This document shows positions 1-64,000 of a stretch of 64,000 nt of DNA, one piece after another. The stretch covers positions 124,001 through 188,000 of the forward strand of contig WGMJ01000003.1 of NCBI GenBank assembly GCA_016125135.1. Direction: 5' to 3'. Origin of the DNA: Alphaproteobacteria bacterium. Its GTDB lineage: Bacteria > Pseudomonadota > Alphaproteobacteria > Micavibrionales > Micavibrionaceae. Positions within the stretch are counted from its first letter, which is position 1, and every line of letters starts with the position of its first letter. The notes beneath the pieces are model-generated. The model saw only the letters and a program-made list of their open reading frames with translations, was not told where the DNA came from and made no database searches. Made by a program: the position numbers and the translations under genes.

Positions 1-1
1 T

Positions 2-958
2 TTCGAGCAAGCAGCAAAATCACCTTACGCTTCAAGCTGGACAATCTCGGCCGCCGCCTACTGGGCCGCTCGGGCACACTTAAAATTCGATGACTATGAA
101 ACCCACATTAAAATGCTACAGCAAGCAGGACAACACCCGCGTACATTTTACGGTATGCTGGCGCTACGCTCTCTCGGGCTTGATTTCGCTTATAATTGGG
201 AACTGCCGCTCTTTACAGATGCTGCCCGTAGCAAATTGCTAGGCGATAAAAAAACAGCGGCACTTGTTTATTTTCTGGAGAGCGGGCAAGAAAAACTCAT
301 TGAAAAATCGGTCCGCGCGCTCCCTCTAACTCTTGAAGAAGGTGATGCGGCGCGCATTCTTTCTGCGCTCTTGCATTACCGCGCCTATGAAATGGCATAC
401 CGCTACGCCAACCGCTACGCCGCCGAGAAAAATTTCTATTTTGACGCTGCGCTTTACCCATGGACAACATGGGTAAAAGAGGATGACTTTAAAGTTGATA
501 CTGCGCTTGTTCACGGCTTTATGCGCCAAGAATCACGCATGGACCCGAACGCGAAAAGCGGCGCCGGTGCCCTCGGGCTTTTACAACTTCTACCTGATAC
601 AGCCAAAGCACTGGATAAAACTATAAAAGCCGAGGATTTATATAAACCAGCCGTTAACATCACACTGGGGCAAAAATATTTGCAAAAGCTTCTTGATGGT
701 GGGAATGTGCGCGGCAATCTTTTTGACCTCGCAATTGCCTATAACGCGGGACCGGGTAAGCTGGCCCGCTGGAAAGATGATTTGAAGGCGATTGATGACC
801 CGCTTCTTTTTATCGAACTGATCCCATCGCCTGAAAGCCGCGCCTTCATTGAGCGCGTCCTCCGGAATTACTGGATTTACCGGATCCGGAATAATCAACC
901 TACCATCACGCTTGATTCCGTTGCGGGCGGCAATATTCCGCGCTATCAGGCGGACTAG
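2..958 (+). CDS. Soluble lytic murein transglycosylase (5' end outside window)
   Basis: Periplasmic enzyme that cleaves the MurNAc-GlcNAc bond of peptidoglycan. The reading frame is open from the first bases of the window, so the start lies upstream; an ATG at 113 is only internal. The upstream part contains a YWAARAH segment typical of the helical repeat domain of Slt proteins. The C-terminal SLT domain shows the catalytic Glu in GFMRQESRMDP, then SGAGALGLLQLLP and the AYNAGPGK motif. The family is usually 600-700 residues, so about half is seen. It ends 78 bases before alaS. Function is well supported; the exact subfamily is not. Confidence 0.88.
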   Translation, partial: FEQAAKSPYASSWTISAAAYWAARAHLKFDDYETHIKMLQQAGQHPRTFYGMLALRSLGLDFAYNWELPLFTDAARSKLLGDKKTAALVYFLESGQEKLIEKSVRALPLTLEEGDAARILSALLHYRAYEMAYRYANRYAAEKNFYFDAALYPWTTWVKEDDFKVDTALVHGFMRQESRMDPNAKSGAGALGLLQLLPDTAKALDKTIKAEDLYKPAVNITLGQKYLQKLLDGGNVRGNLFDLAIAYNAGPGKLARWKDDLKAIDDPLLFIELIPSPESRAFIERVLRNYWIYRIRNNQPTITLDSVAGGNIPRYQAD

Positions 959-1036
959 CCCTGATTCATTTCTAGACAAAACGCCTGTAAAAACGCTAAA
1001 AATAATCCCTAATTACAATTATTTACGGATGTTTTT

Positions 1037-3688
1037 ATGAAAACTGTTGCCGATATTCGCGAAGCCTTCCTCTCTTATTTCGAAAAGCAGGGCCATACAC
1101 GTGTCGCATCATCCGCGCTTGTGCCACACAACGACCCGACAATGATGTTCACCAACTCGGGCATGGTACAGTTTAAAAACGTATTCACAGGTGTTGAAAC
1201 ACGCCCCTACACACGCGCAACAACCGCACAAAAATGTGTGCGGGCGGGCGGTAAGCATAACGACCTTGATAATGTCGGCTACACAGCACGCCACCATACT
1301 TTCTTCGAGATGATGGGAAATTTCTCGTTCGGTGATTACTTCAAAGAAGAAGCGATTAACTACGCATGGGAACTTGTGACAAAAATTCTGGATATGCCAA
1401 AGGACCGTTTGCTGGTCACCGTGCATACATCAGACGAAGAAGCCGCAACTCTTTGGAAAAAAATTGCGGGCTTCCCTGACTCAAAAATTATCCGCATCCC
1501 AACCGATGATAATTTCTGGCAGATGGGCGATACAGGCCCTTGCGGCCCTTGCTCCGAGATATTCTTTGATCAAGGCGACAAGCTAAAAGGCGGCCCACCA
1601 GGATCGCCCGATGAGGATGGCGATCGTTACCTTGAGTTCTGGAACAACGTTTTCATGCAGTTCGAACAGTTTAATGATGGCCGACCACGCATACCTTTGC
1701 CTAAGCAGTCTGTTGATACAGGCCTTGGCCTTGAACGTACCGCCGCGCTTATTCAAGGCAAAACTTCAAACTATGATATTGACCTGCTACGCAAAATTAT
1801 CGAGCACAGCGCAGACATTACAGGCGTTTCACCGGACGGCGCGCAAGCAGCGTCACACCGCGTGATTGCTGATCACCTTCGCTCTGCTGCCTTCTTGCTC
1901 GCTGATGGTGTGATGCCTTCAAACGAGGGGCGTGGTTACGTGCTACGCCGCATTATGCGCCGTGGTATGCGCCATGCACATTTGTTGGGCGCAAAAGAAC
2001 CGTTAATGTATCGCTTGTTCCCGACCCTGCTTTCTATGATGAGCGAAGCCTACCCCGAAATCAAACGCGCGGAAGGACTCATCACCGAAACATTGAAGAA
2101 CGAAGAAACACGCTTCAAGCGCACACTGGAAACAGGTTTGCGTTTGCTGGATGAACAATCCGGCAAGCTTGGGGACGGGCAGATTTTCTCGGGCGAAACG
2201 GCGTTCAAACTTTATGATACTTATGGCTTCCCGCTGGACCTCACGCAAGACGCGCTGAAGGCTCGTAACATCAAGGTAGATGTTGATGGCTTTAACAGCT
2301 CAATGGAAAAACAAAAAGCCGAAGCCCGTAAAAACTGGGCGGGCAGCGGCGAGAAAGCAACGGATACGCTCTGGTTCAGCGTACTTGAAAAAAACGGCCC
2401 AACCGAATTTTTAGGCTACGAGAAAGACAATGCCGAAGCCGTTGTACAAGCCATTGTAAAAGACGGCGCACTGATTGAAACCGCTAAAGCCGGTGAGACC
2501 GTTGGCATCCTCACTAACCAAACCCCTTTCTATGGGGAAAGCGGCGGTCAGGTTGGTGATTGCGGCATTATCACGGTCGGCAAAGATACAACAATGATTG
2601 TCACCGAAACGCAAAAATACTTAGGCAAGCTTTTTGTCCATTACGGGCGCATCGAGCGTGGCAGCCTGAAGAAGGGTGATGCTGTGGATATGCGTATTGA
2701 TACAACACGCCGCAACGCCATCCGTGCAAACCACTCGGCCACACATTTGCTTCATGAAGCACTGCGCGAGCTTGTCGGTACGCATATTGCGCAAAAAGGA
2801 TCACTCAACGCACCCGACCGCACACGTTTTGATATCAGCCAGCCTGTTGCACTGACGGATGAGCAACTCCGCGCTGTAGAAGATATGGTGAACGCTGAAA
2901 TTCAGGCAAACACGCCTGTTGTTACACGCCTGATGCCCGTTGAAGAAGCGATTGAAAGCGGTGCGATGGCCCTCTTTGGCGAGAAGTACGATGCCGAAGT
3001 GCGCGTGGTAAGCATGGGTACACAAAAAGAAGGGGCAAACCATAGTTTCTCTGTCGAGCTTTGCGGCGGTACGCACGTAAAGCAAACGGGCGATATCGGC
3101 CTCTTTAAAATTATTTCTGAAAGCGCAGTTTCCGCTGGCGTGCGCCGTGTAGAAGCCGTCACAGGCTTTGGCGCCTTGGCTTACTTGCGCGAGCTGGAAG
3201 AAAAAGTACAAACAGCTTCTGCTGCCGTTAAAGCCTCACCTGCTGAACTTGTTGACCGCGTAAAAGCATTGGCAGACGACAAGAAAAAGCTTGAGCAAGA
3301 AGTTGCCAACCTCCGCCGCCAGCTTGCAACAGGCGGCACAGGCGCGCCACCCGAGATCAAGGAAATAAACGGTGTTAAATTTATTTCAAAAGTGTTGGCC
3401 GATTACCCACCCGGTGATTTAAAGCCCATGGTTGATGATTTGAAGAGCAAGCTTGGTAGCGGCGTTATTGCGCTTATCTCGACAAATGACGGCAAGGCCT
3501 CGATTGTAGTAGGCGTTACCGCGGACCTTACCGGACGCTTTAATGCCGTTGACCTTGTAAAACTCGGCGCGGAGGCCTTAGGCGGCAAAGGTGGCGGTGG
3601 TCGCCCCGACATGGCCCAAGCTGGCGGCACCAACGGCGCAGCAGCCAACGATGCCGTGAGCTCAATTGAAAAAGCCCTCGCCGGATGA
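1037..3688 (+). CDS. alaS: Alanyl-tRNA synthetase
   Basis: Charges tRNA-Ala with alanine in the cytoplasm. The 883-residue length matches bacterial AlaRS. Seen in order: class II catalytic core (the [14 protein letters not shown] region and [11 protein letters not shown]), the tRNA recognition region, the editing domain with zinc-binding [12 protein letters not shown] and CGGTH, and the C-Ala domain ending in the Gly-rich [13 protein letters not shown] stretch. The ATG at 1037 begins the usual [15 protein letters not shown]-terminus. The stop overlaps the start of the next gene by four bases (ATGA), suggesting translational coupling. Confidence 0.98.
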
Positions 3689-4113
3689 CCGCTGACATAA
3701 AATTACTAGAGCGGGAAATCACCAAAGCTGAGCTTGATATCATGGATCAAGATTTTCTAAATCTTGGCATGAAATACAATGCCCATGAAGGTGACCCAAA
3801 ACGTTTTAGCTTCGTTGCTGAACTCGATGGTAAAGCTATAGGCCTTGTCAGTGGTCTCACCTATTACAGCTGGTGCTTTTTAAGCGATCTTTGGCTTGAA
3901 GAACCTTACCGTAAGATGGGCCTCGGCGCGAGGCTGCTAAGCATGTTCGAAGAGCGCATTGCAGGTGCTGGCACTAAAAAAATTTATACGTGGACGGCAG
4001 GCTATGAAGCTCCCGGTTTTTATAAAAAGCAGGGCTATGTGGTCTTCCACGAACTTGAAGACTACTACCCAAGTGGATATAGCCGCGTGGGCTTAAGAAA
4101 GAACCTTAAGTGA
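3685..4113 (+). CDS. GNAT-family N-acetyltransferase
   Basis: A 142-residue single-domain GNAT protein, likely to transfer an acetyl group from acetyl-CoA to an unknown substrate. The acetyl-CoA pyrophosphate loop region is visible around [17 protein letters not shown] (R/Q-x-x-G-x-G/A type), and a C-terminal [11 protein letters not shown] segment is typical of the family. The ATG overlaps the alaS stop by four bases, and the next gene begins five bases after its stop, so the three probably form one transcript. The substrate cannot be read from sequence. Confidence 0.85.
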
Positions 4114-4117
4114 CGTT

Positions 4118-5146
4118 ATGAACATCACCATTATTCATGGCACAAGGGGATCACCGAACATAAACTGGTTTCCGTGGGCGCGGGAAGTTTTTACACAAGC
4201 TGGTCATACAGTTCATATTCCCGCTATGCCGACACCGGAAAACCAAACCGCGCAAAACTGGCTGGAAGTTTATAATACATTACCCCCTGCCGATATTCTG
4301 ATAGGCCATTCGATTGGCGCAACATTTCTACTCCATGTTTTACAGCACGCGAAAAGCCCCGTTAAAAAATCTATCTTTGTTGCGCCTGTGATGGGTGATA
4401 TCGATTTCCCTGAATATGATGCGCTGAATAAAAGCTTTTGGGATTTCCCGTTTGACTGGGCACATATAAAGGCGATGGCAGGAGATATCACAATTCTTCA
4501 CGGCGATAATGACCCCTATGCGCCCCTCACGCACCCGCAAAAACTCCGCGATTTAGTAGAAGGCGACTACAGCATTATTAAAGATGGCGAGCATCTAAAT
4601 GGCGAAGCTGGCTTTACCGAATTTCCAATGCTTGCAGACATCATCAACCTCTCCATACGACCATTAAAAGCAGAAGATACAGAAATAATTGCGGAAGCAT
4701 TCTCAGAGCAAGGATGGAATAAACCTGCAAGCCAGTATGAACGATATTTAGAACAGCAGACGAGCGGCAAGCGCACGACCCTTGTTGCGCTGAAAGATAA
4801 TGTCTTTGCTGGCTATGTAACTATTCTTTGGGAATCGCACTATGCGCCCTTCAGAGAAAATAATATTCCCGAGATTAGTGACTTGAATGTACTAAAAAAA
4901 TTCCAGCAGCAAGGTGTTGCCACGCAATTGATACGCGCAGCAGAAAAAATGATTGCTAGGAAATCACCCACCCTCGGTATTGGTGTTGGGCTTTTGAAAG
5001 ATTACGGGAACGCACAAAAACTCTATTACAGGCTGGGCTATGTGCCAGACAGCAACGGTGCCACATATAATTGTGAGCCTATTGAACACGGTGCACGGCG
5101 CCCTGTTGATGATGATTTAGTGCTTTGGCTGCGAAAAGCGATTTAA
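4118..5146 (+). CDS. Fused RBBP9/YdeN-like serine hydrolase and GNAT acetyltransferase
   Basis: A 342-residue protein with two domains. Residues 1 to about 175 look like the RBBP9/YdeN alpha/beta hydrolase family: nucleophile in GHSIG (Ser65), an acid in GDNDPYAP (near Asp132) and a His in DGEHLNG (His159). Residues about 178-342 are a GNAT domain, starting LSIRPLKAEDTEII and containing the QQGVATQLIRAAEKMI acetyl-CoA loop and YYRLGYVP near the end. The two activities are normally on separate proteins. It follows another GNAT gene by five bases. Substrates are unknown; the domain calls are firm, a joint role is inference. Confidence 0.82.
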   Translation: MNITIIHGTRGSPNINWFPWAREVFTQAGHTVHIPAMPTPENQTAQNWLEVYNTLPPADILIGHSIGATFLLHVLQHAKSPVKKSIFVAPVMGDIDFPEYDALNKSFWDFPFDWAHIKAMAGDITILHGDNDPYAPLTHPQKLRDLVEGDYSIIKDGEHLNGEAGFTEFPMLADIINLSIRPLKAEDTEIIAEAFSEQGWNKPASQYERYLEQQTSGKRTTLVALKDNVFAGYVTILWESHYAPFRENNIPEISDLNVLKKFQQQGVATQLIRAAEKMIARKSPTLGIGVGLLKDYGNAQKLYYRLGYVPDSNGATYNCEPIEHGARRPVDDDLVLWLRKAI

Positions 5147-5186
5147 TTTTAAGCCACTGAAATGAAACAGTTTTTCTATTAAAAAA

Positions 5187-5214
5187 TTGACATATTGTAT
5201 AAAAATGTTATTCT
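5187..5214 (+). promoter_or_regulatory. Sigma-70-type promoter
   Basis: TTGACA at 5187-5192 is a perfect -35 hexamer. A 16-base spacer leads to TATTCT at 5209-5214, preceded by TG at 5206-5207 as in an extended -10. Transcription would begin near 5221, leaving about 20 bases before the ATG at 5240. This placement argues against the upstream ATG at 5195, which would lie inside the promoter. Confidence 0.65.
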
Positions 5215-5239
5215 GTGCCTCGATTTATTAGAGGAAAAA

Positions 5240-5971
5240 ATGGCTGCACAGCCCACCATCTCCAAATTTAAACGCGCCAAAGACAATTTTGAGGCGCACA
5301 AACACGCGATTGAAACAGCACGGAATATCCGCGCGCTTTATGAAGCATTGCGTGCTGCCGACCATGACAATAGCAAACTTAATCCGAAAAGACTTTTCAA
5401 TCCCCAAGCGCTAAAGGAAAGTTTTGGTAAGGGCTGCCGTGTACAAGAATCTTTGGCACAACTGCAGGCAATAGCCCTTCAAAGACTTAATGAATTCGCA
5501 ATCAAGAATTTCGGCTACACAAGCTCTTATGGTTTTTTGATTGGCATTAAAAACTCAATTGACGATACAATGAACCTCATTGAGGAAGAAGTCGTAGCCA
5601 ACCGCAATACGGGTATTCCTGTGACACTGGCCAGCCTGGAAACTGCAGACGCAATAATACAATGTTACAAAAATATAAAACTTCTTTGCGCACAAATTGA
5701 ACGCTGGCCCGAACATATTGCGGCCACCGCGCCCACCCTCCAAAAAATTGGTGAAAATAGAGTCAAATGTGAGGACGAGCTTTCACCTGACTTTATTTCA
5801 CTTGCAACACCTCCTGTTTTTGCAGATACGAGTGATCTGCTAGAAGCTGCTCTACAGGAAATGGAAGCCGCATTTTACGCCTTTGCCCGCTATGGCTACC
5901 CGCAGGGAATGGATTATTTTGCGAGTGCTGGCGCGCCTGCCGTACCCTTACCTCCTGTGGGCACTAAATAG
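5240..5971 (+). CDS. Hypothetical helical protein
   Basis: A 243-residue soluble protein that I do not recognise. The ATG at 5240 is chosen because it has an AGAGG ribosome site five bases upstream and sits after a good promoter at 5187-5214; an in-frame ATG at 5195 falls within that promoter. The composition (FKRAKDNFEAHKHAIETARNIRALYEALRAAD) suggests mainly alpha helix, with a Pro-rich C-terminus. No signal peptide or membrane segment is seen. It has its own promoter and is separated from the genes on both sides. Confidence 0.7.
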   Translation: MAAQPTISKFKRAKDNFEAHKHAIETARNIRALYEALRAADHDNSKLNPKRLFNPQALKESFGKGCRVQESLAQLQAIALQRLNEFAIKNFGYTSSYGFLIGIKNSIDDTMNLIEEEVVANRNTGIPVTLASLETADAIIQCYKNIKLLCAQIERWPEHIAATAPTLQKIGENRVKCEDELSPDFISLATPPVFADTSDLLEAALQEMEAAFYAFARYGYPQGMDYFASAGAPAVPLPPVGTK

Positions 5972-6018
5972 CAACAGCCCCTCTGGGCAGATTGCCAACT
6001 TCATGTTCTAATAGAGGT

Positions 6019-6732
6019 ATGAAAACGCACCGCCTGCTTTGGCCAACCTTCTGGACAATCGTGGCTTTTGCAACGCTTGTATGCCTAGGCGTATGGCAAC
6101 TACAGCGGCTTGAATGGAAAACAGCTTTAATTAAAGAATTGAATAGCGCCTATCAAGAAGATCCGGCACAAACAAATCTGACTTACCAGAAACTGCAGGA
6201 GCTGCCTGAAGGAAAAATTTTGCGCGGAACATTGCAAGGCGTTGCAAAGCCTGACCACCTGACATGGCTTGAAATGCGTCCGTGTAATGGATTGCTTGGA
6301 TCGGATGCATTGCTGCCTGTCAAAACGCTTGATGGATATATATGGCTTAACCTTGGTTGTGTTAGCTCCTATAACCGTGGTGCTGTTGATAAGATGATTA
6401 CCGCGCGCCACAACCTTATTCGTGTAGACATTAAAGGGATTGCACTTGCCCCGCGGAAAGCAGCTTTCAAACCCGAAAATAACGCCGAAGAAAACGAATG
6501 GTACCAGTTTGATGCGCAGGCGATGGCAGATAGCGTGGAGATCAACGATATTGCCCCCATATTGGTTATAGCCGAAGAAAAACTGGCAAAGGGCCGTGAC
6601 GAGATTATCCCCTATAGCGAGCACATTATGCCCGCAAATAATCACCTGCAATATGCGATCTTCTGGTTCACCATGTCATTGGTGCTATGGGTAATTTATT
6701 ATTTCCGCTTTATCAGGAAATCTGCTTCCTGA
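6019..6732 (+). CDS. SURF1-family cytochrome oxidase assembly protein
   Basis: SURF1 proteins assist assembly of haem-copper cytochrome c oxidase in the inner membrane. The 237-residue product has the expected two membrane segments at the ends: FWTIVAFATLVCLGVWQLQRLEWK at the N-terminus with the family GxWQxxRxxWK signature, and LQYAIFWFTMSLVLWVIYYFRF at the C-terminus. The ATG at 6019 is preferred over an in-frame TTG at 5992 because it begins just before the hydrophobic segment. Oxidase structural genes are not nearby, although a SCO-type copper chaperone gene lies at 36.9 kb. Its 3' end overlaps the convergent acetyltransferase gene by 20 bases. Confidence 0.85.
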   Translation: MKTHRLLWPTFWTIVAFATLVCLGVWQLQRLEWKTALIKELNSAYQEDPAQTNLTYQKLQELPEGKILRGTLQGVAKPDHLTWLEMRPCNGLLGSDALLPVKTLDGYIWLNLGCVSSYNRGAVDKMITARHNLIRVDIKGIALAPRKAAFKPENNAEENEWYQFDAQAMADSVEINDIAPILVIAEEKLAKGRDEIIPYSEHIMPANNHLQYAIFWFTMSLVLWVIYYFRFIRKSAS

Positions 6733-7189
6733 TAACGGCCGGAACGCCCGCAACAAGCACGTTGGCTGGAACGTTTTTTGTAACAACGCTCCCCGCCGCA
6801 ACAACAGAGTTTTTGCCAACAGTAACCCCCGGCAATATAACCGCATTCGCACATACCCAGACACCGTCTTCAAGTACAACCGGTGCAGAATTGTGCGGGC
6901 GGGGCATTGTATAATTTGAATAAACTAGGGAATCACTTGTTACAACAGCACCTGGTGATAAAACAACGTGTTCGCCCAGCGTAATGCCGCCACGGCCCAT
7001 TAGTTTTACGCCCGCGTTGACGGCAACATAATTCGCAAACGTTATATTTTCCGGATGGTCAATATAAATGCTGCCATAGGCACGTAATGTATGCCCGCAC
7101 TCTTTAAGGATATTTGTCAGCCAGAACTCGCGTGCGGCCTTGCATGTGCGGTAATGGATGCGCTTGATGAATCGGAAAAGCGGTTTCAT
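6713..7189 (-). CDS. Hexapeptide-repeat (left-handed beta-helix) acyltransferase
   Basis: A 158-residue O-acetyltransferase-like protein. The C-terminal two thirds consist of imperfect hexapeptide repeats (ITLGEHVVLSPGAVV, then VLEDGVWVCANAVILPG, VTVGKNSVVAAGSVV), ending in the family's VPANVLVAGVPAVIRK. Such enzymes form trimers and use acetyl-CoA; the acceptor is commonly a sugar, but this cannot be decided here. Its end overlaps the convergent SURF1 gene by 20 bases. It lies 28 bases downstream of the NAD synthetase gene on the same strand, so it may share that transcript. Confidence 0.8.
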   Translation of the reverse strand: MKPLFRFIKRIHYRTCKAAREFWLTNILKECGHTLRAYGSIYIDHPENITFANYVAVNAGVKLMGRGGITLGEHVVLSPGAVVTSDSLVYSNYTMPRPHNSAPVVLEDGVWVCANAVILPGVTVGKNSVVAAGSVVTKNVPANVLVAGVPAVIRKQIS

Positions 7190-7217
7190 GCTTCCAGTGT
7201 ATAAAAATTATGACACT

Positions 7218-9860
7218 TTAGATAGAGGGCCTGACAACGCTTAAAACCTTGAGATATTCAGGCGGCTCGCCAAATGTGCCTTCCCAGCCCTTCTCGCGTA
7301 CAGCCTGCTCGATGACAGAAAGGTCACAAGAGAGATCCCGCTTGCCTTGCTTCAGCAACGACATGAATTTTTCAACAAAATCTTCATCCTGCCGCGAACG
7401 ACGTTTCAGGAGCGATATTTGGTCATCTGAAATAGCCATTTTTACTGCCAGCACATCAATACCCAGTTCAACGATTTCATCCTTGCTATTGCCCGACAAA
7501 TTCGGTGTCCGCAACGAAACCTGATGGTCAACATTCTGCCCGTATGTCGGGCCAATCGCAGATGCATGGATTTTGTGCTGTGAGATACCCCAACGCTCAT
7601 AGCTGAAGGCTACCATACTGTAAACACGTTCAATATCCGCACCATCAAAGCGGCAGCCCTCATCTGTCAAACAAGCTGAGAACACTTCTGTTGCATTATA
7701 ACGGCGCTCACCGTTGCGTGTTGGCATACGCACATAAAGCATCTGCTTCGCTATATAATTCATCTGTGCAAAGGTGCGCTGCAAAGCATCTTCATCATTC
7801 TGGATGACTTTGCCATTTGCATCTTTAGGCATAAGCTCGGCTGTCGGCTTGTTCGCCATCACTTTTTTGAGTGCTTCGATAGGGTCCATAACGCCCATCA
7901 GGCCATGCTTCATCATATAATGCATGAGGCCAATCTGGATTTCTTTCGGCAAATGGGCGTTCAGGTTGATTGTGCCGGAATGCAAATCGCCACCGAATGT
8001 TGCGTAAGCGTTACGCGCTTCATCGAGGTTCGGGTTGGCAATTGCCATTTTCCCTTCAACATTTGCCATCATCATGACGAGGACCTGGCGGGCGCGCGCC
8101 TGAATGTTCTCGTAGGCAACTGTATGTTCAGGGTAAGCAGCAGAAACAAGTGCTGTGATCTCGGGGTATTTTTCTTTTATCTCGGCTTGTTTTTTATCAA
8201 GCTCTTCACGTGTATATAAACCAGGCTTTAAATTCAGGAAGGTTTTTACCTCAGTGAACATCTCTTCTTTGCGCACCGGGTCAATTTGCGTGGTATCTTC
8301 AACCGCAAACAGGAATGCATAAAAATCAAGCATATCCTGCACGTTACGGTTTTTGTGAACGCCGCCGATCCCCTTGGTATTCGCATCCCCTTCAATCAGG
8401 AACCGTGCAGCCTCTTTCGTTTCATCAGAACTATTGCTTGTGCCCATATAAACAGTCGAAAGCATATGGCGCATACATTCTTCATAGGCCGCTTCTTCGC
8501 CGCCGCTCTTATAGGCAGCAAGCACTGCATTCTTATATGGGAGGTGCTTCATTTCCTTGAAGAAGCCCTCAACGCCGAGATCCTTGAAGCCAAGCCGCAC
8601 CGTAGCAGAAACCATAACGCAATTGAACGCTGAATCCGCACCACCCGAGAGTGCCTCCATAATGCCGCGCGTTTTGTTTTTGCGCATATAATCAAACAGC
8701 CACAGGGCCGTCATGCGGATAGATTCTTCTGCCTCGCGATACATGTTTTCAGGTGCGTCCCATGCACCTTCGGCCGTAAGCCAAGCAAGTGTGCCTGCAG
8801 GCGCTTGTGCGGCGTTGGTGAAATCATGCTTGAGCGCGATATCGTGTGGCACAGACTCGTCCGAATACGGGAAAGCACTAATCGGCACAGTTGATGTTGT
8901 TGCTTGCACGCGGCCAAACCCAAGACGATGGCCAGAGCTGAGAACTTCATCACCCACCACAACCAAACGGTGGCCAAACTGAGCGAATGTTGAACCACTG
9001 CTGCCTACGCCATCAGTATCAACCACCACTTCGGCATATTTGCTAGCGGCCAACTTATCAAGCTCGACATGTGAATCGAGTTTGAGTGGCGATGGCGGGC
9101 TGGCATTGGCAATAAGGAGGAGAAGCCCCTCTTGGCCTTCTGCAGCATCTGAAATCATCGGGATAATATTATCTTTTGCGTAGCGATCATTGGTGTAAGG
9201 CGCGCCATCAAAACGCGTTGCAACCCATTTCTCTTCGCAAATAGCTTGTGCGATATTAATAGCCCATGTGCCATCTGTTACTTGAATAATCGGGCGGCCA
9301 AACAGAACCTTCTCGTCACCAAAGGAAATCTCGAGTGTACCGAAATGTTTATTCCCTGGTACGCGATCATCAATCTCCATATCCCACTGCGAGAAATAAC
9401 GGTCCTCGTAGCCACGGCCATCATTATAGAGATTTGTTTTTGCCGTAATGCCTGCAACTTTGCCACCAACTATGAGCGACTGGACATTGAAGGGCTTGTT
9501 CATGCGGTCATAAAGCGCGTGTTTGGTATGCGTTGCGAATACGCCGTCCTTCGGAATATCGCGCATCTGCAAACGCCATGGGTGGCCGACAGAAATAATC
9601 AGGTTCGGGTTTTTTGCATGCGCATACGCCGCGATATCACGCAGCAAGGATTCTATTTTATCGTTATCGGTTTTCTGGAAGTCGTCGCCGCAATCATAGC
9701 CCGTGATCGTCAGTTCCTCGAGCGCGAGTACGTCACTGCCTTGTGAGGCAGCCTCATCAATAGCGGCGTAAATATTCGCCATATTGCGCGGAAAATCCAT
9801 CGCCGTCTGGTTCAGCGAGGCTTGTGTCACTTTTAATGATATTGTCATGGCACTAGACAT
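7218..9860 (-). CDS. nadE: Glutamine-dependent NAD+ synthetase, extra-long form
   Basis: Makes NAD+ from deamido-NAD, ATP and glutamine. An N-terminal nitrilase-type amidase domain shows the catalytic set Glu (LALEELTITGYD, near 49), Lys (near 141) and Cys208 in QAICEEKW. The synthetase domain has the PP-loop SGGADS at 405-410 and ENIQARARQVLVMM near 584. The 880-residue length is well above the 540-730 usual for this family; about 90 extra residues appear to lie between the PP-loop and the ENIQAR motif. The start at 9860 (MSSAM) is preferred to the ATG at 9884; 9848 is also possible. No strong ribosome site is visible. Confidence 0.88.
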   Translation of the reverse strand: MSSAMTISLKVTQASLNQTAMDFPRNMANIYAAIDEAASQGSDVLALEELTITGYDCGDDFQKTDNDKIESLLRDIAAYAHAKNPNLIISVGHPWRLQMRDIPKDGVFATHTKHALYDRMNKPFNVQSLIVGGKVAGITAKTNLYNDGRGYEDRYFSQWDMEIDDRVPGNKHFGTLEISFGDEKVLFGRPIIQVTDGTWAINIAQAICEEKWVATRFDGAPYTNDRYAKDNIIPMISDAAEGQEGLLLLIANASPPSPLKLDSHVELDKLAASKYAEVVVDTDGVGSSGSTFAQFGHRLVVVGDEVLSSGHRLGFGRVQATTSTVPISAFPYSDESVPHDIALKHDFTNAAQAPAGTLAWLTAEGAWDAPENMYREAEESIRMTALWLFDYMRKNKTRGIMEALSGGADSAFNCVMVSATVRLGFKDLGVEGFFKEMKHLPYKNAVLAAYKSGGEEAAYEECMRHMLSTVYMGTSNSSDETKEAARFLIEGDANTKGIGGVHKNRNVQDMLDFYAFLFAVEDTTQIDPVRKEEMFTEVKTFLNLKPGLYTREELDKKQAEIKEKYPEITALVSAAYPEHTVAYENIQARARQVLVMMMANVEGKMAIANPNLDEARNAYATFGGDLHSGTINLNAHLPKEIQIGLMHYMMKHGLMGVMDPIEALKKVMANKPTAELMPKDANGKVIQNDEDALQRTFAQMNYIAKQMLYVRMPTRNGERRYNATEVFSACLTDEGCRFDGADIERVYSMVAFSYERWGISQHKIHASAIGPTYGQNVDHQVSLRTPNLSGNSKDEIVELGIDVLAVKMAISDDQISLLKRRSRQDEDFVEKFMSLLKQGKRDLSCDLSVIEQAVREKGWEGTFGEPPEYLKVLSVVRPSI

Positions 9861-9886
9861 AAAATAGTCCGCAATAAAAGGCAATC

Positions 9887-9919
9887 AAAAAAGGGGCCGA
9901 CCTCAGTTTGCCCCTTTTT
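9887..9919 (-). terminator. Intrinsic terminator of nrdB
   Basis: AAAAAGGGGC at 9888-9897 pairs with GCCCCTTTTT at 9910-9919 across a 12-base loop. Read on the minus strand, the hairpin is followed by a T-rich run. It lies 30 bases past the nrdB stop and before the NAD synthetase start, so it separates the two transcripts. Confidence 0.8.
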
Positions 9920-9949
9920 CCTATATAAAACAATGCGGTTTTGCCTACC

Positions 9950-11017
9950 TTACTCGGTCACTTTCCGGCGGTCAGCGGCGTATTTACCGGCAAACAGCTC
10001 GTCCGAGAAAACGTCTTCCCAGGCGCCCTGTGTCGAGGCTTTTGAATACTCGGTTGCGCGGTTTTCAAAGAAGTTCGTATGCTCGGCACCGTTCATCATG
10101 ATGTCCATCCAAGGCAGCGGGTTTTTCTCGATGCCGAAGATCGGCTCGAGGTTCAACTGCTGCAAACGGCGGTCCCCGATAAAACGGATATATTGCTTCA
10201 CTTCCTCAGCCTGCAGACCTTCAACACCGCCCAGCTCGAATGCAAGGTCAATGAAGTTGTCTTCGAAGCCGATAATTGTACGGCAGCAATCTGTAATCTC
10301 GTCTTTCAGATCCTGATCCCAGATATCTTTATTCTCGTGCACGAAGGCGTTGAATAGTTTGATCATTGAAAGACAGTGCAAGGTTTCATCACGCACAGAC
10401 CATGTTACGATCTGCCCCATACCCTTCATTTTATTGAAGCGCGGGAAGTTCATGAGAATCGCAAAAGAGGCGAATAATTGCAGGCCCTCAGTAAATGCGC
10501 CAAACATCGCCATTGTTTTTGCAATGTCACGGCGGGATGCCATAGAGGCGTTCTGCATATAGTCGAACTTGTCTTTCATCGCCTTGTATTTCAGGAAGGC
10601 TTGATATTCAACTTCCGGCATACCGAGCGTATCAAGCAAGTGCGAATAGGCAGCGATGTGAACTGTTTCAATGTTCGAGAAAGCGGAGAGCATCATCTGC
10701 ACTTCAATGGGCCCAAAGACTTGTGAGTAATGCTTCATATAGCAGTTATTCACTTCAACATCGCTCTGCGTGAAGAAGCGCATGATTTGCGTCAGCAGGT
10801 TTTTCTCGCCCGGTGTGAGCTTCTGTTTCCAGTCACGCACGTCTTCTGCCATTGGCACCTCTTCCGGTAGCCAGTGAACGCGTTGCTGTGTCAGCCATGC
10901 TTCGTAGCACCATGGGTACAGAAACGGCTTATAGACATGGCGCTCCTGTAAAAGAGGGGATTTTGCGTTTGTTACGTCGTCAGTTATTACAGCCTTCGCG
11001 GCAGCACCTTGAGCCAT
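9950..11017 (-). CDS. nrdB: Class Ia ribonucleotide reductase, beta subunit
   Basis: Small subunit of ribonucleotide reductase; it houses the di-iron centre and tyrosyl radical needed to make deoxyribonucleotides. The 355-residue protein has the ligands in the expected spacing: Asp86 (TQSDVEV), Glu117 and His120 (IETVH), radical Tyr124 (AAYSHLL) and the later RDETLHC Glu-x-x-His pair. The partner nrdA is not in the window, so the two subunit genes are apart. Two NrdR boxes overlap the upstream promoter region, predicting NrdR repression. The start is the ATG at 11017, preceded by an AAGGAG-type site. Confidence 0.97.
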   Translation of the reverse strand: MAQGAAAKAVITDDVTNAKSPLLQERHVYKPFLYPWCYEAWLTQQRVHWLPEEVPMAEDVRDWKQKLTPGEKNLLTQIMRFFTQSDVEVNNCYMKHYSQVFGPIEVQMMLSAFSNIETVHIAAYSHLLDTLGMPEVEYQAFLKYKAMKDKFDYMQNASMASRRDIAKTMAMFGAFTEGLQLFASFAILMNFPRFNKMKGMGQIVTWSVRDETLHCLSMIKLFNAFVHENKDIWDQDLKDEITDCCRTIIGFEDNFIDLAFELGGVEGLQAEEVKQYIRFIGDRRLQQLNLEPIFGIEKNPLPWMDIMMNGAEHTNFFENRATEYSKASTQGAWEDVFSDELFAGKYAADRRKVTE

Positions 11018-11099
11018 GTTTTTCTCCTTATTTTTCTCAGATTAGGGCGGGTTTGCGGGGAGATGCGAGTCATTATTACGATTCGTCCCCAGAGATTTA

Positions 11100-11115
11100 A
11101 TACTATATATAGTAT
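11100..11115. promoter_or_regulatory. NrdR box 1
   Basis: A perfect 16-base palindrome with the core CTATATATAG, matching the known NrdR box (ACA-CTATATATAG-TGT type). It is paired with a second copy 33 bases away. NrdR is the nucleotide-sensing repressor of ribonucleotide reductase genes; the nearest target is nrdB. Confidence 0.85.
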
Positions 11116-11128
11116 GCCAATAAGTCAA
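11100..11128 (-). promoter_or_regulatory. nrdB promoter overlapping an NrdR box
   Basis: On the minus strand TTGACT (11128-11123) is followed after 17 bases by TAGTAT (11105-11100). The -10 region falls inside the first NrdR box, so bound NrdR would block polymerase. Hexamer matches are partial. Confidence 0.5.
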
Positions 11129-11132
11129 TCTA

Positions 11133-11148
11133 TAACTATATATAGAAT
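11133..11148. promoter_or_regulatory. NrdR box 2
   Basis: The second CTATATATAG core, at 11136-11145, is 33 bases centre to centre from box 1, about three DNA helix turns. This paired arrangement is characteristic of NrdR-controlled promoters. It also faces the divergent ASCH-domain gene at 11219, so both genes could be affected. Confidence 0.82.
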
Positions 11149-11218
11149 ATTTTCTTATTGCTATATTGCTCAGTCCTGATAATTAAGTCTGAACGCACAA
11201 TAACAAAAGGGAGTCGCT

Positions 11219-11599
11219 ATGCAGGTGATGGATTTATATGAAGAATTTTTTCCAAAGGTTCTCGATAAAATAAAAATTTCAACAGTGCGGTTTGGTCACA
11301 GAGATGATAGCCACCTCCCTCTTGGCTTCACACAGATCAATGCAACAAAAGGTCAGGCGGACAGTATTGTTGTTGATGTAACGAACAAGATTTATAAAAC
11401 CTTCGGCACTTTAACAGAAGAAGACGCGATTAACGATGGCTTCAATTCTCTGCAAGAATTAAAAGATGTTATTCTGGCGATATACAAAGATCGTGGCGTA
11501 ACTGACGACAGCGCAGTAACAATCGCTTACTTTGATGTACAATATGTGATGCAGGGTGTGCGCCCAAACGCACCAAAAGCGGCAGAGTTAAAACCGTAG
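11219..11599 (+). CDS. ASCH-domain (PUA-like) protein
   Basis: A 126-residue cytoplasmic protein resembling the ASCH/YqfB family of PUA-like folds. The features are an early Lys-rich stretch followed by STVRFGHRD (family K-x-x-T-x-R type), a central VVDVTNKIYKTFGTLTEEDAINDGF segment and an ILAIYKDRG region. Some members hydrolyse acetylated cytidine or bind RNA; this one's activity is unknown. The ATG has a GGGAG site seven bases upstream. It is divergent from nrdB with the NrdR boxes between them, so a link to nucleotide metabolism is possible but inferred. Confidence 0.72.
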   Translation: MQVMDLYEEFFPKVLDKIKISTVRFGHRDDSHLPLGFTQINATKGQADSIVVDVTNKIYKTFGTLTEEDAINDGFNSLQELKDVILAIYKDRGVTDDSAVTIAYFDVQYVMQGVRPNAPKAAELKP

Positions 11600-11624
11600 C
11601 AACTAGCCACCAACCCCTTATGGT

Positions 11625-12566
11625 TTACCCAAAAACTTTTAAACAAGGGTAGTTTGTATCCACAGGAATGACCCCAAAGTTTTTTGCAACACTGGCTGTA
11701 AATGTTGGGTCAATGCCGCCGTAACGATGCAAAAGCTGGCTATACACCATTATAAATACGGGGCCGTGCAAGGGATATGCTCCGCCATCACTTAAATGCT
11801 TCACCAATGCGTGCGCCATTTCATGCAAAACAACAAACTTGCATAAGGGCGCAGCTGTCTTTGTGCCAATAATCTCCCCTGAAGTGTTTAATAAATCAAC
11901 CCAGCCAAATTTTTCTGCTGCGCAAACACCCTTGTTTTCTTTAATAGCATTCGCAAAGCACAGTAAATCCTCTTTACCTGCATAAAAAGCCAATGTAGTT
12001 GCGCCCTGTCGCCTTATAATCTCTCCGGTATCAAAACGAACTTTTGAAATTTTTATGCCGTAGTCTGCTTCAATTTGATTAACTAAAGCAAGCGCTTCAT
12101 CTTCCTCGATATGGTCAAATAATTCTGGCGCAGCACATCCAATGAGAGCTTTCTCGAATGCATAGACTTGCTCTGCCTGATCAAGGCTAATATTGGTATC
12201 AAACGAAGAAGCAAACATGAATGCAGACTGCACATTATCATCATTTGATTTTACGTTGCCGTCTTCTCTGGCAAACAGCCTCAAGTAATGTAATGCATCA
12301 TCCTCACTGTCCGTAAAAAATCCGGCGGAACAATTCTCGCCTGTACGCGGTAAAATGAAAGCGCCATAACCTGCCTGAATTCGAAATGGTAAGGTAGATT
12401 TTTTATGGAGTGTGCCAGGATGGTCACCCCAAAGAATATTCTTAACCAATTTTTCGGCAGCAGCCTCCGCATTAAAACTGACGGCAACACAACATAAATC
12501 TCTGAACGAGTCGTAGTGTACGTCGAGTATTTCAAATTCTGCAGTTGTAGAGGGTTCACCAATCAT
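11625..12566 (-). CDS. Putative zinc metallohydrolase with HEMAH and HGP motifs
   Basis: A 313-residue protein. Near its C-terminus it has HEMAH (248-252) followed by HGPVFIMVYSQLL (from 267), the arrangement HExxH...HGPxF seen in a family of putative zinc metallohydrolases (TIGR04338-like). The N-terminal 240 residues are not recognised. No signal peptide is seen, so it is probably cytoplasmic. It follows pheS on the minus strand by 31 bases, in the place where pheT is normally found. The convergent ASCH gene ends 25 bases away. The motif is clear, the substrate unknown. Confidence 0.68.
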   Translation of the reverse strand: MIGEPSTTAEFEILDVHYDSFRDLCCVAVSFNAEAAAEKLVKNILWGDHPGTLHKKSTLPFRIQAGYGAFILPRTGENCSAGFFTDSEDDALHYLRLFAREDGNVKSNDDNVQSAFMFASSFDTNISLDQAEQVYAFEKALIGCAAPELFDHIEEDEALALVNQIEADYGIKISKVRFDTGEIIRRQGATTLAFYAGKEDLLCFANAIKENKGVCAAEKFGWVDLLNTSGEIIGTKTAAPLCKFVVLHEMAHALVKHLSDGGAYPLHGPVFIMVYSQLLHRYGGIDPTFTASVAKNFGVIPVDTNYPCLKVFG

Positions 12567-12597
12567 GTCGGGAACCTAGCAAATATATTAAATTATG

Positions 12598-13644
12598 TCA
12601 ATTAAAAACACTGAACCCGTAATGTTTCAGCCACCTAAGGTCACTTTCAAAAAAAGTACGCAGATCAGGGATTCCGTATTTCAGCATCGCCACACGCTCC
12701 ACGCCCATACCAAAGGCAAAGCCCTGATATTTCTCGGGGTCGATGCCGCAATTTTTGAGAACATTCGGATGCACCATGCCGCAACCCAGAATTTCAAGCC
12801 AGTCATCACCCTGCCCAAGCTTGAGTTCGCCACCTTTACGTGAACAGCCAATATCCATTTCAGCGCTTGGCTCTGTGAACGGGAAGAAGCTGGGGCGGAA
12901 ACGCACTTTCAAATCAGGGATGTTGAAATAGCTGCGCACGAAATCCATCAGGCAGCCTTTCAAATGGCCCATATTGGTTTCGGTATCAATCACCAAACCT
13001 TCCATCTGGTGGAACATCGGGGTATGGGTCATGTCATAGTCCGAGCGATAGGTACGGCCCATACAGATTAATTTTAAAGGCGGCTTTTGTTCCTGCATCG
13101 CACGGATCTGAACCGTTGATGTATGTGTACGCAACAAACGCTTTGTTGCGTCTGCTGCATCCGGCAAATAAAATGTATCGTGCATTTCACGTGCAGGGTG
13201 CCCGGGCGGGAAGTTGAGTGCTGTAAAATTATGGAAGTCATCTTCGATATCAGGGCCTTCAGCTAGTGCGAACCCCATGTCGGAAAAAATTGCGAGCAGT
13301 TCTTCCATCGCTTGTGAAATCGGGTGAACAGCGCCTTTTGTTTCAGGCTTCACAGGCAATGAAATATCAATAGTTTCAGTTTTCAGTTTTTCTGCCAATG
13401 CTGCGCGCTTCAAAACCACCTCACGCGATTCAATAGCAGACGCAACGGCATCCTTCACGGCGTTCCATGTGGCTCCCGCTTCTTTGCGCTGATCTGGCGC
13501 CAGAGACCCGAGCGTTTTCATGCCCTCGGTAATTGCGCCTTTTTTGCCAAGCACAGCAACGCGGATATTTTCAAGTGCGCTTAAATCATTTGCGGCTTCG
13601 ATTTGCGCCAGAGCTTCTGTTTGAATTTTTTGTGCTTCTTGCAT
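12598..13644 (-). CDS. pheS: Phenylalanyl-tRNA synthetase alpha subunit
   Basis: Catalytic subunit of the alpha2-beta2 PheRS. The 348-residue protein has an N-terminal coiled-coil region that contacts tRNA, then the class II core: motif 1 near [13 protein letters not shown], motif 2 [20 protein letters not shown] and motif 3 [14 protein letters not shown]. It starts six bases after the AI-2E permease gene ends. The beta-subunit gene pheT is expected directly downstream but is missing there, so it must be elsewhere. Confidence 0.97.
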
Positions 13645-13650
13645 AGTGTT

Positions 13651-14736
13651 TTATTTCTTATTACCGGTTAATATATCATCTTCGCTGGGCGCTGCGTTAA
13701 TCGTACTGAATTCTGCCACCAGCGCATAGGCCACAGCAAGTAATGTTGGCCCGATAAAGAGGCCGATAAACCCGAACGCAAGAACACCACCGAAAACACC
13801 GAGCAAAACAAGCAGTAGCGGCAATGAGCTGCCAAGGCTGATGAAGTAAGGGCGTATAACATTATCAATAGAGCTGACCATCAAACCCCAGAGCAACATG
13901 AAAATACCCATGCCGATCTGGTCATCCATAAAGAGCCATATCGTTGCTGCGCCCCAAATAAGTGGCGGGCCAACGGGAATAAAAGAGACAAGGAACGTTA
14001 CCAAACCAAGGAGTGCTGCTGCCGGTATGCCGGCAATAGCAAACCCGATACCCGCAACCGTACCTTGCACAAGCGCGGTTACCAGAAGCCCGTAAACAAC
14101 ACCAATCATGGTGCGTTTTGTAATATCCAGATAACGACGGCCACGTGTGCCAACAAAACGGTCAAGCAGGATATTCAGCCGGTCAACAAAAGTGTGCCCG
14201 TACAAAAAGAAAAAGAACGCCAGCAAAATACCGAGCGAAAGATCTGTCAGGCCACGGCCAATTGCTGCACCCGCGCTGATAAAAAATTGCGATACGGCCG
14301 TGCCGTGTGTTTGAACAAGTGTCTGTAAGTCAGCCGCGCTTGTTAGATATTCGTCCCAGAATTCACCTAAATAGCTGCCGATAATTGGCAATGTTACAAG
14401 CCATTCGGGTGGTGTTTCAGAACGTTCGCCGAAGGCCTCTAGCAGTAATTTGTGCACTGATGAAAAATTATCAGCAGCACTTGAGCCCAAGAAGAGGAGT
14501 GGAACAATAAAGCAGAGCGCGACAACAAGCGTCATGCCAAAGGCCGCCAGAACAGAATGTACTTTTAGTTTTTTCTCGAGCCAGACATACCCGGGCCAAG
14601 TCGTAAGACAAAGAATAGCGCCCCAAACAAGAGCTGGAATAAAGGGGGAAAGAACTGAAAAACAGCCCCATGCAAGAAGCGCCAGCGCGAGACCGACGGT
14701 AACGATGCGAAAATATTTGTCTGTGCTTTGTTCCAT
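13651..14736 (-). CDS. AI-2E family transporter (multi-span permease)
   Basis: A 361-residue inner membrane protein of the AI-2E/PurR-regulated permease family (PF01594). About eight hydrophobic segments are visible, with the conserved Pro/Gly-rich region ALLGLVTFLVSFIPVGPPLIWGAATIWLF and a C-terminal FGFIGLFIGPTLLAVAYALV. Members export varied small molecules or act as Na+/H+ antiporters; the substrate cannot be assigned. It sits between rplT and pheS, an unusual insertion into the rplT-pheST order. The rplT terminator lies just upstream of it. Confidence 0.85.
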   Translation of the reverse strand: MEQSTDKYFRIVTVGLALALLAWGCFSVLSPFIPALVWGAILCLTTWPGYVWLEKKLKVHSVLAAFGMTLVVALCFIVPLLFLGSSAADNFSSVHKLLLEAFGERSETPPEWLVTLPIIGSYLGEFWDEYLTSAADLQTLVQTHGTAVSQFFISAGAAIGRGLTDLSLGILLAFFFFLYGHTFVDRLNILLDRFVGTRGRRYLDITKRTMIGVVYGLLVTALVQGTVAGIGFAIAGIPAAALLGLVTFLVSFIPVGPPLIWGAATIWLFMDDQIGMGIFMLLWGLMVSSIDNVIRPYFISLGSSLPLLLVLLGVFGGVLAFGFIGLFIGPTLLAVAYALVAEFSTINAAPSEDDILTGNKK

Positions 14737-14755
14737 GATTCCAAAACGTAGAAAG

Positions 14756-14780
14756 AAAAAGGGCCGCTTTCGCGGCCCTT
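14756..14780 (-). terminator. Intrinsic terminator of rpmI-rplT
   Basis: GGGCCGC (14761-14767) pairs with GCGGCCC (14772-14778) over a TTTC loop. On the minus strand a run of T follows. It is 13 bases past the rplT stop and before the AI-2E permease start. Confidence 0.85.
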
Positions 14781-14792
14781 GCTTAATTTTTC

Positions 14793-15161
14793 TTAGGCCG
14801 CTTTTTTCAGCGCTGCCTGCGCCTGTTTGGCAATGGCTTCGAAAGCCGCGATATCATTCACGGCCAGCTCAGCCAAAATCTTGCGGTCAACTTCGATACC
14901 AGCTTTTGCAACACCGCCCATGAATTGGGAGTATGTCAGGCCAAACTGGCGTGATGCCGCATTGATACGCTGGATCCACAGACTGCGGAAATCGCGCTTC
15001 TTATTGCGACGGTCACGGTAAGCATATTGAAGCGCCTTTTCAACGCGCTCGAGTGCCGGACGGTAGCAATTACCGGAACGACCACGATAGCCTTTAGCAA
15101 GCTTCAGAACTTTTGTGTGTCTCGCATGGGCGCGAGGACCTGATTTACGTGCGCGTGACAT
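14793..15161 (-). CDS. rplT: 50S ribosomal protein L20
   Basis: A 122-residue 23S rRNA-binding protein needed early in 50S assembly. The sequence is unmistakable: [27 protein letters not shown] at the start and the [18 protein letters not shown] block. Its ATG overlaps the rpmI stop (TAATG), so it is translationally coupled to L35. It is followed by a strong terminator. In many bacteria L20 represses this operon by binding its leader; an upstream mRNA leader of about 70 bases exists here, but I did not find a clear L20 site. Confidence 0.98.
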
Positions 15162-15457
15162 TATGCAGCTCCCTTCTGGGCTTTAGTTTCGGCAGCAGCT
15201 TTCTTAAGCGCGAACGCCAGCGCCTTGCGGGCTTTTGCATTTCTCTTTTTGCCTTTGGTGTTATGGGGCAACCAGTTTTTCAGCACTTTTTCCTCGTCAG
15301 CCTTGAACATGACTGTCATGGAACGCTTTTTACGGTTGGCGGATGCACTTTTATTGAGCATCAGGTGGCGACAGTTGGCTGGTTCAGCCTTCACTTTGCC
15401 CGTACCTGTTACTTTAAAGCGCTTTTTGGCAGCGCTTTTGGTTTTCATCTTCGGCAT
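15161..15457 (-). CDS. rpmI: 50S ribosomal protein L35 with a C-terminal extension
   Basis: The first 65 residues are typical L35: [21 protein letters not shown], then [18 protein letters not shown]. The start is placed at 15457 because it gives this N-terminus and has a GGAGA ribosome site; the frame continues upstream but without L35 character. The protein is 98 residues against the usual 64-67, with about 32 extra Lys/Ala-rich residues at the end. The stop overlaps the rplT start. infC, commonly the first gene of this operon, is absent upstream. Confidence 0.95.
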
Positions 15458-15532
15458 TTTCTTCTCCATTTTCAATGGGTTAAGACAGACCCCCGAGGCA
15501 GCCGATACGAGCCAGAGGATCAACAAGAGGCT

Positions 15533-15561
15533 TTTATAGGGAGTTTAGGCCTAAGAATCAA
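15533..15561 (-). promoter_or_regulatory. Promoter of rpmI-rplT
   Basis: On the minus strand TTGATT (15561-15556) and TATAAA (15538-15533) are 17 bases apart. Transcription would start near 15526, leaving a leader of about 70 bases before rpmI, long enough for autoregulation by L20. Confidence 0.65.
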
Positions 15562-15582
15562 GAAATATCGACTTCTCTTTTA

Positions 15583-15611
15583 TTGACTCATTGAGCCTCC
15601 TCATATATAAA
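15583..15611 (+). promoter_or_regulatory. Promoter of the 140-residue hypothetical gene
   Basis: TTGACT at 15583-15588 and TATAAA at 15606-15611 are separated by exactly 17 bases. The predicted start near 15618 leaves a very short leader containing an AGAGGG ribosome site before the ATG at 15634. Confidence 0.65.
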
Positions 15612-15633
15612 TATGTAAAAAAGAGGGTCGATT

Positions 15634-16056
15634 ATGCAAGCTATTAAACTAAAGTTTCTAAGTTCTAGCGTTATCTCACAGCATGCTGAGGGCGGAGCGA
15701 GCGTTTCTCGCTACGAGATCAAACAAACGACAAAACCTGCCAAAATTAACCTTATTATGAGCGAGACTCGGGTTGAAAGTGCTGGTGACTGGTTTGACCA
15801 CCGAGGTTCAATCGCTAGATTTGCTACAAGCGATAAATCATCAGAATTATACGGCAAGGTATCCCTGAGAAGCGGGTGTTTGAAAAATGACTTTATACAA
15901 ATTGTAGATGCTCTCGTAGACAAAATGACCGGAAGGCCTGGAAGACTAAATATGCAAGTAAAGTTACCGGGTCTTTGGGGTCAAAAGATACGCGTCCATA
16001 GTGTGGATTCGCTGAGAGCAATAGGCGGCCATTTACCTGAAACTAGGCCCGCATAA
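15634..16056 (+). CDS. Hypothetical protein
   Basis: A 140-residue soluble, basic protein that I do not recognise. It has no signal peptide, membrane segment or known motif; the C-terminal part (MQVKLPGLWGQKIRVHSVDSLRAIGG) may form a small beta-rich fold. Its reality is supported by a good promoter at 15583-15611 and an AGAGGG ribosome site before the ATG. It stands alone, divergent from rpmI and convergent with the alpha/beta hydrolase gene three bases away. Confidence 0.62.
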   Translation: MQAIKLKFLSSSVISQHAEGGASVSRYEIKQTTKPAKINLIMSETRVESAGDWFDHRGSIARFATSDKSSELYGKVSLRSGCLKNDFIQIVDALVDKMTGRPGRLNMQVKLPGLWGQKIRVHSVDSLRAIGGHLPETRPA

Positions 16057-16080
16057 AAATTATCGAAGCTTCGATAAAAA
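16057..16080 (-). terminator. Palindromic hairpin at the end of the alpha/beta hydrolase gene
   Basis: TTATCGAAGCTTCGATAA at 16060-16077 is an 18-base perfect palindrome. It contains the hydrolase stop codon and has A runs on both sides, so each strand reads hairpin plus T run. It may terminate both convergent genes, although the stem is short. Confidence 0.5.
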
Positions 16081-16827
16081 CTCTGCAGTATGGTGCAACA
16101 CCATCTGGCGGATCCCCGCTTGGGGTAGGCCGTAGGATCCTTTTTCGTAAACCGTTACTTCGAGGCGTGGCGCATTAATATTTTCCTTCGCCCAGTCAGC
16201 TTGTGAAACAGGCACGCGGTGATCATCAGAACCAATATGGATCGTCATCGGCATTTTTATTTTCAGTGATTCGGCGGACGGTAACTCATCTGCCAGACTG
16301 CGTGCCAGCGCTTCAATCTCTTCATTCGTAATGGAGGGCTTGTATTGCGCAAGGTCAACACCATGCGCTGAAAAACCTTCTCCCGTCTGCCAGAGCGGGT
16401 AAAGCGCCACAAAAGATTTTACGTGTGTATCACAAACATCAAGCGCGATCTTGGCCGACAACCCTTCGGCGATAATCGCAATGTCTTCCACATTCACTGT
16501 ATCCTTCAGCCACAGCCTTACATCTTCTATATCTTCACAAATCTGCTCAGGCCCGAAATGTTCGGGCCTCTCGGCGCTTTCACCAAAGCCGGAAAAATCA
16601 AACGCGAGTGAACGAAAACCTTTTTTTGCCAAAGCTGTTTGCATTTCGGTAAAAATATCGGCCGCACCCTTCTTCATACCCGGTAGATCATGCAACAGTA
16701 AAACAGCTGTATCACGCATCCACGGAATAATATTGCCTTCCTCACCGAATTTCTCAGCAGGCAAAACCAGAAAGCCGCTGAGAAAACGGTTATCACGTGT
16801 TGTAATTTTGACAATTTCGGTCTTCAT
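16060..16827 (-). CDS. Alpha/beta hydrolase
   Basis: A 255-residue cytoplasmic protein with the alpha/beta hydrolase fold. It shows the oxyanion-side LLHDLPGMKKG segment, FDFSGFGES after strand 4, a nucleophile-elbow-like IAEGLSAKIAL (Ser in place, but not a standard GxSxG) and a C-terminal GSDDHRVPVSQA carrying the likely acid. The weakly matching elbow and lack of an obvious catalytic His motif leave the activity open. It is similar in layout to dienelactone-hydrolase or acylglycerol-lipase-like proteins. It stands alone, with a terminator-like palindrome at its end. Confidence 0.72.
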   Translation of the reverse strand: MKTEIVKITTRDNRFLSGFLVLPAEKFGEEGNIIPWMRDTAVLLLHDLPGMKKGAADIFTEMQTALAKKGFRSLAFDFSGFGESAERPEHFGPEQICEDIEDVRLWLKDTVNVEDIAIIAEGLSAKIALDVCDTHVKSFVALYPLWQTGEGFSAHGVDLAQYKPSITNEEIEALARSLADELPSAESLKIKMPMTIHIGSDDHRVPVSQADWAKENINAPRLEVTVYEKGSYGLPQAGIRQMVLHHTAEFLSKLR

Positions 16828-16871
16828 AATCGCCTATTATTCTAAGAGATAATTCTGAACAACTTCATAAT

Positions 16872-16899
16872 AAAAAGCCCGCCAAAAGGCGGGCTTTTT
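16872..16899 (-). terminator. Bidirectional intrinsic terminator
   Basis: AAAAAGCCCGCC (16872-16883) and GGCGGGCTTTTT (16888-16899) form a perfect 12-base stem with an AAAA loop. It lies 15 bases past the redoxin gene on the minus strand. Confidence 0.88.
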
Positions 16900-16913
16900 G
16901 GGCTATAACAATA

Positions 16914-17519
16914 TTAGTATTTAACGGAGCACCCGTAAGGCTCTGTTGAAGCTGTTTCAGGCTTTTTACCTTCTTTTAAGGCATTCAGCGCTTCACGCAC
17001 GTAGTTTTTAGATGTCGGAATAACGTCTTGCTGTGCACTCTTATTATCATCAATTGCACCGGCATAAACAAGGACACCATCCTGATCGATTACAAACATG
17101 TGCGGTGTTGTTTTTGCATCATATTTGCGGCCCAACTCACCCGAAGCATCCAGAATTTTGTGCGTAAAGTTTGCACCCTGTTCTTCCTTCAGTGCTTTGG
17201 CCTTCGCAGCATCAATGTGGCCTTCCTTGCCTTCAGCCGAAGATACAATGCTAACCCATATAACACCGTTATCTGTTGCTTCTTTCTGGAGCGCCTGCAT
17301 ATTTCCTGACTCATAGTGTTTTTTTACAAACGGGCAGCCATGGTTTGTCCATTCAAGCACAATGGTTTTACCTTGAAGAGCCGAGAGCGCAATTTCATGG
17401 CCCTCAATATCAAGCGCTTTGAAATCGGGCGCAGGCTTGCCCACTTCGGGCGTTGCAAAAGCAGGCGCAGCGACAAGTGCGCAGGCCATAACAAGAAAAG
17501 ACAATAATAGTTTCATCAA
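16914..17519 (-). CDS. Periplasmic redoxin (thioredoxin/AhpC-TSA family)
   Basis: A 201-residue protein with a signal peptide (MKLLLSFLVMACALVAAPAFA) and a redoxin domain beginning EVGKPAPDFKALDIEG. The active-site region is NHGCPFVKKHY with Cys62; a second cysteine is not in a CxxC position, but the C-terminal PYGCSVKY supplies Cys197. This combination is a recurring family of exported thioredoxin-like proteins. The DsbD-like reductase gene lies 37 bases upstream on the same strand, so the pair likely forms a periplasmic thiol-reducing system. A strong terminator follows. Confidence 0.85.
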   Translation of the reverse strand: MMKLLLSFLVMACALVAAPAFATPEVGKPAPDFKALDIEGHEIALSALQGKTIVLEWTNHGCPFVKKHYESGNMQALQKEATDNGVIWVSIVSSAEGKEGHIDAAKAKALKEEQGANFTHKILDASGELGRKYDAKTTPHMFVIDQDGVLVYAGAIDDNKSAQQDVIPTSKNYVREALNALKEGKKPETASTEPYGCSVKY

Positions 17520-17556
17520 AATCTCCTGGGGTTAAAAACGTTTTGAAAAATATAGT

Positions 17557-19674
17557 TTATTCCAGCGTGCTGGCAACTATGCCGGGCGTTAAAATTTGCG
17601 GGAGCACCTTGGGCGGCGGCCTGATGCCATTTACTGGCGCAGGATAATACACATAAAGCGGTACACCAGAGCGGTTAAACTCCTGCAAATAGGCGGTGAT
17701 TTCCGGATTGCGGTTTGTCCAGTCGCCAATGAAAAGCTGCACATTCTTGTCACTGAATAATTTGTAGGTTTTCTTTGTTTGAAGTGCGACCTTCTCGTTC
17801 ACCTTGCAACTGATGCACCATGCCGCTGTCATATCAACAAAGAGCGCGTTTTCGCCCCCCAGTGCGGCATTGAAGGCTTCACGCGTAAAAGCTGTATGCG
17901 GATATGACTGCGAAGGAACACTTTGCGCGGTTATGGCCGGCATAACAGTGCTCATGGGCTTCAAGCCTTGTAGCGGGATAAGCAGAAGCACAATGACCGA
18001 AGCGATCACGAGCAGCCATTTCAGCGATTTCGCAAAGAGTGCTACGGGCCGCAATTTCAAAAGCCAGATTACAAAAGCCAGTTTCACCATACCGATGAAA
18101 AGCAAGCCCACAGCATTTGCACCTGCCTGTTGCGCCAACACCCAGACAAGCCAGACGATAAAAAGGTAAAGGGGGAAAGCAAGAAACTGCTTAAAACGTT
18201 CCATCCACATGCCGGGGCGCGGCATGATTTTTTGCAAGGCCGGTATAAAGCCGAGTAATAAAATAGGGAAAGCGAGGCCCAGCCCGAGCGCCGCAAACAC
18301 CGCCATACCAACATGCGCAGGCTGCACCAAAGCAAACCCAAGCGCACCCGCCATAAACGGTGCGGTACAAGGCGTTGCAACCAGCGTTGCCAACAGCCCT
18401 GTAAAGAATGACCCTGCCACACCTTCTTTTTGCGTAAGCTTATGGCCCGCATTTTCAACGCCGAAAGAAATTTCAAAAAATCCGGAGAGGTTCAAGCCGA
18501 CAGCAAACATAATAAGTGCAAGCACATACACAACAATTGGTTCTTGCAGCTGGAAGCCCCAGCCGATTTGTGCCCCCGCTGACTTTAACGCAACGAGTAT
18601 TCCGGCAAGCGCCATGAAACTAATAAGCACACCAAGCGTATAACCAACTGCGTAAAGTCTTGCCTTTCCTGTTTCGTGATGTTCCGCCAGTTTTGCAAAA
18701 CTGAGCGCCTTCAAAGAGAGAACGGGAAACACGCACGGCATCAGGTTTAATATCAAGCCGCCAAGGAATGCATAAAGAAGCGCTTGCCACAAACCATGTA
18801 CGCCCTCTGGCTGTGACTTCGGAACGTCCATCATTTCTGTGGCCGCAATCTGGTAGCCTGCACGCAGATCATCTGTTGTGTAAGACAATATCCCGTTTAA
18901 CGTTGTAATCTCGTTCAAATCCCTTGTTTCACGCGGGTACAGCAACGTTAATGTGCTCTCCTTCCACTTTACTTCAGGCTTTGCAGCATAGTTCAGCAAG
19001 CCCCATTCACGCGGGAAAAAGTAAATTTCATCAGCTTTTTTGATTTTCTCTGCAGCCTCTGAAGGCAGACAAAAATTAACAGCAAACTTGCCCTTCTTCT
19101 CGGCAAAGCTGGAAGCAAAGTCGGTTCCTGCTGCTGGCAGATTTGCACGAGCAGTTTCAAAGACATTTTTATTCTCTTCATCAAGAACAGGTTCTTTGCC
19201 GACGGGGACCTCAAGCGCGAAGGTCGCATATTCCGGAATACAAATATCATGACACACAAGCCACTCGACGTTGGCCGCCAGCGAAACTTTCCGCCCTGTA
19301 AAATCTGCCGGAACCGTCACTGGAATAACAAGATGCGCTGTACCCTCATAACCATAATTCAAAAGTGGTTCCATGGGGATGCGTTTGGGCACTGGCCACT
19401 GCACGTCACCGATAGTAATCGCCTCTGGCTTCTTCCATGTAAAGCCGGGGGCTGAACCTGAGTCACCGGCATTCACCCAATACGTATGCCAGCCGAGTGT
19501 AATTTTTTGTTCGAATACCAAATCAAAGGTTTGCCCCTTGGTCACCTGCGCATGGTCGGCCAGCAAACGTGTCTGGACTTGCGGGTTTTTGGTTGGCTCG
19601 AACGCCGATACTGGCGATGCTGCGGCGCAAAAAACGAAAAACAGGAGAAAAAGGCTAAAAAACTTTATGTTCAT
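17557..19674 (-). CDS. DsbD/ScsB-like thiol:disulfide interchange protein
   Basis: A 705-residue inner membrane protein that carries electrons from cytoplasmic thioredoxin to the periplasm. Layout: signal peptide; N-terminal periplasmic domain containing the Cys pair CHDIC; eight-span transporter domain with the two paired cysteines in LMPCVFPVLSLKALSFA and VATPCTAPFMAGALGFAL; and a C-terminal thioredoxin domain with WCISC. The N-terminal domain is longer than in E. coli DsbD and resembles ScsB. It is upstream of the redoxin gene, its likely substrate. Confidence 0.9.
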   Translation of the reverse strand: MNIKFFSLFLLFFVFCAAASPVSAFEPTKNPQVQTRLLADHAQVTKGQTFDLVFEQKITLGWHTYWVNAGDSGSAPGFTWKKPEAITIGDVQWPVPKRIPMEPLLNYGYEGTAHLVIPVTVPADFTGRKVSLAANVEWLVCHDICIPEYATFALEVPVGKEPVLDEENKNVFETARANLPAAGTDFASSFAEKKGKFAVNFCLPSEAAEKIKKADEIYFFPREWGLLNYAAKPEVKWKESTLTLLYPRETRDLNEITTLNGILSYTTDDLRAGYQIAATEMMDVPKSQPEGVHGLWQALLYAFLGGLILNLMPCVFPVLSLKALSFAKLAEHHETGKARLYAVGYTLGVLISFMALAGILVALKSAGAQIGWGFQLQEPIVVYVLALIMFAVGLNLSGFFEISFGVENAGHKLTQKEGVAGSFFTGLLATLVATPCTAPFMAGALGFALVQPAHVGMAVFAALGLGLAFPILLLGFIPALQKIMPRPGMWMERFKQFLAFPLYLFIVWLVWVLAQQAGANAVGLLFIGMVKLAFVIWLLKLRPVALFAKSLKWLLVIASVIVLLLIPLQGLKPMSTVMPAITAQSVPSQSYPHTAFTREAFNAALGGENALFVDMTAAWCISCKVNEKVALQTKKTYKLFSDKNVQLFIGDWTNRNPEITAYLQEFNRSGVPLYVYYPAPVNGIRPPPKVLPQILTPGIVASTLE

Positions 19675-19739
19675 GGCATTAATAAAATAGGATGATTTGT
19701 ATTAAAATTAAACCTCGACACTTAAGGAAACGCTAAAAT

Positions 19740-21731
19740 ATGTCTGCCCCCGCCACAGCCCCCAGAAATATTGATGAAAATGCCCCTCTTTTATGGACCC
19801 CGACAGCGGAACAAATAAAGAATTCCCGCCTTTTTGCCTTTAAGGCACTGGCGGAAAAGGAAACAGGCCAGAGCTTCCCCGATTATCATTCCCTTTGGCA
19901 ATGGACGGTTACCGACGTTGCCAACTTCTGGAATCTCGCATGGGATTTTATGAACGTGATTGGCGAGAAAGGCGGCACTGTTCTGGCGCAACCGGACAAA
20001 ATGCCGGGCGCAACTTTCTTCCCGCAAGCAAAAATAAATTACGCAGAAAATCTTTTACGTCGCCGCGATACATCAACTGCAATCATCTTCCGCAATGAAA
20101 AAGGCGAAGAGCGCACACTCAGCTTCGAAGAGCTTTACAATCAGGTTTCACAAGTCCGCCAAGGTTTTGAAAAGGCCGGCATACAGCAAGGTGATCGCGT
20201 TGCTGGTTTTATGCCGAACATGCCTGAAACATTAATTTGTCATTTGGCAGCCGCGTCCATGGGTGCAATCTGGTCATCCGCTTCACCGGACTTTGGCGTG
20301 CAGGGTGTGCTTGACCGTTTCGGCCAAACAGAACCTAAAATTCTTGTGACGGTCGATGGTTATTTTTACAACGGCAAGAATATTGATTGTGCTGAAAAAC
20401 TAAAAGCTATTCTTGAAAAACTACCTTCAGTACAAACAACATTGATTGTGCCATTCCTGAATAAACAGCCGGAACTTGGTGGTATACGCGCCGCGCAAAA
20501 CTATGATGAATGGCGCGCGGCCTTTACGCCGGCGGATATTGCCTTTGCGCGTCTGCCATTCAATCACCCGCTTGTCATTATGTTCTCGTCGGGCACCACC
20601 GGTATTCCGAAATGTATTGTGCATGGCCATGGCGGCACATTGCTGACACATATGAAAGAGCACCAACTTCAATGTGATATCCAGCGTGATGATAAGGTTT
20701 TCTACTTCACAACATGCGGCTGGATGATGTGGAACTGGCAGATTTCAGCGCTCGCAAGCGAAGCGGTACTCATGCTGTTTGATGGCTCACCCTTCTATCC
20801 GGATGGTTATGTGCTATGGGATTACACCAGCAAACATAAATGCAAACTCTTTGGTACATCTGCCAAATTTATTGATGCCTCGAAAGCCGCATGGCTTGAA
20901 CCCGGCAAGAAGTGTGATCTTTCCTCTATCACTATTCTTACCTCTACAGGCTCACCGCTTGTACATGAAAGCTTCGATTATATTTACCAGCATGTGAAAA
21001 AGGATATTCACGTTGCCTCTGTTTCGGGCGGCACGGATATTATTTCATGCTTTGTAATCGGCAATCCGCTCTCGCCCGTTTATCGTGGTGAGATACAAGG
21101 CGCTGGCCTTGCTTATGCGATTGATGCCTATGATGATAACGGCAAACCACAGCCTGCCGGTGAAAGTGGCGAGATGGTATGTACACAGCCTTTCCCTTCC
21201 ATGCCGGTTGCGTTCTGGAATGATCCAGACGGGAAAAAATACAAGGCCGCTTATTTCGAACGCTTTGCCAATATCTGGCACCATGGCGACTGGCTCGAGA
21301 AAACACCGCATAATGGCTTTATTATTCATGGTCGTTCGGATGCAACCCTGAACCCGGGCGGCGTGCGTATTGGTACAGCAGAAATTTACCGTCAGGTCGA
21401 GCAGATCCCCGAAGTGCTGGAATCGATAGCTGTCGGGCAGGATTGGGACAATGATGTGCGCGTTATTCTTTTCGTAAGGCTGAAAGACGGCTTTACGATG
21501 AATGATGATTTGATTTCACGTATCAAGAAACAAATCCGCGATGGCGCTTCACCACGTCACGTGCCTGCAAAAATTCTGCAGGTAAGTGATATTCCACGCA
21601 CAAAAAACAATAAGATTGTCGAACTGGCAGTACGTGAAGTCATTCATAAGCGCCCCGTAAAAAACGTCGAGAGTCTCGCCAACCCTGAAGCGCTGGATCT
21701 TTATAAGGATCTGGAAGCGCTAAAAGCGTAA
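19740..21731 (+). CDS. Acetoacetyl-CoA synthetase
   Basis: A 663-residue AMP-forming ligase that activates acetoacetate, the use of ketone bodies or PHB breakdown products. The acetoacetyl-CoA synthetase N-terminus (LLWTPTAEQIKNSRLFAFK) and PGATFFPQAKINYAENLL distinguish it from acetyl-CoA synthetase. The AMP-binding P-loop SSGTTGIPKCIVHGHGG and the C-terminal GRSDATLNPGGVRIGTAEIYRQ, with the RTKNNKIVEL lysine region, are clear. It is monocistronic, and its end overlaps the convergent ChrR-like gene by 12 bases. Confidence 0.92.
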   Translation: MSAPATAPRNIDENAPLLWTPTAEQIKNSRLFAFKALAEKETGQSFPDYHSLWQWTVTDVANFWNLAWDFMNVIGEKGGTVLAQPDKMPGATFFPQAKINYAENLLRRRDTSTAIIFRNEKGEERTLSFEELYNQVSQVRQGFEKAGIQQGDRVAGFMPNMPETLICHLAAASMGAIWSSASPDFGVQGVLDRFGQTEPKILVTVDGYFYNGKNIDCAEKLKAILEKLPSVQTTLIVPFLNKQPELGGIRAAQNYDEWRAAFTPADIAFARLPFNHPLVIMFSSGTTGIPKCIVHGHGGTLLTHMKEHQLQCDIQRDDKVFYFTTCGWMMWNWQISALASEAVLMLFDGSPFYPDGYVLWDYTSKHKCKLFGTSAKFIDASKAAWLEPGKKCDLSSITILTSTGSPLVHESFDYIYQHVKKDIHVASVSGGTDIISCFVIGNPLSPVYRGEIQGAGLAYAIDAYDDNGKPQPAGESGEMVCTQPFPSMPVAFWNDPDGKKYKAAYFERFANIWHHGDWLEKTPHNGFIIHGRSDATLNPGGVRIGTAEIYRQVEQIPEVLESIAVGQDWDNDVRVILFVRLKDGFTMNDDLISRIKKQIRDGASPRHVPAKILQVSDIPRTKNNKIVELAVREVIHKRPVKNVESLANPEALDLYKDLEALKA

Positions 21732-22412
21732 AAACGGGTTCAGTAACGAACCAAGCAGGCCAGCAAAGCGAAGCGGTGCATCAGTCACCGTTAAGCAAAC
21801 GCAACCCGTTTGTGCATCAGCAACGGGCGCATGATGAATTGAGGAATCGGCTACGCTGATATCACCCCGTTTATATGCGCCGGTTTCATCATGAAAACTG
21901 CCGTGCAGCACAAGCGTAATTTCAATACCACGATGATTATGCGCTGGCACTTTTACAGCGGGCGCAAGCTTTACAAGGCGGGCAATGCTGCGTGTGCCGC
22001 GTGATACGGGAATGCGGTATTGGTGCATACCTGTTAAAAGTGGTTGCCACGGCACGTCATGACCCGCAAAAGCGAGGTAGCGCGCAAGCGGTGCGGGCAC
22101 TTCTATTTCGCAGCAGGTACGGGGTTTGCAGCAAGGCTTTTCTATCTGTGGTTCTTTTTTGCCGTCGATCCGTGCAAGCACCGCCTGCAGGGCATCTTGC
22201 TTCACCGTAGTTTCTCCGCATTCACGCGCAAGCAAATCACCCCCGGCTTTTTCACAGACCTGTACGAAGCTGTGCACGGACGGGTTCATAGAGATATATG
22301 TTGCAATAACCAGAGACTGCGCTTCATCAAGTGCGCCACACGCGTAATCCAGCAACAGCGGCAAACAACAGCGCGGGTTATCGGCAATCATTTCTGCATT
22401 CGTCATAGCCAT
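21720..22412 (-). CDS. chrR: ChrR-family anti-sigma factor (cupin)
   Basis: A 230-residue zinc-dependent anti-sigma factor that holds the neighbouring RpoE-type sigma factor inactive. The N-terminal anti-sigma domain has the family pattern PLLLDYACGALDEAQSLVIATYIS. The C-terminal cupin has HNHRGIEITLVLHGSFHDETGAYKRGDISVADSSIHHAP, with the metal-binding His and Glu. A Cys-rich stretch (CCKPRTCCEIEVP) lies between them. It overlaps the sigma gene by ten bases, as expected for a sigma/anti-sigma pair. In Rhodobacter the pair answers singlet oxygen; that role here is inference. Confidence 0.87.
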   Translation of the reverse strand: MAMTNAEMIADNPRCCLPLLLDYACGALDEAQSLVIATYISMNPSVHSFVQVCEKAGGDLLARECGETTVKQDALQAVLARIDGKKEPQIEKPCCKPRTCCEIEVPAPLARYLAFAGHDVPWQPLLTGMHQYRIPVSRGTRSIARLVKLAPAVKVPAHNHRGIEITLVLHGSFHDETGAYKRGDISVADSSIHHAPVADAQTGCVCLTVTDAPLRFAGLLGSLLNPFLRF

Positions 22413-22993
22413 GCCTCTTTATCTTTAAGTGTGTCGCGCATTTTCTGTAGCCCCAACCGTATGCGTGATTTCACAGTACCAAGGGGAATATTCATTTCGT
22501 TGGCAATTGCGCCGTGGGCTTTATCTTCAAAGAAAGACTTGCGGATCAACTCTGCCTGCTCGGGGCTAAGCGTTTCCAGCAAATTGGCAATTGTCTTGCG
22601 CTCTTCACGCTTTGTCACGGGGTCTGCCTTCTCCTCGCTTTGCAGGAATTCTTCGGGGACAACTTCAAGGCTCGGCTCGGGCCGGCTGAACTTGCGCAGA
22701 TAATCAATCCGGCGGTTACGCGCGATTGTAAAAATCCATGTGCTGGCCTTCGCCAGACGTTCATTATAGTCGGCAGCACGGTTCCAGACAGTGAGCATGA
22801 CATCCTGCATCAGGTCCTCGGCACGGTCTTCGCGCAAGCCATTGCGGAGCAGGAAGGATTTAAGGCGCGGAGCGAAGTAATTAAAGAGCTCGATAAACGC
22901 CTCTCTATCCTGATTTTGCCCGATACGCCGTAAAAGCTCCTCATGGCTGACACTTGCAACCTCGTCCTGTTCTATTTTTTCCGGAGCCGACAT
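22403..22993 (-). CDS. rpoE: ECF sigma factor, RpoE/ECF11 type
   Basis: A 196-residue extracytoplasmic-function sigma factor. Region 2 contains LLRNGLREDRAEDLMQDVMLTVWNRAADYNERLAKASTWIFTIARNRRIDYLR; region 4 contains LSPEQAELIRKSFFEDKAHGAIANEMNIPLGTVKSRIRLGLQKMR with the helix-turn-helix. The adjacent ChrR-like gene defines it as an ECF11-type factor. A matching TGATCC promoter lies upstream, so it likely drives its own transcription. There is no clear ribosome site before the ATG. Confidence 0.92.
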   Translation of the reverse strand: MSAPEKIEQDEVASVSHEELLRRIGQNQDREAFIELFNYFAPRLKSFLLRNGLREDRAEDLMQDVMLTVWNRAADYNERLAKASTWIFTIARNRRIDYLRKFSRPEPSLEVVPEEFLQSEEKADPVTKREERKTIANLLETLSPEQAELIRKSFFEDKAHGAIANEMNIPLGTVKSRIRLGLQKMRDTLKDKEAWL

Positions 22994-23044
22994 GCGGCCA
23001 TTAGGCCTGAGGGCGCGCGGAAGCTCAAGGAAATTCCTTTTTTC

Positions 23045-23073
23045 TTATACGGATGAAATAAAAAGCTGGATCA
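23045..23073 (-). promoter_or_regulatory. ECF11-type promoter upstream of rpoE-chrR
   Basis: On the minus strand TGATCC (23073-23068) is followed after 17 bases by GTATAA (23050-23045). TGATCC is the -35 recognised by Rhodobacter-type RpoE. Transcription would start about 45 bases before the sigma gene, consistent with autoregulation. Confidence 0.65.
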
Positions 23074-23148
23074 CAAGGGAACCTTTTACTTGCCCCCGAA
23101 GCCAAGCGGCCTAAAATTATAGGAACGATTCGCCCTGGAGCTTTTAAG

Positions 23149-23664
23149 ATGCGTATGATCCTTCGACCAACTTTGCTAATTATTATGGCAATTATGATTT
23201 CGCCCGCCGCCTTCGCCGAGGGTGATCCACAACTTCTGGGGAAATTCAGCGACTGGACGGCCTATAAGGTTGATGAGGGTGGCAAGCCTGTTTGTTACAT
23301 GGCCAGCGAACCGACCAAGAGCGAAGGAAAATACAGTAAGCGTGGCGATATTTACGTAACCATAACACATCGCCCTTCGGAAAAAAGCACCAATGTTTTC
23401 AGCGTTATGGCTGGATACCGCTATAAGTCTGGTGGGGCCGTCAACGTGAAAATAGACGAAAAAAACTATGTGTTAGTGCCGCACGAAGAAACCGCATGGA
23501 CCCCGAGCCAGGACATTGATAACGAAATTACATCTGCGTTACGTAAAGGAAAATCCATGTCGATTGAGGGAACATCCGCCCGCGGAACCTTGACAAAGGA
23601 CATCTACAGCCTTAATGGTTCCGGACAAGCCTATGAGGCGATCTCGAAAGCTTGTGGTATTTAG
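23149..23664 (+). CDS. Periplasmic IalB (invasion-associated locus B) family protein
   Basis: A 171-residue exported protein with a signal peptide (LLIIMAIMISPAAFA) and the IalB-type core: LLGKFSDWTAYKVDEGGKPVCYMASEPTKSEG, then YVTITHRPSEKSTNVFSVMAGYRYK. The family was named in Bartonella, but in most alphaproteobacteria its role is unknown. The C-terminal cysteine near the end may pair with the CYM cysteine. It is divergent from the rpoE-chrR pair, and 208 bases separate it from the M23 peptidase gene. A second IalB-like gene is at 43 kb. Confidence 0.85.
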   Translation: MRMILRPTLLIIMAIMISPAAFAEGDPQLLGKFSDWTAYKVDEGGKPVCYMASEPTKSEGKYSKRGDIYVTITHRPSEKSTNVFSVMAGYRYKSGGAVNVKIDEKNYVLVPHEETAWTPSQDIDNEITSALRKGKSMSIEGTSARGTLTKDIYSLNGSGQAYEAISKACGI

Positions 23665-23666
23665 GC

Positions 23667-23714
23667 AACAGTCTGTGGACAGTTTTTCCCGCAAGGGGTT
23701 AACAGACTGTTAAC
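23667..23714. promoter_or_regulatory. Inverted repeats between the IalB and M23 genes
   Basis: GTTAACAG and CTGTTAAC (23698-23705, 23707-23714) form a 17-base palindrome. An upstream AACAGTCTGT (23667-23676) is the reverse complement of ACAGACTGTT at 23702-23711. It could be an operator or an mRNA hairpin; no T run follows, so it is a poor terminator. Confidence 0.4.
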
Positions 23715-23872
23715 GAAAGAGTAGAATTTAGTTAGTTGTTACAACCAAGAGCCGGTTTCCCCGTTTCCAACAGGCTCGCTGAGAGAGGACGAAAAAAGGA
23801 AGAAGCAGACAAGCCGCAAGGTTCCAAGCCGAAACCCTTCTATCAACTGATAATCAGATTTTTCCCAAACGC

Positions 23873-25489
23873 ATGAAATCTTCACCTTTTATAGCCCGCA
23901 AGCCATTGCCGAGAGTGTCCATCCATCGGTCGCTTTTCCAATTGTTCGGTTTAAGAGAGCGCTACGTACTAACTCGCGCACGCAGATTGCGCGCACGTTA
24001 TATTGTAGGGATGGTGGTTGCCGGCATTATTATGCTGAATGTGGCCGTTACAAACCTGTCCCTGTTTACTGCCCGCCCTCATGCACAGATTGCTGCGGCG
24101 GATTATGTTGACACCAACCGCCAAGGCCAGAATAAGTTCCTTGCGCAGGCAGCAACATCTAAATCATTTGTAACGCCAACCGCTGCTTCTGCTACAGGCG
24201 CAGAATTACAAGCAGCTGTGGCAACAGAAGCTGAAAGCATTAATGCAAATCCGGTTACGCTTGCGCTTGCAACGCTGAAAGCGCCGCCAGTGCCAATGGC
24301 CAAGCCAATTAAAACAACCTCAACGCCAACAGGCCCGGTGGTGACAACATTAAACGTCAGCAAGGGTAAAACGCTGGCTGAGACACTGCAAAAAGCAGGT
24401 CTTTCACGCGAAGAGTCGAACAATGTGATTGCCAAACTCGAGCCTCTCTTTGATGTGCGCAAAATCAGACCCGACCATAATATCGCGGTACAATTAAACC
24501 CCACACCTTTTGGTATGGGTGGTGGCCTGCAATTGGCAAGCCTGTCTTTACAAGTTGATAATTTGAAGAGCGTAGAAATTAACCGCAACCCGCAAGGCGA
24601 GCTGCAAGGTCAAAGCAAAGAGAAAAAAGTATCACGCCAGATGGCCGCTGGCCGTGCTGTTATCAAAAACTCGGTTTATGGTGCTGCCAAGCAAGCAGGC
24701 ATTCCTGAGTCAATCGTTTCAAATGCGATCAAGCTTTACGGTATGAATGTTGACTTCCAGCGTGAGGTGCAAGAGGGTGACACAATGGAAGTGCTTTACG
24801 AGCGCGACGTCACGGAAGATGGTCAGGTTGTAGGCTCCGGCAATATTCTTTACGCGAAGCTCATTCTCTCTGGCACTGAAATGCCTATTTATATGCATGT
24901 CCTGAAAGATGGCAGCGAAGAATATTTTACGGCTGATGGTAAAGGCATTCGTCGCTCACTCCTGAAAACACCGATTGATGGTGCCCGCATGACATCCGGC
25001 TTTGGTATGCGCCGCCACCCTGTTCTGGGCTATAGCAAAATGCACACCGGCATCGATTTCGGCGCACCGAAAGGCACGCCTGTTTTTGCAGCGGGTGATG
25101 GTGTTGTTGAGCGTGCCAGCTGGTTCAGTTCGTATGGTAATTACATTAAGGTGCGCCATTCAGGTGATATGCGCACAGCCTATGCCCACCTGAGTGGCTA
25201 CGCCAAAGGCGTGAAGCCCGGCAGCCGCGTGAAACAAGGGCAGGTTATCGGTTATGTTGGTACAACAGGTCGCTCAACCGGTCCGCACCTGCATTATGAA
25301 GTCCTCGTTAGCGGCAAGGCCATAAACCCGAACAAACTAAACCTGCCAGCAGCTTCTGTATTGAAGGGTGAGGAACTGCGCCGCTTCCAGAACCGTATGC
25401 GTACATTCCATCAGGAATTTGCAAGCCTGCTGGGCAGCATGAAGGTTGCCGCACTGGAAACAATCCAGAACACATCAAGCGTCCGCTAA
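23873..25489 (+). CDS. M23 family peptidoglycan endopeptidase
   Basis: A 538-residue cell-wall hydrolase anchored by an N-terminal membrane segment (YIVGMVVAGIIMLNVAVTNLSLF). After an Ala-rich linker, a LysM/Csd3-like region (VSKGKTLAETLQKAGLSREESNNVIAKL) precedes the peptidase domain. The zinc ligands are visible: GFGMRRHP and MHTGIDFGAPKGTPV (H...D), then GPHLHYEV (HxH). Such enzymes cut peptide crosslinks during growth or division. The ATG at 23873 has only a weak ribosome site. It stands alone between the IalB gene and the CDF gene. Confidence 0.9.
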   Translation: MKSSPFIARKPLPRVSIHRSLFQLFGLRERYVLTRARRLRARYIVGMVVAGIIMLNVAVTNLSLFTARPHAQIAAADYVDTNRQGQNKFLAQAATSKSFVTPTAASATGAELQAAVATEAESINANPVTLALATLKAPPVPMAKPIKTTSTPTGPVVTTLNVSKGKTLAETLQKAGLSREESNNVIAKLEPLFDVRKIRPDHNIAVQLNPTPFGMGGGLQLASLSLQVDNLKSVEINRNPQGELQGQSKEKKVSRQMAAGRAVIKNSVYGAAKQAGIPESIVSNAIKLYGMNVDFQREVQEGDTMEVLYERDVTEDGQVVGSGNILYAKLILSGTEMPIYMHVLKDGSEEYFTADGKGIRRSLLKTPIDGARMTSGFGMRRHPVLGYSKMHTGIDFGAPKGTPVFAAGDGVVERASWFSSYGNYIKVRHSGDMRTAYAHLSGYAKGVKPGSRVKQGQVIGYVGTTGRSTGPHLHYEVLVSGKAINPNKLNLPAASVLKGEELRRFQNRMRTFHQEFASLLGSMKVAALETIQNTSSVR

Positions 25490-25533
25490 GACGGGCCTTG
25501 AGCTACCCCCTTTAAACACCTATCTTATTCAGT

Positions 25534-26172
25534 ATGGATTCATGCTGTGGCCACGCAAATAATCTGCGCTTTGATGGAATGGATAAACGCTATATCCGGA
25601 CCCTCTGGATTGTGATCATTATCAACGCGCTGATGTTTGTCGTCGAAATGGCTGGTGGTACTGCCGCCGACTCAATGGGCCTACAAGCTGACGCGCTTGA
25701 TTTTTTTGCCGATACCGTCACATACGGCATTACACTTTGGGCTATCGGCAAGCCATTAAGCGTCCGTGCAAATGCCGCCTTCATGAAAGGCATCAGCCTT
25801 GTGGTAATCGCCGCCTATGTATTGCTGGCATCTTTATACCGCGTCTTTGTTCTTGAAACGCCAGTCGCTCTTACAATGGGCATTATCGGCGCGCTGGCTT
25901 TTGCGGCCAATCTCGCAAGCGTCTTGTTGCTTTACCGCTACCGCAAGGGTGACTCCAATATACAATCTGTCTGGCTCTGCAGCCGCAACGACATGATTGG
26001 TAATGCGGTGATTATTCTGGCCGCGGCCGGTGTATATGCAACAGCTTCGCCGTGGCCTGATCTTGCGATTGCCTTTTTGCTCGCAGGCCTGTTTATGAAT
26101 TCAGCCATCAAGATTTTAAGACAATCCATACAAGAGCGCAAAGAAGCACGGCATCATCATGCTGCCCCGTAA
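25534..26172 (+). CDS. CDF-family cation efflux protein lacking the C-terminal domain
   Basis: A 212-residue inner membrane protein of the cation diffusion facilitator family, which exports Zn2+, Co2+ or similar ions. It has about six membrane segments. The metal-site helix reads LQADALDFFADTVTYG and the later one CSRNDMIGNAVII. The N-terminus MDSCCGHAN and the His-rich tail ARHHHAAP may bind metal. The cytoplasmic C-terminal domain of typical CDF proteins is missing, as in short CzcD-like forms. It overlaps the next gene by 14 bases. Confidence 0.82.
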   Translation: MDSCCGHANNLRFDGMDKRYIRTLWIVIIINALMFVVEMAGGTAADSMGLQADALDFFADTVTYGITLWAIGKPLSVRANAAFMKGISLVVIAAYVLLASLYRVFVLETPVALTMGIIGALAFAANLASVLLLYRYRKGDSNIQSVWLCSRNDMIGNAVIILAAAGVYATASPWPDLAIAFLLAGLFMNSAIKILRQSIQERKEARHHHAAP

Positions 26173-26719
26173 AAGATTTTTCCTTATTCGCCATGGCGAA
26201 AGCGAGGCCAACCTGCAAGGCATTGCTTCTGGCCATGTTGATACACCACTAACAGCGCAAGGCCGCCTGCAAGCTGAAACAGCACGCAATATTCTCAAAT
26301 GTATTGCTGATAAGCCGATTTACATTGTGCACAGCGCACTGTCACGCGCACGTGACACCGCCACAATTATCAATACAGATATGGGCCTGCCCATGCATGA
26401 AATAGCGAGCCTGAACGAGCGGCATTTCGGTGACTGGCAAGGCTTGCCGTGGAAAGACGTGCGGCAATGGCGTGATGAAGGACAAACCCCGCAGAATGGT
26501 GAATCGCGCGATGATTTTTACGCACGCGCACACGCAGGGACAAAGGCTGCGCTTGCCCACAGGGACGGAACAGCGCTTATTGTAACGCATGGCGGTGTCT
26601 TTAACGCACTCTGGGAATATTTAAATATGGGCAAAGTCAGCGCACACAATTGCGCGCTTTATGAAATTTCTCCACAAGGCGAGACGGGCTGGATATTTAC
26701 ACTTCACGAGGCTGCATGA
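26159..26719 (+). CDS. Histidine phosphatase family protein
   Basis: A 186-residue member of the phosphoglycerate-mutase-like superfamily. The phospho-acceptor His12 is in LIRHGESEANLQG, the second site Arg in SALSRARDTA, the Glu in LNERHFGDWQG and the second His in IVTHGGVF. These are phosphatases or mutases acting on small phosphorylated compounds; the substrate is not predictable. It overlaps the CDF gene by 14 bases and the lipoprotein gene by four, so the three are probably cotranscribed. Confidence 0.87.
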   Translation: MLPRKRFFLIRHGESEANLQGIASGHVDTPLTAQGRLQAETARNILKCIADKPIYIVHSALSRARDTATIINTDMGLPMHEIASLNERHFGDWQGLPWKDVRQWRDEGQTPQNGESRDDFYARAHAGTKAALAHRDGTALIVTHGGVFNALWEYLNMGKVSAHNCALYEISPQGETGWIFTLHEAA

Positions 26720-27219
26720 AAAAAATAATTATACTTCTTTTTGTCTCTTTTTTTACCCTTACTGCCTGCACAGAAGATGTGCGCGATGATACAAAATTCT
26801 GGGGTGTTGCCCGCGTAGAATGGGGACAATATGCGACTCCTGAAAATACAAAATTATTTTTCGAAGACGTAACATGCGATGGCAAAAAAGATTATCTGGG
26901 CGGGTATCTTGACCTCGATAATCCGGAAGCACCCTCTTACAAGATTCTACTCGTGACAAAACAGGGGACTTATAAGAACGAATTTATCTATAATCAGCCC
27001 GATTCCTACTCCCTGCAAAGCAAGGAAATGCCGCCGCGCCCGCCCGATTTTCTTGTCGAGCACTGGGAGCATGACGATGTTAAACAGCTCGAGAGGTATA
27101 ACAAGCTTTGCCCGACTGCCATTACTGTTTTTGATGGCATCACAACGCCGCTTCGCAGCTTTATTGACCTGCCAGAAAAGAAAAAGGCAGAAATTACAAT
27201 GACAACGCTGCGCTTTTAA
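26716..27219 (+). CDS. Hypothetical lipoprotein
   Basis: A 167-residue protein with a lipoprotein signal peptide: MKKIIILLFVSFFTLTAC, with lipobox LTAC and the acylated cysteine at residue 18. The mature part contains DVTCDGKKDYLGGYLDLDNPEAPSYKILLVTKQG, which resembles calcium-binding or FG-GAP-like repeats only loosely. It is translationally coupled to the phosphatase gene (ATGA). I do not recognise the family. Confidence 0.75.
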   Translation: MKKIIILLFVSFFTLTACTEDVRDDTKFWGVARVEWGQYATPENTKLFFEDVTCDGKKDYLGGYLDLDNPEAPSYKILLVTKQGTYKNEFIYNQPDSYSLQSKEMPPRPPDFLVEHWEHDDVKQLERYNKLCPTAITVFDGITTPLRSFIDLPEKKKAEITMTTLRF

Positions 27220-27275
27220 GCGCTGCAACACATAGGCCTATTGCCTGCGCACCATAGAAATGCCATTAATTGGCT

Positions 27276-28691
27276 ATGTTTCCATTGCACCCCGATCGTT
27301 TATTGCCGACCCATGAACCCGAGCGCACACTCGCGCGTGATTTATACGAGAGTGTAAAAGACCTGCCCATTATAAGCCCGCATGGCCATACCGACCCTGC
27401 ATGGTTTGCCGACAATAACCGCTTTAGTGACCCGACATCACTTTTCATTACACCTGACCACTATGTGTTGCGTATGTTTGGTAGCCAAGGCATTTCGTAT
27501 GATGACCTCGGTGTACCGCGGAAAGATGGCAAGGCAGTTGAAACTGACCCGCGCAAGGCGTGGCGAATATTCGCAAGTCATTACCATTTATTTGACGGCA
27601 CGCCCTCAAAAATATGGGTTGACCACGCCATGCAGCACGTGCTGGGCGTTGATAAAGAACTGAATGCGCAGAATGCCGATGTAATCTATGACCATATTAT
27701 GCAGAAGCTTGGCACGCCTGCGCTGCTGCCACGTGCAATTCTTGAAAATGCAAAGGTTGAGCTGATTGCTACAACCGAGTTTGCACTTGATCCGCTCGTC
27801 CACCACCAGAAGATGGTGAAAGACGGTTACATTAGCCGCGTTATTACAACATACCGCCCAGATGATGTTGTGAATCCTGATTTCGCAGGAGGCAGCCCAC
27901 AAAATATTTTGAAATTCGGCGAGATCACGGGCGAAGATGTTACAACATGGGCAGGGCTTATGAACGCGCACCGTAAACGCCGCGAATATTTCCGCGCGCA
28001 CGGCGCAACAGCAACCGACCATGACGCCGCAAACGCCATGACGGCTGACCTGACACCGCCCGAGAAACAAAAACTGCTTGATACTGTGCTGAAAGGTAAT
28101 TTCACGCCGCAAGAGGCTGAACTGTTCCGTGCACAAATGCTCACCGAACTGGCTTTAATGTCTGTTGAAGACGGCATGACGATGCAGCTTCATATCGGCT
28201 CGAAGCGCAATACAGATGTTGGTATGTATCAAACGCGCGGGCCGAATATGGGCGCAGATATTCCAAAAACAATGGACTGCGTGCATGGCCTCAGCGCGCT
28301 TCTGAATAAATGTGGACGCGAAAAGGATTTCCGCTTGCTTGTATTCGTGCTGGATGAAACTTTATACGCACGCGAGCTTGCACCCATGGCAGGTTATTGG
28401 CCTTGTATGATGATTGGCCCGCCATGGTGGTTCCATGACAGCCCGCAAGGCATGCGCCGTTACCTTGACCAATGCGTGGAAACAGCAGGCTTTTATAATT
28501 TGGCTGGCTTTAATGATGATACGCGTGCACTTCTTTCTATCCCCGCGCGCCATGATGTCTGGCGCCGCGAAGCTTGCCGCTTCCTCGCCGAACGCGTAGC
28601 CGAACACCGTATTTCAAAAACAGCCGCCAGCGAGATCGCCCACTACCTTTGCTATCGGGCGACAAAAGATGCATATAAATTGGGCAATTAG
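27276..28691 (+). CDS. uxaC: Glucuronate isomerase
   Basis: A 471-residue amidohydrolase-fold enzyme converting D-glucuronate to D-fructuronate (or galacturonate to tagaturonate). Family features: LPIISPHGHTDPAWFADN with the metal-site HxH, VELIATTEFALDPLVHH, MTMQLHIGSKRNTDVGMYQTRGPNMGADIP, and a C-terminal CYRATKDAYKLG. The ATG at 27276 is chosen over an in-frame TTG at 27270. No other uronate catabolic genes (uxaA, uxaB, kdgK, transporters) are nearby, so it stands apart from a pathway here. Confidence 0.9.
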   Translation: MFPLHPDRLLPTHEPERTLARDLYESVKDLPIISPHGHTDPAWFADNNRFSDPTSLFITPDHYVLRMFGSQGISYDDLGVPRKDGKAVETDPRKAWRIFASHYHLFDGTPSKIWVDHAMQHVLGVDKELNAQNADVIYDHIMQKLGTPALLPRAILENAKVELIATTEFALDPLVHHQKMVKDGYISRVITTYRPDDVVNPDFAGGSPQNILKFGEITGEDVTTWAGLMNAHRKRREYFRAHGATATDHDAANAMTADLTPPEKQKLLDTVLKGNFTPQEAELFRAQMLTELALMSVEDGMTMQLHIGSKRNTDVGMYQTRGPNMGADIPKTMDCVHGLSALLNKCGREKDFRLLVFVLDETLYARELAPMAGYWPCMMIGPPWWFHDSPQGMRRYLDQCVETAGFYNLAGFNDDTRALLSIPARHDVWRREACRFLAERVAEHRISKTAASEIAHYLCYRATKDAYKLGN

Positions 28692-28731
28692 ATTTTAGTT
28701 TTAACGCATAAAAGATGTGATAACATCCTCT

Positions 28732-29280
28732 ATGATGAATAAAATACTTACTATATTAATGGGCACCTTACTTTTCGTATCTAGCGCTTTCGCAGCGGAG
28801 AACAGGAATACTTGCACTTCTTATCTAGATGAAATTGCAAAAAACTTATCCAGAATTGAAAATATTATTCCAAACATTCCCCCCGAAGAAATAAAATTTC
28901 TAGAAAAGGAGTATGGGGCAATCTTTGGCGAGGGAGAAAAACGATTTGATTCCTCAAAAGACAAAAGATTTTTAACGCTCCTAGAACGTCCTTACTATTT
29001 TGCATGGGTATTACGTGAAAAATTAGACAAAGCTAAAGACCTATTAGGTTCTAACCAAAATCTGCCGATTGATGCTACTCTTAAAATACAAATTAGGACA
29101 TCTGCATATCTTCCTTACCTACTAGCAAATGTAAGCACTGAATGGGGAAAATATACAGACAATAGAAGTGGGGATATAACGGTAAAACAGGCATATGAAG
29201 GCACAGGGGCGGCGACTTCATTGAATGGGATATACGGAAGATTTATCAGTTGTATTGCCGATAAGCTAGACCACAGGTAA
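28732..29280 (+). CDS. Hypothetical secreted protein, AT-rich
   Basis: A 182-residue protein with a signal peptide (NKILTILMGTLLFVSSAFA). The mature part is helical and charged, with two or three cysteines, and I do not recognise it. The base composition is clearly AT-richer than its neighbours (two 60-base rows, at 28801 and 28861, hold 18 and 21 G+C, against 30 in the row at 28081 in uxaC), a sign of horizontal transfer. The ATG at 28732 or 28735 is taken as start because the signal peptide follows. Its end overlaps the convergent gene by 15 bases. Confidence 0.62.
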   Translation: MMNKILTILMGTLLFVSSAFAAENRNTCTSYLDEIAKNLSRIENIIPNIPPEEIKFLEKEYGAIFGEGEKRFDSSKDKRFLTLLERPYYFAWVLREKLDKAKDLLGSNQNLPIDATLKIQIRTSAYLPYLLANVSTEWGKYTDNRSGDITVKQAYEGTGAATSLNGIYGRFISCIADKLDHR

Positions 29281-29679
29281 CCCTAACGCCCCTCTGATTT
29301 CTTTCTCTGCCGCGTCCCTGCCCGCCTTTTCCATCATGTGATTATGATATCTCATCAGGCTATCTGCGCCGCCATTTAGATTGAACTTACAAAACCTATA
29401 CAGAATCAGTCTGGCCATAAAATAGCAAGGTATCTGAATATCATATTCTATAGCCCTTAACTCAGCGCTCAGTCTTCTTATACCGACTGATGCTTTATAT
29501 GCTCGTTCTTGGTCATATTCACTTTTAACTGCCCATATATTTGCAAAGTCAATTAAATCAATATGGATTCTTTTTCTTAATCTATAGAAAATCATTACAG
29601 GGTTTAAGATAAGATTGAGAACAAAAAAAGAAGCTGTCCCGACAACAATCGGCGCAAAAACATTATTTATGAAATCCAT
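29266..29679 (-). CDS. Hypothetical membrane protein, AT-rich
   Basis: A 137-residue protein with one N-terminal hydrophobic segment (VVGTASFFVLNLILNPVMIFYRL) followed by a basic, soluble domain; it is probably anchored in the inner membrane facing the cytoplasm. No known motif is seen. Like its convergent partner it is AT-rich, and it lies beside a tRNA gene, a common place for acquired DNA. The pair may have arrived together, but no integrase or flanking repeat was found. Confidence 0.58.
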   Translation of the reverse strand: MDFINNVFAPIVVGTASFFVLNLILNPVMIFYRLRKRIHIDLIDFANIWAVKSEYDQERAYKASVGIRRLSAELRAIEYDIQIPCYFMARLILYRFCKFNLNGGADSLMRYHNHMMEKAGRDAAEKEIRGALGLPVV

Positions 29680-29696
29680 TTATCCCCCTATAAAAA

Positions 29697-29772
29697 TGGT
29701 GCCGTTGAAGGGATTCGAACCCCCGACCCCGTCATTACGAATGACGTGCTCTACCGACTGAGCTACAACGGC
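29697..29772 (-). tRNA. tRNA-Thr (CGT anticodon)
   Basis: A full cloverleaf on the minus strand: acceptor GCCGTTG/CAACGGC, D arm TAGCTCAGTCGGTAGAG, anticodon loop TTCGTAA giving CGT, T arm GGGGGTTCGAATCCC, and an encoded CCA. It reads ACG codons. It is one of three tRNA-Thr genes in the window. Confidence 0.96.
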
Positions 29773-29881
29773 ATTTTGTCAAATAATTGTCCATTTTTAG
29801 CATTTTTTTGGCAATCGCAATAGGGTTTGCCCCTTTTCAAGCGTTAGCATAAGGATAGATAGCCAAAAAAGGAGATATTTT

Positions 29882-30346
29882 ATGAACCTATTTCGCCCCC
29901 TCTTACTTGCCGTCACAGCGCTTGCGCTGGCGCACACGGCCCCTGCCCTTGCCGATAAAGGCGGGAAAGGCCGTGGTAATGACCAAGGCTGGGGCAGTGA
30001 GCATAGCAAACGTGACAATGATACAGCCCTTATAAAAATTGAAATAGGTGACCGCAATATTTTGCGCGATTATTTGTCCTCCGATTACCGCGCACATTGC
30101 CCACCAGGCCTGGCAAAAAAACGTCCCGCCTGTGTGCCGCCCGGCCAAGCCAAGAAATGGGCTGTTGGTTACCCACTACCAGCCGGTATAAATTTTTACC
30201 CGCTGCCTGACTCGTTGCTCGGTCGCCTTGGTGCTGTACCACGTGGCTATGAATATGTACGCGTTGACAAAGATATTCTCCTTGTCAGCGAGGCATCAAA
30301 GAAAGTGATTGATGCCGTAACGCTACTTTCAGCCGTCGGCAACTAA
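29882..30346 (+). CDS. RcnB/CigR-like exported protein
   Basis: A 154-residue periplasmic protein with a signal peptide (LLLAVTALALAHTAPALA) and a Gly/Asp-rich stretch. It has the family block CPPGLAKKRPACVPPGQAKKW and a C-terminal YEYVRVDKDILLVSEASKKVIDAV segment typical of RcnB-type proteins (PF11776). RcnB takes part in Ni/Co homeostasis in E. coli; CigR relatives have other roles, so metal function is not certain. It has a strong AAGGAG ribosome site and ends at a bidirectional terminator. Confidence 0.72.
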   Translation: MNLFRPLLLAVTALALAHTAPALADKGGKGRGNDQGWGSEHSKRDNDTALIKIEIGDRNILRDYLSSDYRAHCPPGLAKKRPACVPPGQAKKWAVGYPLPAGINFYPLPDSLLGRLGAVPRGYEYVRVDKDILLVSEASKKVIDAVTLLSAVGN

Positions 30347-30361
30347 TATAAGAAGAACAAG

Positions 30362-30391
30362 AAAAAACCCGCTTTTTACAGCGGGTTTTTT
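30362..30391. terminator. Bidirectional intrinsic terminator
   Basis: AAAAAACCCGC (30362-30372) and GCGGGTTTTTT (30381-30391) form an 11-base stem with an 8-base loop. It lies between the convergent RcnB-like and pirin genes and suits both strands. Confidence 0.88.
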
Positions 30392-30395
30392 CTTT

Positions 30396-31109
30396 TTAGC
30401 TATTCAGCTTTTCAGGGATTTCAAGCACTAGCACTTCTGCGTTATCATTCGCGGTAATGGAGATGCTTGTCTGCCCTGTTACCTCGGCAGCGTCACCTTT
30501 TTTCAGCTCGACACCGTTCACGGTGACCGTGCCATGTGACGCAAGTACATAAGCACTTTGGCGAAGTTTTTGCTCTACTTCTGTACCTACATCAAGTTGT
30601 CCACTCCACACGGCAGCATTCTGATGAATGTAGAGTGCATCACTCTCTTTATCATCCGCCATGCCAGAGGCCAGTAGCGTCATCCCGTTTTTAACTGTAT
30701 CACCACGGAAGCTACGCTGCGCATATTTGGGCTGCGTATTTTTCTCCTTCGGCATGATCCAGATTTGGTAGAGCCTCACAGGGTCATCACCATCATTCAA
30801 CTCGGCATGGACAATACCGGCACCGGCTGACATCACCTGTACATCACCAGCCTTGATTGTGCCTTTATGGCCCAGACTATCCTTGTGGGTGAGCACCCCT
30901 TCACGAATAAAGGTGATAATTTCCATATTCTGATGGGGGTGATCGTCGAACCCGGCCTTGGGCGCAACCGTGTCATCATTCACAACCCGTAGCGCCCCGA
31001 AATGGACGCGCTCTGGGTTGTTATAGTAACCGAAGCTGAAATGATGGCGGGCATCAAGCCAGGATGTCTGTACGTGCCCGAGGGATTCATAAGGTATTTT
31101 CGTGATCAT
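30396..31109 (-). CDS. Pirin family protein
   Basis: A 237-residue bicupin of the pirin/YhhW group, some members of which are quercetin 2,3-dioxygenases. The metal-site motifs are clear: FGYYNNPERVHFGALRVVNDD, then DDHPHQNMEIITFIREGVLTHKDSLGH and VQVMSAGAGIVHAELN. The C-terminal cupin ends VLVLEIPEKL. The natural role in bacteria is often redox or stress related. It stands alone and shares a terminator with the convergent gene. Confidence 0.9.
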   Translation of the reverse strand: MITKIPYESLGHVQTSWLDARHHFSFGYYNNPERVHFGALRVVNDDTVAPKAGFDDHPHQNMEIITFIREGVLTHKDSLGHKGTIKAGDVQVMSAGAGIVHAELNDGDDPVRLYQIWIMPKEKNTQPKYAQRSFRGDTVKNGMTLLASGMADDKESDALYIHQNAAVWSGQLDVGTEVEQKLRQSAYVLASHGTVTVNGVELKKGDAAEVTGQTSISITANDNAEVLVLEIPEKLNS

Positions 31110-31148
31110 AATATACTCGCTTTCTTTCTATAAAAACCCGACAAAACC

Positions 31149-31177
31149 TTGCTATACCGTGCCTGCCTGCCTATAAG
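31149..31177 (+). promoter_or_regulatory. Promoter of the 4.5S RNA gene
   Basis: TTGCTA (31149-31154) and TATAAG (31172-31177) are 17 bases apart. The predicted start near 31184 coincides with the first base of the 4.5S RNA stem. Confidence 0.7.
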
Positions 31178-31184
31178 ATTAGAC

Positions 31185-31275
31185 GGGAGATCGGCGTGGG
31201 CGTGACGTTCGCCAATCCGGTCAGAGCCGAAAGGCAGCAGCCGTAACGATACGTGCGGGTCATGTCCGGTCTCTC
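31185..31275 (+). ncRNA. ffs: 4.5S RNA of the signal recognition particle
   Basis: RNA scaffold of the SRP, which delivers nascent membrane proteins. The terminal stem GGGAGATCGG (31185-31194) pairs fully with CCGGTCTCTC (31266-31275), allowing G-U pairs. The conserved Ffh-binding helix 8 is visible as GGTCAGAGCC, a GAAA tetraloop, then GGCAGCAGCC. Its position directly upstream of dnaX is common in alphaproteobacteria. Ends are estimated from the stem, within a few bases. Confidence 0.9.
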
Positions 31276-31295
31276 ATATATACGTTGGAACATTA

Positions 31296-32948
31296 ATGTC
31301 AGATCAGCAGCAAGAATACAGGGTTTTAGCCCGTAAATACCGCCCCCGCAATTTCGATGAATTGATTGGGCAGGATGCGCTGGTCCGCACTCTTACAAAC
31401 GCAATTGAAAGCAACCGCCTGCACCATGCCTATATGCTCACCGGTGTACGAGGCGTCGGCAAAACAACAACCGCCCGCATTATCGCGAAAGCCATCAACT
31501 ACAAAGGCAAGGATGGCAAAGCGGGCCCGACTGCCGGCCCGACAGATGATTGCACGCTGTGCCAGGCAATTTCTGAATCGCGACACCCGGATGTCCTCGA
31601 AATGGACGCCGCCTCACGCACAGGCGTTGGCGATATACGAGAGCTTATTGAAGGCGTGCGCTATGCCCCAACTGAAGCGCGTTACAAAGTCTATATCATT
31701 GACGAAGTTCATATGCTTTCAACAAGCGCCTTTAATGCGTTGTTGAAAACACTGGAAGAGCCACCGCCACATGTGAAATTTATTTTCGCCACAACTGAAA
31801 TCCGCGAAGTGCCCGTGACCATCCTTTCGCGTTGCCAGCGTTTTGACTTGCGCCGCGTTGATGAAGAAACATTGCTGAAGCACTACACAAATATTTGCGG
31901 CAAGGAAACAATCAAAGCCGAGGAAGAAGCCCTGCGCCTGATTTCCCGTGCAGCTGATGGCTCGGTACGTGACGGCCTGAGCTTGCTTGACCAAGCCATA
32001 GCGCTCGGCCAAGGCAATGTTGCCACAGATGCTGTAAAAGAAATGCTGGGCCTTGCTGACCGTGGCCGCGTCCACAAATTATTCGTTTCAGCGCTGAGCG
32101 GTGACACGGCAACAGCACTCACGCAGACTGATGAAATGCACAAAATGGGCATTGACCCGCTTGTGATGATGAAAGACATGCTCGCGATTTGCCATCAAAC
32201 AATTAAAACAAAAGTTGTAAAAGGCGATGCCGCCGATATTGCACGCCTGCTACCAGAAGAACGCGAGCAATTGCTTGATACCGCTGCAAAATTCTCGATG
32301 CCTGGCCTGCATAAGGCATGGCAGATTTTACTGAAGGGCATTCAAGAAATACAACAATCACCACAGCCTGCTGCCGCTGCCGAAGTAATTATCGTACGCC
32401 TTGGCTATGCCGCACTACTGCCCGACCCCACACAAGCAGGGGGCAGTGGTGGTGGCACCGGCACAACGCTTGCAGGTGGTAAAGCGGGCGCGGGTAACGC
32501 AGGTAATAGTGGCGCCGTCCGTGCGCTTGTTTCAAATGGTTCACCTGTTGCAGCACCCGTTACAACGCCCGCAACACAGCCACGCATTGTTGCAAATAGC
32601 AACCTTGATAGTTTGGAAGCAATTGTCGCCTGCCTTGAAGAGAATGGTGCAATGGCGTTGGCAAATTACGTTCGTTATCACGTGGGCCTCATAAAACTAC
32701 AGCCGCAGCGCATTGAAGTCGCACTTGTTGGCAACCACCCAAAAAACCTTGCGAGTGACCTTGCGGCCAAACTAACAAGCCTTGCGGGCCAACGCTGGGT
32801 CGTTTCAATTGGCGCGGGCAATGCACAACCAACCCTGCGGCAGCAAGAAGAGCTGGCGTACCAAGCCAAGAAAAACGAGATCATGCAAAGCCCGCTTGTG
32901 CAGGAACTTGTAAAATATTTCCCTGGCGTAGAACTAACAGATAAGTAA
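31296..32948 (+). CDS. dnaX: DNA polymerase III gamma/tau subunit
   Basis: Clamp-loader ATPase of the replisome. The 550-residue protein has the N-terminal YRVLARKYRPRNFDELIGQ, Walker A GVRGVGKTT, a zinc-binding Cys set (including DCTLC), Walker B IIDEVHMLS, the sensor SRCQRFDLRR and the domain III clamp-loader region. A Gly-rich linker (from about residue 376) precedes a C-terminal domain of about 120 residues, as in tau. It starts 20 bases after the 4.5S RNA and is followed by ybaB, a conserved order. Confidence 0.97.
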   Translation: MSDQQQEYRVLARKYRPRNFDELIGQDALVRTLTNAIESNRLHHAYMLTGVRGVGKTTTARIIAKAINYKGKDGKAGPTAGPTDDCTLCQAISESRHPDVLEMDAASRTGVGDIRELIEGVRYAPTEARYKVYIIDEVHMLSTSAFNALLKTLEEPPPHVKFIFATTEIREVPVTILSRCQRFDLRRVDEETLLKHYTNICGKETIKAEEEALRLISRAADGSVRDGLSLLDQAIALGQGNVATDAVKEMLGLADRGRVHKLFVSALSGDTATALTQTDEMHKMGIDPLVMMKDMLAICHQTIKTKVVKGDAADIARLLPEEREQLLDTAAKFSMPGLHKAWQILLKGIQEIQQSPQPAAAAEVIIVRLGYAALLPDPTQAGGSGGGTGTTLAGGKAGAGNAGNSGAVRALVSNGSPVAAPVTTPATQPRIVANSNLDSLEAIVACLEENGAMALANYVRYHVGLIKLQPQRIEVALVGNHPKNLASDLAAKLTSLAGQRWVVSIGAGNAQPTLRQQEELAYQAKKNEIMQSPLVQELVKYFPGVELTDK

Positions 32949-32959
32949 GGAGAACAATA

Positions 32960-33292
32960 ATGGTGAACATGCACGCATTGATGCAAAAGGCACAAGCCAT
33001 GCAGAAGAAAATGGAAGATCTGCAAAACCAACTTGGTGAAATGGAAGTAATGGGTGCAGCTGGTGGCGGCCTTGTATCCGCTGTTGTTACCTGCAAAGGG
33101 CAAGTGAAGAAACTTTCTATTGACCCGTCCCTTATCAACGCCTCCGAAAAAGAAGTGCTTGAAGATATTATCAAAGCGGCGCTCAATGATGCCCGTGCCA
33201 AAGCCGATGCCAAAATGGCAGAAGAAACACAAAAAGCCATGGGTGATATGGGCCTCCCGCCCGGCATGATGGGCGGCGGTTTGCCGTTCTAG
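32960..33292 (+). CDS. YbaB/EbfC family nucleoid-associated protein
   Basis: A 110-residue DNA-binding protein that dimerises. It shows the family features MQKKMEDLQNQLGEMEVMGAAGGG, VTCKGQVKKLSIDPSLI and EVLEDIIKAALNDARAKAD. It has a good AAGGAG site and lies 11 bases downstream of dnaX. The usual next gene recR is replaced here by an exonuclease III gene. The Met/Gly-rich tail is typical. Confidence 0.94.
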   Translation: MVNMHALMQKAQAMQKKMEDLQNQLGEMEVMGAAGGGLVSAVVTCKGQVKKLSIDPSLINASEKEVLEDIIKAALNDARAKADAKMAEETQKAMGDMGLPPGMMGGGLPF

Positions 33293-33295
33293 CCG

Positions 33296-34084
33296 ATGAA
33301 AATTCTAACATGGAACATAAACTCTGTCCGGCTGCGTTTGCCGTTGCTTGCACGACTTGCCGAGGAGCTATCACCCGATGTTATATGCCTACAGGAAACA
33401 AAGGTAATTGACGATTTGTTTCCCAAAGACGGTATCGCAGCGCTCGGCTATAAACACCAGCACTTCCACGGCATGAAAAGCTATAACGGTGTTGCCATTC
33501 TTTCAAAAAAGAAATTCGATGATGTGAACGTGTTGCACCGTGCCGGACGCGAGGATTGCCGCCACATTGCCGTAAAAATCAACGGGATCGACATTCATAA
33601 CCTCTACGTACCGGCAGGTGGTGATATACCTGACCGTGCGCAAAATGAGAAATTCGGCCACAAGCTTGATTTTGTTGATGATGTAAACGCCTTCTTTAAA
33701 AAATCTTACAAAAAAGATTCTCCTGTTATTGCGGTTGGGGATTTTAATATTGCGCCGTTCGAGCATGATGTCTGGTCACACAAACAATTACTTGATGTTG
33801 TTTCGCACACCCCGATAGAGGTCGAGAAACTGGGCAAGTGGCGTGAGGGGCTAGACTGGGCTGATAGCAGCCGTGAATTTATTCCCGATAGCGAGAAATG
33901 TTATACATGGTGGTCATACCGCAATCAGGATTGGAAGAAATCGAACCGCGGGCGGCGGCTCGACCATATCTGGGTAACACAACCTTTGAAGAAATCATTG
34001 AAGGCCCACCACATTCACCAAGAGGCACGTGACTGGGAAAAAGCCTCTGACCACGTGCCACTTATGGTGACGGTGAAAACTTAA
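33296..34084 (+). CDS. xth: Exodeoxyribonuclease III (AP endonuclease)
   Basis: A 262-residue DNA repair enzyme that cuts at abasic sites and removes 3' blocks. Motifs: MKILTWNINSVRLRLPLL, LQETKV (metal Glu), HNLYVPAGG, VGDFNIAP (Asp/Asn) and the C-terminal RLDHIWVT and SDHVPLMVTV. It begins three bases after ybaB, so it is probably in the dnaX transcript. Its end overlaps a convergent gene by four bases. Confidence 0.95.
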   Translation: MKILTWNINSVRLRLPLLARLAEELSPDVICLQETKVIDDLFPKDGIAALGYKHQHFHGMKSYNGVAILSKKKFDDVNVLHRAGREDCRHIAVKINGIDIHNLYVPAGGDIPDRAQNEKFGHKLDFVDDVNAFFKKSYKKDSPVIAVGDFNIAPFEHDVWSHKQLLDVVSHTPIEVEKLGKWREGLDWADSSREFIPDSEKCYTWWSYRNQDWKKSNRGRRLDHIWVTQPLKKSLKAHHIHQEARDWEKASDHVPLMVTVKT

Positions 34085-34698
34085 ACGCATGCCATGGCGT
34101 AAGCCCGCGCAAAATGTACGCGCTTGAGACGCGCTTGCTCCTCGGTACTTTGCTGGTATGATTCGCTGCTATAGCGCTGAACTTCTTCATAGCCCACGGG
34201 GAGTTCTGCCGTTACAGCTTTGAATTCGGATATCATGCCAATCCAACGCTGAACCCATTCCGCCTGCTTTTCCCTATAGGTCTTTGCCAGTTCTTTATAG
34301 CTAGATGTAACCTCAGACATCTCTTCAGGCAAAGCATGACCAAAAACACTATGCCCATAAATACCCATGCCCTGATCATTGGGGTAGATGTCGGCATTGC
34401 TCTTCCTGTCACGTATTGATTTGCATTCCTCGGATATTTCATCAAGCAATGGTCGCGCCACGTTTTCAAAAATATCTGCCAGTTTTTTCATATGCGGACT
34501 TAGCGGCTCACCATGAAAGAGCCTGTCTTTACTCAGCCCAGTTTCATTTAGAATCATATAAAAGACGTTCTTGTACGCAAAAAGCCCGTCCGAACTTGCA
34601 TGCATCATATTTCCAAGCGTATCGCCAAGAGCTTCGTGTGCCTGTCTTACCTCGATACATGCCTGTAAATACTCTTTTTCAGCCTGTAAATTTTTCAT
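34081..34698 (-). CDS. Hypothetical protein
   Basis: A 205-residue soluble, mostly helical protein that I do not recognise. The start at 34698 (MKNLQAEKEYLQACIEVRQ) is chosen because a GGAGA ribosome site lies just upstream; the open frame extends further without one. No signal peptide, membrane segment or known motif is seen. It follows the 147-residue unknown gene by 19 bases on the same strand, so the two form a likely operon, and its end overlaps xth by four bases. Confidence 0.6.
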   Translation of the reverse strand: MKNLQAEKEYLQACIEVRQAHEALGDTLGNMMHASSDGLFAYKNVFYMILNETGLSKDRLFHGEPLSPHMKKLADIFENVARPLLDEISEECKSIRDRKSNADIYPNDQGMGIYGHSVFGHALPEEMSEVTSSYKELAKTYREKQAEWVQRWIGMISEFKAVTAELPVGYEEVQRYSSESYQQSTEEQARLKRVHFARAYAMACV

Positions 34699-34717
34699 CT
34701 GTCTCTCTCCATTTTTA

Positions 34718-35161
34718 TTAGGGTCTGTACATTTTTGCAGCCGGTTTCGGGTTGCCACCTTGAACCGATATCCTAGATACAGCAGAAACTCTCTCAGCTA
34801 ATTCAGAAAGAAATCTTTTCGGGCTATCTGTTTCTAGCGCAGCATGCGTTGAAAAGTAACGCGCTGATATTCCCACCAGTGCTCTGTAGCCGAATGGCGC
34901 GCAAATACATCTAACTTCTGCACCCGAATCATTGTTGTCAGCTGGAATAAGAATTCTGTTGTAAGCTCTGTTAAAGGAATGCATGCTTTCAAATTCTTCT
35001 TCGGTAGCGCCTGATAGGTGGGGAACGAATCGCGTCTCCCCGTCCGATGTTCCACTCTCGTGCAGTTGAATGCGTAATGGGCTTTGCTCTTGGGCCAATG
35101 TCGTATTCACTGCCGCCACCCAGGCCCGCACCAGACCTCTAATTTCTTCTACCTTTTTCAT
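34718..35161 (-). CDS. Hypothetical protein
   Basis: A 147-residue soluble protein of unknown family, with a mixed alpha/beta look (VRCICAPFGYRALVGISARYF). The ATG has a GAGGG ribosome site four bases upstream. It is the first gene of a probable two-gene operon and is divergent from an XRE regulator; an inverted repeat (35170-35197) sits between them. Control by that regulator is therefore plausible but not shown. Confidence 0.6.
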   Translation of the reverse strand: MKKVEEIRGLVRAWVAAVNTTLAQEQSPLRIQLHESGTSDGETRFVPHLSGATEEEFESMHSFNRAYNRILIPADNNDSGAEVRCICAPFGYRALVGISARYFSTHAALETDSPKRFLSELAERVSAVSRISVQGGNPKPAAKMYRP

Positions 35162-35169
35162 GTTTCCCT

Positions 35170-35197
35170 CATATTGTTAAAAGTTAAATACAATATG
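35170..35197. promoter_or_regulatory. Possible operator, inverted repeat
   Basis: CATATTGT (35170-35177) and ACAATATG (35190-35197) are perfect inverted repeats with 12 bases between. They lie between a divergent hypothetical gene and an XRE regulator, where a repressor site would be expected. A looser ATTG-N8-CAAT copy occurs at 35212-35227. Confidence 0.45.
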
Positions 35198-35291
35198 ATA
35201 AAAACATAAATATTGCATTATGTCAATTTAATTTTCGTTATAGATCATGTTTTTTTCGTATTTTTAAGAAATTCCCTTTAGAATCAAGCCC

Positions 35292-35933
35292 ATGATAACA
35301 GTTGAACAAATCAAGGCCGCGCGCGCTTTACTGGACTGGACACAGGATGACCTTGCCGCAGCCGCGAGTCTCTCCAAACCCTCCATCAACACGCTGGAGC
35401 GCCGGATTGCAAACCCGAAGATGGAAACCCTTACCTCAATCCAGAAGGCCCTAGAAAAAGCGGGCGTAGAATTTACCGACGGCCCCGGCGTGAAATTGAA
35501 AACCACCGTACTAAAAACCCAAGTATGGGAGGGTGATGATAGTTTAGTGCGCTTGGTACACGATATATTCGAGACCCTTGTGAATACTGACAAAGAGCTC
35601 ATGATAGCCGGCATCGCCGAAGATAAATATGAAACAATCGGCGGCGAGAATATAAAAGCCCTTGTTGAAAAGCGCGTAAAGCATGGCATTAAAACAAAAT
35701 TGCTTTCATGTGAGGGGGATACAAATTTCCTTGAACCTATTTCGCATTATCGCTGGATATCAAAAGAGCTTTTTAGCAAAACCCCTTGGTATGTCTATGA
35801 TAACAAATATGCCATTTTCCTCTGGGGACCGCCTAAGAAGGTTGTTTTGATTGAAAACGCTGAAATAGCCGAATGTTACCGCCAACAATTTACAGCGCTG
35901 TGGAACATGGCCAAACCATCGAAGAAAAAATGA
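35292..35933 (+). CDS. XRE-type regulator with a TrmB-like effector domain
   Basis: A 213-residue transcription regulator. The N-terminal helix-turn-helix (ITVEQIKAARALLDWTQDDLAAAASLSKPSINTLERR, residues 2-38) is of the XRE class. The C-terminal part, from about 75, contains LVEKRVKHGIKTKLL and HYRWISKELFSKTPWYVYDNKYAIFLWGPPKKVVLIENAEIAECYRQQFTALW, resembling the TrmB/phospholipase-D-like effector domain of some regulators. The ligand is unknown. Its stop overlaps the FemAB-like gene start (ATGA). Confidence 0.75.
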   Translation: MITVEQIKAARALLDWTQDDLAAAASLSKPSINTLERRIANPKMETLTSIQKALEKAGVEFTDGPGVKLKTTVLKTQVWEGDDSLVRLVHDIFETLVNTDKELMIAGIAEDKYETIGGENIKALVEKRVKHGIKTKLLSCEGDTNFLEPISHYRWISKELFSKTPWYVYDNKYAIFLWGPPKKVVLIENAEIAECYRQQFTALWNMAKPSKKK

Positions 35934-36874
35934 TAGAGATTATCTGGAATAGTTTAAGCCCTGATGCATGGGAAGCACGTTTTGCTACAATTAAACGCTC
36001 CACCCTTACACAAAGCTATGCTTATGCCCGTGCGGTTGCCCCGCAGCTTCATTTGCGTGGGCGCTGGGGCCTGATTATGCGGGGTGAACAAGAAGCCGGG
36101 CTTGCGCAATTGCTCGAAGGCAACACATTCGGTGGCATTCTAAGCGCCCTCATATTAGACCGTGGACCGTTGTGGTTTGACGGGTACGGCACACAAGCTG
36201 ACTGGCAAGGCTTCCTGACCGCCATGGATAAAGAATTTCCGCACCGTTTCGGGCGACGCCGCAGATTGATTTTAGAGTTGGAAGATAACCCTGCACACAG
36301 GACCGCCACGGAACATCTGAAACCCAACAAGAATTTGCCAGGCTACCAGACTGCATGGGTGGATTTGACTGCTGACGCTGAAACACTTCGGTCAAATATG
36401 CGACGTGATATCCGCCAGCGGCTCAAGAAAGCCGAAGAGACTGAACTAGAAATACAAATAGACCTTGAAGGCAAAAGCCTGAAAAGCTTTCTGCTTGGCT
36501 ATGCCGCAGACAAAGCGCGGCGCGGTTACCCCGGGCCTGATGTAAAAACACTTGCGGCATTCGCCCGCACTTTTTTGCGAGACAAGAAACTATTATTGAT
36601 GCAGGCCGTGAACAGCCATGAAGTACTGGCCGTTATATATATATTAATTCACGGGCAAAGCGCGACCTACCAAGCCGGCTGGACAACAGATGCAGGGCGC
36701 GAAGTCAGCGCTCACCATTTACTTCTCTTCAAGGCAATGCAGGAGTTGAAAAATCGTGGCGTCAATGATCTGGACCTTGGTGGCATCCGCACTGATGGCG
36801 CGGCAAAAGGTATTGCAGATTTTAAATTGGGGCTAGGCGGGCAGCCTATGACTTACCTGAACGGCTTTTACTAA
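35930..36874 (+). CDS. FemAB-like peptidoglycan/GNAT aminoacyltransferase
   Basis: A 314-residue protein of the FemAB/lipid II amino-acid transferase group (GNAT fold). It shows RSNMRRDIRQRLKKAEE, HHLLLFKAMQELKNRGVNDLDLGGIR and a C-terminal ADFKLGLGGQPMTYLNGFY. Gram-negative members act in cell-envelope or exopolysaccharide aminoacylation; the role here is not known. The start at 35930 is chosen because it overlaps the regulator stop in ATGA and matches the family N-terminus. It overlaps the convergent sco gene by four bases. Confidence 0.8.
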   Translation: MIEIIWNSLSPDAWEARFATIKRSTLTQSYAYARAVAPQLHLRGRWGLIMRGEQEAGLAQLLEGNTFGGILSALILDRGPLWFDGYGTQADWQGFLTAMDKEFPHRFGRRRRLILELEDNPAHRTATEHLKPNKNLPGYQTAWVDLTADAETLRSNMRRDIRQRLKKAEETELEIQIDLEGKSLKSFLLGYAADKARRGYPGPDVKTLAAFARTFLRDKKLLLMQAVNSHEVLAVIYILIHGQSATYQAGWTTDAGREVSAHHLLLFKAMQELKNRGVNDLDLGGIRTDGAAKGIADFKLGLGGQPMTYLNGFY

Positions 36875-37461
36875 AGCATAGCCTTTATTTCTTCTGCCAT
36901 TTGTGCAGCGGTATCATCCGTCTTGAAAACTTTAATCAACTCATTTTGCGGGCCAAGAAAATAAATAAAGGCACTATGGTCCATAAGATAATTTTCGGTA
37001 TCCCCGCCCGGTACTTTTGATGCATAGATTTTATAACCTTTGATCACCGGATCAATAACGGCGCGGGCCCCCGTAAGACCGACGATGGAATCATCAAAAT
37101 TCGATAGAAAATCCTTCAAAACAGCAGGTGTATCACGCTCGGGGTCAACTGTAATAAAAAGCGGTTGAACTTTTTGTGCGTCAGCTCCTAGAATATCTAG
37201 CGCCTCTGATATTTTCTGCAACTCGGTCGGGCAAATAGCGGGGCAGAATGTAAAACCAAAGAAAACCAGCTTATATTTGCCGTCGAAATCAGCACGTGTA
37301 CGCGTTTGCTCGTTCTGATCAATGAGCGTGAAATCTGTGCCAAAAGCCTCACTGCCAAACTCGCTTGTTTTAGACGGCGCGTTTAGAAGAAGCGTTACAA
37401 GCGCGACAACAAGGATAGTGAGAAGGGAAGACAAAAAAAGGAGGGCATGATTTCTTTTCAT
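36871..37461 (-). CDS. SCO1/SenC family copper chaperone
   Basis: A 196-residue membrane-anchored thioredoxin-fold protein that delivers copper to cytochrome oxidase. An N-terminal membrane helix (FLSSLLTILVVALVTLLL) is followed by the CuA-site motif FCPAICPTE (Cys73, Cys77) and the distal His162 in DHSAFIYF. Together with SURF1 at 6 kb it indicates a haem-copper oxidase, whose genes are outside the window. It ends four bases inside the convergent FemAB gene. Confidence 0.92.
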   Translation of the reverse strand: MKRNHALLFLSSLLTILVVALVTLLLNAPSKTSEFGSEAFGTDFTLIDQNEQTRTRADFDGKYKLVFFGFTFCPAICPTELQKISEALDILGADAQKVQPLFITVDPERDTPAVLKDFLSNFDDSIVGLTGARAVIDPVIKGYKIYASKVPGGDTENYLMDHSAFIYFLGPQNELIKVFKTDDTAAQMAEEIKAML

Positions 37462-37482
37462 GCCCTCAACTATAGTCAGGAC

Positions 37483-38241
37483 TTACAAAACTTCAAGCAT
37501 TTCGGCAACAAGCGGGTGACGCACAATATCAACAGGGCGTAAGCGCACAACACCAACATTCCCCACTTTTTCCAATTTAGCTGATATGTCGGCAAGGCCC
37601 GACATGCCGTCTAACAAATCGCTCTGGTTCGGGTCACCGGTGACAACCATAGTTGAGTGCCAGCCAAGGCGTGAAAGCAGCATCTTGAGTTGCGTATAAG
37701 TACAATTCTGCGCTTCATCAATGACAACGAATGCATTATTGAGTGTGCGCCCCCGCATAAACCCAACGGGTGCAATCTCGATTGTGCCGTCTTCAAGCAA
37801 TTGGCGCACACGCTTGCCACCTAAACGGTCACCAAGCGCATCATAGAGCGGCCGCAAGTAAGGGGCCATCTTCTCGTGCATATCACCAGGCAGGTAACCA
37901 ATCGATTCGCCCGCCTCCATTGCGGGGCGCGAAAGGATAATCCGCTCGACTGTGCCAGCTTCAAGGGCATCAACAGCCGCTGAAATAGCAAGATAGGTTT
38001 TACCTGTACCGGCAGGACCGATCGCAAGTGTTAGATTCCTCTCTTTAATCGAGTCCATTAATTCACGCTGGCCATCTGTACGGGGCTTTACTTTACGAAC
38101 GTAACTTTTATCGCGGCTATTCTCGATGTCGGTATCAAGCGGATGCCAGTCTGCTGAATCCTCGAAGGTGGGGTGCACAACATTGCCGCGTGTGTGGGAT
38201 TTTTTGTAGCCACGCTCTTTGCGGAAAGATTTTTTATTCAT
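37483..38241 (-). CDS. phoH: PhoH family P-loop ATPase
   Basis: A 252-residue cytoplasmic ATPase. It has Walker A GPAGTGKT (75-82), Walker B VVIDEAQN (172-179) and the family blocks ILSRPAMEAGESIGYLPGDMHEKMAPYLRPLYD and TVVTGDPNQSDL-like VVTGDPNQSDLL. PhoH proteins are linked to RNA metabolism and often coupled to ybeY, which is not next to it here. A strong AAGGAG site precedes the ATG. sco follows 21 bases later. Confidence 0.93.
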   Translation of the reverse strand: MNKKSFRKERGYKKSHTRGNVVHPTFEDSADWHPLDTDIENSRDKSYVRKVKPRTDGQRELMDSIKERNLTLAIGPAGTGKTYLAISAAVDALEAGTVERIILSRPAMEAGESIGYLPGDMHEKMAPYLRPLYDALGDRLGGKRVRQLLEDGTIEIAPVGFMRGRTLNNAFVVIDEAQNCTYTQLKMLLSRLGWHSTMVVTGDPNQSDLLDGMSGLADISAKLEKVGNVGVVRLRPVDIVRHPLVAEMLEVL

Positions 38242-38297
38242 GCTGTACTCCTTGGGTTGGGCCTTGGGTTGAGATTGGACGCGGGAAAAACGGGCAC

Positions 38298-38328
38298 AAA
38301 AAAACCGCGGCGAAGTGTTTCGGCGCGG
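38298..38328 (-). terminator. Terminator of the dotM-X-dotL unit
   Basis: On the minus strand CCGCGCCGAA (38328-38319) pairs, with one mismatch, with TTCGCCGCGG (38314-38305), followed by seven T (38304-38298). It lies 145 bases past dotL and 57 bases before phoH, making the secretion genes a separate transcript. Confidence 0.7.
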
Positions 38329-38472
38329 TCGGGAAAAGCCTTGTAAATGCGGCTTACAATGTCGTCTGGATTCTCTCGGTTTCTAAATAAGGTCAAAGAA
38401 TATGACTTTTGAAGGAGGGGGACGAATCAAACTCTATAATCAATATAACACAAAAATAGCGGTACGTTCAAT

Positions 38473-40728
38473 TTATTCTGCTGCGTCTATATTATCGCCA
38501 CCTTGCTTCTTTTTGCCGCGGAAAATTTGCGCACGCGCGCGAACTGCCGCATCGCGGATTGCCGCTGCTGCGCCACCATCAAGCACACGCCGTTTCGGCG
38601 GCAACACGGCGGCTTTGGCTTGTTGGGCTGGCTCCTGCGTAGTGACGGTTGGGGCCGTTGCTGTTGCTGGTTTAGCTGCAGGTGTGGCTGCCGGAGCAGG
38701 AGGTGTAGCGGCTTGTGCGGCCGGCTTCTCGAGGGCTGTCGGCGTTGTATCCGCAAGGTCAATCTTGTTGTTCAGGCCATAAACGCCAGCAAGCGCAACG
38801 GTACCGGCAACAAGCGTATCTGCACCCATATCAATACCGAGTGAATAGGCATCAACGAGTGCCCTGATTTCTTTTGGCGTCTCGACATTTACATCAGCTT
38901 TGTCTGCGCTCCATCCTTTCTTCACCAACATGTCACGCAGTTTTGTCACCTGCTTGCTGTATTTCAGCATTTGCTCGGATGGTGGCGGCAACGCCATATA
39001 ACGTGTTACACGCATAGCCTTCGCATGACCGGGATTTGCATAGAAGATCTTCACGTCACGCACTGCGTCACCAAAACACATAACAGACTGGCCCGATTTG
39101 AAACCCTTCAACGCATCATAGCTCGCGTTACCACGCAACTGCACAGATGCCTGATAGCTATCATAGTACGTGTGATGAATAGAGCCAGGCTGTGTTGTAA
39201 AGCTCGATACCTCGGTTACAAAGCTCGACCCCACCGTTTTATCGAAGAATTCTTTTGTTTGCGTCGGGTCTTCAAGCTTTCCGAATATTTTGATGTTACA
39301 GTTCGCCGTAATAGAACGCGCTTCTTCTTTTACGCGCTTTTCAAGGGCCGGCAAATCCTGTGCGGCGTAAATCAAACAGAAACCAAGCGAACGGGCCTGC
39401 GCCGCCATAACCGCCATACCTGCGGCGGTATAGTAACCCACCTCATCGAAAACAGTCATAAAAGGTGTTGCCGAGTTTGTTGGCTTATTCTCGATAACGG
39501 TAGAGCTTTCACCTTCAACCGTTGAACCCAATGTCGAACCCATCATCCCCTTGAGTGTCGCCGCAACAATTTTACCCAAGTTTGCGGTTTCGTCGGCGGA
39601 TTTCTCAAGCGCTGGAATAAGAACGATTAGAATGCGGCGGTTCAAAACAACATCCAGCATATCCACGTCTGCCGCTTGTGTGTCGAAAATATACCCGTAA
39701 TCATCACCCAACGACTGCAATGAACGCGTGAACTGCATTGTCAAGTAGCCGTGCTGCTGGCGCGCCGTTGTTGTATCAATCATCGGTTGGCCGGGGCCGG
39801 GTGGCTTTTCACGCCCTTCGTCATCGAATGCGTTATCGTTATAACCAGGCAATGTTTCAAGATAACCCTTGATACTTTCGCGGATTTTTTGCGGCAGCAC
39901 CTCATCGCGTGAGAGTTTCACAACGTTATTGAGCGCCATATAGTTACGGATCGTCCCAACGCTGAGCGGGATATCTTGATTATCCCGCTTCCACGTGAGG
40001 GCCGGCATCAGCGAGCTGACAAGAGACACCGCACGCTCTTTCCACATCGCGTTGTCCCCTTCAGCCTCCGGCATCAGCGACACAAGCATGTTGGTAAGGT
40101 ATGAAGCTGAACCGCTTGAGAACGGGTTCATAGAATTTGACGGCGCGCGTTTATCCGAGTTACCGGTCATATAGTTCAGCACAAACAAATCATCATCACG
40201 GCCAAAGCGCCGCACGAGCGAAGACAGGTTTGACCACAAATCCGTATCGGCCTTACCATCGATAAATACGAAGCCCGACGCCCAACACATGGCATTGGAA
40301 ACGGTCGAGGTCAAACCCACCGTTTTACCAGAGCCCGTTGTTCCAAGATAAAGCATGTGTGTACGGGCCTGATCGTTCGAGAACCACGCCTCTTGTCCGG
40401 TTTTTTCTTCATTGCCAAGATACATGATGCCTTGGCCCTTGCCATCTTTCCCGTTGTTATCCTTGAACTTAGAGTATTTGGGATGACAAAACACCAGCGT
40501 TCTGTCCGACTTGAAAAGAAGGAAGAAGTAGAAAGAAAGAATGGCAAATAGCACGTCTGCATACACAACGAACATATCGGTAACCAACAAGCAAATAGCC
40601 GCCGCGGCAAAAACAGAAACCGACATATCGCGTGTCGTCAGATAATCCTGCCAGTAGCGCTGCCACAGCGGCCGCACATCCCGCAGGAGCGACTTATGTT
40701 TGGTTATATAGCGGGTATCGAGTGCCAT
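38473..40728 (-). CDS. dotL: DotL/IcmO-family type IVB coupling ATPase
   Basis: VirD4/TraG-like inner membrane ATPase that receives substrates for a type IVB (Dot/Icm-type) secretion system. The 751-residue protein has two membrane segments (about 38-72), Walker A GTTGSGKT (129-136), the FVFIDGKADTDLW region, Walker B MTVFDEVGYY and IYAAQDLPALEK. The core matches IcmO/DotL or IncI TrbC. The last 110 residues are Ala/Pro-rich low-complexity sequence ending in a basic peptide, where Legionella DotL binds its adaptors. It starts three bases after the unknown membrane protein gene. No other Dot/Icm genes are in the window. Confidence 0.9.
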   Translation of the reverse strand: MALDTRYITKHKSLLRDVRPLWQRYWQDYLTTRDMSVSVFAAAAICLLVTDMFVVYADVLFAILSFYFFLLFKSDRTLVFCHPKYSKFKDNNGKDGKGQGIMYLGNEEKTGQEAWFSNDQARTHMLYLGTTGSGKTVGLTSTVSNAMCWASGFVFIDGKADTDLWSNLSSLVRRFGRDDDLFVLNYMTGNSDKRAPSNSMNPFSSGSASYLTNMLVSLMPEAEGDNAMWKERAVSLVSSLMPALTWKRDNQDIPLSVGTIRNYMALNNVVKLSRDEVLPQKIRESIKGYLETLPGYNDNAFDDEGREKPPGPGQPMIDTTTARQQHGYLTMQFTRSLQSLGDDYGYIFDTQAADVDMLDVVLNRRILIVLIPALEKSADETANLGKIVAATLKGMMGSTLGSTVEGESSTVIENKPTNSATPFMTVFDEVGYYTAAGMAVMAAQARSLGFCLIYAAQDLPALEKRVKEEARSITANCNIKIFGKLEDPTQTKEFFDKTVGSSFVTEVSSFTTQPGSIHHTYYDSYQASVQLRGNASYDALKGFKSGQSVMCFGDAVRDVKIFYANPGHAKAMRVTRYMALPPPSEQMLKYSKQVTKLRDMLVKKGWSADKADVNVETPKEIRALVDAYSLGIDMGADTLVAGTVALAGVYGLNNKIDLADTTPTALEKPAAQAATPPAPAATPAAKPATATAPTVTTQEPAQQAKAAVLPPKRRVLDGGAAAAIRDAAVRARAQIFRGKKKQGGDNIDAAE

Positions 40729-40731
40729 TTC

Positions 40732-41301
40732 TTAGTTTGCGCCCTGCTGTCTTAAAAATTCATCGGCTGATTGCGGTACACCAAAATCACCCGATGGCAT
40801 TGGCGGCGCGATTTGTGGGTTCACACGCTCTTGCGTAGGGGCGGTATTGTTCAAAATGCCCTGTGCGTGTTTTTCCAGCTTGTATTGCAGTAGCGCCATA
40901 CGACCGGGCACCATAATAAACCAGGCGATGCCCATCAATGCAATCAAGCACAGTAGGAAGACAATAAAGCCGTTGCCGCCACGTTTTTGTTTTGGCGCGG
41001 AGCCTTCACTTTCAGCCTGTGCCCGCATGTGCCCGTGGGCTGATTGTAGGGCACCAGCAATACGATTAAGGGCACGCAACGCCTGTTTGCGGGATGCAAA
41101 GCTGGCGACTTCTGTAACAGCACCGGATGCTCCTTGCGAGATAAGCGTGTGCACATCTTCACTATCAGTGCGCACACTCATTGTTGTGCCACTTTCAACG
41201 GCAAGCTGTGATACAGCGGGCGTTAACGCATCGGATAAATTAATAACAAGCGTCCCGTCAACAACACGGGCGCATGTTTTTTTAGGGCAGCAGAAAACCA
41301 T
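40732..41301 (-). CDS. Unknown single-span membrane protein between DotM and DotL
   Basis: A 189-residue protein that I cannot assign. A soluble N-terminal domain (about 1-110, starting MVFCCPKKTCARVV with three cysteines near the front) precedes a basic stretch, one membrane helix (GFIVFLLCLIALMGIAWFIMVP, near 112-133) and a Pro-rich tail with QSADEFLRQQ. It lies one base after dotM and three bases before dotL on the same strand, so it is very likely made with them. Legionella icmP and icmO have no gene between them, and R64 trbB in this position encodes a thiol isomerase, unlike this protein. A coupling-complex role is inferred from position. Confidence 0.75.
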   Translation of the reverse strand: MVFCCPKKTCARVVDGTLVINLSDALTPAVSQLAVESGTTMSVRTDSEDVHTLISQGASGAVTEVASFASRKQALRALNRIAGALQSAHGHMRAQAESEGSAPKQKRGGNGFIVFLLCLIALMGIAWFIMVPGRMALLQYKLEKHAQGILNNTAPTQERVNPQIAPPMPSGDFGVPQSADEFLRQQGAN

Positions 41302-41302
41302 C

Positions 41303-42556
41303 TTATTTGCTTCCTTTCAGCTTTTTAATACTCTTTGTCTTTTTTGCCTTGCTGTAATCAAGCGGCGGGATTGGCCGCGCAAGGTCAGATGTGAAATATT
41401 CTTCAAGCGTTTTAGTCGCATCATCCATACGCGGGCGGATGATCGGGCGTTGCGTCATTTTCTCGGCTTTGTAATGGGCCATGGCGCCCATAGCCTCGGG
41501 GTGAAATGCCTGTCGTCCCAGATTGTTGAGCGGATACCAAAGGCTGCGGTCATAACCACGAAGCCACACAAACTGTGCAGGCGCCAAAACTCCGCCCTCT
41601 TCCCGCGCAGTTAAAAGTGCGCGTATCAACGCCGTTGTTTCAAAAGCGTGCTGGTTACATTTGGCAAGTGTTTTACCTGCAATATCTTTGTTTTTGAGAA
41701 CCTTGCGTGCAGCGCGCAAAGTCTTGCCCGGAATACGCAAGCCTTTTTGGTAATCCCAGCCCGCCGCTATCTCACCCAGCATATCATCGGACTCACCGCG
41801 TTTACGTGCAGCCTTTAAACAAAAGGCCGCAAGCAAAACCTGCATATGTGGCTTCAATTTCTCGGGCCCGCGCCATGATGCGCCGAGCTGCTTTGCAAGT
41901 GCTGCCGCTGCGACATCCCTATCAAGCTTGCCGTCCGGCATCGGGATATTATTAAACGCGATCCATTCCTCAGGGCCCAATGCTTCAGCAAAGAGAGGTA
42001 ACTCGGCAGGTACAGGCGAGCCAGGCGCACGTGCAGGCTGCTTGCTCGGGTCAAACTTTACAAACGGCCTGATAACCGGAAACATTTTTGCCTGTTCCCG
42101 CATCAGCATTTTCAAATCCATGCTTTTGCGGAACAAAACTTTCGGGCCACGGAATGTACACCACACAGACATACAGAAAAGAATGGCTGCAAAAAGATAA
42201 CGTACCGGATATAGCGCCGTCATCGACATCTGGTTCATGACGTTGTCTGTCAGTTGTAATTTGTTGAGACTCGGCGTTACCAAGCGCCATTTCTCGAAAT
42301 TCAGCATCTGGTCTTTGAAGGGAACAAGGTAATCCTCATCGATAAAATGTGAGACCGCCCACATTTCGGCATAACGCACCCAACGGATTACGCTTTTTAT
42401 GTCATATTCGTAGAAAAAGTAGATAATGAAGAACAGGACGAAGAAAATAATGCCGATAAACAGCCATCCAATAAAAACGTCCGTACTCTGTCCCTTGCCG
42501 TCAGCCACAAAAACCCCGTAAAAAGCTGAAAAGAGCCCAATCAGGCCCAAAAACAT
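41303..42556 (-). CDS. dotM: DotM/IcmP-family type IVB coupling protein
   Basis: A 417-residue inner membrane protein of the Dot/Icm coupling complex, which in Legionella recognises effector signals. Three membrane segments are seen: two at the N-terminus (about 1-20 and 28-48) and one near 118. The C-terminal domain has the family block FVWLRGYDRSLWYPLNNLGRQAFHPEAMGAMAHYKAEK. It is the first gene of a three-gene set with the unknown protein and dotL, the same order as icmP-icmO. IncI TrbA is the alternative name. It is divergent from tRNA-Thr(TGT). Confidence 0.88.
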   Translation of the reverse strand: MFLGLIGLFSAFYGVFVADGKGQSTDVFIGWLFIGIIFFVLFFIIYFFYEYDIKSVIRWVRYAEMWAVSHFIDEDYLVPFKDQMLNFEKWRLVTPSLNKLQLTDNVMNQMSMTALYPVRYLFAAILFCMSVWCTFRGPKVLFRKSMDLKMLMREQAKMFPVIRPFVKFDPSKQPARAPGSPVPAELPLFAEALGPEEWIAFNNIPMPDGKLDRDVAAAALAKQLGASWRGPEKLKPHMQVLLAAFCLKAARKRGESDDMLGEIAAGWDYQKGLRIPGKTLRAARKVLKNKDIAGKTLAKCNQHAFETTALIRALLTAREEGGVLAPAQFVWLRGYDRSLWYPLNNLGRQAFHPEAMGAMAHYKAEKMTQRPIIRPRMDDATKTLEEYFTSDLARPIPPLDYSKAKKTKSIKKLKGSK

Positions 42557-42670
42557 CCATTTTGTAATGGACGTTAATAATTTAACTTAAGATTTGCCAA
42601 ATTACAAAAAATATAGTTATATTTTGCCACTTTTGAAGGTCTGGGCCGTTTTAGCCCCCTTTGCCAGAGT

Positions 42671-42745
42671 GCCGGCTTAGCTCAGCGGTAGAGCAGCGGT
42701 TTTGTAAACCGAAGGTCGGGGGTTCAATCCCCTCAGCCGGCACCA
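42671..42745 (+). tRNA. tRNA-Thr (TGT anticodon)
   Basis: A full cloverleaf: acceptor GCCGGCT/AGCCGGC, D arm TAGCTCAGCGGTAGAG, anticodon loop TTTGTAA giving TGT, T arm GGGGGTTCAATCCCC, and an encoded CCA. It reads ACA codons. Confidence 0.96.
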
Positions 42746-42794
42746 TTTTCTACCTCTTCCTGAACAAAACAGCCTTTTCAAGCGTTGGCTTGGT

Positions 42795-43001
42795 ATGGAA
42801 CTGGTTGACCGTATCAAAACCGGCGGCATTGCAATTGTCAGTCTGGTTGTTTTTGCACTTGTCACAAGTCTGGCTGCGTGGCTCACACACATCATCACAT
42901 GTTTGCAAAATGGTGAATGGGGCTTCCTGATTGCAGGAGCGCTTGCCTTCCCGATTGCCATCATTCACGGCATCGGCATCTGGCTGGGCCTGTGGGGATA
43001 A
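42795..43001 (+). CDS. Small hypothetical membrane protein
   Basis: A 68-residue protein with two hydrophobic segments (IAIVSLVVFALVTSLAAWLTHII and FLIAGALAFPIAIIHGIGIWLGL). The conserved-looking THII and HGIGIW features suggest a genuine inner membrane protein. The ribosome site is weak. It lies 49 bases after a tRNA gene, could be read from the same promoter, and ends 33 bases from a convergent IalB gene. Function unknown. Confidence 0.6.
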   Translation: MELVDRIKTGGIAIVSLVVFALVTSLAAWLTHIITCLQNGEWGFLIAGALAFPIAIIHGIGIWLGLWG

Positions 43002-43034
43002 AGGCCGTCCCCCTTCAAAAAAATAAGGATCAGA

Positions 43035-43628
43035 TTAAGGCTTTAACCGCGGCTCGACCATAGCTTTCGCGAACTCGTCCATCGGGATTTCCAGCTTCAC
43101 CGGTTGGCCATTCTGCGCGCTGCCTTCAATAGCCAATGCCTTTGAACTACGCAACTTGCCAAGAAGTGCATCATCGAGTGTAACGAACGCATAGCAACCA
43201 TCGCCCGTGCAGTAGCGAATCTTGAACGCTAGTGGTGGCTGGCCATCAAGCTTCAACGAAAGCGGGCTATCAAGCACGAGGCCCAGCGGCAGAATGAAAA
43301 CGCCACGCGCAGCTTTATCAGCCTCAGGGTAGCCAACAGCAAATTCAAAAATGCGCTGGCCTGTATCTTTTACAAGCGCGCGGATAAAGACTTCACAATA
43401 TTCCTGCCTTTGGCCTTCTTTCACGTCCTTGAATTTGTCACAGCGTAAGACCCATGACTTTGTACCGTCGACTGGTTTTACCTCGGCCGTCACAGCAGAC
43501 CCGGCACCTGACGCACCTGCCATTTTGTGACCCGAAGATGTTTTGCCCTTATTACCAAAGATAAAAAATCCAGCCAGTGCCAGAACAACAATAAGTGCGA
43601 CAACAATTAAAATGGGCTTCTTTTGCAT
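43035..43628 (-). CDS. IalB-family membrane-anchored periplasmic protein
   Basis: A 197-residue protein with an N-terminal membrane anchor (ILIVVALIVVLALAGFFIF) and an IalB domain: KSWVLRCDKFKDVKEGQRQEYCEVFIRAL, GVFILPLGLVLDSPLSLKLDG and IRYCTGDGCYAFVTLDDALLGKL, with four cysteines likely to form two disulfides. The family's role is unknown in most bacteria. The first gene after tRNA-Thr(GGT) on the minus strand, it may share its transcript. Confidence 0.82.
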   Translation of the reverse strand: MQKKPILIVVALIVVLALAGFFIFGNKGKTSSGHKMAGASGAGSAVTAEVKPVDGTKSWVLRCDKFKDVKEGQRQEYCEVFIRALVKDTGQRIFEFAVGYPEADKAARGVFILPLGLVLDSPLSLKLDGQPPLAFKIRYCTGDGCYAFVTLDDALLGKLRSSKALAIEGSAQNGQPVKLEIPMDEFAKAMVEPRLKP

Positions 43629-43655
43629 TTACTTTTTTCCTTCCAGAAGGGCTGA

Positions 43656-43730
<75 letters not shown>

Positions 43731-43804
43731 ATAGTATCACAGGCATTCGAGGGATAAAATCCGCCCGACCGCGCCACAAATTACAGAAATACCCCCAAAA
43801 AACA

Positions 43805-43845
43805 ATAGTTTTGCCGATACCCACAGGCAAATAGCATAAAACTAT
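43805..43845. promoter_or_regulatory. Nested inverted repeats upstream of the dcd-murA operon
   Basis: ATAGTTTT (43805-43812) is the inverse of AAAACTAT (43838-43845), and inside it TTTGCC (43810-43815) is the inverse of GGCAAA (43826-43831). The element ends 34 bases before the first start codon of the operon. It may be an operator or a leader hairpin; no T run follows. Confidence 0.4.
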
Positions 43846-43878
43846 GGAAATTCTGCTATTTTTACGCTAGAAAATCTT

Positions 43879-44016
43879 ATGCAGACCCGACAGGATACCG
43901 GCGCGAAACGCCAGCAGGAAAAGACGGATAAAAGAGCCGCAGCCCTGCGCCAGAACCTGATGCGGCGTAAGCAAGCACGAAACGATAAAGAAGAAGAAAA
44001 GGACGACCCTCAATGA
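43879..44016 (+). CDS. Small basic/acidic hypothetical protein, 45 residues
   Basis: A 45-residue reading frame from ATG at 43879 to a TGA that overlaps the dcd start (ATGA). The product starts [20 protein letters not shown], is almost entirely charged, and has a helical Arg/Lys/Ala middle ([15 protein letters not shown]) and an acidic tail. Short proteins of this kind precede dcd or murA in other alphaproteobacteria, from memory. Translational coupling to dcd is the main evidence; there is no clear ribosome site. Function unknown. Confidence 0.65.
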
Positions 44017-44648
44017 CTGTAGCTGACCCAGCCGAATCATTCACAGCCGCGCGCGCACGCCCCTATGCTGACCATTCAGCACCAGGCATTTTGCCTGACC
44101 ACTGGATCCGCGAGCAATCACTCCGCAACGGGATGATAGAACCGTTTGTCGAGCGTCAGGTGCGCGATAGCGAAAATGGAAAAATTATTTCCTACGGTCT
44201 TTCTTCATACGGTTACGACGCACGCGTAGCTGACGAATTCATGGTGTTTACAAACATTGACAACGCAATTGTTGACCCGAAGAATTTTTCAAAAGACAGC
44301 TTTGTTGAAAAGAAAACAGATATTTGCATTATACCGCCGAATAGCTTTGTACTGGCCCGTACTGTGGAATATTTCCGCATTCCACGCGATGTACTGGTGA
44401 TCTGCCTTGGCAAAAGCACTTATGCGCGTTGTGGTCTAATTGTGAACGTCACCCCGCTTGAACCGGGCTGGGAAGGCCATGTCACACTCGAGATTTCAAA
44501 TACAACACCACTTCCGGCAAAAGTTTACGCCAATGAAGGTGTTGCACAGTTTTTATTTTTTAAAGGCAGCAGTAGCTGCGAGGTAACCTATGCCGACAGA
44601 TCAGGCAAATACATGGGCCAGCGTGGCGTTACTCTCCCCCGTACCTGA
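44013..44648 (+). CDS. dcd: dCTP deaminase
   Basis: Deaminates dCTP to dUTP for thymidylate synthesis. The 211-residue protein has the core [78 protein letters not shown] and a Gly-rich end [12 protein letters not shown]. It carries about 24 extra N-terminal residues before the usual start; the ATG overlaps the small upstream gene. Its end overlaps murA by 59 bases in another frame. Confidence 0.95.
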
Positions 44649-45972
44649 TACCCCGCAACAAGTTGAAGTTGATGCGGATGTCCTTGCCAAGGCCTCCGCA
44701 CTTGATGCGTTGCGTGTTGTAGGCGGCAATGCGCTTTATGGCCGCGTAACAATTAGCGGCGCAAAAAACGCTGCCCTGCCACTACTCTGTGCTGCCATCC
44801 TGACACGTGACCCCGTGCAATTTACAAATGTGCCGGTAGGCCTTGCCGACATTAAAACACTCTCCGCCCTTCTTATCAGTTTCGGCGTCACAGTGGGCCT
44901 GCGTTCTGACGGCGTTGCTATCCTCCGTGCCGATAATATCAAATCAACCTCCGCTTCTTATGACCTTGTGCGCAAAATGCGTGCCAGCATTTTAACGCTC
45001 GGCCCAATTCTCGCACGCGAGGGCCACGCAGAAGTGTCACTGCCCGGCGGCTGTGCGATTGGTACACGCCCTGTTGATATCCACCTGGGCGGTTTCGAGA
45101 AAATGGGTGCGAAAATCAGTATTGAAAATGGCTATATCAAAGCAAGTGCCCCGAACGGATTACATGGTGCAAAAGTTGAGCTTCCCTTCCCTTCTGTTGG
45201 TGCAACTGAAAACATTATGATGGCGGCCACACTCGCCAAGGGCAAAACCACAATACAAAATGCCGCGCGCGAACCCGAGATTGTTGCACTTGCCAACTGC
45301 CTGAACAGTATGGGGGCCGCTATCTCCGGCCAAGGGACGGACACAATTTCCATTCAAGGTGTTGAGCAACTACACGGCGCAAGTTTCGAAGTGATCCCTG
45401 ACCGGATTGAAGCTGGAACTTTCATGCTTGCTGTTGCGATGACGGGCGGGAAAATCATACTCGAAAAAGCCGATATCGAGCCGCTGGAATCACTTGTCAC
45501 ACTTCTACAAGAAGCGGGTGTTTCCGTTGAAGAAGAAAACGGTTTTGTTGTTGTAAGCCGCGATCCGGCGAAGCCACTGAAGGGCACTGACATCATGACA
45601 GCCCCCTTCCCCGAATTCCCGACAGATCTGCAAGCGCAATATATGGCGATGCTTGCCTTGTGCGAGGGCGCAGGCATGGTTACCGAAACAGTTTTTGAAA
45701 ACCGTTTTATGCACGTGCCGGAATTGAACCGTATGGGTGCAAATATCCGCATACAGGGGAATTCAGCGATTGTACGTGGTGTTGAGAAGCTCAGCGGCGC
45801 AAATGTAATGGCAACAGATTTGCGCGCATCCGTTGCACTAGTCCTTGCGGGCCTTGTGGCGGACGGCGAGACAACCGTAAACCGCATCTACCATCTCGAC
45901 CGCGGGTATGAAAACCTTGTTGATAAATTTAGAAATCTGGGCGCTGAAGTTGAGCGCGTTAAAGGACAATAA
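44590..45972 (+). CDS. murA: UDP-N-acetylglucosamine 1-carboxyvinyltransferase
   Basis: First committed step of peptidoglycan synthesis, the target of fosfomycin. The 460-residue protein has Lys59 in [11 protein letters not shown], catalytic Cys155 in [16 protein letters not shown] (Cys, so expected to be fosfomycin sensitive) and a full two-domain length. The start at 44590 has a GAGGT site six bases upstream and gives about 38 residues before the usual MurA N-terminus, all encoded inside dcd. A TTG near 44710 would give the standard length. The next gene follows two bases after the stop. Confidence 0.95.
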
Positions 45973-45974
45973 GC

Positions 45975-46475
45975 ATGAGCGCCGCGCGCGAGCAATTCAA
46001 GATCGCCAGCCTCATAATCGGCGAGTCCGATATCACCATCTCCCCTGACGCACAAAGAGACCAGCAAACATTTATCTATGACCTGCTGCAGAATAATTAC
46101 TTTAAACCGGTCGACATGCCTGCGGGCACTTTCGATGTCTCATTATCCGTGCGTGAGGGACGTTTAGTCTGGGGTATCAAGCACCATGAAACAGGCAAAG
46201 AAGCACCGCAAATTATACAAAGCTTTGGCGGCTATAGAAAACTATTGAAGGACTATCTTGCCATTGTTGCCGCTTATAATGACGCCGTTCGTAATGCAAC
46301 ACCCACACAGGTAGAGGCTATTGATATGGGTCGCCGCGGGCTGCACAATGAAGGGGCCGACATGGTACAAAGCCGCCTTGAGGGCAAAGTAGAAACCGAC
46401 CATGAAACGGCCCGTCTACTCTTCTCGATTATCACAGGGTTTTATAGCAGCTCTATAAAAAGTCCTTGTATATAG
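45975..46475 (+). CDS. UPF0262 family protein
   Basis: A 166-residue conserved alphaproteobacterial protein of unknown function. It shows the blocks ERDQ-like QRDQQTFIYDLLQNNYF, GTFDVSLSVREGRLVW, FGGYRKLLKDYLAIVAAYNDAVR and MGRRGLHNEGADMVQSRLEGKVETDHETARLLFSIIT. It typically sits near infA and maf, as here. The hisD and phosphotyrosine phosphatase genes often found beside it are absent. It starts two bases after murA. Confidence 0.88.
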   Translation: MSAAREQFKIASLIIGESDITISPDAQRDQQTFIYDLLQNNYFKPVDMPAGTFDVSLSVREGRLVWGIKHHETGKEAPQIIQSFGGYRKLLKDYLAIVAAYNDAVRNATPTQVEAIDMGRRGLHNEGADMVQSRLEGKVETDHETARLLFSIITGFYSSSIKSPCI

Positions 46476-46535
46476 GGAAAAATCGGGCACAGCGCCCCTT
46501 GCCATTTAACCCTACTTCAATTAAAAGTGTCCCCC

Positions 46536-46754
46536 ATGGCTAAAGAAGATTTAATCGAGTTCAAAGGCATCGTAACGGAAGTTCTCCCGAACACTATGTT
46601 CCGCGTCAAACTGGAGAACGATCACGAAATACTGGCGCACACAGCTGGTAAAATGCGCAAGAACCGCATTCGTGTTATGCAAGGTGATAAGGTGGTTGTT
46701 GAGATGACGCCTTATGATCTGACAAAAGGCCGTATTATTTTCCGTGAGAAATAA
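46536..46754 (+). CDS. infA: Translation initiation factor IF-1
   Basis: A 72-residue OB-fold protein binding the 30S A site. The ATG at 46536 gives the standard [19 protein letters not shown] start and length; an in-frame GTG at 46527 would add three residues. The conserved [44 protein letters not shown] region is intact. Its end overlaps maf by 11 bases. Confidence 0.98.
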
Positions 46755-47313
46755 TATCATACTCGCTTCGGCTTCACCGCGGCGCGTTGATTTGCTGCAG
46801 CAAATCGGCATTACCCCGGCCGAAATTACACCAGCCGACATTAATGAAGAGCCTTTAAAGAGTGAACTGCCGGGGAAGCTTGCCCTGCGCTTGGCGGAAA
46901 GCAAGGCGCGTAAAGTTGCCGAGAGTAAAAAAGATGCGCTTATACTGGCGGCAGACACTGTTGTTGCTTGCGGCCGCCGGTTACTACCAAAAGCCGAAAC
47001 AGAAGAAGAGGCACGCACTTGCTTGCAAATACTTTCTGGTCGTCGCCACAAGATTTATGGTGGCATCTGCCTGATTACGCCTGCAGGTAAAATCCGCACA
47101 CGCCTGAGCGTCACAAGCGTTCAATTCAAGCGGCTGAACAAAGACGAGATTGAAGCCTATATTACATCGCGCGAATGGCAAGGAAAGGCGGGAGGCTACG
47201 GAATACAAGGTTTTGCCGATGCTTTTGTTAAATCCATCCATGGCTCTTATTCAAATGTGGTAGGTTTGTGTCTATATGATACAATGGCACTGTTGAATTC
47301 TGAAAAGGCCTGA
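46744..47313 (+). CDS. maf: Maf family nucleoside-triphosphate pyrophosphatase
   Basis: A 189-residue house-cleaning enzyme that hydrolyses non-canonical or canonical NTPs (dTTP/UTP type in many Maf proteins). It shows [17 protein letters not shown] at the start, [42 protein letters not shown], and the C-terminal [38 protein letters not shown] start at 46744 overlaps infA. rng begins seven bases later. Confidence 0.93.
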
Positions 47314-47319
47314 TTTTCT

Positions 47320-48579
47320 TTGCATATCCTGATAGACGATATCGAACAGCATTTATGGGTTGCCGCCGTTGATAAAGGCCGGCTGCAAGGGCTGGAGATT
47401 GACCCTGTGAACGAACTTGTCCGTTGGGGTTCGGTTTATTGGGGGCGCGTCGAGCGGATTGATAAAGCCCTTGATGCTGCTTTCATTAACCTTGATGGCG
47501 ACCAGTTTGGGCTATTGAATAATGCCGATGCATTTCTAATCGATTCAAAGGGCCAGCCCGTAAAAGACACGGGCGATACGGCAATTGGCAAAAAGCTGAA
47601 GCCGGGTGCGTTCGTTCTTGTCCAGACCAAAGAAGGTAAAATCGCGCCCCTTGATGGCGATGAAAACTTCGAAGATATCGACCTGCCTGATAAACACCCG
47701 CGCCTTTCCATGAATATTACTATGCCGGGGCGTTTTCTGGTTTATGCACCGTTTGAAAAGGGCCACCGTGTTTCGCAGCGCATCCGCGAGAAAACATTAC
47801 GCAAGCGGCTGGAACAATTGCTAAACGCCACAGGCCTGAGTGATGGGTTTATTCTACGCGCCTCTGGCGTAGATACACAAAATGATGTGCTGATCCGTGA
47901 AAGCAAAATACTGCAAGCCATGTGGGGGCAGATACAAAAATTTTCGGAAGGTGCCGACCCACAACTCATTATGCTGGGGCCTGACGCCTTACAGCGCATG
48001 CTCAGCGATCAGGCCATGCAAACCATCACACGCATTGACGGCGCCGATGCTGATCTGGCAGCACTGGCCGAAGAATGGTGCGATTTATTCGCCCCCGAAC
48101 TATTGGCTAAAATAAAATTCCAGCTAAGCGCCGTTGATAGCAAACGTGTCCGCCCGAGCCTTGATTTCCTTTCCGACCACGACCTGATGAGCCAGATCGA
48201 AAGCCTGCTCTCGCCTTATGTACTGATGGAAGGCGGCGCGAATATTATTTTGCAACAGACTGCGGCGCTACTCGCCGTTGATATAAACCGCGGTGCTGAC
48301 AAACGCAGCTCACTGGCTATTAATACAGATGCTGTTAAAGAAATTGGCCGGCAAATGCGCCTGCGCAACGTTGGTGGCGCTGTTCTCGTTGATTTCCTGA
48401 AAATGAAATCAAAAAAAGAGGAAGCCAGTCTACTGGAAGCACTCAACGATATGACAGATCTTGACCCCTGCACCGTGCAAATTCATGGCTTTACCAAGCT
48501 CGGCATGGTTGAGCTAACCCGCCAGCGCCGCACCCCGGCCCTGATTACGCGTCTCGAAAACTTATTAGAGTTTGAATAG
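47320..48579 (+). CDS. rng: Ribonuclease E/G family endoribonuclease
   Basis: A 419-residue RNase G-type protein that processes 16S rRNA and mRNA 5' ends. The S1-like region (VNELVRWGSVYWGRVERIDKALDAAFINLDGDQFGLL) is followed by the catalytic DNase I-like core with LAVDINRGADKRSS (Mg-binding Asp) and GGAVLVDFLKMKSKKEE. The only upstream start in frame is a TTG at 47320, since a stop (TGA 47311) lies just before. yacG, often next to it, is absent. It ends one base before the convergent small gene. Confidence 0.92.
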   Translation: MHILIDDIEQHLWVAAVDKGRLQGLEIDPVNELVRWGSVYWGRVERIDKALDAAFINLDGDQFGLLNNADAFLIDSKGQPVKDTGDTAIGKKLKPGAFVLVQTKEGKIAPLDGDENFEDIDLPDKHPRLSMNITMPGRFLVYAPFEKGHRVSQRIREKTLRKRLEQLLNATGLSDGFILRASGVDTQNDVLIRESKILQAMWGQIQKFSEGADPQLIMLGPDALQRMLSDQAMQTITRIDGADADLAALAEEWCDLFAPELLAKIKFQLSAVDSKRVRPSLDFLSDHDLMSQIESLLSPYVLMEGGANIILQQTAALLAVDINRGADKRSSLAINTDAVKEIGRQMRLRNVGGAVLVDFLKMKSKKEEASLLEALNDMTDLDPCTVQIHGFTKLGMVELTRQRRTPALITRLENLLEFE

Positions 48580-48798
48580 CTATCTCAAAACAAGCGTTGT
48601 GCCGGAGCCTGCAATGCTCTCTAGACTAAAACGGACTCTCTCGCCCGCCTGCAGTTTTTTAGTACCGTTATAATCAAATTCCGTTCTGCCAAGAAGAAAT
48701 CTACTTATAGGACCCGCAGTTACTTTTGTACCGTCTTGATTAGCCACGCCATTAAACGTAGAAACTCCATAAGCACTCCAGCGCTGAAACATAGCCAT
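48580..48798 (-). CDS. Small hypothetical protein, 72 residues
   Basis: A 72-residue protein with a strong GAGGTGATAA-ATG start region, which supports expression. It is Gly- and Val-rich, likely a small beta barrel; the second half (KLQAGERVRFSLESIAGSG) loosely recalls the end of a cold-shock domain, but the RNA-binding motifs are absent. No neighbour on the same strand. It ends one base from the rng stop (convergent). Confidence 0.58.
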   Translation of the reverse strand: MAMFQRWSAYGVSTFNGVANQDGTKVTAGPISRFLLGRTEFDYNGTKKLQAGERVRFSLESIAGSGTTLVLR

Positions 48799-48915
48799 TT
48801 ATCACCTCGCTTGTTGGGTTCTTTTTTGTAGGCCCCATTTTAAGTTATGTCAAGAAAAAGATGCTGGACAGGATTTATGCAATTCATTAACAGTAAACAG
48901 CTTGAATAAAGCCAT

Positions 48916-48991
48916 GCCCAGGTAGCTCAGTCGGTAGAGCAAGGGATTGAAAATCCCTGTGTCGGCGGTTCGATTCCGTCCCTGGGCACCA
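48916..48991 (+). tRNA. tRNA-Phe (GAA anticodon)
   Basis: A full cloverleaf: acceptor GCCCAGG/CCTGGGC, D arm TAGCTCAGTCGGTAGAG, anticodon stem-loop AGGGA-TTGAAAA-TCCCT giving GAA, T arm CGGCGGTTCGATTCCGTC, and an encoded CCA. Confidence 0.97.
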
Positions 48992-49014
48992 TTTTAAATT
49001 TCATTCCAATTGAT

Positions 49015-49599
49015 TTATATATCCCGTGGCGGACCGTGAATACCAACGGGCCATTGCTGTAGCCAGCGCGCAAAGGTTTTTATTGTTTTTGTGTCTTCTA
49101 TAATTCTATGACCGCGCCGGTTCTCTGGTAGGGCAACGGGCGTACTTTGCAGCGAGCGTGGTAATATCGGTGCATTCGCGCCAAAATACCAGAATGTGCT
49201 TGCAGCCACAGTAAATGGGCTTTTCAAATCACGTGCAATTGCTTCCTCCTTGCCGTAATGCGCTGCGTTATGAAACGCAATTTGTAAATCATCGCCAGTA
49301 CCCTGAAAGAAATTATCGCCTTTACGGTCACGATCAGGCTTCTTGCATTGAAAGCGCGAGTCATTGAAATATTCCGAAAATGGAATTTTTTCTTCAACCT
49401 GCATCACATAAATAACATTATTCGACTCATGCGGCGCAATAGACATACCGATAATCCAGTCATGCCCGATTGTTGCGGCTTTACGTACAAGCGGCTTGCA
49501 AACGCCGAGCGTACAAACATCCCCCGTTACATTCGGCGCAAGGCCGTTATCGGAAGCGACAACATATGAAATAAGCCTGTCGGGCGTGTAGAGTTTCAT
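49015..49599 (-). CDS. Nucleotide modification associated domain 2 (Nmad2) protein
   Basis: A 194-residue protein matching the Nmad2 family: ISYVVASDNGLAPNVTGDVCTLGVCKPLVRKAA, GHDWIIGMSIAP, NVIYVMQVEEKIPFSEYFNDSRFQCKKPD, then GDNFFQ and FWYFGANAPILP. Nmad families were predicted from phage and defence-like gene clusters linked to DNA base modification; no biochemical activity is established to my knowledge. It overlaps its upstream partner gene by four bases. It lies beside a tRNA gene, a frequent site of accessory genes. No modification enzymes are adjacent. Confidence 0.72.
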   Translation of the reverse strand: MKLYTPDRLISYVVASDNGLAPNVTGDVCTLGVCKPLVRKAATIGHDWIIGMSIAPHESNNVIYVMQVEEKIPFSEYFNDSRFQCKKPDRDRKGDNFFQGTGDDLQIAFHNAAHYGKEEAIARDLKSPFTVAASTFWYFGANAPILPRSLQSTPVALPENRRGHRIIEDTKTIKTFARWLQQWPVGIHGPPRDI

Positions 49600-49937
49600 C
49601 CGCGAAGCGGCACAGGAAAGCGTAGATTAGCAAGTGTATCGAGTGTATCAGTATAAAACCCTGCAACGTCCTCGCGCGGATCTTGCTGCCAACAATTGAA
49701 CCCTGTATTAGCACGGCGAACCAGTTCATTCCGTCGCGATATACACGTATCACGGAACTTTGCGGCATCAATAGAAAGTGCTGCCCAACGGCCTTGGGCT
49801 GCAAGTTGCGCAAGTTGCGTTACTGTTTGAACGTGTGGCAAAAACTCGCCACCTTTGCGAACGCCCATATGGCGTGCGGCCATAGAGAAGCTATCTCCTA
49901 TGCCAATAAGAGCCTTAACGATTTCTGTTTTTTCCAT
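49596..49937 (-). CDS. Hypothetical partner of the Nmad2 protein
   Basis: A 113-residue soluble, helical protein of unknown family. Its stop overlaps the Nmad2 start (ATGA), so the two are translationally coupled. The sequence has a repeated-looking VTQLAQLAAQGRW region and a GFYTDTLDTLANL tail. No signal peptide or membrane segment. It is preceded by cysS on the same strand 42 bases away. The ATG has no clear ribosome site. Confidence 0.62.
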   Translation of the reverse strand: MEKTEIVKALIGIGDSFSMAARHMGVRKGGEFLPHVQTVTQLAQLAAQGRWAALSIDAAKFRDTCISRRNELVRRANTGFNCWQQDPREDVAGFYTDTLDTLANLRFPVPLRG

Positions 49938-49979
49938 AGAAAATTTATAGCGCGCTCAAAAAGGCCGAGTCAAACATAT

Positions 49980-51359
49980 TTAGGCGGCACGCCATTTCGC
50001 CCCTTGAGCGGTATCCTCGATAACAATACCCTTTTCTGCCAGAAAATCGCGGATTTCATCGGAACGCTTGAAGTTTTTGTCCGCACGCGCCTGTTTCCGC
50101 TCGGCCAGCAAAACCTCGATCTCGGCCTCATCCAAAGCCAGCTCTTTTTTGCCACCAGCCAGCCATGCTGCGGGGTCTTGCTGTAAAATACCAAGCAGCA
50201 AACCCGCTGCCTTTAGCTGCGCGGCCAAAGCGGGCGCTTTGGTTTTTTCCAGCTCTTTAGCAAGCGCATGAATTGCCGCCATGGCTTTGGGTACATTCAT
50301 GTCATCAAGGAGCGCTTCATAAATTTCACTATTCAGCGCAACCTTATCTTCTGCAGGGGGTGTGTCGGCAAGCAATGCATAAAATTTGGTCAGCGTTTTT
50401 TCGGCTTGTGCTAGCCCGTCCATTGTCCAGTCAAGTGGCTGACGGTAATGCGCGCCCATTAGCGCGAAGCGGATCGACTCGCCGCGCATGCCCTGTTCCA
50501 ACAAGTGATGAACCAGCGTAACATTGCCAAGAGATTTTGACATTTTCTCGCCCTCAACCGTTACAAACCCGTTATGCACCCAGCAGTTGGCAAAAGAGGC
50601 GAGGTCATATTGTTTATGCGCACAGCAACTTTGTGCAATTTCATTTTCATGATGCGGAAATTTCAAATCAGCGCCGCCACCATGGATATCAAAAGGCAGA
50701 CCCAAATGTTCTTCTGCCATTGCCGAACATTCAATATGCCAGCCCGGCCGGCCCCGACCATAAGGCGATCCCCAACCCGGCTCTTCATCTGTTGAAGGTT
50801 TCCACAAAACAAAATCGGCGGGATCGCGCTTATGTGACGCCACCTCTACACGCGCACCGGCTATCTGGTCATCACGACTGCGACCCGAAAGCCCGCCATA
50901 ATTATCAAACGATGATACGCTGAACAATACCTCACCCTCTTTAGTGGCGTAGGCATGACCGTTATCAATCAGTTTGTGAATAAGGGAAAGCATTTGCGGG
51001 ATATGCCCCGTTGCATGCGGCTGGATATCCGGTGGCAAAATATTCAATGCGCCCATATCTTCGTTATAGGCTTCTGTATATTTTTTTGTGATGACGTTTA
51101 TCGGCTGACCTGTGTCACGCGCCGCTGTAATAATTTTATCTTCGATATCGGTGATATTCGATGCATATGTCACTTTTGGATAGAGCGTGCGTAGAAGGCG
51201 CGCAAGAATATCGAACACAACCGCCATACGCGCATTGCCAATGTGAGCATAATCGTAAACTGTAGGGCCGCAGGCATAGAGCCGGACATTTGCTTTGTCG
51301 AGCGGCTCGAAAGCCTCTTTTTTACGGGTTAAGGAATTGTAAATATTTAACTGTGCCAT
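49980..51359 (-). CDS. cysS: Cysteinyl-tRNA synthetase
   Basis: A 459-residue class I synthetase. Zinc and active-site motifs are visible: LYACGPTVYDYAHIGNARM (HIGN), GWHIECSAMAEEHLGLPFDIHGGGADLKFPHHENE and KMSKSLGN. The C-terminal anticodon-binding part is present. The start at 51359 (MAQLNIYNSLTRKKEAF) matches the usual N-terminus; six further codons are open upstream. The Nmad2 pair follows on the same strand. Confidence 0.97.
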   Translation of the reverse strand: MAQLNIYNSLTRKKEAFEPLDKANVRLYACGPTVYDYAHIGNARMAVVFDILARLLRTLYPKVTYASNITDIEDKIITAARDTGQPINVITKKYTEAYNEDMGALNILPPDIQPHATGHIPQMLSLIHKLIDNGHAYATKEGEVLFSVSSFDNYGGLSGRSRDDQIAGARVEVASHKRDPADFVLWKPSTDEEPGWGSPYGRGRPGWHIECSAMAEEHLGLPFDIHGGGADLKFPHHENEIAQSCCAHKQYDLASFANCWVHNGFVTVEGEKMSKSLGNVTLVHHLLEQGMRGESIRFALMGAHYRQPLDWTMDGLAQAEKTLTKFYALLADTPPAEDKVALNSEIYEALLDDMNVPKAMAAIHALAKELEKTKAPALAAQLKAAGLLLGILQQDPAAWLAGGKKELALDEAEIEVLLAERKQARADKNFKRSDEIRDFLAEKGIVIEDTAQGAKWRAA

Positions 51360-51510
51360 GCTTTTTTTGTACCGCAAATGCCTGATAAAACAAAGAAAAT
51401 TCTTACCCCGCCCATGGCCGGAATAATATATAAAATTTTAGCAAAATTTTAAGTGTAACCATCATAAAATTAATACGGGAGATAGGAGGGTCGCACAGAC
51501 CTTTTCGACA

Positions 51511-53316
51511 ATGCGTAACACACACACCACCACCTCAAGCCTTCCGGCAGTTATTCAGCCTGCGGGCGAAACAACGAAAAAAGCCAGTCTAATACTCGAG
51601 CGTAAAGCAAAGGGGCAGGGGCGCATCTTGTGGCGGCTGTTTTTCCTGCTAACAACCGTTCAGATTGTTGCAAATTATTTTTTACTTGAAGCGATACTTT
51701 ACAGTCAGGGCATCGAGATTGTTAGAAATTCATTCTCCTATTATTCGCTCTGTGCACTCTTCGCAATTGGTTCAACAGCCATTGTAAACTATTTCGTGAA
51801 GCTGTGGCTTGTTGACCCTCTACAACTTATCAAGAAAAACTTTGCTGAAGCCTCCCTGAACCCTGAGACACACGCCTTCCCCCTTGTTGCTGTGAGTGGT
51901 ACAGATGAAATCGCGCAGACAGTTTCAGCAGCACAAGCCATGCTGAAACGCCATGCTGAAAACCTGATGCGGGTGAAAGCTTCTGCCGAAGAAGAGATCC
52001 AGAAGATTTCTCACTATGACCCACTTACCAGCCTGCCAAACCGCTTGCTGTTCGTACAAAAAATGCACGAGATGATTGAAGCGGGTCATAACGTAGATGG
52101 TACGCAGCGCCGTTTTGCACTTGTTGCGGTTGATCTTGATAACTTCCAGGACATCAACGATAGCGTAGGCCACCATATTGGTGATATTGTTTTGAAGATT
52201 GTTGCGAAACGTCTGAAAACGTCTCTCCCCGCCTCCGCTTTGATTGCGCGCACAGGTGAGGATGAATTCCTTGTATTCTTGCCTTTGAAAGATGGTGCTT
52301 ATACCGCGCGTGATGTGGGTGACAAGGTTCGTCACCTTATCAGGCACGAGCCTGCCAAGATTTACGGTGAAAACTTCCCGCTACGTGCCTCTATTGGTAT
52401 TTCAAAATTCCCTGATGATGGTTTAAGCCCTGAGCAGGTTTTGAAAAACGCATCACTGGCCCTGAACCGCGCCAAGCAGGATGGCCGCGATACAGTGCGT
52501 GAATATCTGGAAGATTTCGACAAAGCGCTTGCGCAGCGTTTACAAATTTTGCGCGATCTGCGCGAAGCGCTTGAAAACAATAAGCTGATGCTGCGCTTCC
52601 AACCACAGATAAATCTGAATACAGGTAAAATATACGGCGCTGAAGCATTGCTGGCGTGGTTCCATACCGATGCCAAAACAGGCGAGAAGAAAATGATCCC
52701 CCCTGATACATTTATTCCACTAGCAGAGCAGTCTGGCTTGATTGTACCATTGGGTGAATGGGTACTGCGCAAAGCTTGTGAAACCGCCAAGGAATGGGAG
52801 AAACAAGGGCTTGACTGGCGCGTGGCCGTAAATGTTTCGGGTGTTCAGTTCCACCAGAGTGACCTTGTCGCGCTTACACGGGAAGTGCTGGCTGAAACAG
52901 GCCTTGCACCGCATAAACTAGAGCTTGAGGTTACAGAAAGCGCTTTCATGAGTGATATTGATGTTGCCATTGAAACGCTCAAGTCACTCAAATCACTGGG
53001 CGTTGATCTTGCAATTGATGATTTCGGGACGGGCTATTCATCCCTCTCTTACCTGCGCCGCTTCCCGGTTGACCGTTTAAAGATCGACAAAACATTTATT
53101 CTGGACGCACTCAAGGATGACGACGATGCCGTTATCGCCAAAACAATTATTGCACTAGGCCACTCGCTCGGCGTTCTTGTGCTGGCGGAAGGCGTTGAAA
53201 CAAAAGAGCATGAGACATTCCTGAAAGAACAAGGCTGCGATGAAGCGCAGGGCTATTACTATGCGCGCCCGATGCTGCTGGAAGATCTGCTGCAATTCGC
53301 GGCAGAGAAAATTTAA
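51511..53316 (+). CDS. GGDEF-EAL protein, probable c-di-GMP phosphodiesterase
   Basis: A 601-residue inner membrane protein with two membrane helices (about 41-61 and 76-96), a HAMP-like linker, a GGDEF domain (about 170-330) and an EAL domain (about 345-600). The GGDEF signature is GEDEF (249-253) and no RxxD inhibitory site precedes it, so cyclase activity is doubtful. The EAL motif (AEALLAW, 378-380) and DDFGTGYSSLSYLRRFPVDRLKIDKTFI are intact, suggesting it degrades c-di-GMP. Its end overlaps the convergent FAD gene by four bases. Confidence 0.9.
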   Translation: MRNTHTTTSSLPAVIQPAGETTKKASLILERKAKGQGRILWRLFFLLTTVQIVANYFLLEAILYSQGIEIVRNSFSYYSLCALFAIGSTAIVNYFVKLWLVDPLQLIKKNFAEASLNPETHAFPLVAVSGTDEIAQTVSAAQAMLKRHAENLMRVKASAEEEIQKISHYDPLTSLPNRLLFVQKMHEMIEAGHNVDGTQRRFALVAVDLDNFQDINDSVGHHIGDIVLKIVAKRLKTSLPASALIARTGEDEFLVFLPLKDGAYTARDVGDKVRHLIRHEPAKIYGENFPLRASIGISKFPDDGLSPEQVLKNASLALNRAKQDGRDTVREYLEDFDKALAQRLQILRDLREALENNKLMLRFQPQINLNTGKIYGAEALLAWFHTDAKTGEKKMIPPDTFIPLAEQSGLIVPLGEWVLRKACETAKEWEKQGLDWRVAVNVSGVQFHQSDLVALTREVLAETGLAPHKLELEVTESAFMSDIDVAIETLKSLKSLGVDLAIDDFGTGYSSLSYLRRFPVDRLKIDKTFILDALKDDDDAVIAKTIIALGHSLGVLVLAEGVETKEHETFLKEQGCDEAQGYYYARPMLLEDLLQFAAEKI

Positions 53317-55082
53317 AAATCTATTTTTTTCTCGTACCAGTGAAGGCGATCATAATCCGCCTTGCGTCTTGCGTGCGAGGCTTTGGCGGACAGATCATAA
53401 ACAAGAGTTGCAACAGACCGTCTGATAAGCGCATTATTGCGCGGAAAATTAATGGCGGCTGGCCCCACGAAAGATCTATATTCGTTCGTCTGCCCCATAA
53501 TAACCGCACCAGCCCGTAGCGTCCCGCATGTCCAGATTGTAGCCCCGCCGTGCAAACCATCGCATCTTGCGCGCCCTTCAAAGTCAACATCAAGCCCGAA
53601 CCCGCTGTTATGTGGCCGCACCGCATTCATTTCCAACATATCAGACAACAATGGCGATGCATCGGTAACAAGCGAGAAATCAGGGCCAATAGAAGAAACG
53701 ATCTTGTGAACCCTTAGTACATGTGTTTCCTTGGGTTTGTCGGTTGGCGTATAATAAACCAGATACCCCGGGACTATATAAGGAAAGCCGTCCCTGTCAC
53801 GTGTCCAGTCGCGTCTGATCTCGGTAATACGGCCTGCAACGAAGTCGGTTTTGAATCTGCTGCGGCTTTTCCTGTTGCGTGCGATAATATCGTTTGCTGC
53901 ACCAACCCGCATGGAAGTAATAACAGAGTTAAATCTTTTATAGAGCTGGAAGAACCTTTCATACCCTACGCGCTCCATAATTTGTGGTGTATGGTGTTCC
54001 CATTGCGACAATACCTCCTCAGGATACAGCGTGCGGCTCAAAGCGGCTTTAAGAAACTGCGATTTAGCCCCTTCCGTGAAGCAGCCACGCTTATGGTTAA
54101 AGCGATAGCCTGTGAGCTGCTTGAACTCTTGAATGGCTTCACGCACCATAGCACGTTCTTCATGCGCACGACGCCTTGAGCCCTCCGCGAAGCGGGATGG
54201 ATTACGCTGGAGAAAGCGGGGCGCAGGTAAATCAATATCTGTGCGCACCCCTCGTCCTTTCGGGTATTGGAAATGCTGCTGAGAAGAGTTTGAAAGCCTG
54301 ATAATTGCCCCCTTATAGCCACGCTGCCGCCATTCATCTTCCGTATCTTCTGCACTTAATCCGTTGCCAAGTATCAACACTGTATTGTTTTTTTCCGGTA
54401 TATCAATATTGGATGCGTCATACGTAGCTGACGGAAAATAGTCATGCTCGAGCGCAGGATTGTCTATGAAGAACTGTTTAATCACGGCGACTTCGCGGTT
54501 ATGGCCCGTATGCCCCATTGCAAGAATGATATGATGGGCCTCTATTTTGATAAAATCTTCATCACCGTCGCCAGTTTTAATTGTGATCTCATGACAATTA
54601 TCACAGTCCTTTTTATTTCTGGCCTTAATGGCCTCGCCTTTAATCGCACGGAATTTTATATTAGAAGAAGAAATGGATTGCAGATATTGCAGACGTTCTT
54701 GCAAAAAATCTGTAACTTCATGGCGAACAACCGCAGAATGCAATATCCTGTTTGCGCGTGAGCGGCCCGTATCCCGATCAATAAAATTGTCCCGTAGTGC
54801 AACTCCAGCAAAGGACACATTCATACGCTCGAGAGATATGTTTGTTTTGCGGCCCGCAGATGCTTGTTTGCCATAAGCCAAGCCGCCATTAATTGTAGGA
54901 CTGCCCGTGCCATCGACAGGTAGTTCATTTTTGTCACAGAGGATAATCTCGACCGGCCCCACGCCGTCACTATAACGTTCATGCGCATGCTGAATAATGG
55001 CTTCAAGCAAATGATTGGCCCAAAGCCCGCCAAAGGCTCCGCCGCCAACAATGACAATGCGTTGGACATTATCGTCCGCCAT
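53313..55082 (-). CDS. FAD/NAD(P)-binding protein
   Basis: A 589-residue probable oxidoreductase or acyl/peptide monooxygenase-like flavoprotein of the FAD_NAD(P)-binding (PF13454) type. The dinucleotide fold is at the start: IVIVGGGAFGGLWANHLL, and a second segment is at TVLILGNGLSAEDTEDEW. The C-terminal WTCGTLRAGAVIMGQTNEYRSFVGPAAINFPRNN is typical of the group. The reaction is not predictable. The ATG has an AGAGGG site. Nothing nearby suggests a pathway. Confidence 0.8.
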   Translation of the reverse strand: MADDNVQRIVIVGGGAFGGLWANHLLEAIIQHAHERYSDGVGPVEIILCDKNELPVDGTGSPTINGGLAYGKQASAGRKTNISLERMNVSFAGVALRDNFIDRDTGRSRANRILHSAVVRHEVTDFLQERLQYLQSISSSNIKFRAIKGEAIKARNKKDCDNCHEITIKTGDGDEDFIKIEAHHIILAMGHTGHNREVAVIKQFFIDNPALEHDYFPSATYDASNIDIPEKNNTVLILGNGLSAEDTEDEWRQRGYKGAIIRLSNSSQQHFQYPKGRGVRTDIDLPAPRFLQRNPSRFAEGSRRRAHEERAMVREAIQEFKQLTGYRFNHKRGCFTEGAKSQFLKAALSRTLYPEEVLSQWEHHTPQIMERVGYERFFQLYKRFNSVITSMRVGAANDIIARNRKSRSRFKTDFVAGRITEIRRDWTRDRDGFPYIVPGYLVYYTPTDKPKETHVLRVHKIVSSIGPDFSLVTDASPLLSDMLEMNAVRPHNSGFGLDVDFEGRARCDGLHGGATIWTCGTLRAGAVIMGQTNEYRSFVGPAAINFPRNNALIRRSVATLVYDLSAKASHARRKADYDRLHWYEKKIDF

Positions 55083-55153
55083 AACACCCTCTTTTTTATT
55101 TTGGGGGCATTATAAGCAGAAAATTTATGATTACGTCAATATATTTGTGTTGT

Positions 55154-55774
55154 TTAAGCGATCGGCACGTCAACACGCACTGGAAGATCGGCCGCAACAG
55201 GCTCGTCTTCCAGCATTTCGATCATCCCCGTGGGGTGAACGGCGAAATTGGCAATAAAGAGCGCGTTTGAGTAAAAAACAATTGCGTCACAAAGCCAGTG
55301 GTTTTGCTCATTCTTGCCCTCGAATGTGGCGGGGCGAATCGTGCTTTCAATCACGGTTTTCGTTGCTGCATCAATACCTTGCGGCATGTTCGGATCATCC
55401 AGATTCTCGGAGACAAGGAACGGACCCTCTTCCCCGCGGACGAAGAAGCAGAAGAAGCGCAGATAATCGAGCACATTTTCATCGGTAATCTTTACGGGCG
55501 CCTTGGCATTCACCTCGTGAATAGGCGGGGACGTACCGTTCAGACGGTACAGGTTACCGCGATCGGTCAGATAATAGATTTTAAGCTTCCGGTTGGGCCA
55601 GTTACTATCCTGCACACGGATAAGCGCCACCTGCTCGTAAAACGACAATAAACGCCATGAAACCTGCGTTGTTTGCGCGGATGTCTGGTATTTACCATCA
55701 ATCGGGTTTACTTGGGCTAAAAATCCGTCTAATTCGGCACCGGTGACGGGATTCCAGTTATTATCTTCATACAT
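55154..55774 (-). CDS. Hypothetical protein
   Basis: A 206-residue soluble protein seemingly of a conserved but uncharacterised type: NPVTGAELDGFLAQVNPIDGKYQT, then LTDRGNLYRLNGTSPPIHEVNAKAP and FFCFFVRGEEGPFLVSE. The start at 55774 (MYEDNNWNP) is preferred, with an AAGG site nine bases upstream; an in-frame ATG at 55792 is the alternative. It is divergent from the rpmH promoter. Function unknown. Confidence 0.62.
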   Translation of the reverse strand: MYEDNNWNPVTGAELDGFLAQVNPIDGKYQTSAQTTQVSWRLLSFYEQVALIRVQDSNWPNRKLKIYYLTDRGNLYRLNGTSPPIHEVNAKAPVKITDENVLDYLRFFCFFVRGEEGPFLVSENLDDPNMPQGIDAATKTVIESTIRPATFEGKNEQNHWLCDAIVFYSNALFIANFAVHPTGMIEMLEDEPVAADLPVRVDVPIA

Positions 55775-55853
55775 TCTTGAAAACCTTGGCAAAAATCGTC
55801 GTTTTGACCCTTATTTGTACCTTATCGGGATTCTTCCGTAAAGACGTTTTTTG

Positions 55854-55883
55854 TTGACAGGAGGCCCTATAAATTTCTATAAA
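55854..55883 (+). promoter_or_regulatory. Promoter of rpmH-rnpA
   Basis: TTGACA (55854-55859) and TATAAA (55878-55883) are 18 bases apart, a near-consensus promoter as expected for a ribosomal protein gene. The start would be near 55890, about 20 bases before the rpmH ATG. Confidence 0.75.
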
Positions 55884-55911
55884 AAGGGCCGAATTCCAAG
55901 GATTTAAGACT

Positions 55912-56052
55912 ATGGCAACAAAAAGAACATACCAACCAAGCAAACTGGTGCGCAAACGCCGCCACGGTTTCCGCTCACGTATGGCAACAGCAAACGGCGC
56001 AAAAATACTATCGAACCGCCGCGCTAAAGGCCGCAAGAAGCTTAGCGCCTAA
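55912..56052 (+). CDS. rpmH: 50S ribosomal protein L34
   Basis: A 46-residue protein: [20 protein letters not shown], then [20 protein letters not shown] and RKKLSA, an intact L34. It has an AAGGA site upstream and a near-consensus promoter. rnpA follows eight bases later, the universal order. Confidence 0.98.
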
Positions 56053-56060
56053 GTACGCTT

Positions 56061-56423
56061 TTGCAAAAAACCCGTAACCCGGTAACCCGCCCCGCCGTTC
56101 TTCGGAAACGCGATGATTTTTTGCGCCTCAATAAATCCGATACGCGTATCTCGTGCCACAGCCTTGTGGTGCAAACACTCCCCAATCAAAAGCTGGGCCT
56201 GCGCTATGGCATTACCGTCACAAAAAAAACGGCACAAAACGCAACCGACCGTAACCGCATCAAGCGGCGCTTCCGCGCACTTGTGAATGACATCCTCGCT
56301 GATGCAAAACTGGGGAACCGTGATATCGTGCTGATTGGTAAAATGGCCGCCGCAACCCGCCCTTACGAACAACTGAAAAAAGATCTATTGTGGTGCCTGA
56401 AAAAACTTGGGCTGGTTGACTAG
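56061..56423 (+). CDS. rnpA: Ribonuclease P protein component
   Basis: A 120-residue basic protein that helps RNase P RNA mature tRNA 5' ends. The diagnostic motif NATDRNRIKRRFRALV is present. The only early start in frame is a TTG at 56061. yidD and yidC, which normally follow, are absent; an ABC transporter ATPase starts at the next base after the stop. Confidence 0.93.
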   Translation: MQKTRNPVTRPAVLRKRDDFLRLNKSDTRISCHSLVVQTLPNQKLGLRYGITVTKKTAQNATDRNRIKRRFRALVNDILADAKLGNRDIVLIGKMAAATRPYEQLKKDLLWCLKKLGLVD

Positions 56424-57182
56424 ATGTCTGACAATTTACTCATTGTTGAGAATTTAACAAAAATATATGAGGGCAATACAGCTGCCGTACAAGGTATTAG
56501 CTTTGCGGTCCCCGCAGGTGCGACTTACGGATTACTGGGCGGTAACGGCGCTGGCAAAACAACAACTCTCTCGATGATTCTGGGGCTCTTAACGCCGACA
56601 AGTGGCAAAATAACGATCTTCGACGAGGATATGCCCAAGCAAAAGAGATCATTACTGGCGCGTATGAACTTCTCATCGCCCTATGTCGATATGGTAGGCA
56701 ATTTAAGCGTGAAAGAAAACCTGATTGTTTTTGCCCATCTTTATGGCCTGCGCGATTACAAACAGCGCATCGATTCCCTTATTACAAGTTTACAGCTGGA
56801 AAAATTCTTGAACCGGCAAGTGCGCTCCCTTTCTGCCGGCCAAATCACCCGCACGTCACTTGCAAAATCCCTCATTAATACGCCGCGCCTGCTGGTGCTG
56901 GATGAGCCCACCGCTTCACTGGACCCCGACACTGCAGACTGGGTGCGGACACACCTTGAAAACTACCAACGTGAACAAAACGCAACGATCCTTCTGGCCT
57001 CTCACAATATGGGGGAAGTAGAGCGCATGTGTAACAACATATTGATGATGCAAAATGGTAAGATCGTTGACCGTGGCACACCCCGCGCACTCATAGACAA
57101 ATATGGCCGCCAGAATATGGAAGAAGTCTTCCTGCATATCAGCCGCCAAGGCGCTATAGGCATGGTTGAGGAAGCCGCATGA
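56424..57182 (+). CDS. ABC transporter ATP-binding protein
   Basis: A 252-residue ATPase of the drug/export (NodI/DrrA-like) group. It shows Walker A GGNGAGKTTT, a signature with Ala in place of Gly (LSAGQITR), Walker B LLVLDEPTASLDPD and the switch His in ASHNMGE. It begins one base after rnpA and overlaps the permease gene by four bases. The partner permease is truncated, so the transporter may be non-functional. Confidence 0.9.
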   Translation: MSDNLLIVENLTKIYEGNTAAVQGISFAVPAGATYGLLGGNGAGKTTTLSMILGLLTPTSGKITIFDEDMPKQKRSLLARMNFSSPYVDMVGNLSVKENLIVFAHLYGLRDYKQRIDSLITSLQLEKFLNRQVRSLSAGQITRTSLAKSLINTPRLLVLDEPTASLDPDTADWVRTHLENYQREQNATILLASHNMGEVERMCNNILMMQNGKIVDRGTPRALIDKYGRQNMEEVFLHISRQGAIGMVEEAA

Positions 57183-57622
57183 TAGATCTATTCCGCGTAA
57201 AAGGCATGGTGCTGCGACATTACTACGTACACAAACAAAGCCCCGCAAGACTCGTCAATATGATTGGCTGGCCTGCTGTCAATATGCTGCTCTGGGGCTT
57301 TATGAATTCCTACCTTGCAAAAACCTATGGTGGTGAAGCTTATATCGCAGGCACCCTGATTGCAGGCGCCGTTTGCTGGGACGTTTATATGCGCGCTTGC
57401 TGGGGCACAACAACCGCCGTCTATGAAGAATTCTGGTTCCGCACATTAGGGCAAATACATTCAACGCCCCTCAGGCCGGCAGAGCTGATACTCAGTTATC
57501 TTCTTTCATCGCTTTACAAGCTGGCGTTTACCTTCACAATCATCACCATCATGGTGATGCTGCTTTTCGGCTTTAATTTTTTCAGTATTGGTTGGGATTT
57601 TATATTGTACTTATTGCCGTAG
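57179..57622 (+). pseudogene. ABC-2 type permease, truncated after about 145 residues
   Basis: The N-terminal half of an ABC-2 permease (NodJ-like): MIDLFRVKGMVLRHYYVHKQSPARLVNMIGWPAVNMLLWGFMNSYL, then AGAVCWDVYMRACWGTTTAVYEEFWFRTLGQIHSTPLRPAEL. Members are about 250-260 residues with six helices; this one stops at 147 after three to four helices, at a TAG reached soon after the sequence changes into an unrelated esterase fragment on the other strand. The break lies near 57610-57616. It could be a true rearrangement or an assembly join. Confidence 0.75.
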
Positions 57623-57915
57623 CTGTTCAGGAACAAAAATGCTGGCGGTGGCGACTCTACATTGTTGGGTGTAGTGACAAGAAGATTGATTGCAACATCA
57701 TCATCTATAATAAGCTTGATTTCTTTCAGTGTTGCGGCACCTTCAAACGCTGCATCGTCAATCAATCTCGTATCATAGCTTAACCAGGGAGGCGTCAGCG
57801 GCAAATAGCCGTAGACACTTGCAGCGAAGTGCTCCAGAAGCTGTGTGCGCACATTCTTGCGCCACATATCAGGCGTACAGTCCGCTGCGTATGTTTCGGG
57901 TAATTGATTCAGCAT
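57514..57915 (-). pseudogene. Esterase (acetylxylan/glucuronoyl-esterase-like), N-terminal fragment
   Basis: The N-terminal fragment of an alpha/beta hydrolase resembling acetylxylan or glucuronoyl esterases: WRKNVRTQLLEHFAASVYGYLPLTPPWL and PPPAFLFLNSYGN, which corresponds to the family's GLNFYGNH strand. After about residue 101 the frame runs into reversed permease sequence (KYNIKSQPILKKLK) and ends. The catalytic Ser region is missing, so the protein cannot be active. The true esterase part spans about 57613-57915. Confidence 0.6.
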
Positions 57916-57977
57916 AACCGCTCGAGAGTATATTAATATGAAAAATAGAGCAAGCTCGTTTTTTCTGCTATTGGGCC

Positions 57978-58009
57978 AATAAAAAAGCCCCTGACGGGGC
58001 TTTTTTATT
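57978..58009 (-). terminator. Intrinsic terminator of ndk
   Basis: AATAAAAAAGCCCC (57978-57991) and GGGGCTTTTTTATT (57996-58009) form a perfect 14-base stem with a TGAC loop. It lies 16 bases past the ndk stop and works on either strand. Confidence 0.9.
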
Positions 58010-58025
58010 CTTCTGCTACTTAAGA

Positions 58026-58454
58026 TTAGCCGACGATTTCATCATCCTTGAAGAATTGCGCGATTTCGATTTTGGCGTTCTCGAGGCTGTCTGAGCCATG
58101 AACCGAGTTTGCGTCAATGCTCTCGGCAAAATCTTTGCGGATTGTCCCTGGCTCGGCATTCGCCGGATTTGTTGCGCCCATGATCTCGCGGTTTTTTGCA
58201 ACAGCATTATCGCCTTCAAGCACTTGAACAACAACAGGGCCTGATGTCATGAATTTCACGAGGTCACCATAGAATGGACGCTCTTTGTGCACTTCATAGA
58301 ATTTTGAAGCTTGTGCTTCGGTCATTTGAATACGTTTTTGTGCAACGATACGCAGGCCTTTTTCTTCAAAACGTGCGTTGATGGCACCTGTCAGATTGCG
58401 CTTTGTTGCGTCTGGTTTCAGGATCGAAAATGTTCTCTCTACAGCCATAGCCAT
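58026..58454 (-). CDS. ndk: Nucleoside diphosphate kinase
   Basis: A 142-residue enzyme that balances NTP and dNTP pools. It shows [20 protein letters not shown] at the start and the active-site His in [17 protein letters not shown], with the preceding [22 protein letters not shown] block. The ATG at 58454 has an AGAGGA site six bases upstream; a second ATG at 58448 is less likely. A strong terminator follows. Confidence 0.97.
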
Positions 58455-58565
58455 GATTTCCTCTTTTGTTTCAGGTTTTTGTGGACTTCTCTATAGCCTG
58501 AATGCCCCAGAAAACGCAATAAAATTTCGCTTTACTTTAACCTTTTGTTTTTTCATAATACGAAA

Positions 58566-59378
58566 ATGTCTGAGAGTTCTGTCCCTGAAGATGATGGCCG
58601 CGTTGTATCGCTGGCATTTAAGCGTCAACAATTGAAGCGGGCGACAGAAGATGCCAACACGCCCGACTGGCTTCGGCTGGCGCGCCAGATCATGCGTCTC
58701 TGCGAAGCGAAGCCCGCAGCAGAGCGAATGGCTTTTCTTGAGCAGGAGTTCTTCCCGCACCTCATGGCAATAGAACCTGCTGATGATGCAGAGGCCCTGA
58801 CAATAATCCTGACTGCGGCAACGCCGCTTGTGGATCTTTACCCGCACGAAATCAAACAGCTAATGAGCGACTATGTTTGCACCATGCTGACACAGATGTT
58901 GCAAAATGACCTTCTCAGCTACGAAGTAGGCTATAGCGCTTTCAAGAGAGTCATCGCACTGATGCCGGTAGAAACCCATGCAGATATATTCCGCGAGAAT
59001 ATCCAGCAGGTAAGTTACAAACCAGATGAAACACCGGAGGATACATTGTTTAAATTACAGACAATGGATTCGTGCTGGGCGTCTCTTCTACCACAGGAGC
59101 GCTATGATATCTTTGAAAATCTTATGATCCCCGCATTGGAAGAGGCCGTAAAAAGGGAACATATTTCCCGCATTGATATGTTTGTTTACCTGCATGACCA
59201 ACTCACAAAATTTGATTATGCTGATAGACGGGAAGTATACGAATTCCTTGTGCGTCACGGGACAATTATAAAGCAGTTCGACCGCAGAGGCGTTTATAAT
59301 ATTGACGGGATGCTAACTACAGCGAGGATTCTTTGCGCGCCGGATCCCCGCCCATTTCCTGATAGTGCGCCCGCCTGA
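58566..59378 (+). CDS. Hypothetical helical protein
   Basis: A 270-residue soluble, alpha-helical protein, perhaps made of helical repeats (WLRLARQIMRLCEAKPAAERMAFLEQEFFPHLMA and ALTIILTAATPLVDLYPHEIKQLMSDYVC). No catalytic motif is recognised. The ATG at 58566 is preferred over a TTG at 58545; no ribosome site is obvious. It is divergent from ndk, and its last 62 bases overlap the convergent desaturase gene. Confidence 0.62.
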   Translation: MSESSVPEDDGRVVSLAFKRQQLKRATEDANTPDWLRLARQIMRLCEAKPAAERMAFLEQEFFPHLMAIEPADDAEALTIILTAATPLVDLYPHEIKQLMSDYVCTMLTQMLQNDLLSYEVGYSAFKRVIALMPVETHADIFRENIQQVSYKPDETPEDTLFKLQTMDSCWASLLPQERYDIFENLMIPALEEAVKREHISRIDMFVYLHDQLTKFDYADRREVYEFLVRHGTIIKQFDRRGVYNIDGMLTTARILCAPDPRPFPDSAPA

Positions 59379-60231
59379 ACGGGTATAAAATCTGGTCGAG
59401 AAAGCGCGGCGGCATATAATCATGAATACCAATCTCGGCAGGTGGGCGGCGCCAATGTTCGTTGAAATAGGTCCCGAAAAGCATATCCCACAGCACTAAG
59501 TTTTCGCCGTAATTTTTGTTTCCTTCGCGTAAATCCATACTGTGGTGCCAGCGATGCAGGTTTGGTGTATTGAATATATAAGAAAGAAAACCCGTTTTTA
59601 CATCGATATTACAATGGGTCAGTAAGCCGATGAAGGCTGTAAAAACACTGATCCATTGCACAACTTCAAACGGTGCGCCAAGAACAACCAAAAGTGACAA
59701 GGCAAAAACAATCTTGAAGGTGCTCTCAAGAAAGTGGAAGCGGCCTGTGTTAATCACCCAGAGTTTTTTTACACTATGATGAACGGCATGGAAGCGCCAG
59801 ATCAGATCATGCTCGTGTGCGAGGCGATGTGCCCAGTAAAGCATGAACTCGGCACTGATAAGCCCTAAAATAACCTGTAAGAACATAGGCCATTCGCGTG
59901 GCCAGATTGACGCGCTTGGCACACTCACCGGCGTAATAAGTTCGGTTAGCCCGATAATGCCGCCGAACAACAGCAGCCCCTGTACAGTCCCTTTACTGCT
60001 TAGAGTATGCAATAAATGTGCGGGCGTTTCATGGTCATGCTCTTGCCACTGATACTCAAACGGCATAAAGCGCTCGAGAAGCAAGATAGCTGTAATCACT
60101 GTGAAATAGGCGATGTTGAAAAAGAGCAGCGGCTTGCCGAGCACCATACCGATACCGGAAAGCACGAGGCCAAACGCCAGCAAGGCGGGCCATGCCGTGT
60201 AGCATAAAATTTTTGCGATTATAGTTTTCAT
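59317..60231 (-). CDS. Sterol desaturase / fatty acid hydroxylase family protein
   Basis: A 304-residue inner membrane di-iron oxygenase. The His clusters are clear: WAHRLAHEHDLIWRFHAVHHSVKKLW and NTPNLHRWHHSMDLREGNKNYG, with about five membrane segments. Bacterial members act on sterols, hopanoids, carotenoids or lipids; the substrate is not predictable. The ATG at 60231 is preferred over a TTG at 60240. Its end overlaps the convergent gene by 62 bases. Confidence 0.87.
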   Translation of the reverse strand: MKTIIAKILCYTAWPALLAFGLVLSGIGMVLGKPLLFFNIAYFTVITAILLLERFMPFEYQWQEHDHETPAHLLHTLSSKGTVQGLLLFGGIIGLTELITPVSVPSASIWPREWPMFLQVILGLISAEFMLYWAHRLAHEHDLIWRFHAVHHSVKKLWVINTGRFHFLESTFKIVFALSLLVVLGAPFEVVQWISVFTAFIGLLTHCNIDVKTGFLSYIFNTPNLHRWHHSMDLREGNKNYGENLVLWDMLFGTYFNEHWRRPPAEIGIHDYMPPRFLDQILYPFRRAHYQEMGGDPARKESSL

Positions 60232-60288
60232 ACCTGACAAACCCCCTTTCTCGGACTAGACTATAACCCAGATAAAAAAGGAATAGCA

Positions 60289-61272
60289 ATGTCCTCGATA
60301 CTCGTTACCGGCGCTGCAGGTTTTATAGGTTTTCATGCGGCCACCCGCCTGCTGAGAGATGGCAAAAATGTTATCGGCCTTGATAACATGAACAGCTATT
60401 ACGACCCACTTTTAAAGGAGGGCCGCCTTGGCGAACTCCGCAAACACAAGAATTTTACCTTTGTAAAGGCCGACCTCGCCGACAAAAACGCTATAGACAC
60501 GCTTTTTGAAAAGCATAAATTCTCTCATGTTTTTCATTTAGGCGCGCAGGCAGGGGTTCGCTATTCGCTGGAAAACCCCGATGCCTACGTGCAAAGCAAC
60601 GTCAATGGCTTCCTGAATATTCTGGAAGCTTGCCGTGCCCACAAACCACAACATCTGCTCTATGCATCTTCATCTTCTGTTTATGGCGGAAACGACAAAT
60701 ACCCGTTCACTGAAACAGATACAACAGACCATCCCCTCAGCCTCTACGCCGCAACCAAAAAAGCAAACGAAATGATGGGGCACTCCTATGCGCATCTATT
60801 TGGCCTCAATATGACAGGTATGCGCTTCTTTACTGTTTACGGCCCATGGGGACGCCCCGATATGGCTGTTTATAAATTTACAGACGCTATCTTTAACGGC
60901 AAGCCGCTGGACCTTTTCAATCACGGCGATATGGAACGCGATTTTACTTACGTCGATGATATTGTTGAATCTATGGTCCGCCTGCAGGATAAGCCACCGC
61001 AAAACAAGCCACCGCACCAGATTGTCAACCTTGGCAACCATAAGCCGGAGAACGTGAAAGCATTGATAGCGCTGATTGAAAAAGAAACAAACTGCAAAGC
61101 CATTATCAACAATATGCCGATGCAGCCAGGCGATGTTTATAAAACCTATGCCGATAACGATCGCATTTATAATTTAACGGGGTTCAAACCACAGATAGCG
61201 CTGGCAGAAGGGGTTAAAAACTTTGTAACGTGGTACCGATCTTATCACGCAGGCTCTGCTTCCCGCGCTTGA
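60289..61272 (+). CDS. NAD-dependent nucleotide-sugar epimerase (UDP-glucuronate 4-epimerase type)
   Basis: A 327-residue extended short-chain dehydrogenase. It shows the NAD fold ILVTGAAGFIGFHAATRLL, LDNMNSYYDPLLKEGRL (typical of UDP-glucuronate epimerases), HLGAQAGVRYSLENPDAYVQSN, the Ser/Tyr/Lys set SSSSVYG and YAATKKANE, and FFTVYGPWGRPDMA. Such enzymes supply UDP-galacturonate for capsule or LPS, but no glycosyltransferase genes are nearby. Its end overlaps the convergent sigma factor gene by 59 bases. Confidence 0.88.
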   Translation: MSSILVTGAAGFIGFHAATRLLRDGKNVIGLDNMNSYYDPLLKEGRLGELRKHKNFTFVKADLADKNAIDTLFEKHKFSHVFHLGAQAGVRYSLENPDAYVQSNVNGFLNILEACRAHKPQHLLYASSSSVYGGNDKYPFTETDTTDHPLSLYAATKKANEMMGHSYAHLFGLNMTGMRFFTVYGPWGRPDMAVYKFTDAIFNGKPLDLFNHGDMERDFTYVDDIVESMVRLQDKPPQNKPPHQIVNLGNHKPENVKALIALIEKETNCKAIINNMPMQPGDVYKTYADNDRIYNLTGFKPQIALAEGVKNFVTWYRSYHAGSASRA

Positions 61273-61801
61273 GCAATGAACGGACGGCATTTTCTGTTGC
61301 GCCCATGCGCTGGCAAATTTCAGGCACGTCATATTCTTCAAAATAAAACAGGGAAAGCGCTTGCGCTTGCTGGAAAGGAATTTTTTTCAGGACTGCTTTG
61401 AGTTTTTCTTTGAGCGCCGCATTGTCTATAATGATTTCCGGCAGGTCAGCCGTATCAGCCACATCCACTTTATCAATTTCAACCATGCCGGCTTTACGGC
61501 GGCGTTTATGGTCAATCGCACGGTTCAGCGTGACGCGGTAAAGCCATGTCGAAAACTTGGCACCCGCTTGGTGCGCCCATATATTCTCCTTTTGCCATAA
61601 TGACAACAAAACATCTTGAACTACATCATGGGCGGCTTCTTCATCCTGCAGGATTTGCCGGGCCAGCCGCCACATTTTACCGGCATATCGCAAAACCAGC
61701 TCCTGATAGGCCATATGCGAGCGTGACTGCTGTAAAAGCGCTGCCAAGGCTTCATCTGGTAGTGCTCCAATATTTTGTTTTGAAAGGGCAGAAATTGCCA
61801 T
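61214..61801 (-). CDS. ECF-family RNA polymerase sigma factor
   Basis: A 195-residue sigma-70 family factor with region 2 (RLARQILQDEEAAHDVVQDVLLSLWQKENIWAHQAGAKFSTWLYRVTLNRAIDHKRRR) and region 4 (ALSLFYFEEYDVPEICQRMGATENAVRSLLKRGKQSLRDKI). Its group is uncertain. No anti-sigma gene is adjacent. It lies 51 bases after fliS on the same strand, so it may be expressed with the flagellar genes. Its end overlaps the epimerase gene by 59 bases. Confidence 0.88.
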   Translation of the reverse strand: MAISALSKQNIGALPDEALAALLQQSRSHMAYQELVLRYAGKMWRLARQILQDEEAAHDVVQDVLLSLWQKENIWAHQAGAKFSTWLYRVTLNRAIDHKRRRKAGMVEIDKVDVADTADLPEIIIDNAALKEKLKAVLKKIPFQQAQALSLFYFEEYDVPEICQRMGATENAVRSLLKRGKQSLRDKIGTTLQSF

Positions 61802-61852
61802 TGCTTATCGTCCTGTGTTTCCACAGGTGGAAATTGCAATTAACGGGCCAGA

Positions 61853-62278
61853 TTATTCGGCTTTGACAGAGACGCCTTCAGTGGCAATGCTACTATTCGG
61901 GTAGGCCACCTTGTACCAGCTCTCATAAACCTGCTGGACCGAGGCAATGATAGAGTCAAACTCGGCTGACGGATCAGCGGTATCAAGCACCTTTGAAATA
62001 CGAGTGTAAACTGTGAGATAAAAATCCTGCAAGGTTTTTGCAAGACCGGCGGCCTCGCCATCTGAATTTAAATGCGCTTGAAGCGCTTCGATAATCTTGA
62101 AAGCGCGGTCACATTTCTGGAACATCTCTACATGATTACCCACTTCATGCGCCGCCTTCGCCTCGCGCAAAAAGCGGATCATACCTTTATAAAGCTCGAC
62201 AACAATTTCAACGCCACTTTTGCCTTCATCATCCATGGCACCGTAGGCTTTATGGGCTTTACCGTAAGGATTATTCAT
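61853..62278 (-). CDS. fliS: Flagellar export chaperone FliS
   Basis: A 141-residue helical chaperone that binds flagellin before export. The NPYGKAHKAYGAMDDEGKSGVEIVVELYKGMIRFL start and the later RISKVLDTADPSAEF region fit FliS. The ATG has an AGGT site. It follows fliD by six bases on the same strand, the conserved order. Confidence 0.88.
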   Translation of the reverse strand: MNNPYGKAHKAYGAMDDEGKSGVEIVVELYKGMIRFLREAKAAHEVGNHVEMFQKCDRAFKIIEALQAHLNSDGEAAGLAKTLQDFYLTVYTRISKVLDTADPSAEFDSIIASVQQVYESWYKVAYPNSSIATEGVSVKAE

Positions 62279-62284
62279 ACTTTG

Positions 62285-63988
62285 TTACCTGTCATCTCTT
62301 TTATCGGTGCCCAGAATAGCACGCAACTGGGCCAGCAATGCTTTTGATGCCGCTAATTGCTCTTCGAATTTCGCATATTTTTCGATCAGCCGGTCACGAT
62401 AGGCCTCTGCCCGTTCGCGGACACTGTCCGCACGTGCTTCCATGCGTTCGTTATCCTGTGCAAGGCTATTGATTGCTTTCTGTATAGAGCCTGTAAGTTC
62501 ATCACCATAACGCTTGGTCACACCAGACACCAGATCTGCTATGCCTTGCTCAACGGTTAAATTCACTGTTGTACTGGTTGTGCCGATGTAGGCAAATGAC
62601 AACCCTTCATACACAGTGCCGGTTTTACCACGGATCAAATTACCCACAATATCGAACAGGTTTGCATCACCACCCACAGAGACACTCGTAATGCTACTAC
62701 CATCATGAGTTATATCCATAGCAATATTCAGGCTTTTTGTACGGCTGGTATTTGCAACAATGTTGAACTGTGCGTTATCGGAACTGAATTGCGTTTCAAA
62801 CAACGCCTTCACGCTGTCAAAATTATCAATAATTGCGGAATCAAGCTTGGCTTCGTCTTGCAAGGCGATCTTGTTGGTAGCCGTAAAAGTAAACCCAATA
62901 TTCCGCAAGTTTGTAAACCCTGCCGAGTTGGTGAACGTTCCACTTAAAATCGTCTGCAGCTCGAGATTTAATGATGAAAGCTGCTGGTCTTTATACAAAA
63001 AAGCATCCTCGGAAGCCACACCATCCACCAGTGTCTGGTTCTGTATAACAAAATCACGAAGCTCGTTATATGCATCAACAAAGTCAAGAATGCCCGTTTT
63101 AACGCTGGAGTAATCTTCTGTTACAGACAACGTCATTGTATTGCCGGGTTCGGCCTTCAGAATATTAAACTGTACGCCGCTAATTGCGTCACTAAAGGAG
63201 TTTGTATTTCTGAAGATTGTAATGCCGTCAATCACAAGCTCGGCCTGGCCCGAGGCCTGTACTTCATTGTTGAAACCACCGACACCATCTGTAACGCCAA
63301 GCAGGTTCATAACATCATCCCCGCCTGTGCTGGTAATCTGGATATCCTGCGCGGTATCAAGGCCCGTCAGAACAAGCTGATAGGCTGTATCAGACACTTT
63401 TACTACGGAGGCCGCCACACGGCTTGTTGTTGATTGCGTATTAATGGCCGCAGCAAGCTGTTGGAGCGTCATGCCGGCCGTCACATTAATGCTCGCGGCT
63501 GTCCCGCCAGAGAGCTGTATATCGAAGGTACCTGTGTAACCAAGTGCTGCGGTGTTGCTGGCGACATCGGTGCCACGCACTTTTTGGGCAGTCGCTTTGG
63601 AAACAATTTCAATTTCGTAGTCACCCTTCACCGCGCCCGCATTCACACCTACGGCCAGAAGAGTAGAGGGATCAGTTGCCGTACTTGAGGCAAGGGTTCC
63701 TGCTTTTTTATTGAAGACGCTATTATTGGTGGTTGAAGAACCATAAACCCGTTTCAGGTTTGTCAACGAGCTTTGGACGTTGAGCAGCATATCCTGCAAC
63801 TGGGCGTAGGCCGAACCCTTATTGTTGTTGATATCAACCTTGTCAGCCAGTTTTCTGGCCTCAGATAAACGCGCCTGATAGGCCGCTTCAACAAGTGCTG
63901 ACGTGTCGATCCCGGACGCACTACCCGAAATAATCGTGCGACCGCCTATCTGAACTACCGTACCCGTACCTATTGATGTCGATGACAT
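62285..63988 (-). CDS. fliD: Flagellar filament cap protein FliD
   Basis: A 567-residue secreted protein that caps the flagellum and folds arriving flagellin. The N-terminal region GSASGIDTSALVEAAYQARLSEARKLADKVDINNNKGSAYAQLQDMLLNVQSSL and the C-terminal coiled coil (AQDNERMEARADSVRERAEAYRDRLIEKYAKFEEQLAASKALLAQLRAIL) are typical. The middle is the variable beta-rich part. The ATG at 63988 is 12 bases from the end of the window, so the upstream gene is not seen. Confidence 0.92.
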   Translation of the reverse strand: MSSTSIGTGTVVQIGGRTIISGSASGIDTSALVEAAYQARLSEARKLADKVDINNNKGSAYAQLQDMLLNVQSSLTNLKRVYGSSTTNNSVFNKKAGTLASSTATDPSTLLAVGVNAGAVKGDYEIEIVSKATAQKVRGTDVASNTAALGYTGTFDIQLSGGTAASINVTAGMTLQQLAAAINTQSTTSRVAASVVKVSDTAYQLVLTGLDTAQDIQITSTGGDDVMNLLGVTDGVGGFNNEVQASGQAELVIDGITIFRNTNSFSDAISGVQFNILKAEPGNTMTLSVTEDYSSVKTGILDFVDAYNELRDFVIQNQTLVDGVASEDAFLYKDQQLSSLNLELQTILSGTFTNSAGFTNLRNIGFTFTATNKIALQDEAKLDSAIIDNFDSVKALFETQFSSDNAQFNIVANTSRTKSLNIAMDITHDGSSITSVSVGGDANLFDIVGNLIRGKTGTVYEGLSFAYIGTTSTTVNLTVEQGIADLVSGVTKRYGDELTGSIQKAINSLAQDNERMEARADSVRERAEAYRDRLIEKYAKFEEQLAASKALLAQLRAILGTDKRDDR

Positions 63989-64000
63989 AATTTTTCTCTT

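Follow-up and report, generated by a model that had tools for sequence, protein, structure and literature searches.

A free-standing Nmad2 gene beside tRNA-Phe in an alphaproteobacterial genome: a candidate PUA-like reader without a recurrent partner in the genomes sampled

EVE domains bind modified bases and occur in prokaryotic gene neighbourhoods of both a housekeeping and a defence type, as described in excerpts that make no mention of Nmad proteins (PMC7641849). A nucleotide modification associated domain (NMAD), its number unstated in the excerpts concerned, is named by DefensePredictor among the predicted systems and in the legend to the validated systems (PMC13092281), so that, by these passages, a link between the family and defence is already in print. 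The literature searched yielded no established account of Nmad2 chemistry, and no publication on a TIR-Nmad2 pair or on a PUA-like Nmad2 was recognised in it; older founding papers of the Nmad families may describe TIR-Nmad2 neighbourhoods. The means by which TIR systems of bacteria perceive infection are largely unsettled. One such system is reported, in an excerpted account, to sense viral capsids (PMC11312562), a trigger other than the one proposed below for Nmad2, and a reader fixed beside a ThsB-type TIR would offer another testable answer.

The Nmad2 gene analysed here lies in a window of 64,000 nt, by which we mean the whole stretch of DNA under study, and is the only copy in its genome (2.23 Mb, 23 contigs). 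It is read on the minus strand (49015..49599) and encodes a protein of 194 aa which matches the Pfam Nmad2 profile (PF18753) over residues 9-193 with E 3.1e-42 and 144.8 bits (cut-off 26.1), covering profile positions 4-195 of 200. The Nmad2 pattern proposed in the initial annotation is thereby confirmed, and no other Pfam family matches the protein at E <= 1. As a single query, it had no match in viral contigs, and none was found for Nmad2 in phage records. Searches of PDB sequences with the protein alone and with a profile returned only unrelated molecules, at E 0.99 and E 0.053. The gene is absent from the 37 other relatives searched; one weak match (G011, 23.7 bits, below the cut-off) was judged to be chance, its translated stretch containing a stop and showing no Nmad2 core.

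Directly upstream on the same strand lies an ORF of 113 aa (49596..49937) without an assigned family. Its stop codon (TGA) and the start codon of the Nmad2 ORF (ATG) fall in a shared stretch of 4 nt (ATGA, 49596..49599), so that translation of the two could be coupled. The cysteinyl-tRNA synthetase gene cysS, recognised by Pfam (49980..51359, minus strand), follows 42 nt further upstream, and its co-transcription with the pair is possible. On the other side, 23 nt separate the Nmad2 stop from a convergent tRNA-Phe (gaa) gene on the plus strand (48916..48991), beyond which lies an ORF of 72 aa. The overlap and the position beside tRNA-Phe, both pointed out initially, hold with their coordinates. 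Both members of the pair look coding, since their codon-usage log-odds per codon (0.201 for the 113-aa ORF, 0.143 for Nmad2) exceed the maximum of 0.109 reached by 570 wrong-frame windows of 113 codons. The 72-aa ORF, located between RNase E/G and tRNA-Phe (48580-48798), has a borderline coding score of 0.042 and matches no family over the cut-off. A 16-nt near-repeat (14/16) flanks tRNA-Phe at 48831-48846 and 48985-49000, the second copy covering the 3' end of the tRNA; no integrase was seen near it.

The Pfam-assigned neighbours of the pair are IF-1, Maf, RNase E/G, CysS, UPF0262 and a GGDEF-EAL protein, and two further ORFs (53313-55082 and 55154-55792) gave no Pfam match at E 1e-5. The former encodes 589 aa and appears NAD(P)/FAD-binding-like by eye. 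Inspection by eye of the ORFs listed for the 40-60 kb part of the window (minimum length 50, 100 or 110 aa; 13 ORFs put to Pfam) revealed no restriction gene, no methyltransferase and no phage gene. This agrees with the initial statement that genes of these kinds or of base modification are not adjacent. No mobile-element gene was seen adjoining the pair. GC content around the pair (0.455-0.50) is similar to that of the flanks, and promoter and terminator scans gave no more signal than shuffled sequences. At 38473-42556, a DotM gene (PF23127, E 5e-48) and a coupling-protein-like ATPase gene look like part of a Dot/Icm-type secretion locus.

In four relatives (L058-L060, L070), cysS has other neighbours than in the window. 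By eye, it lies there between GTP-cyclohydrolase-like and pilin-like genes, neither of which was seen beside the window cysS. Furthermore, none of 19 cysS loci from relatives carries a tRNA gene within the flanks covered (up to ~1.5 kb). With differing cysS neighbours and no tRNA at 19/19 loci, the region is rearranged and does not offer a readable empty or insertion site.

The gene neighbourhoods of Nmad2 were surveyed in order, class and phylum samples, which overlap and are not all genomes. In the class sample, 13 of 385 genomes have an Nmad2 match. In six of these (L003-L008), a ThsB_TIR gene (Pfam E 1.7e-24 to 4.1e-17) immediately precedes Nmad2 in the same orientation and stops at most ~20 nt from the Nmad2 start or overlaps it. 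Four lack such a partner (the window, L010, L011 and L012), in L009 Pfam recognises no family in the upstream gene, and the remaining two genomes (G310, G104), represented by fragments L013-L015, were left out of the partner count. In the order sample, Nmad2 is present in 3/142 genomes, at three different tree positions: the window gene, one gene with a TIR partner (L056, in genome G455 of the same family as the window) and one without (L055). The phylum sample adds further arrangements, Nmad2 occurring in 6/398 genomes including that of the window; three of the five others were inspected (all but G527 and G614) and show TIR (L084), Nmad3 (L085) and neither (L083).

Nmad2 also matches 18 plasmid records, and neighbours were inspected in 15. 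A TIR annotated directly upstream is found in eight (L017, L018, L019, L021, L022, L023, L030 and L033), and Pfam identifies an upstream TIR in L035. The directly upstream gene belongs to no recognised family in L020, L029 and L031 (annotated as hypothetical in L020 and L029; Pfam for L020 and L031), and no TIR stands beside Nmad2 in the annotation of L016, L032 and L034. In L016, L032 and the phylum-sample locus L083, Nmad2 lies beside YncE-like and sigma/anti-sigma genes, accompanied in L016 and L032 by a molybdopterin oxidoreductase gene. The annotated ORF of L032 joins a YncE-like N-terminus to an Nmad2 C-terminus, perhaps through a deletion. A virus-like contig (L077:3663-5666) carries an Nmad2 gene after an N6_N4 DNA methylase gene.

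Among named genomes, 18 Nmad2 loci were found and the neighbours of 15 inspected (all but L042, L044 and L053). Five of these loci are solo (L036-L040), L036-L038 sharing with L010-L012 both the Nmad2 ORF and the length of the contig. In two Bacteroidota (L051:4501-7611 and L052:431-3514), TIR-Nmad2 lies near a SIR2-STALD (ThsA-like) gene, giving a Thoeris-like locus with Nmad2. An Nmad3 gene recognised by Pfam directly follows Nmad2, mostly overlapping it, in L041, L043, L045, L046, L048 and L085; this arrangement occurs in Nitrospira, Chlorobiaceae and Phycisphaerales and also in one genome of the window's phylum (L085). By eye, L047 and L050 have Nmad2 followed by an Nmad3-like ORF, and neither TIR nor Nmad3 was seen in L049. 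Some TIR-Nmad2 loci carry the ThsA-like SIR2-STALD gene and others MazG_C and UDG. In the TIR clades, Nmad2 would be the sensor and the ThsB-type TIR the output arm, a wiring which gene order makes likely. The initial suggestion of a nucleotide-linked defence or regulatory module holds in spirit for the family, which is tied to such genes through ThsB-type TIR and Nmad3 in other clades; a defence module is not supported at the window locus.

In a tree of 37 Nmad2 rows, the window gene, L010, L011, L012, L039 and L040 make up one side of a branch whose support is 100/99 and whose stem measures 1.4 changes per column. Left aside in building the tree were loci that are fragmentary (L013-L015), partial (L053) or broken (L047), those that duplicate others (L036-L038) or resemble them (L042, L044 and L050), the chance match L002, L032 with its odd N-terminus, L034 and the later finds L083-L088. 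The five nearest Nmad2 relatives found for the window protein are 58, 52, 47, 45 and 42% identical to it, and six positions (P6, S16, H57, W137, R161 and R192) are fixed in 6/6 solo rows and present in at most 3 of the 31 others, the P6 column being mostly gap outside the solo rows. By-eye reading places L010 downstream of a PfkB-like kinase gene, L011/L037 beside a small ORF whose product looks secreted and a gene for an FKBP-type protein, L012/L038 beside RNA polymerase beta' and a cysteine-synthase-like gene, L039 beside a PhoH-like ATPase and L040 beside FtsY-like and methyltransferase-like genes. The genomes concerned are Proteobacteria, one of them listed as Alphaproteobacteria, and include metagenome-assembled genomes. 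This well-supported solo clade is made up of proteobacterial Nmad2 genes that stand free, each in a neighbourhood unrelated to the others, with no recurrent partner in the samples, which are the basis of this absence and are not all genomes. Elsewhere in the tree, the Nmad3-paired genes form one clade (100/98), the TIR-paired rows need 2 changes and eight rows with other neighbours need 3.

ThsB_TIR has no match in the four solo-clade genomes tested (the window genome, G217, G311 and G120) and none in G501; G455 has two. The TIR-Nmad2 module in G455 (L056), a genome of the same family, and the absence of the window gene from the 37 other relatives would be expected if the window Nmad2 were what is left, in decay, of a TIR-Nmad2 module gained by horizontal transfer. 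This is very improbable, as the window gene groups with the solo genes at 100/99 and apart from L056, is intact, scores as coding and keeps all nine residues that are invariant across the tree rows.

For the 113-aa ORF, searches at E <= 1 gave no match in Pfam, PHROGs, PADLOC or the sequences of the PDB, only an irrelevant one in NCBIfam (E 0.15) and no credible relative in plasmids, phages or viral contigs. Its sole occurrence, both in the order sample (1/142 genomes, E <= 0.01) and in the phylum sample (1/398 genomes, E <= 0.001), is that in the window genome. The class sample (385 genomes) gave four further partial matches at E 0.001-0.01 and 28-40% identity, all in genomes outside the 13 that bear Nmad2. 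These marginal matches were rejected; at the two loci inspected (L026 and L028, of L025 to L028), no homologous gene was seen. A single-sequence structure model is all-helical and of low confidence (pLDDT 57), too weak for a structure search.

An upstream gene of this type is also absent beside 5/5 other solo-clade Nmad2 genes. The initial annotation had taken the two ORFs for a minimal two-gene cassette and proposed looking for the 113-aa protein beside other Nmad2 genes. Its partner occurs in no other sampled genome, and the pair does not recur in the independent lineages sampled; with the five nearest Nmad2 relatives lacking the 113-aa gene, the cassette fails on the very point by which it was to be refuted. 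As the gene is not conserved and the upstream neighbours of the relatives are unrelated, both 'minimal two-gene cassette' and 'defence module' are unsupported at this locus.

A version of this idea may nevertheless be put for the window lineage by itself. The pair would then be a cassette specific to this lineage, of the defence or toxin-antitoxin-like kind, with a helical, fast-evolving 113-aa effector in place of the TIR and with Nmad2 as sensor or antitoxin. In the TIR clades, the position immediately ahead of Nmad2 in the same orientation belongs to the TIR gene, which ends within a few nt of the Nmad2 start or overlaps it, and the 4-nt overlap in the window copies this layout; the 113-aa ORF looks coding, and Nmad2 has a sparse, patchy distribution within the order (3/142, at three tree positions), as mobile defence genes have. 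We nonetheless regard such a cassette as quite unlikely, given five closest Nmad2 relatives (58-42%) without such a gene upstream, a 113-aa ORF with neither credible relatives nor a match to TIR or any other family, and flanks which are mostly housekeeping, with no mobile-element gene seen beside the pair. The 113-aa gene would rather be a lineage-specific neighbour, placed ahead of Nmad2 by chance gene order or recruited as a recent local partner.

Conservation within Nmad2 extends across the clades. In window numbering, D17, P22, C34, R39, G51, P88, H114, Y138 and G140 are invariant in 37/37 rows, and Y12, N23, C29, L31, K35, D47, D95 and N96 are kept in 36/37. An AlphaFold2 monomer model built from 17 aligned sequences reached pLDDT 91.8 and pTM 0.89. 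Its best Foldseek match in the PDB had a non-significant E of 0.097, and none of the 114 matches reached E <= 0.001; YTH and ASCH domains fill ranks 1-10, rank 13 is McrB-N with m5C DNA, and ranks 11, 12 and 14 are unrelated chains (a kinase, a chemoreceptor unit and sulfite reductase). VIA-align, which re-ranks the Foldseek list, gave a best match with Z 7.9 over 135 residues at 3.6 A and 9% identity; none of 372 chains attained Z >= 8, and values below 8, the middling range of the tool, may mean only a common arrangement. The 50 rows shown comprise 43 YTH structures (two titled Mmi1 only), three ASCH, one EVE-HNH (VcaM4I) and three without a family name. Identity to the YTH, ASCH and EVE structures is 4-14%, and a search of BFVD gave no match at E <= 0.001. 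Short of proof, the uniform top of the VIA-align list argues for a PUA-like fold of Nmad2, and the predicted likeness to YTH, ASCH and EVE domains suggests a candidate reader of modified bases.

Nmad2 would be pictured as a PUA-superfamily (YTH/ASCH/EVE-like) domain that binds a modified or unusual nucleoside, either within nucleic acid or free. The predicted pocket residues Y12, D17, N23, C34, K35, R39, D95, N96, H114 and Y138 recur in almost every row, whatever the clade. With its invariant D, R and H residues, the protein could equally be an enzyme or a reader. Amidohydrolase activity is known for ASCH-type domains. The solo Nmad2 might act on modified nucleosides, as an ASCH-like amidohydrolase or ribonuclease in nucleotide salvage or repair. 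The structure matches include ASCH domains, which belong to this superfamily, and ZmASCH is reported to have a ribonuclease activity specific for single-stranded RNA (PMC5615036). D17, K35, R39, D95, N96 and H114 are each present in all or all but one of the 37 rows, and the family partners MazG_C and UDG handle nucleotides or bases. On this evidence, an enzymatic role is conceivable, though on the unlikely side.

The reading we prefer, at about even confidence, is that the window Nmad2 is a free-standing (orphan) PUA-like reader with a cellular role rather than an autonomous defence module. The solo clade would have retained the conserved core, its TIR output having been lost or never possessed; since the core is kept without that output, a cellular function, whether as reader or as nucleoside hydrolase, is the more likely one for this clade, which would then match the housekeeping kind of EVE neighbourhood. 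Nmad2 is no substitute for EVE in the window genome, as a separate canonical EVE gene is present there (G000:C4:204201-204593). An EVE match was also found in G501 and none in G217, G311, G120 or G455, so that a replacement of EVE by Nmad2 in the other solo genomes (G217, G311, G120) is conceivable. A wider proposal would make Nmad2 a PUA-superfamily reader of modified nucleic acid and the infection sensor of a Thoeris-like system. In this role it would hold the neighbouring ThsB-type TIR until it meets modified phage nucleic acid, and would then let the TIR go or switch it on. The solo clade would be the same reader without TIR, put to cellular use. Taken as a whole, this proposal is tentative and rather unlikely.

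The fold prediction proposes a testable role for Nmad2, either as a reader of modified bases or as a nucleoside enzyme. The TIR-partnered and partnerless clades furthermore provide a natural control, in which the solo protein would show the ligand and the TIR pair what the ligand triggers. As an example, the window locus is a modest one.

Compared with known systems, the window protein shares with Pfam Nmad2 (PF18753) a nearly full-length profile match and the conserved core residues, but its clade is a separate lineage with six solo-fixed positions and no recurrent neighbour. To the EVE, YTH and ASCH domains of the PUA superfamily, which include modified-base readers such as YTHDC1, McrB-N and VcaM4I, it shows a predicted resemblance in fold (Z up to 7.9, Foldseek E not significant), whereas identity is low, as given above, and a profile-level match to EVE or its kin is lacking, Nmad2 being the sole Pfam match. 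The TIR-Nmad2 modules possess a homologous Nmad2 (28-36% identical) and likewise a small gene that abuts or overlaps the Nmad2 start; in the window, however, this upstream gene matches no family, and ThsB_TIR has no match anywhere in the genome. Finally, the Nmad2-Nmad3 pairs of Nitrospira, Chlorobiaceae and Phycisphaerales contain a homologous Nmad2 (36-39% identical) and differ in what follows it: Nmad3 lies directly downstream there, whereas in the window this place is taken by tRNA-Phe.
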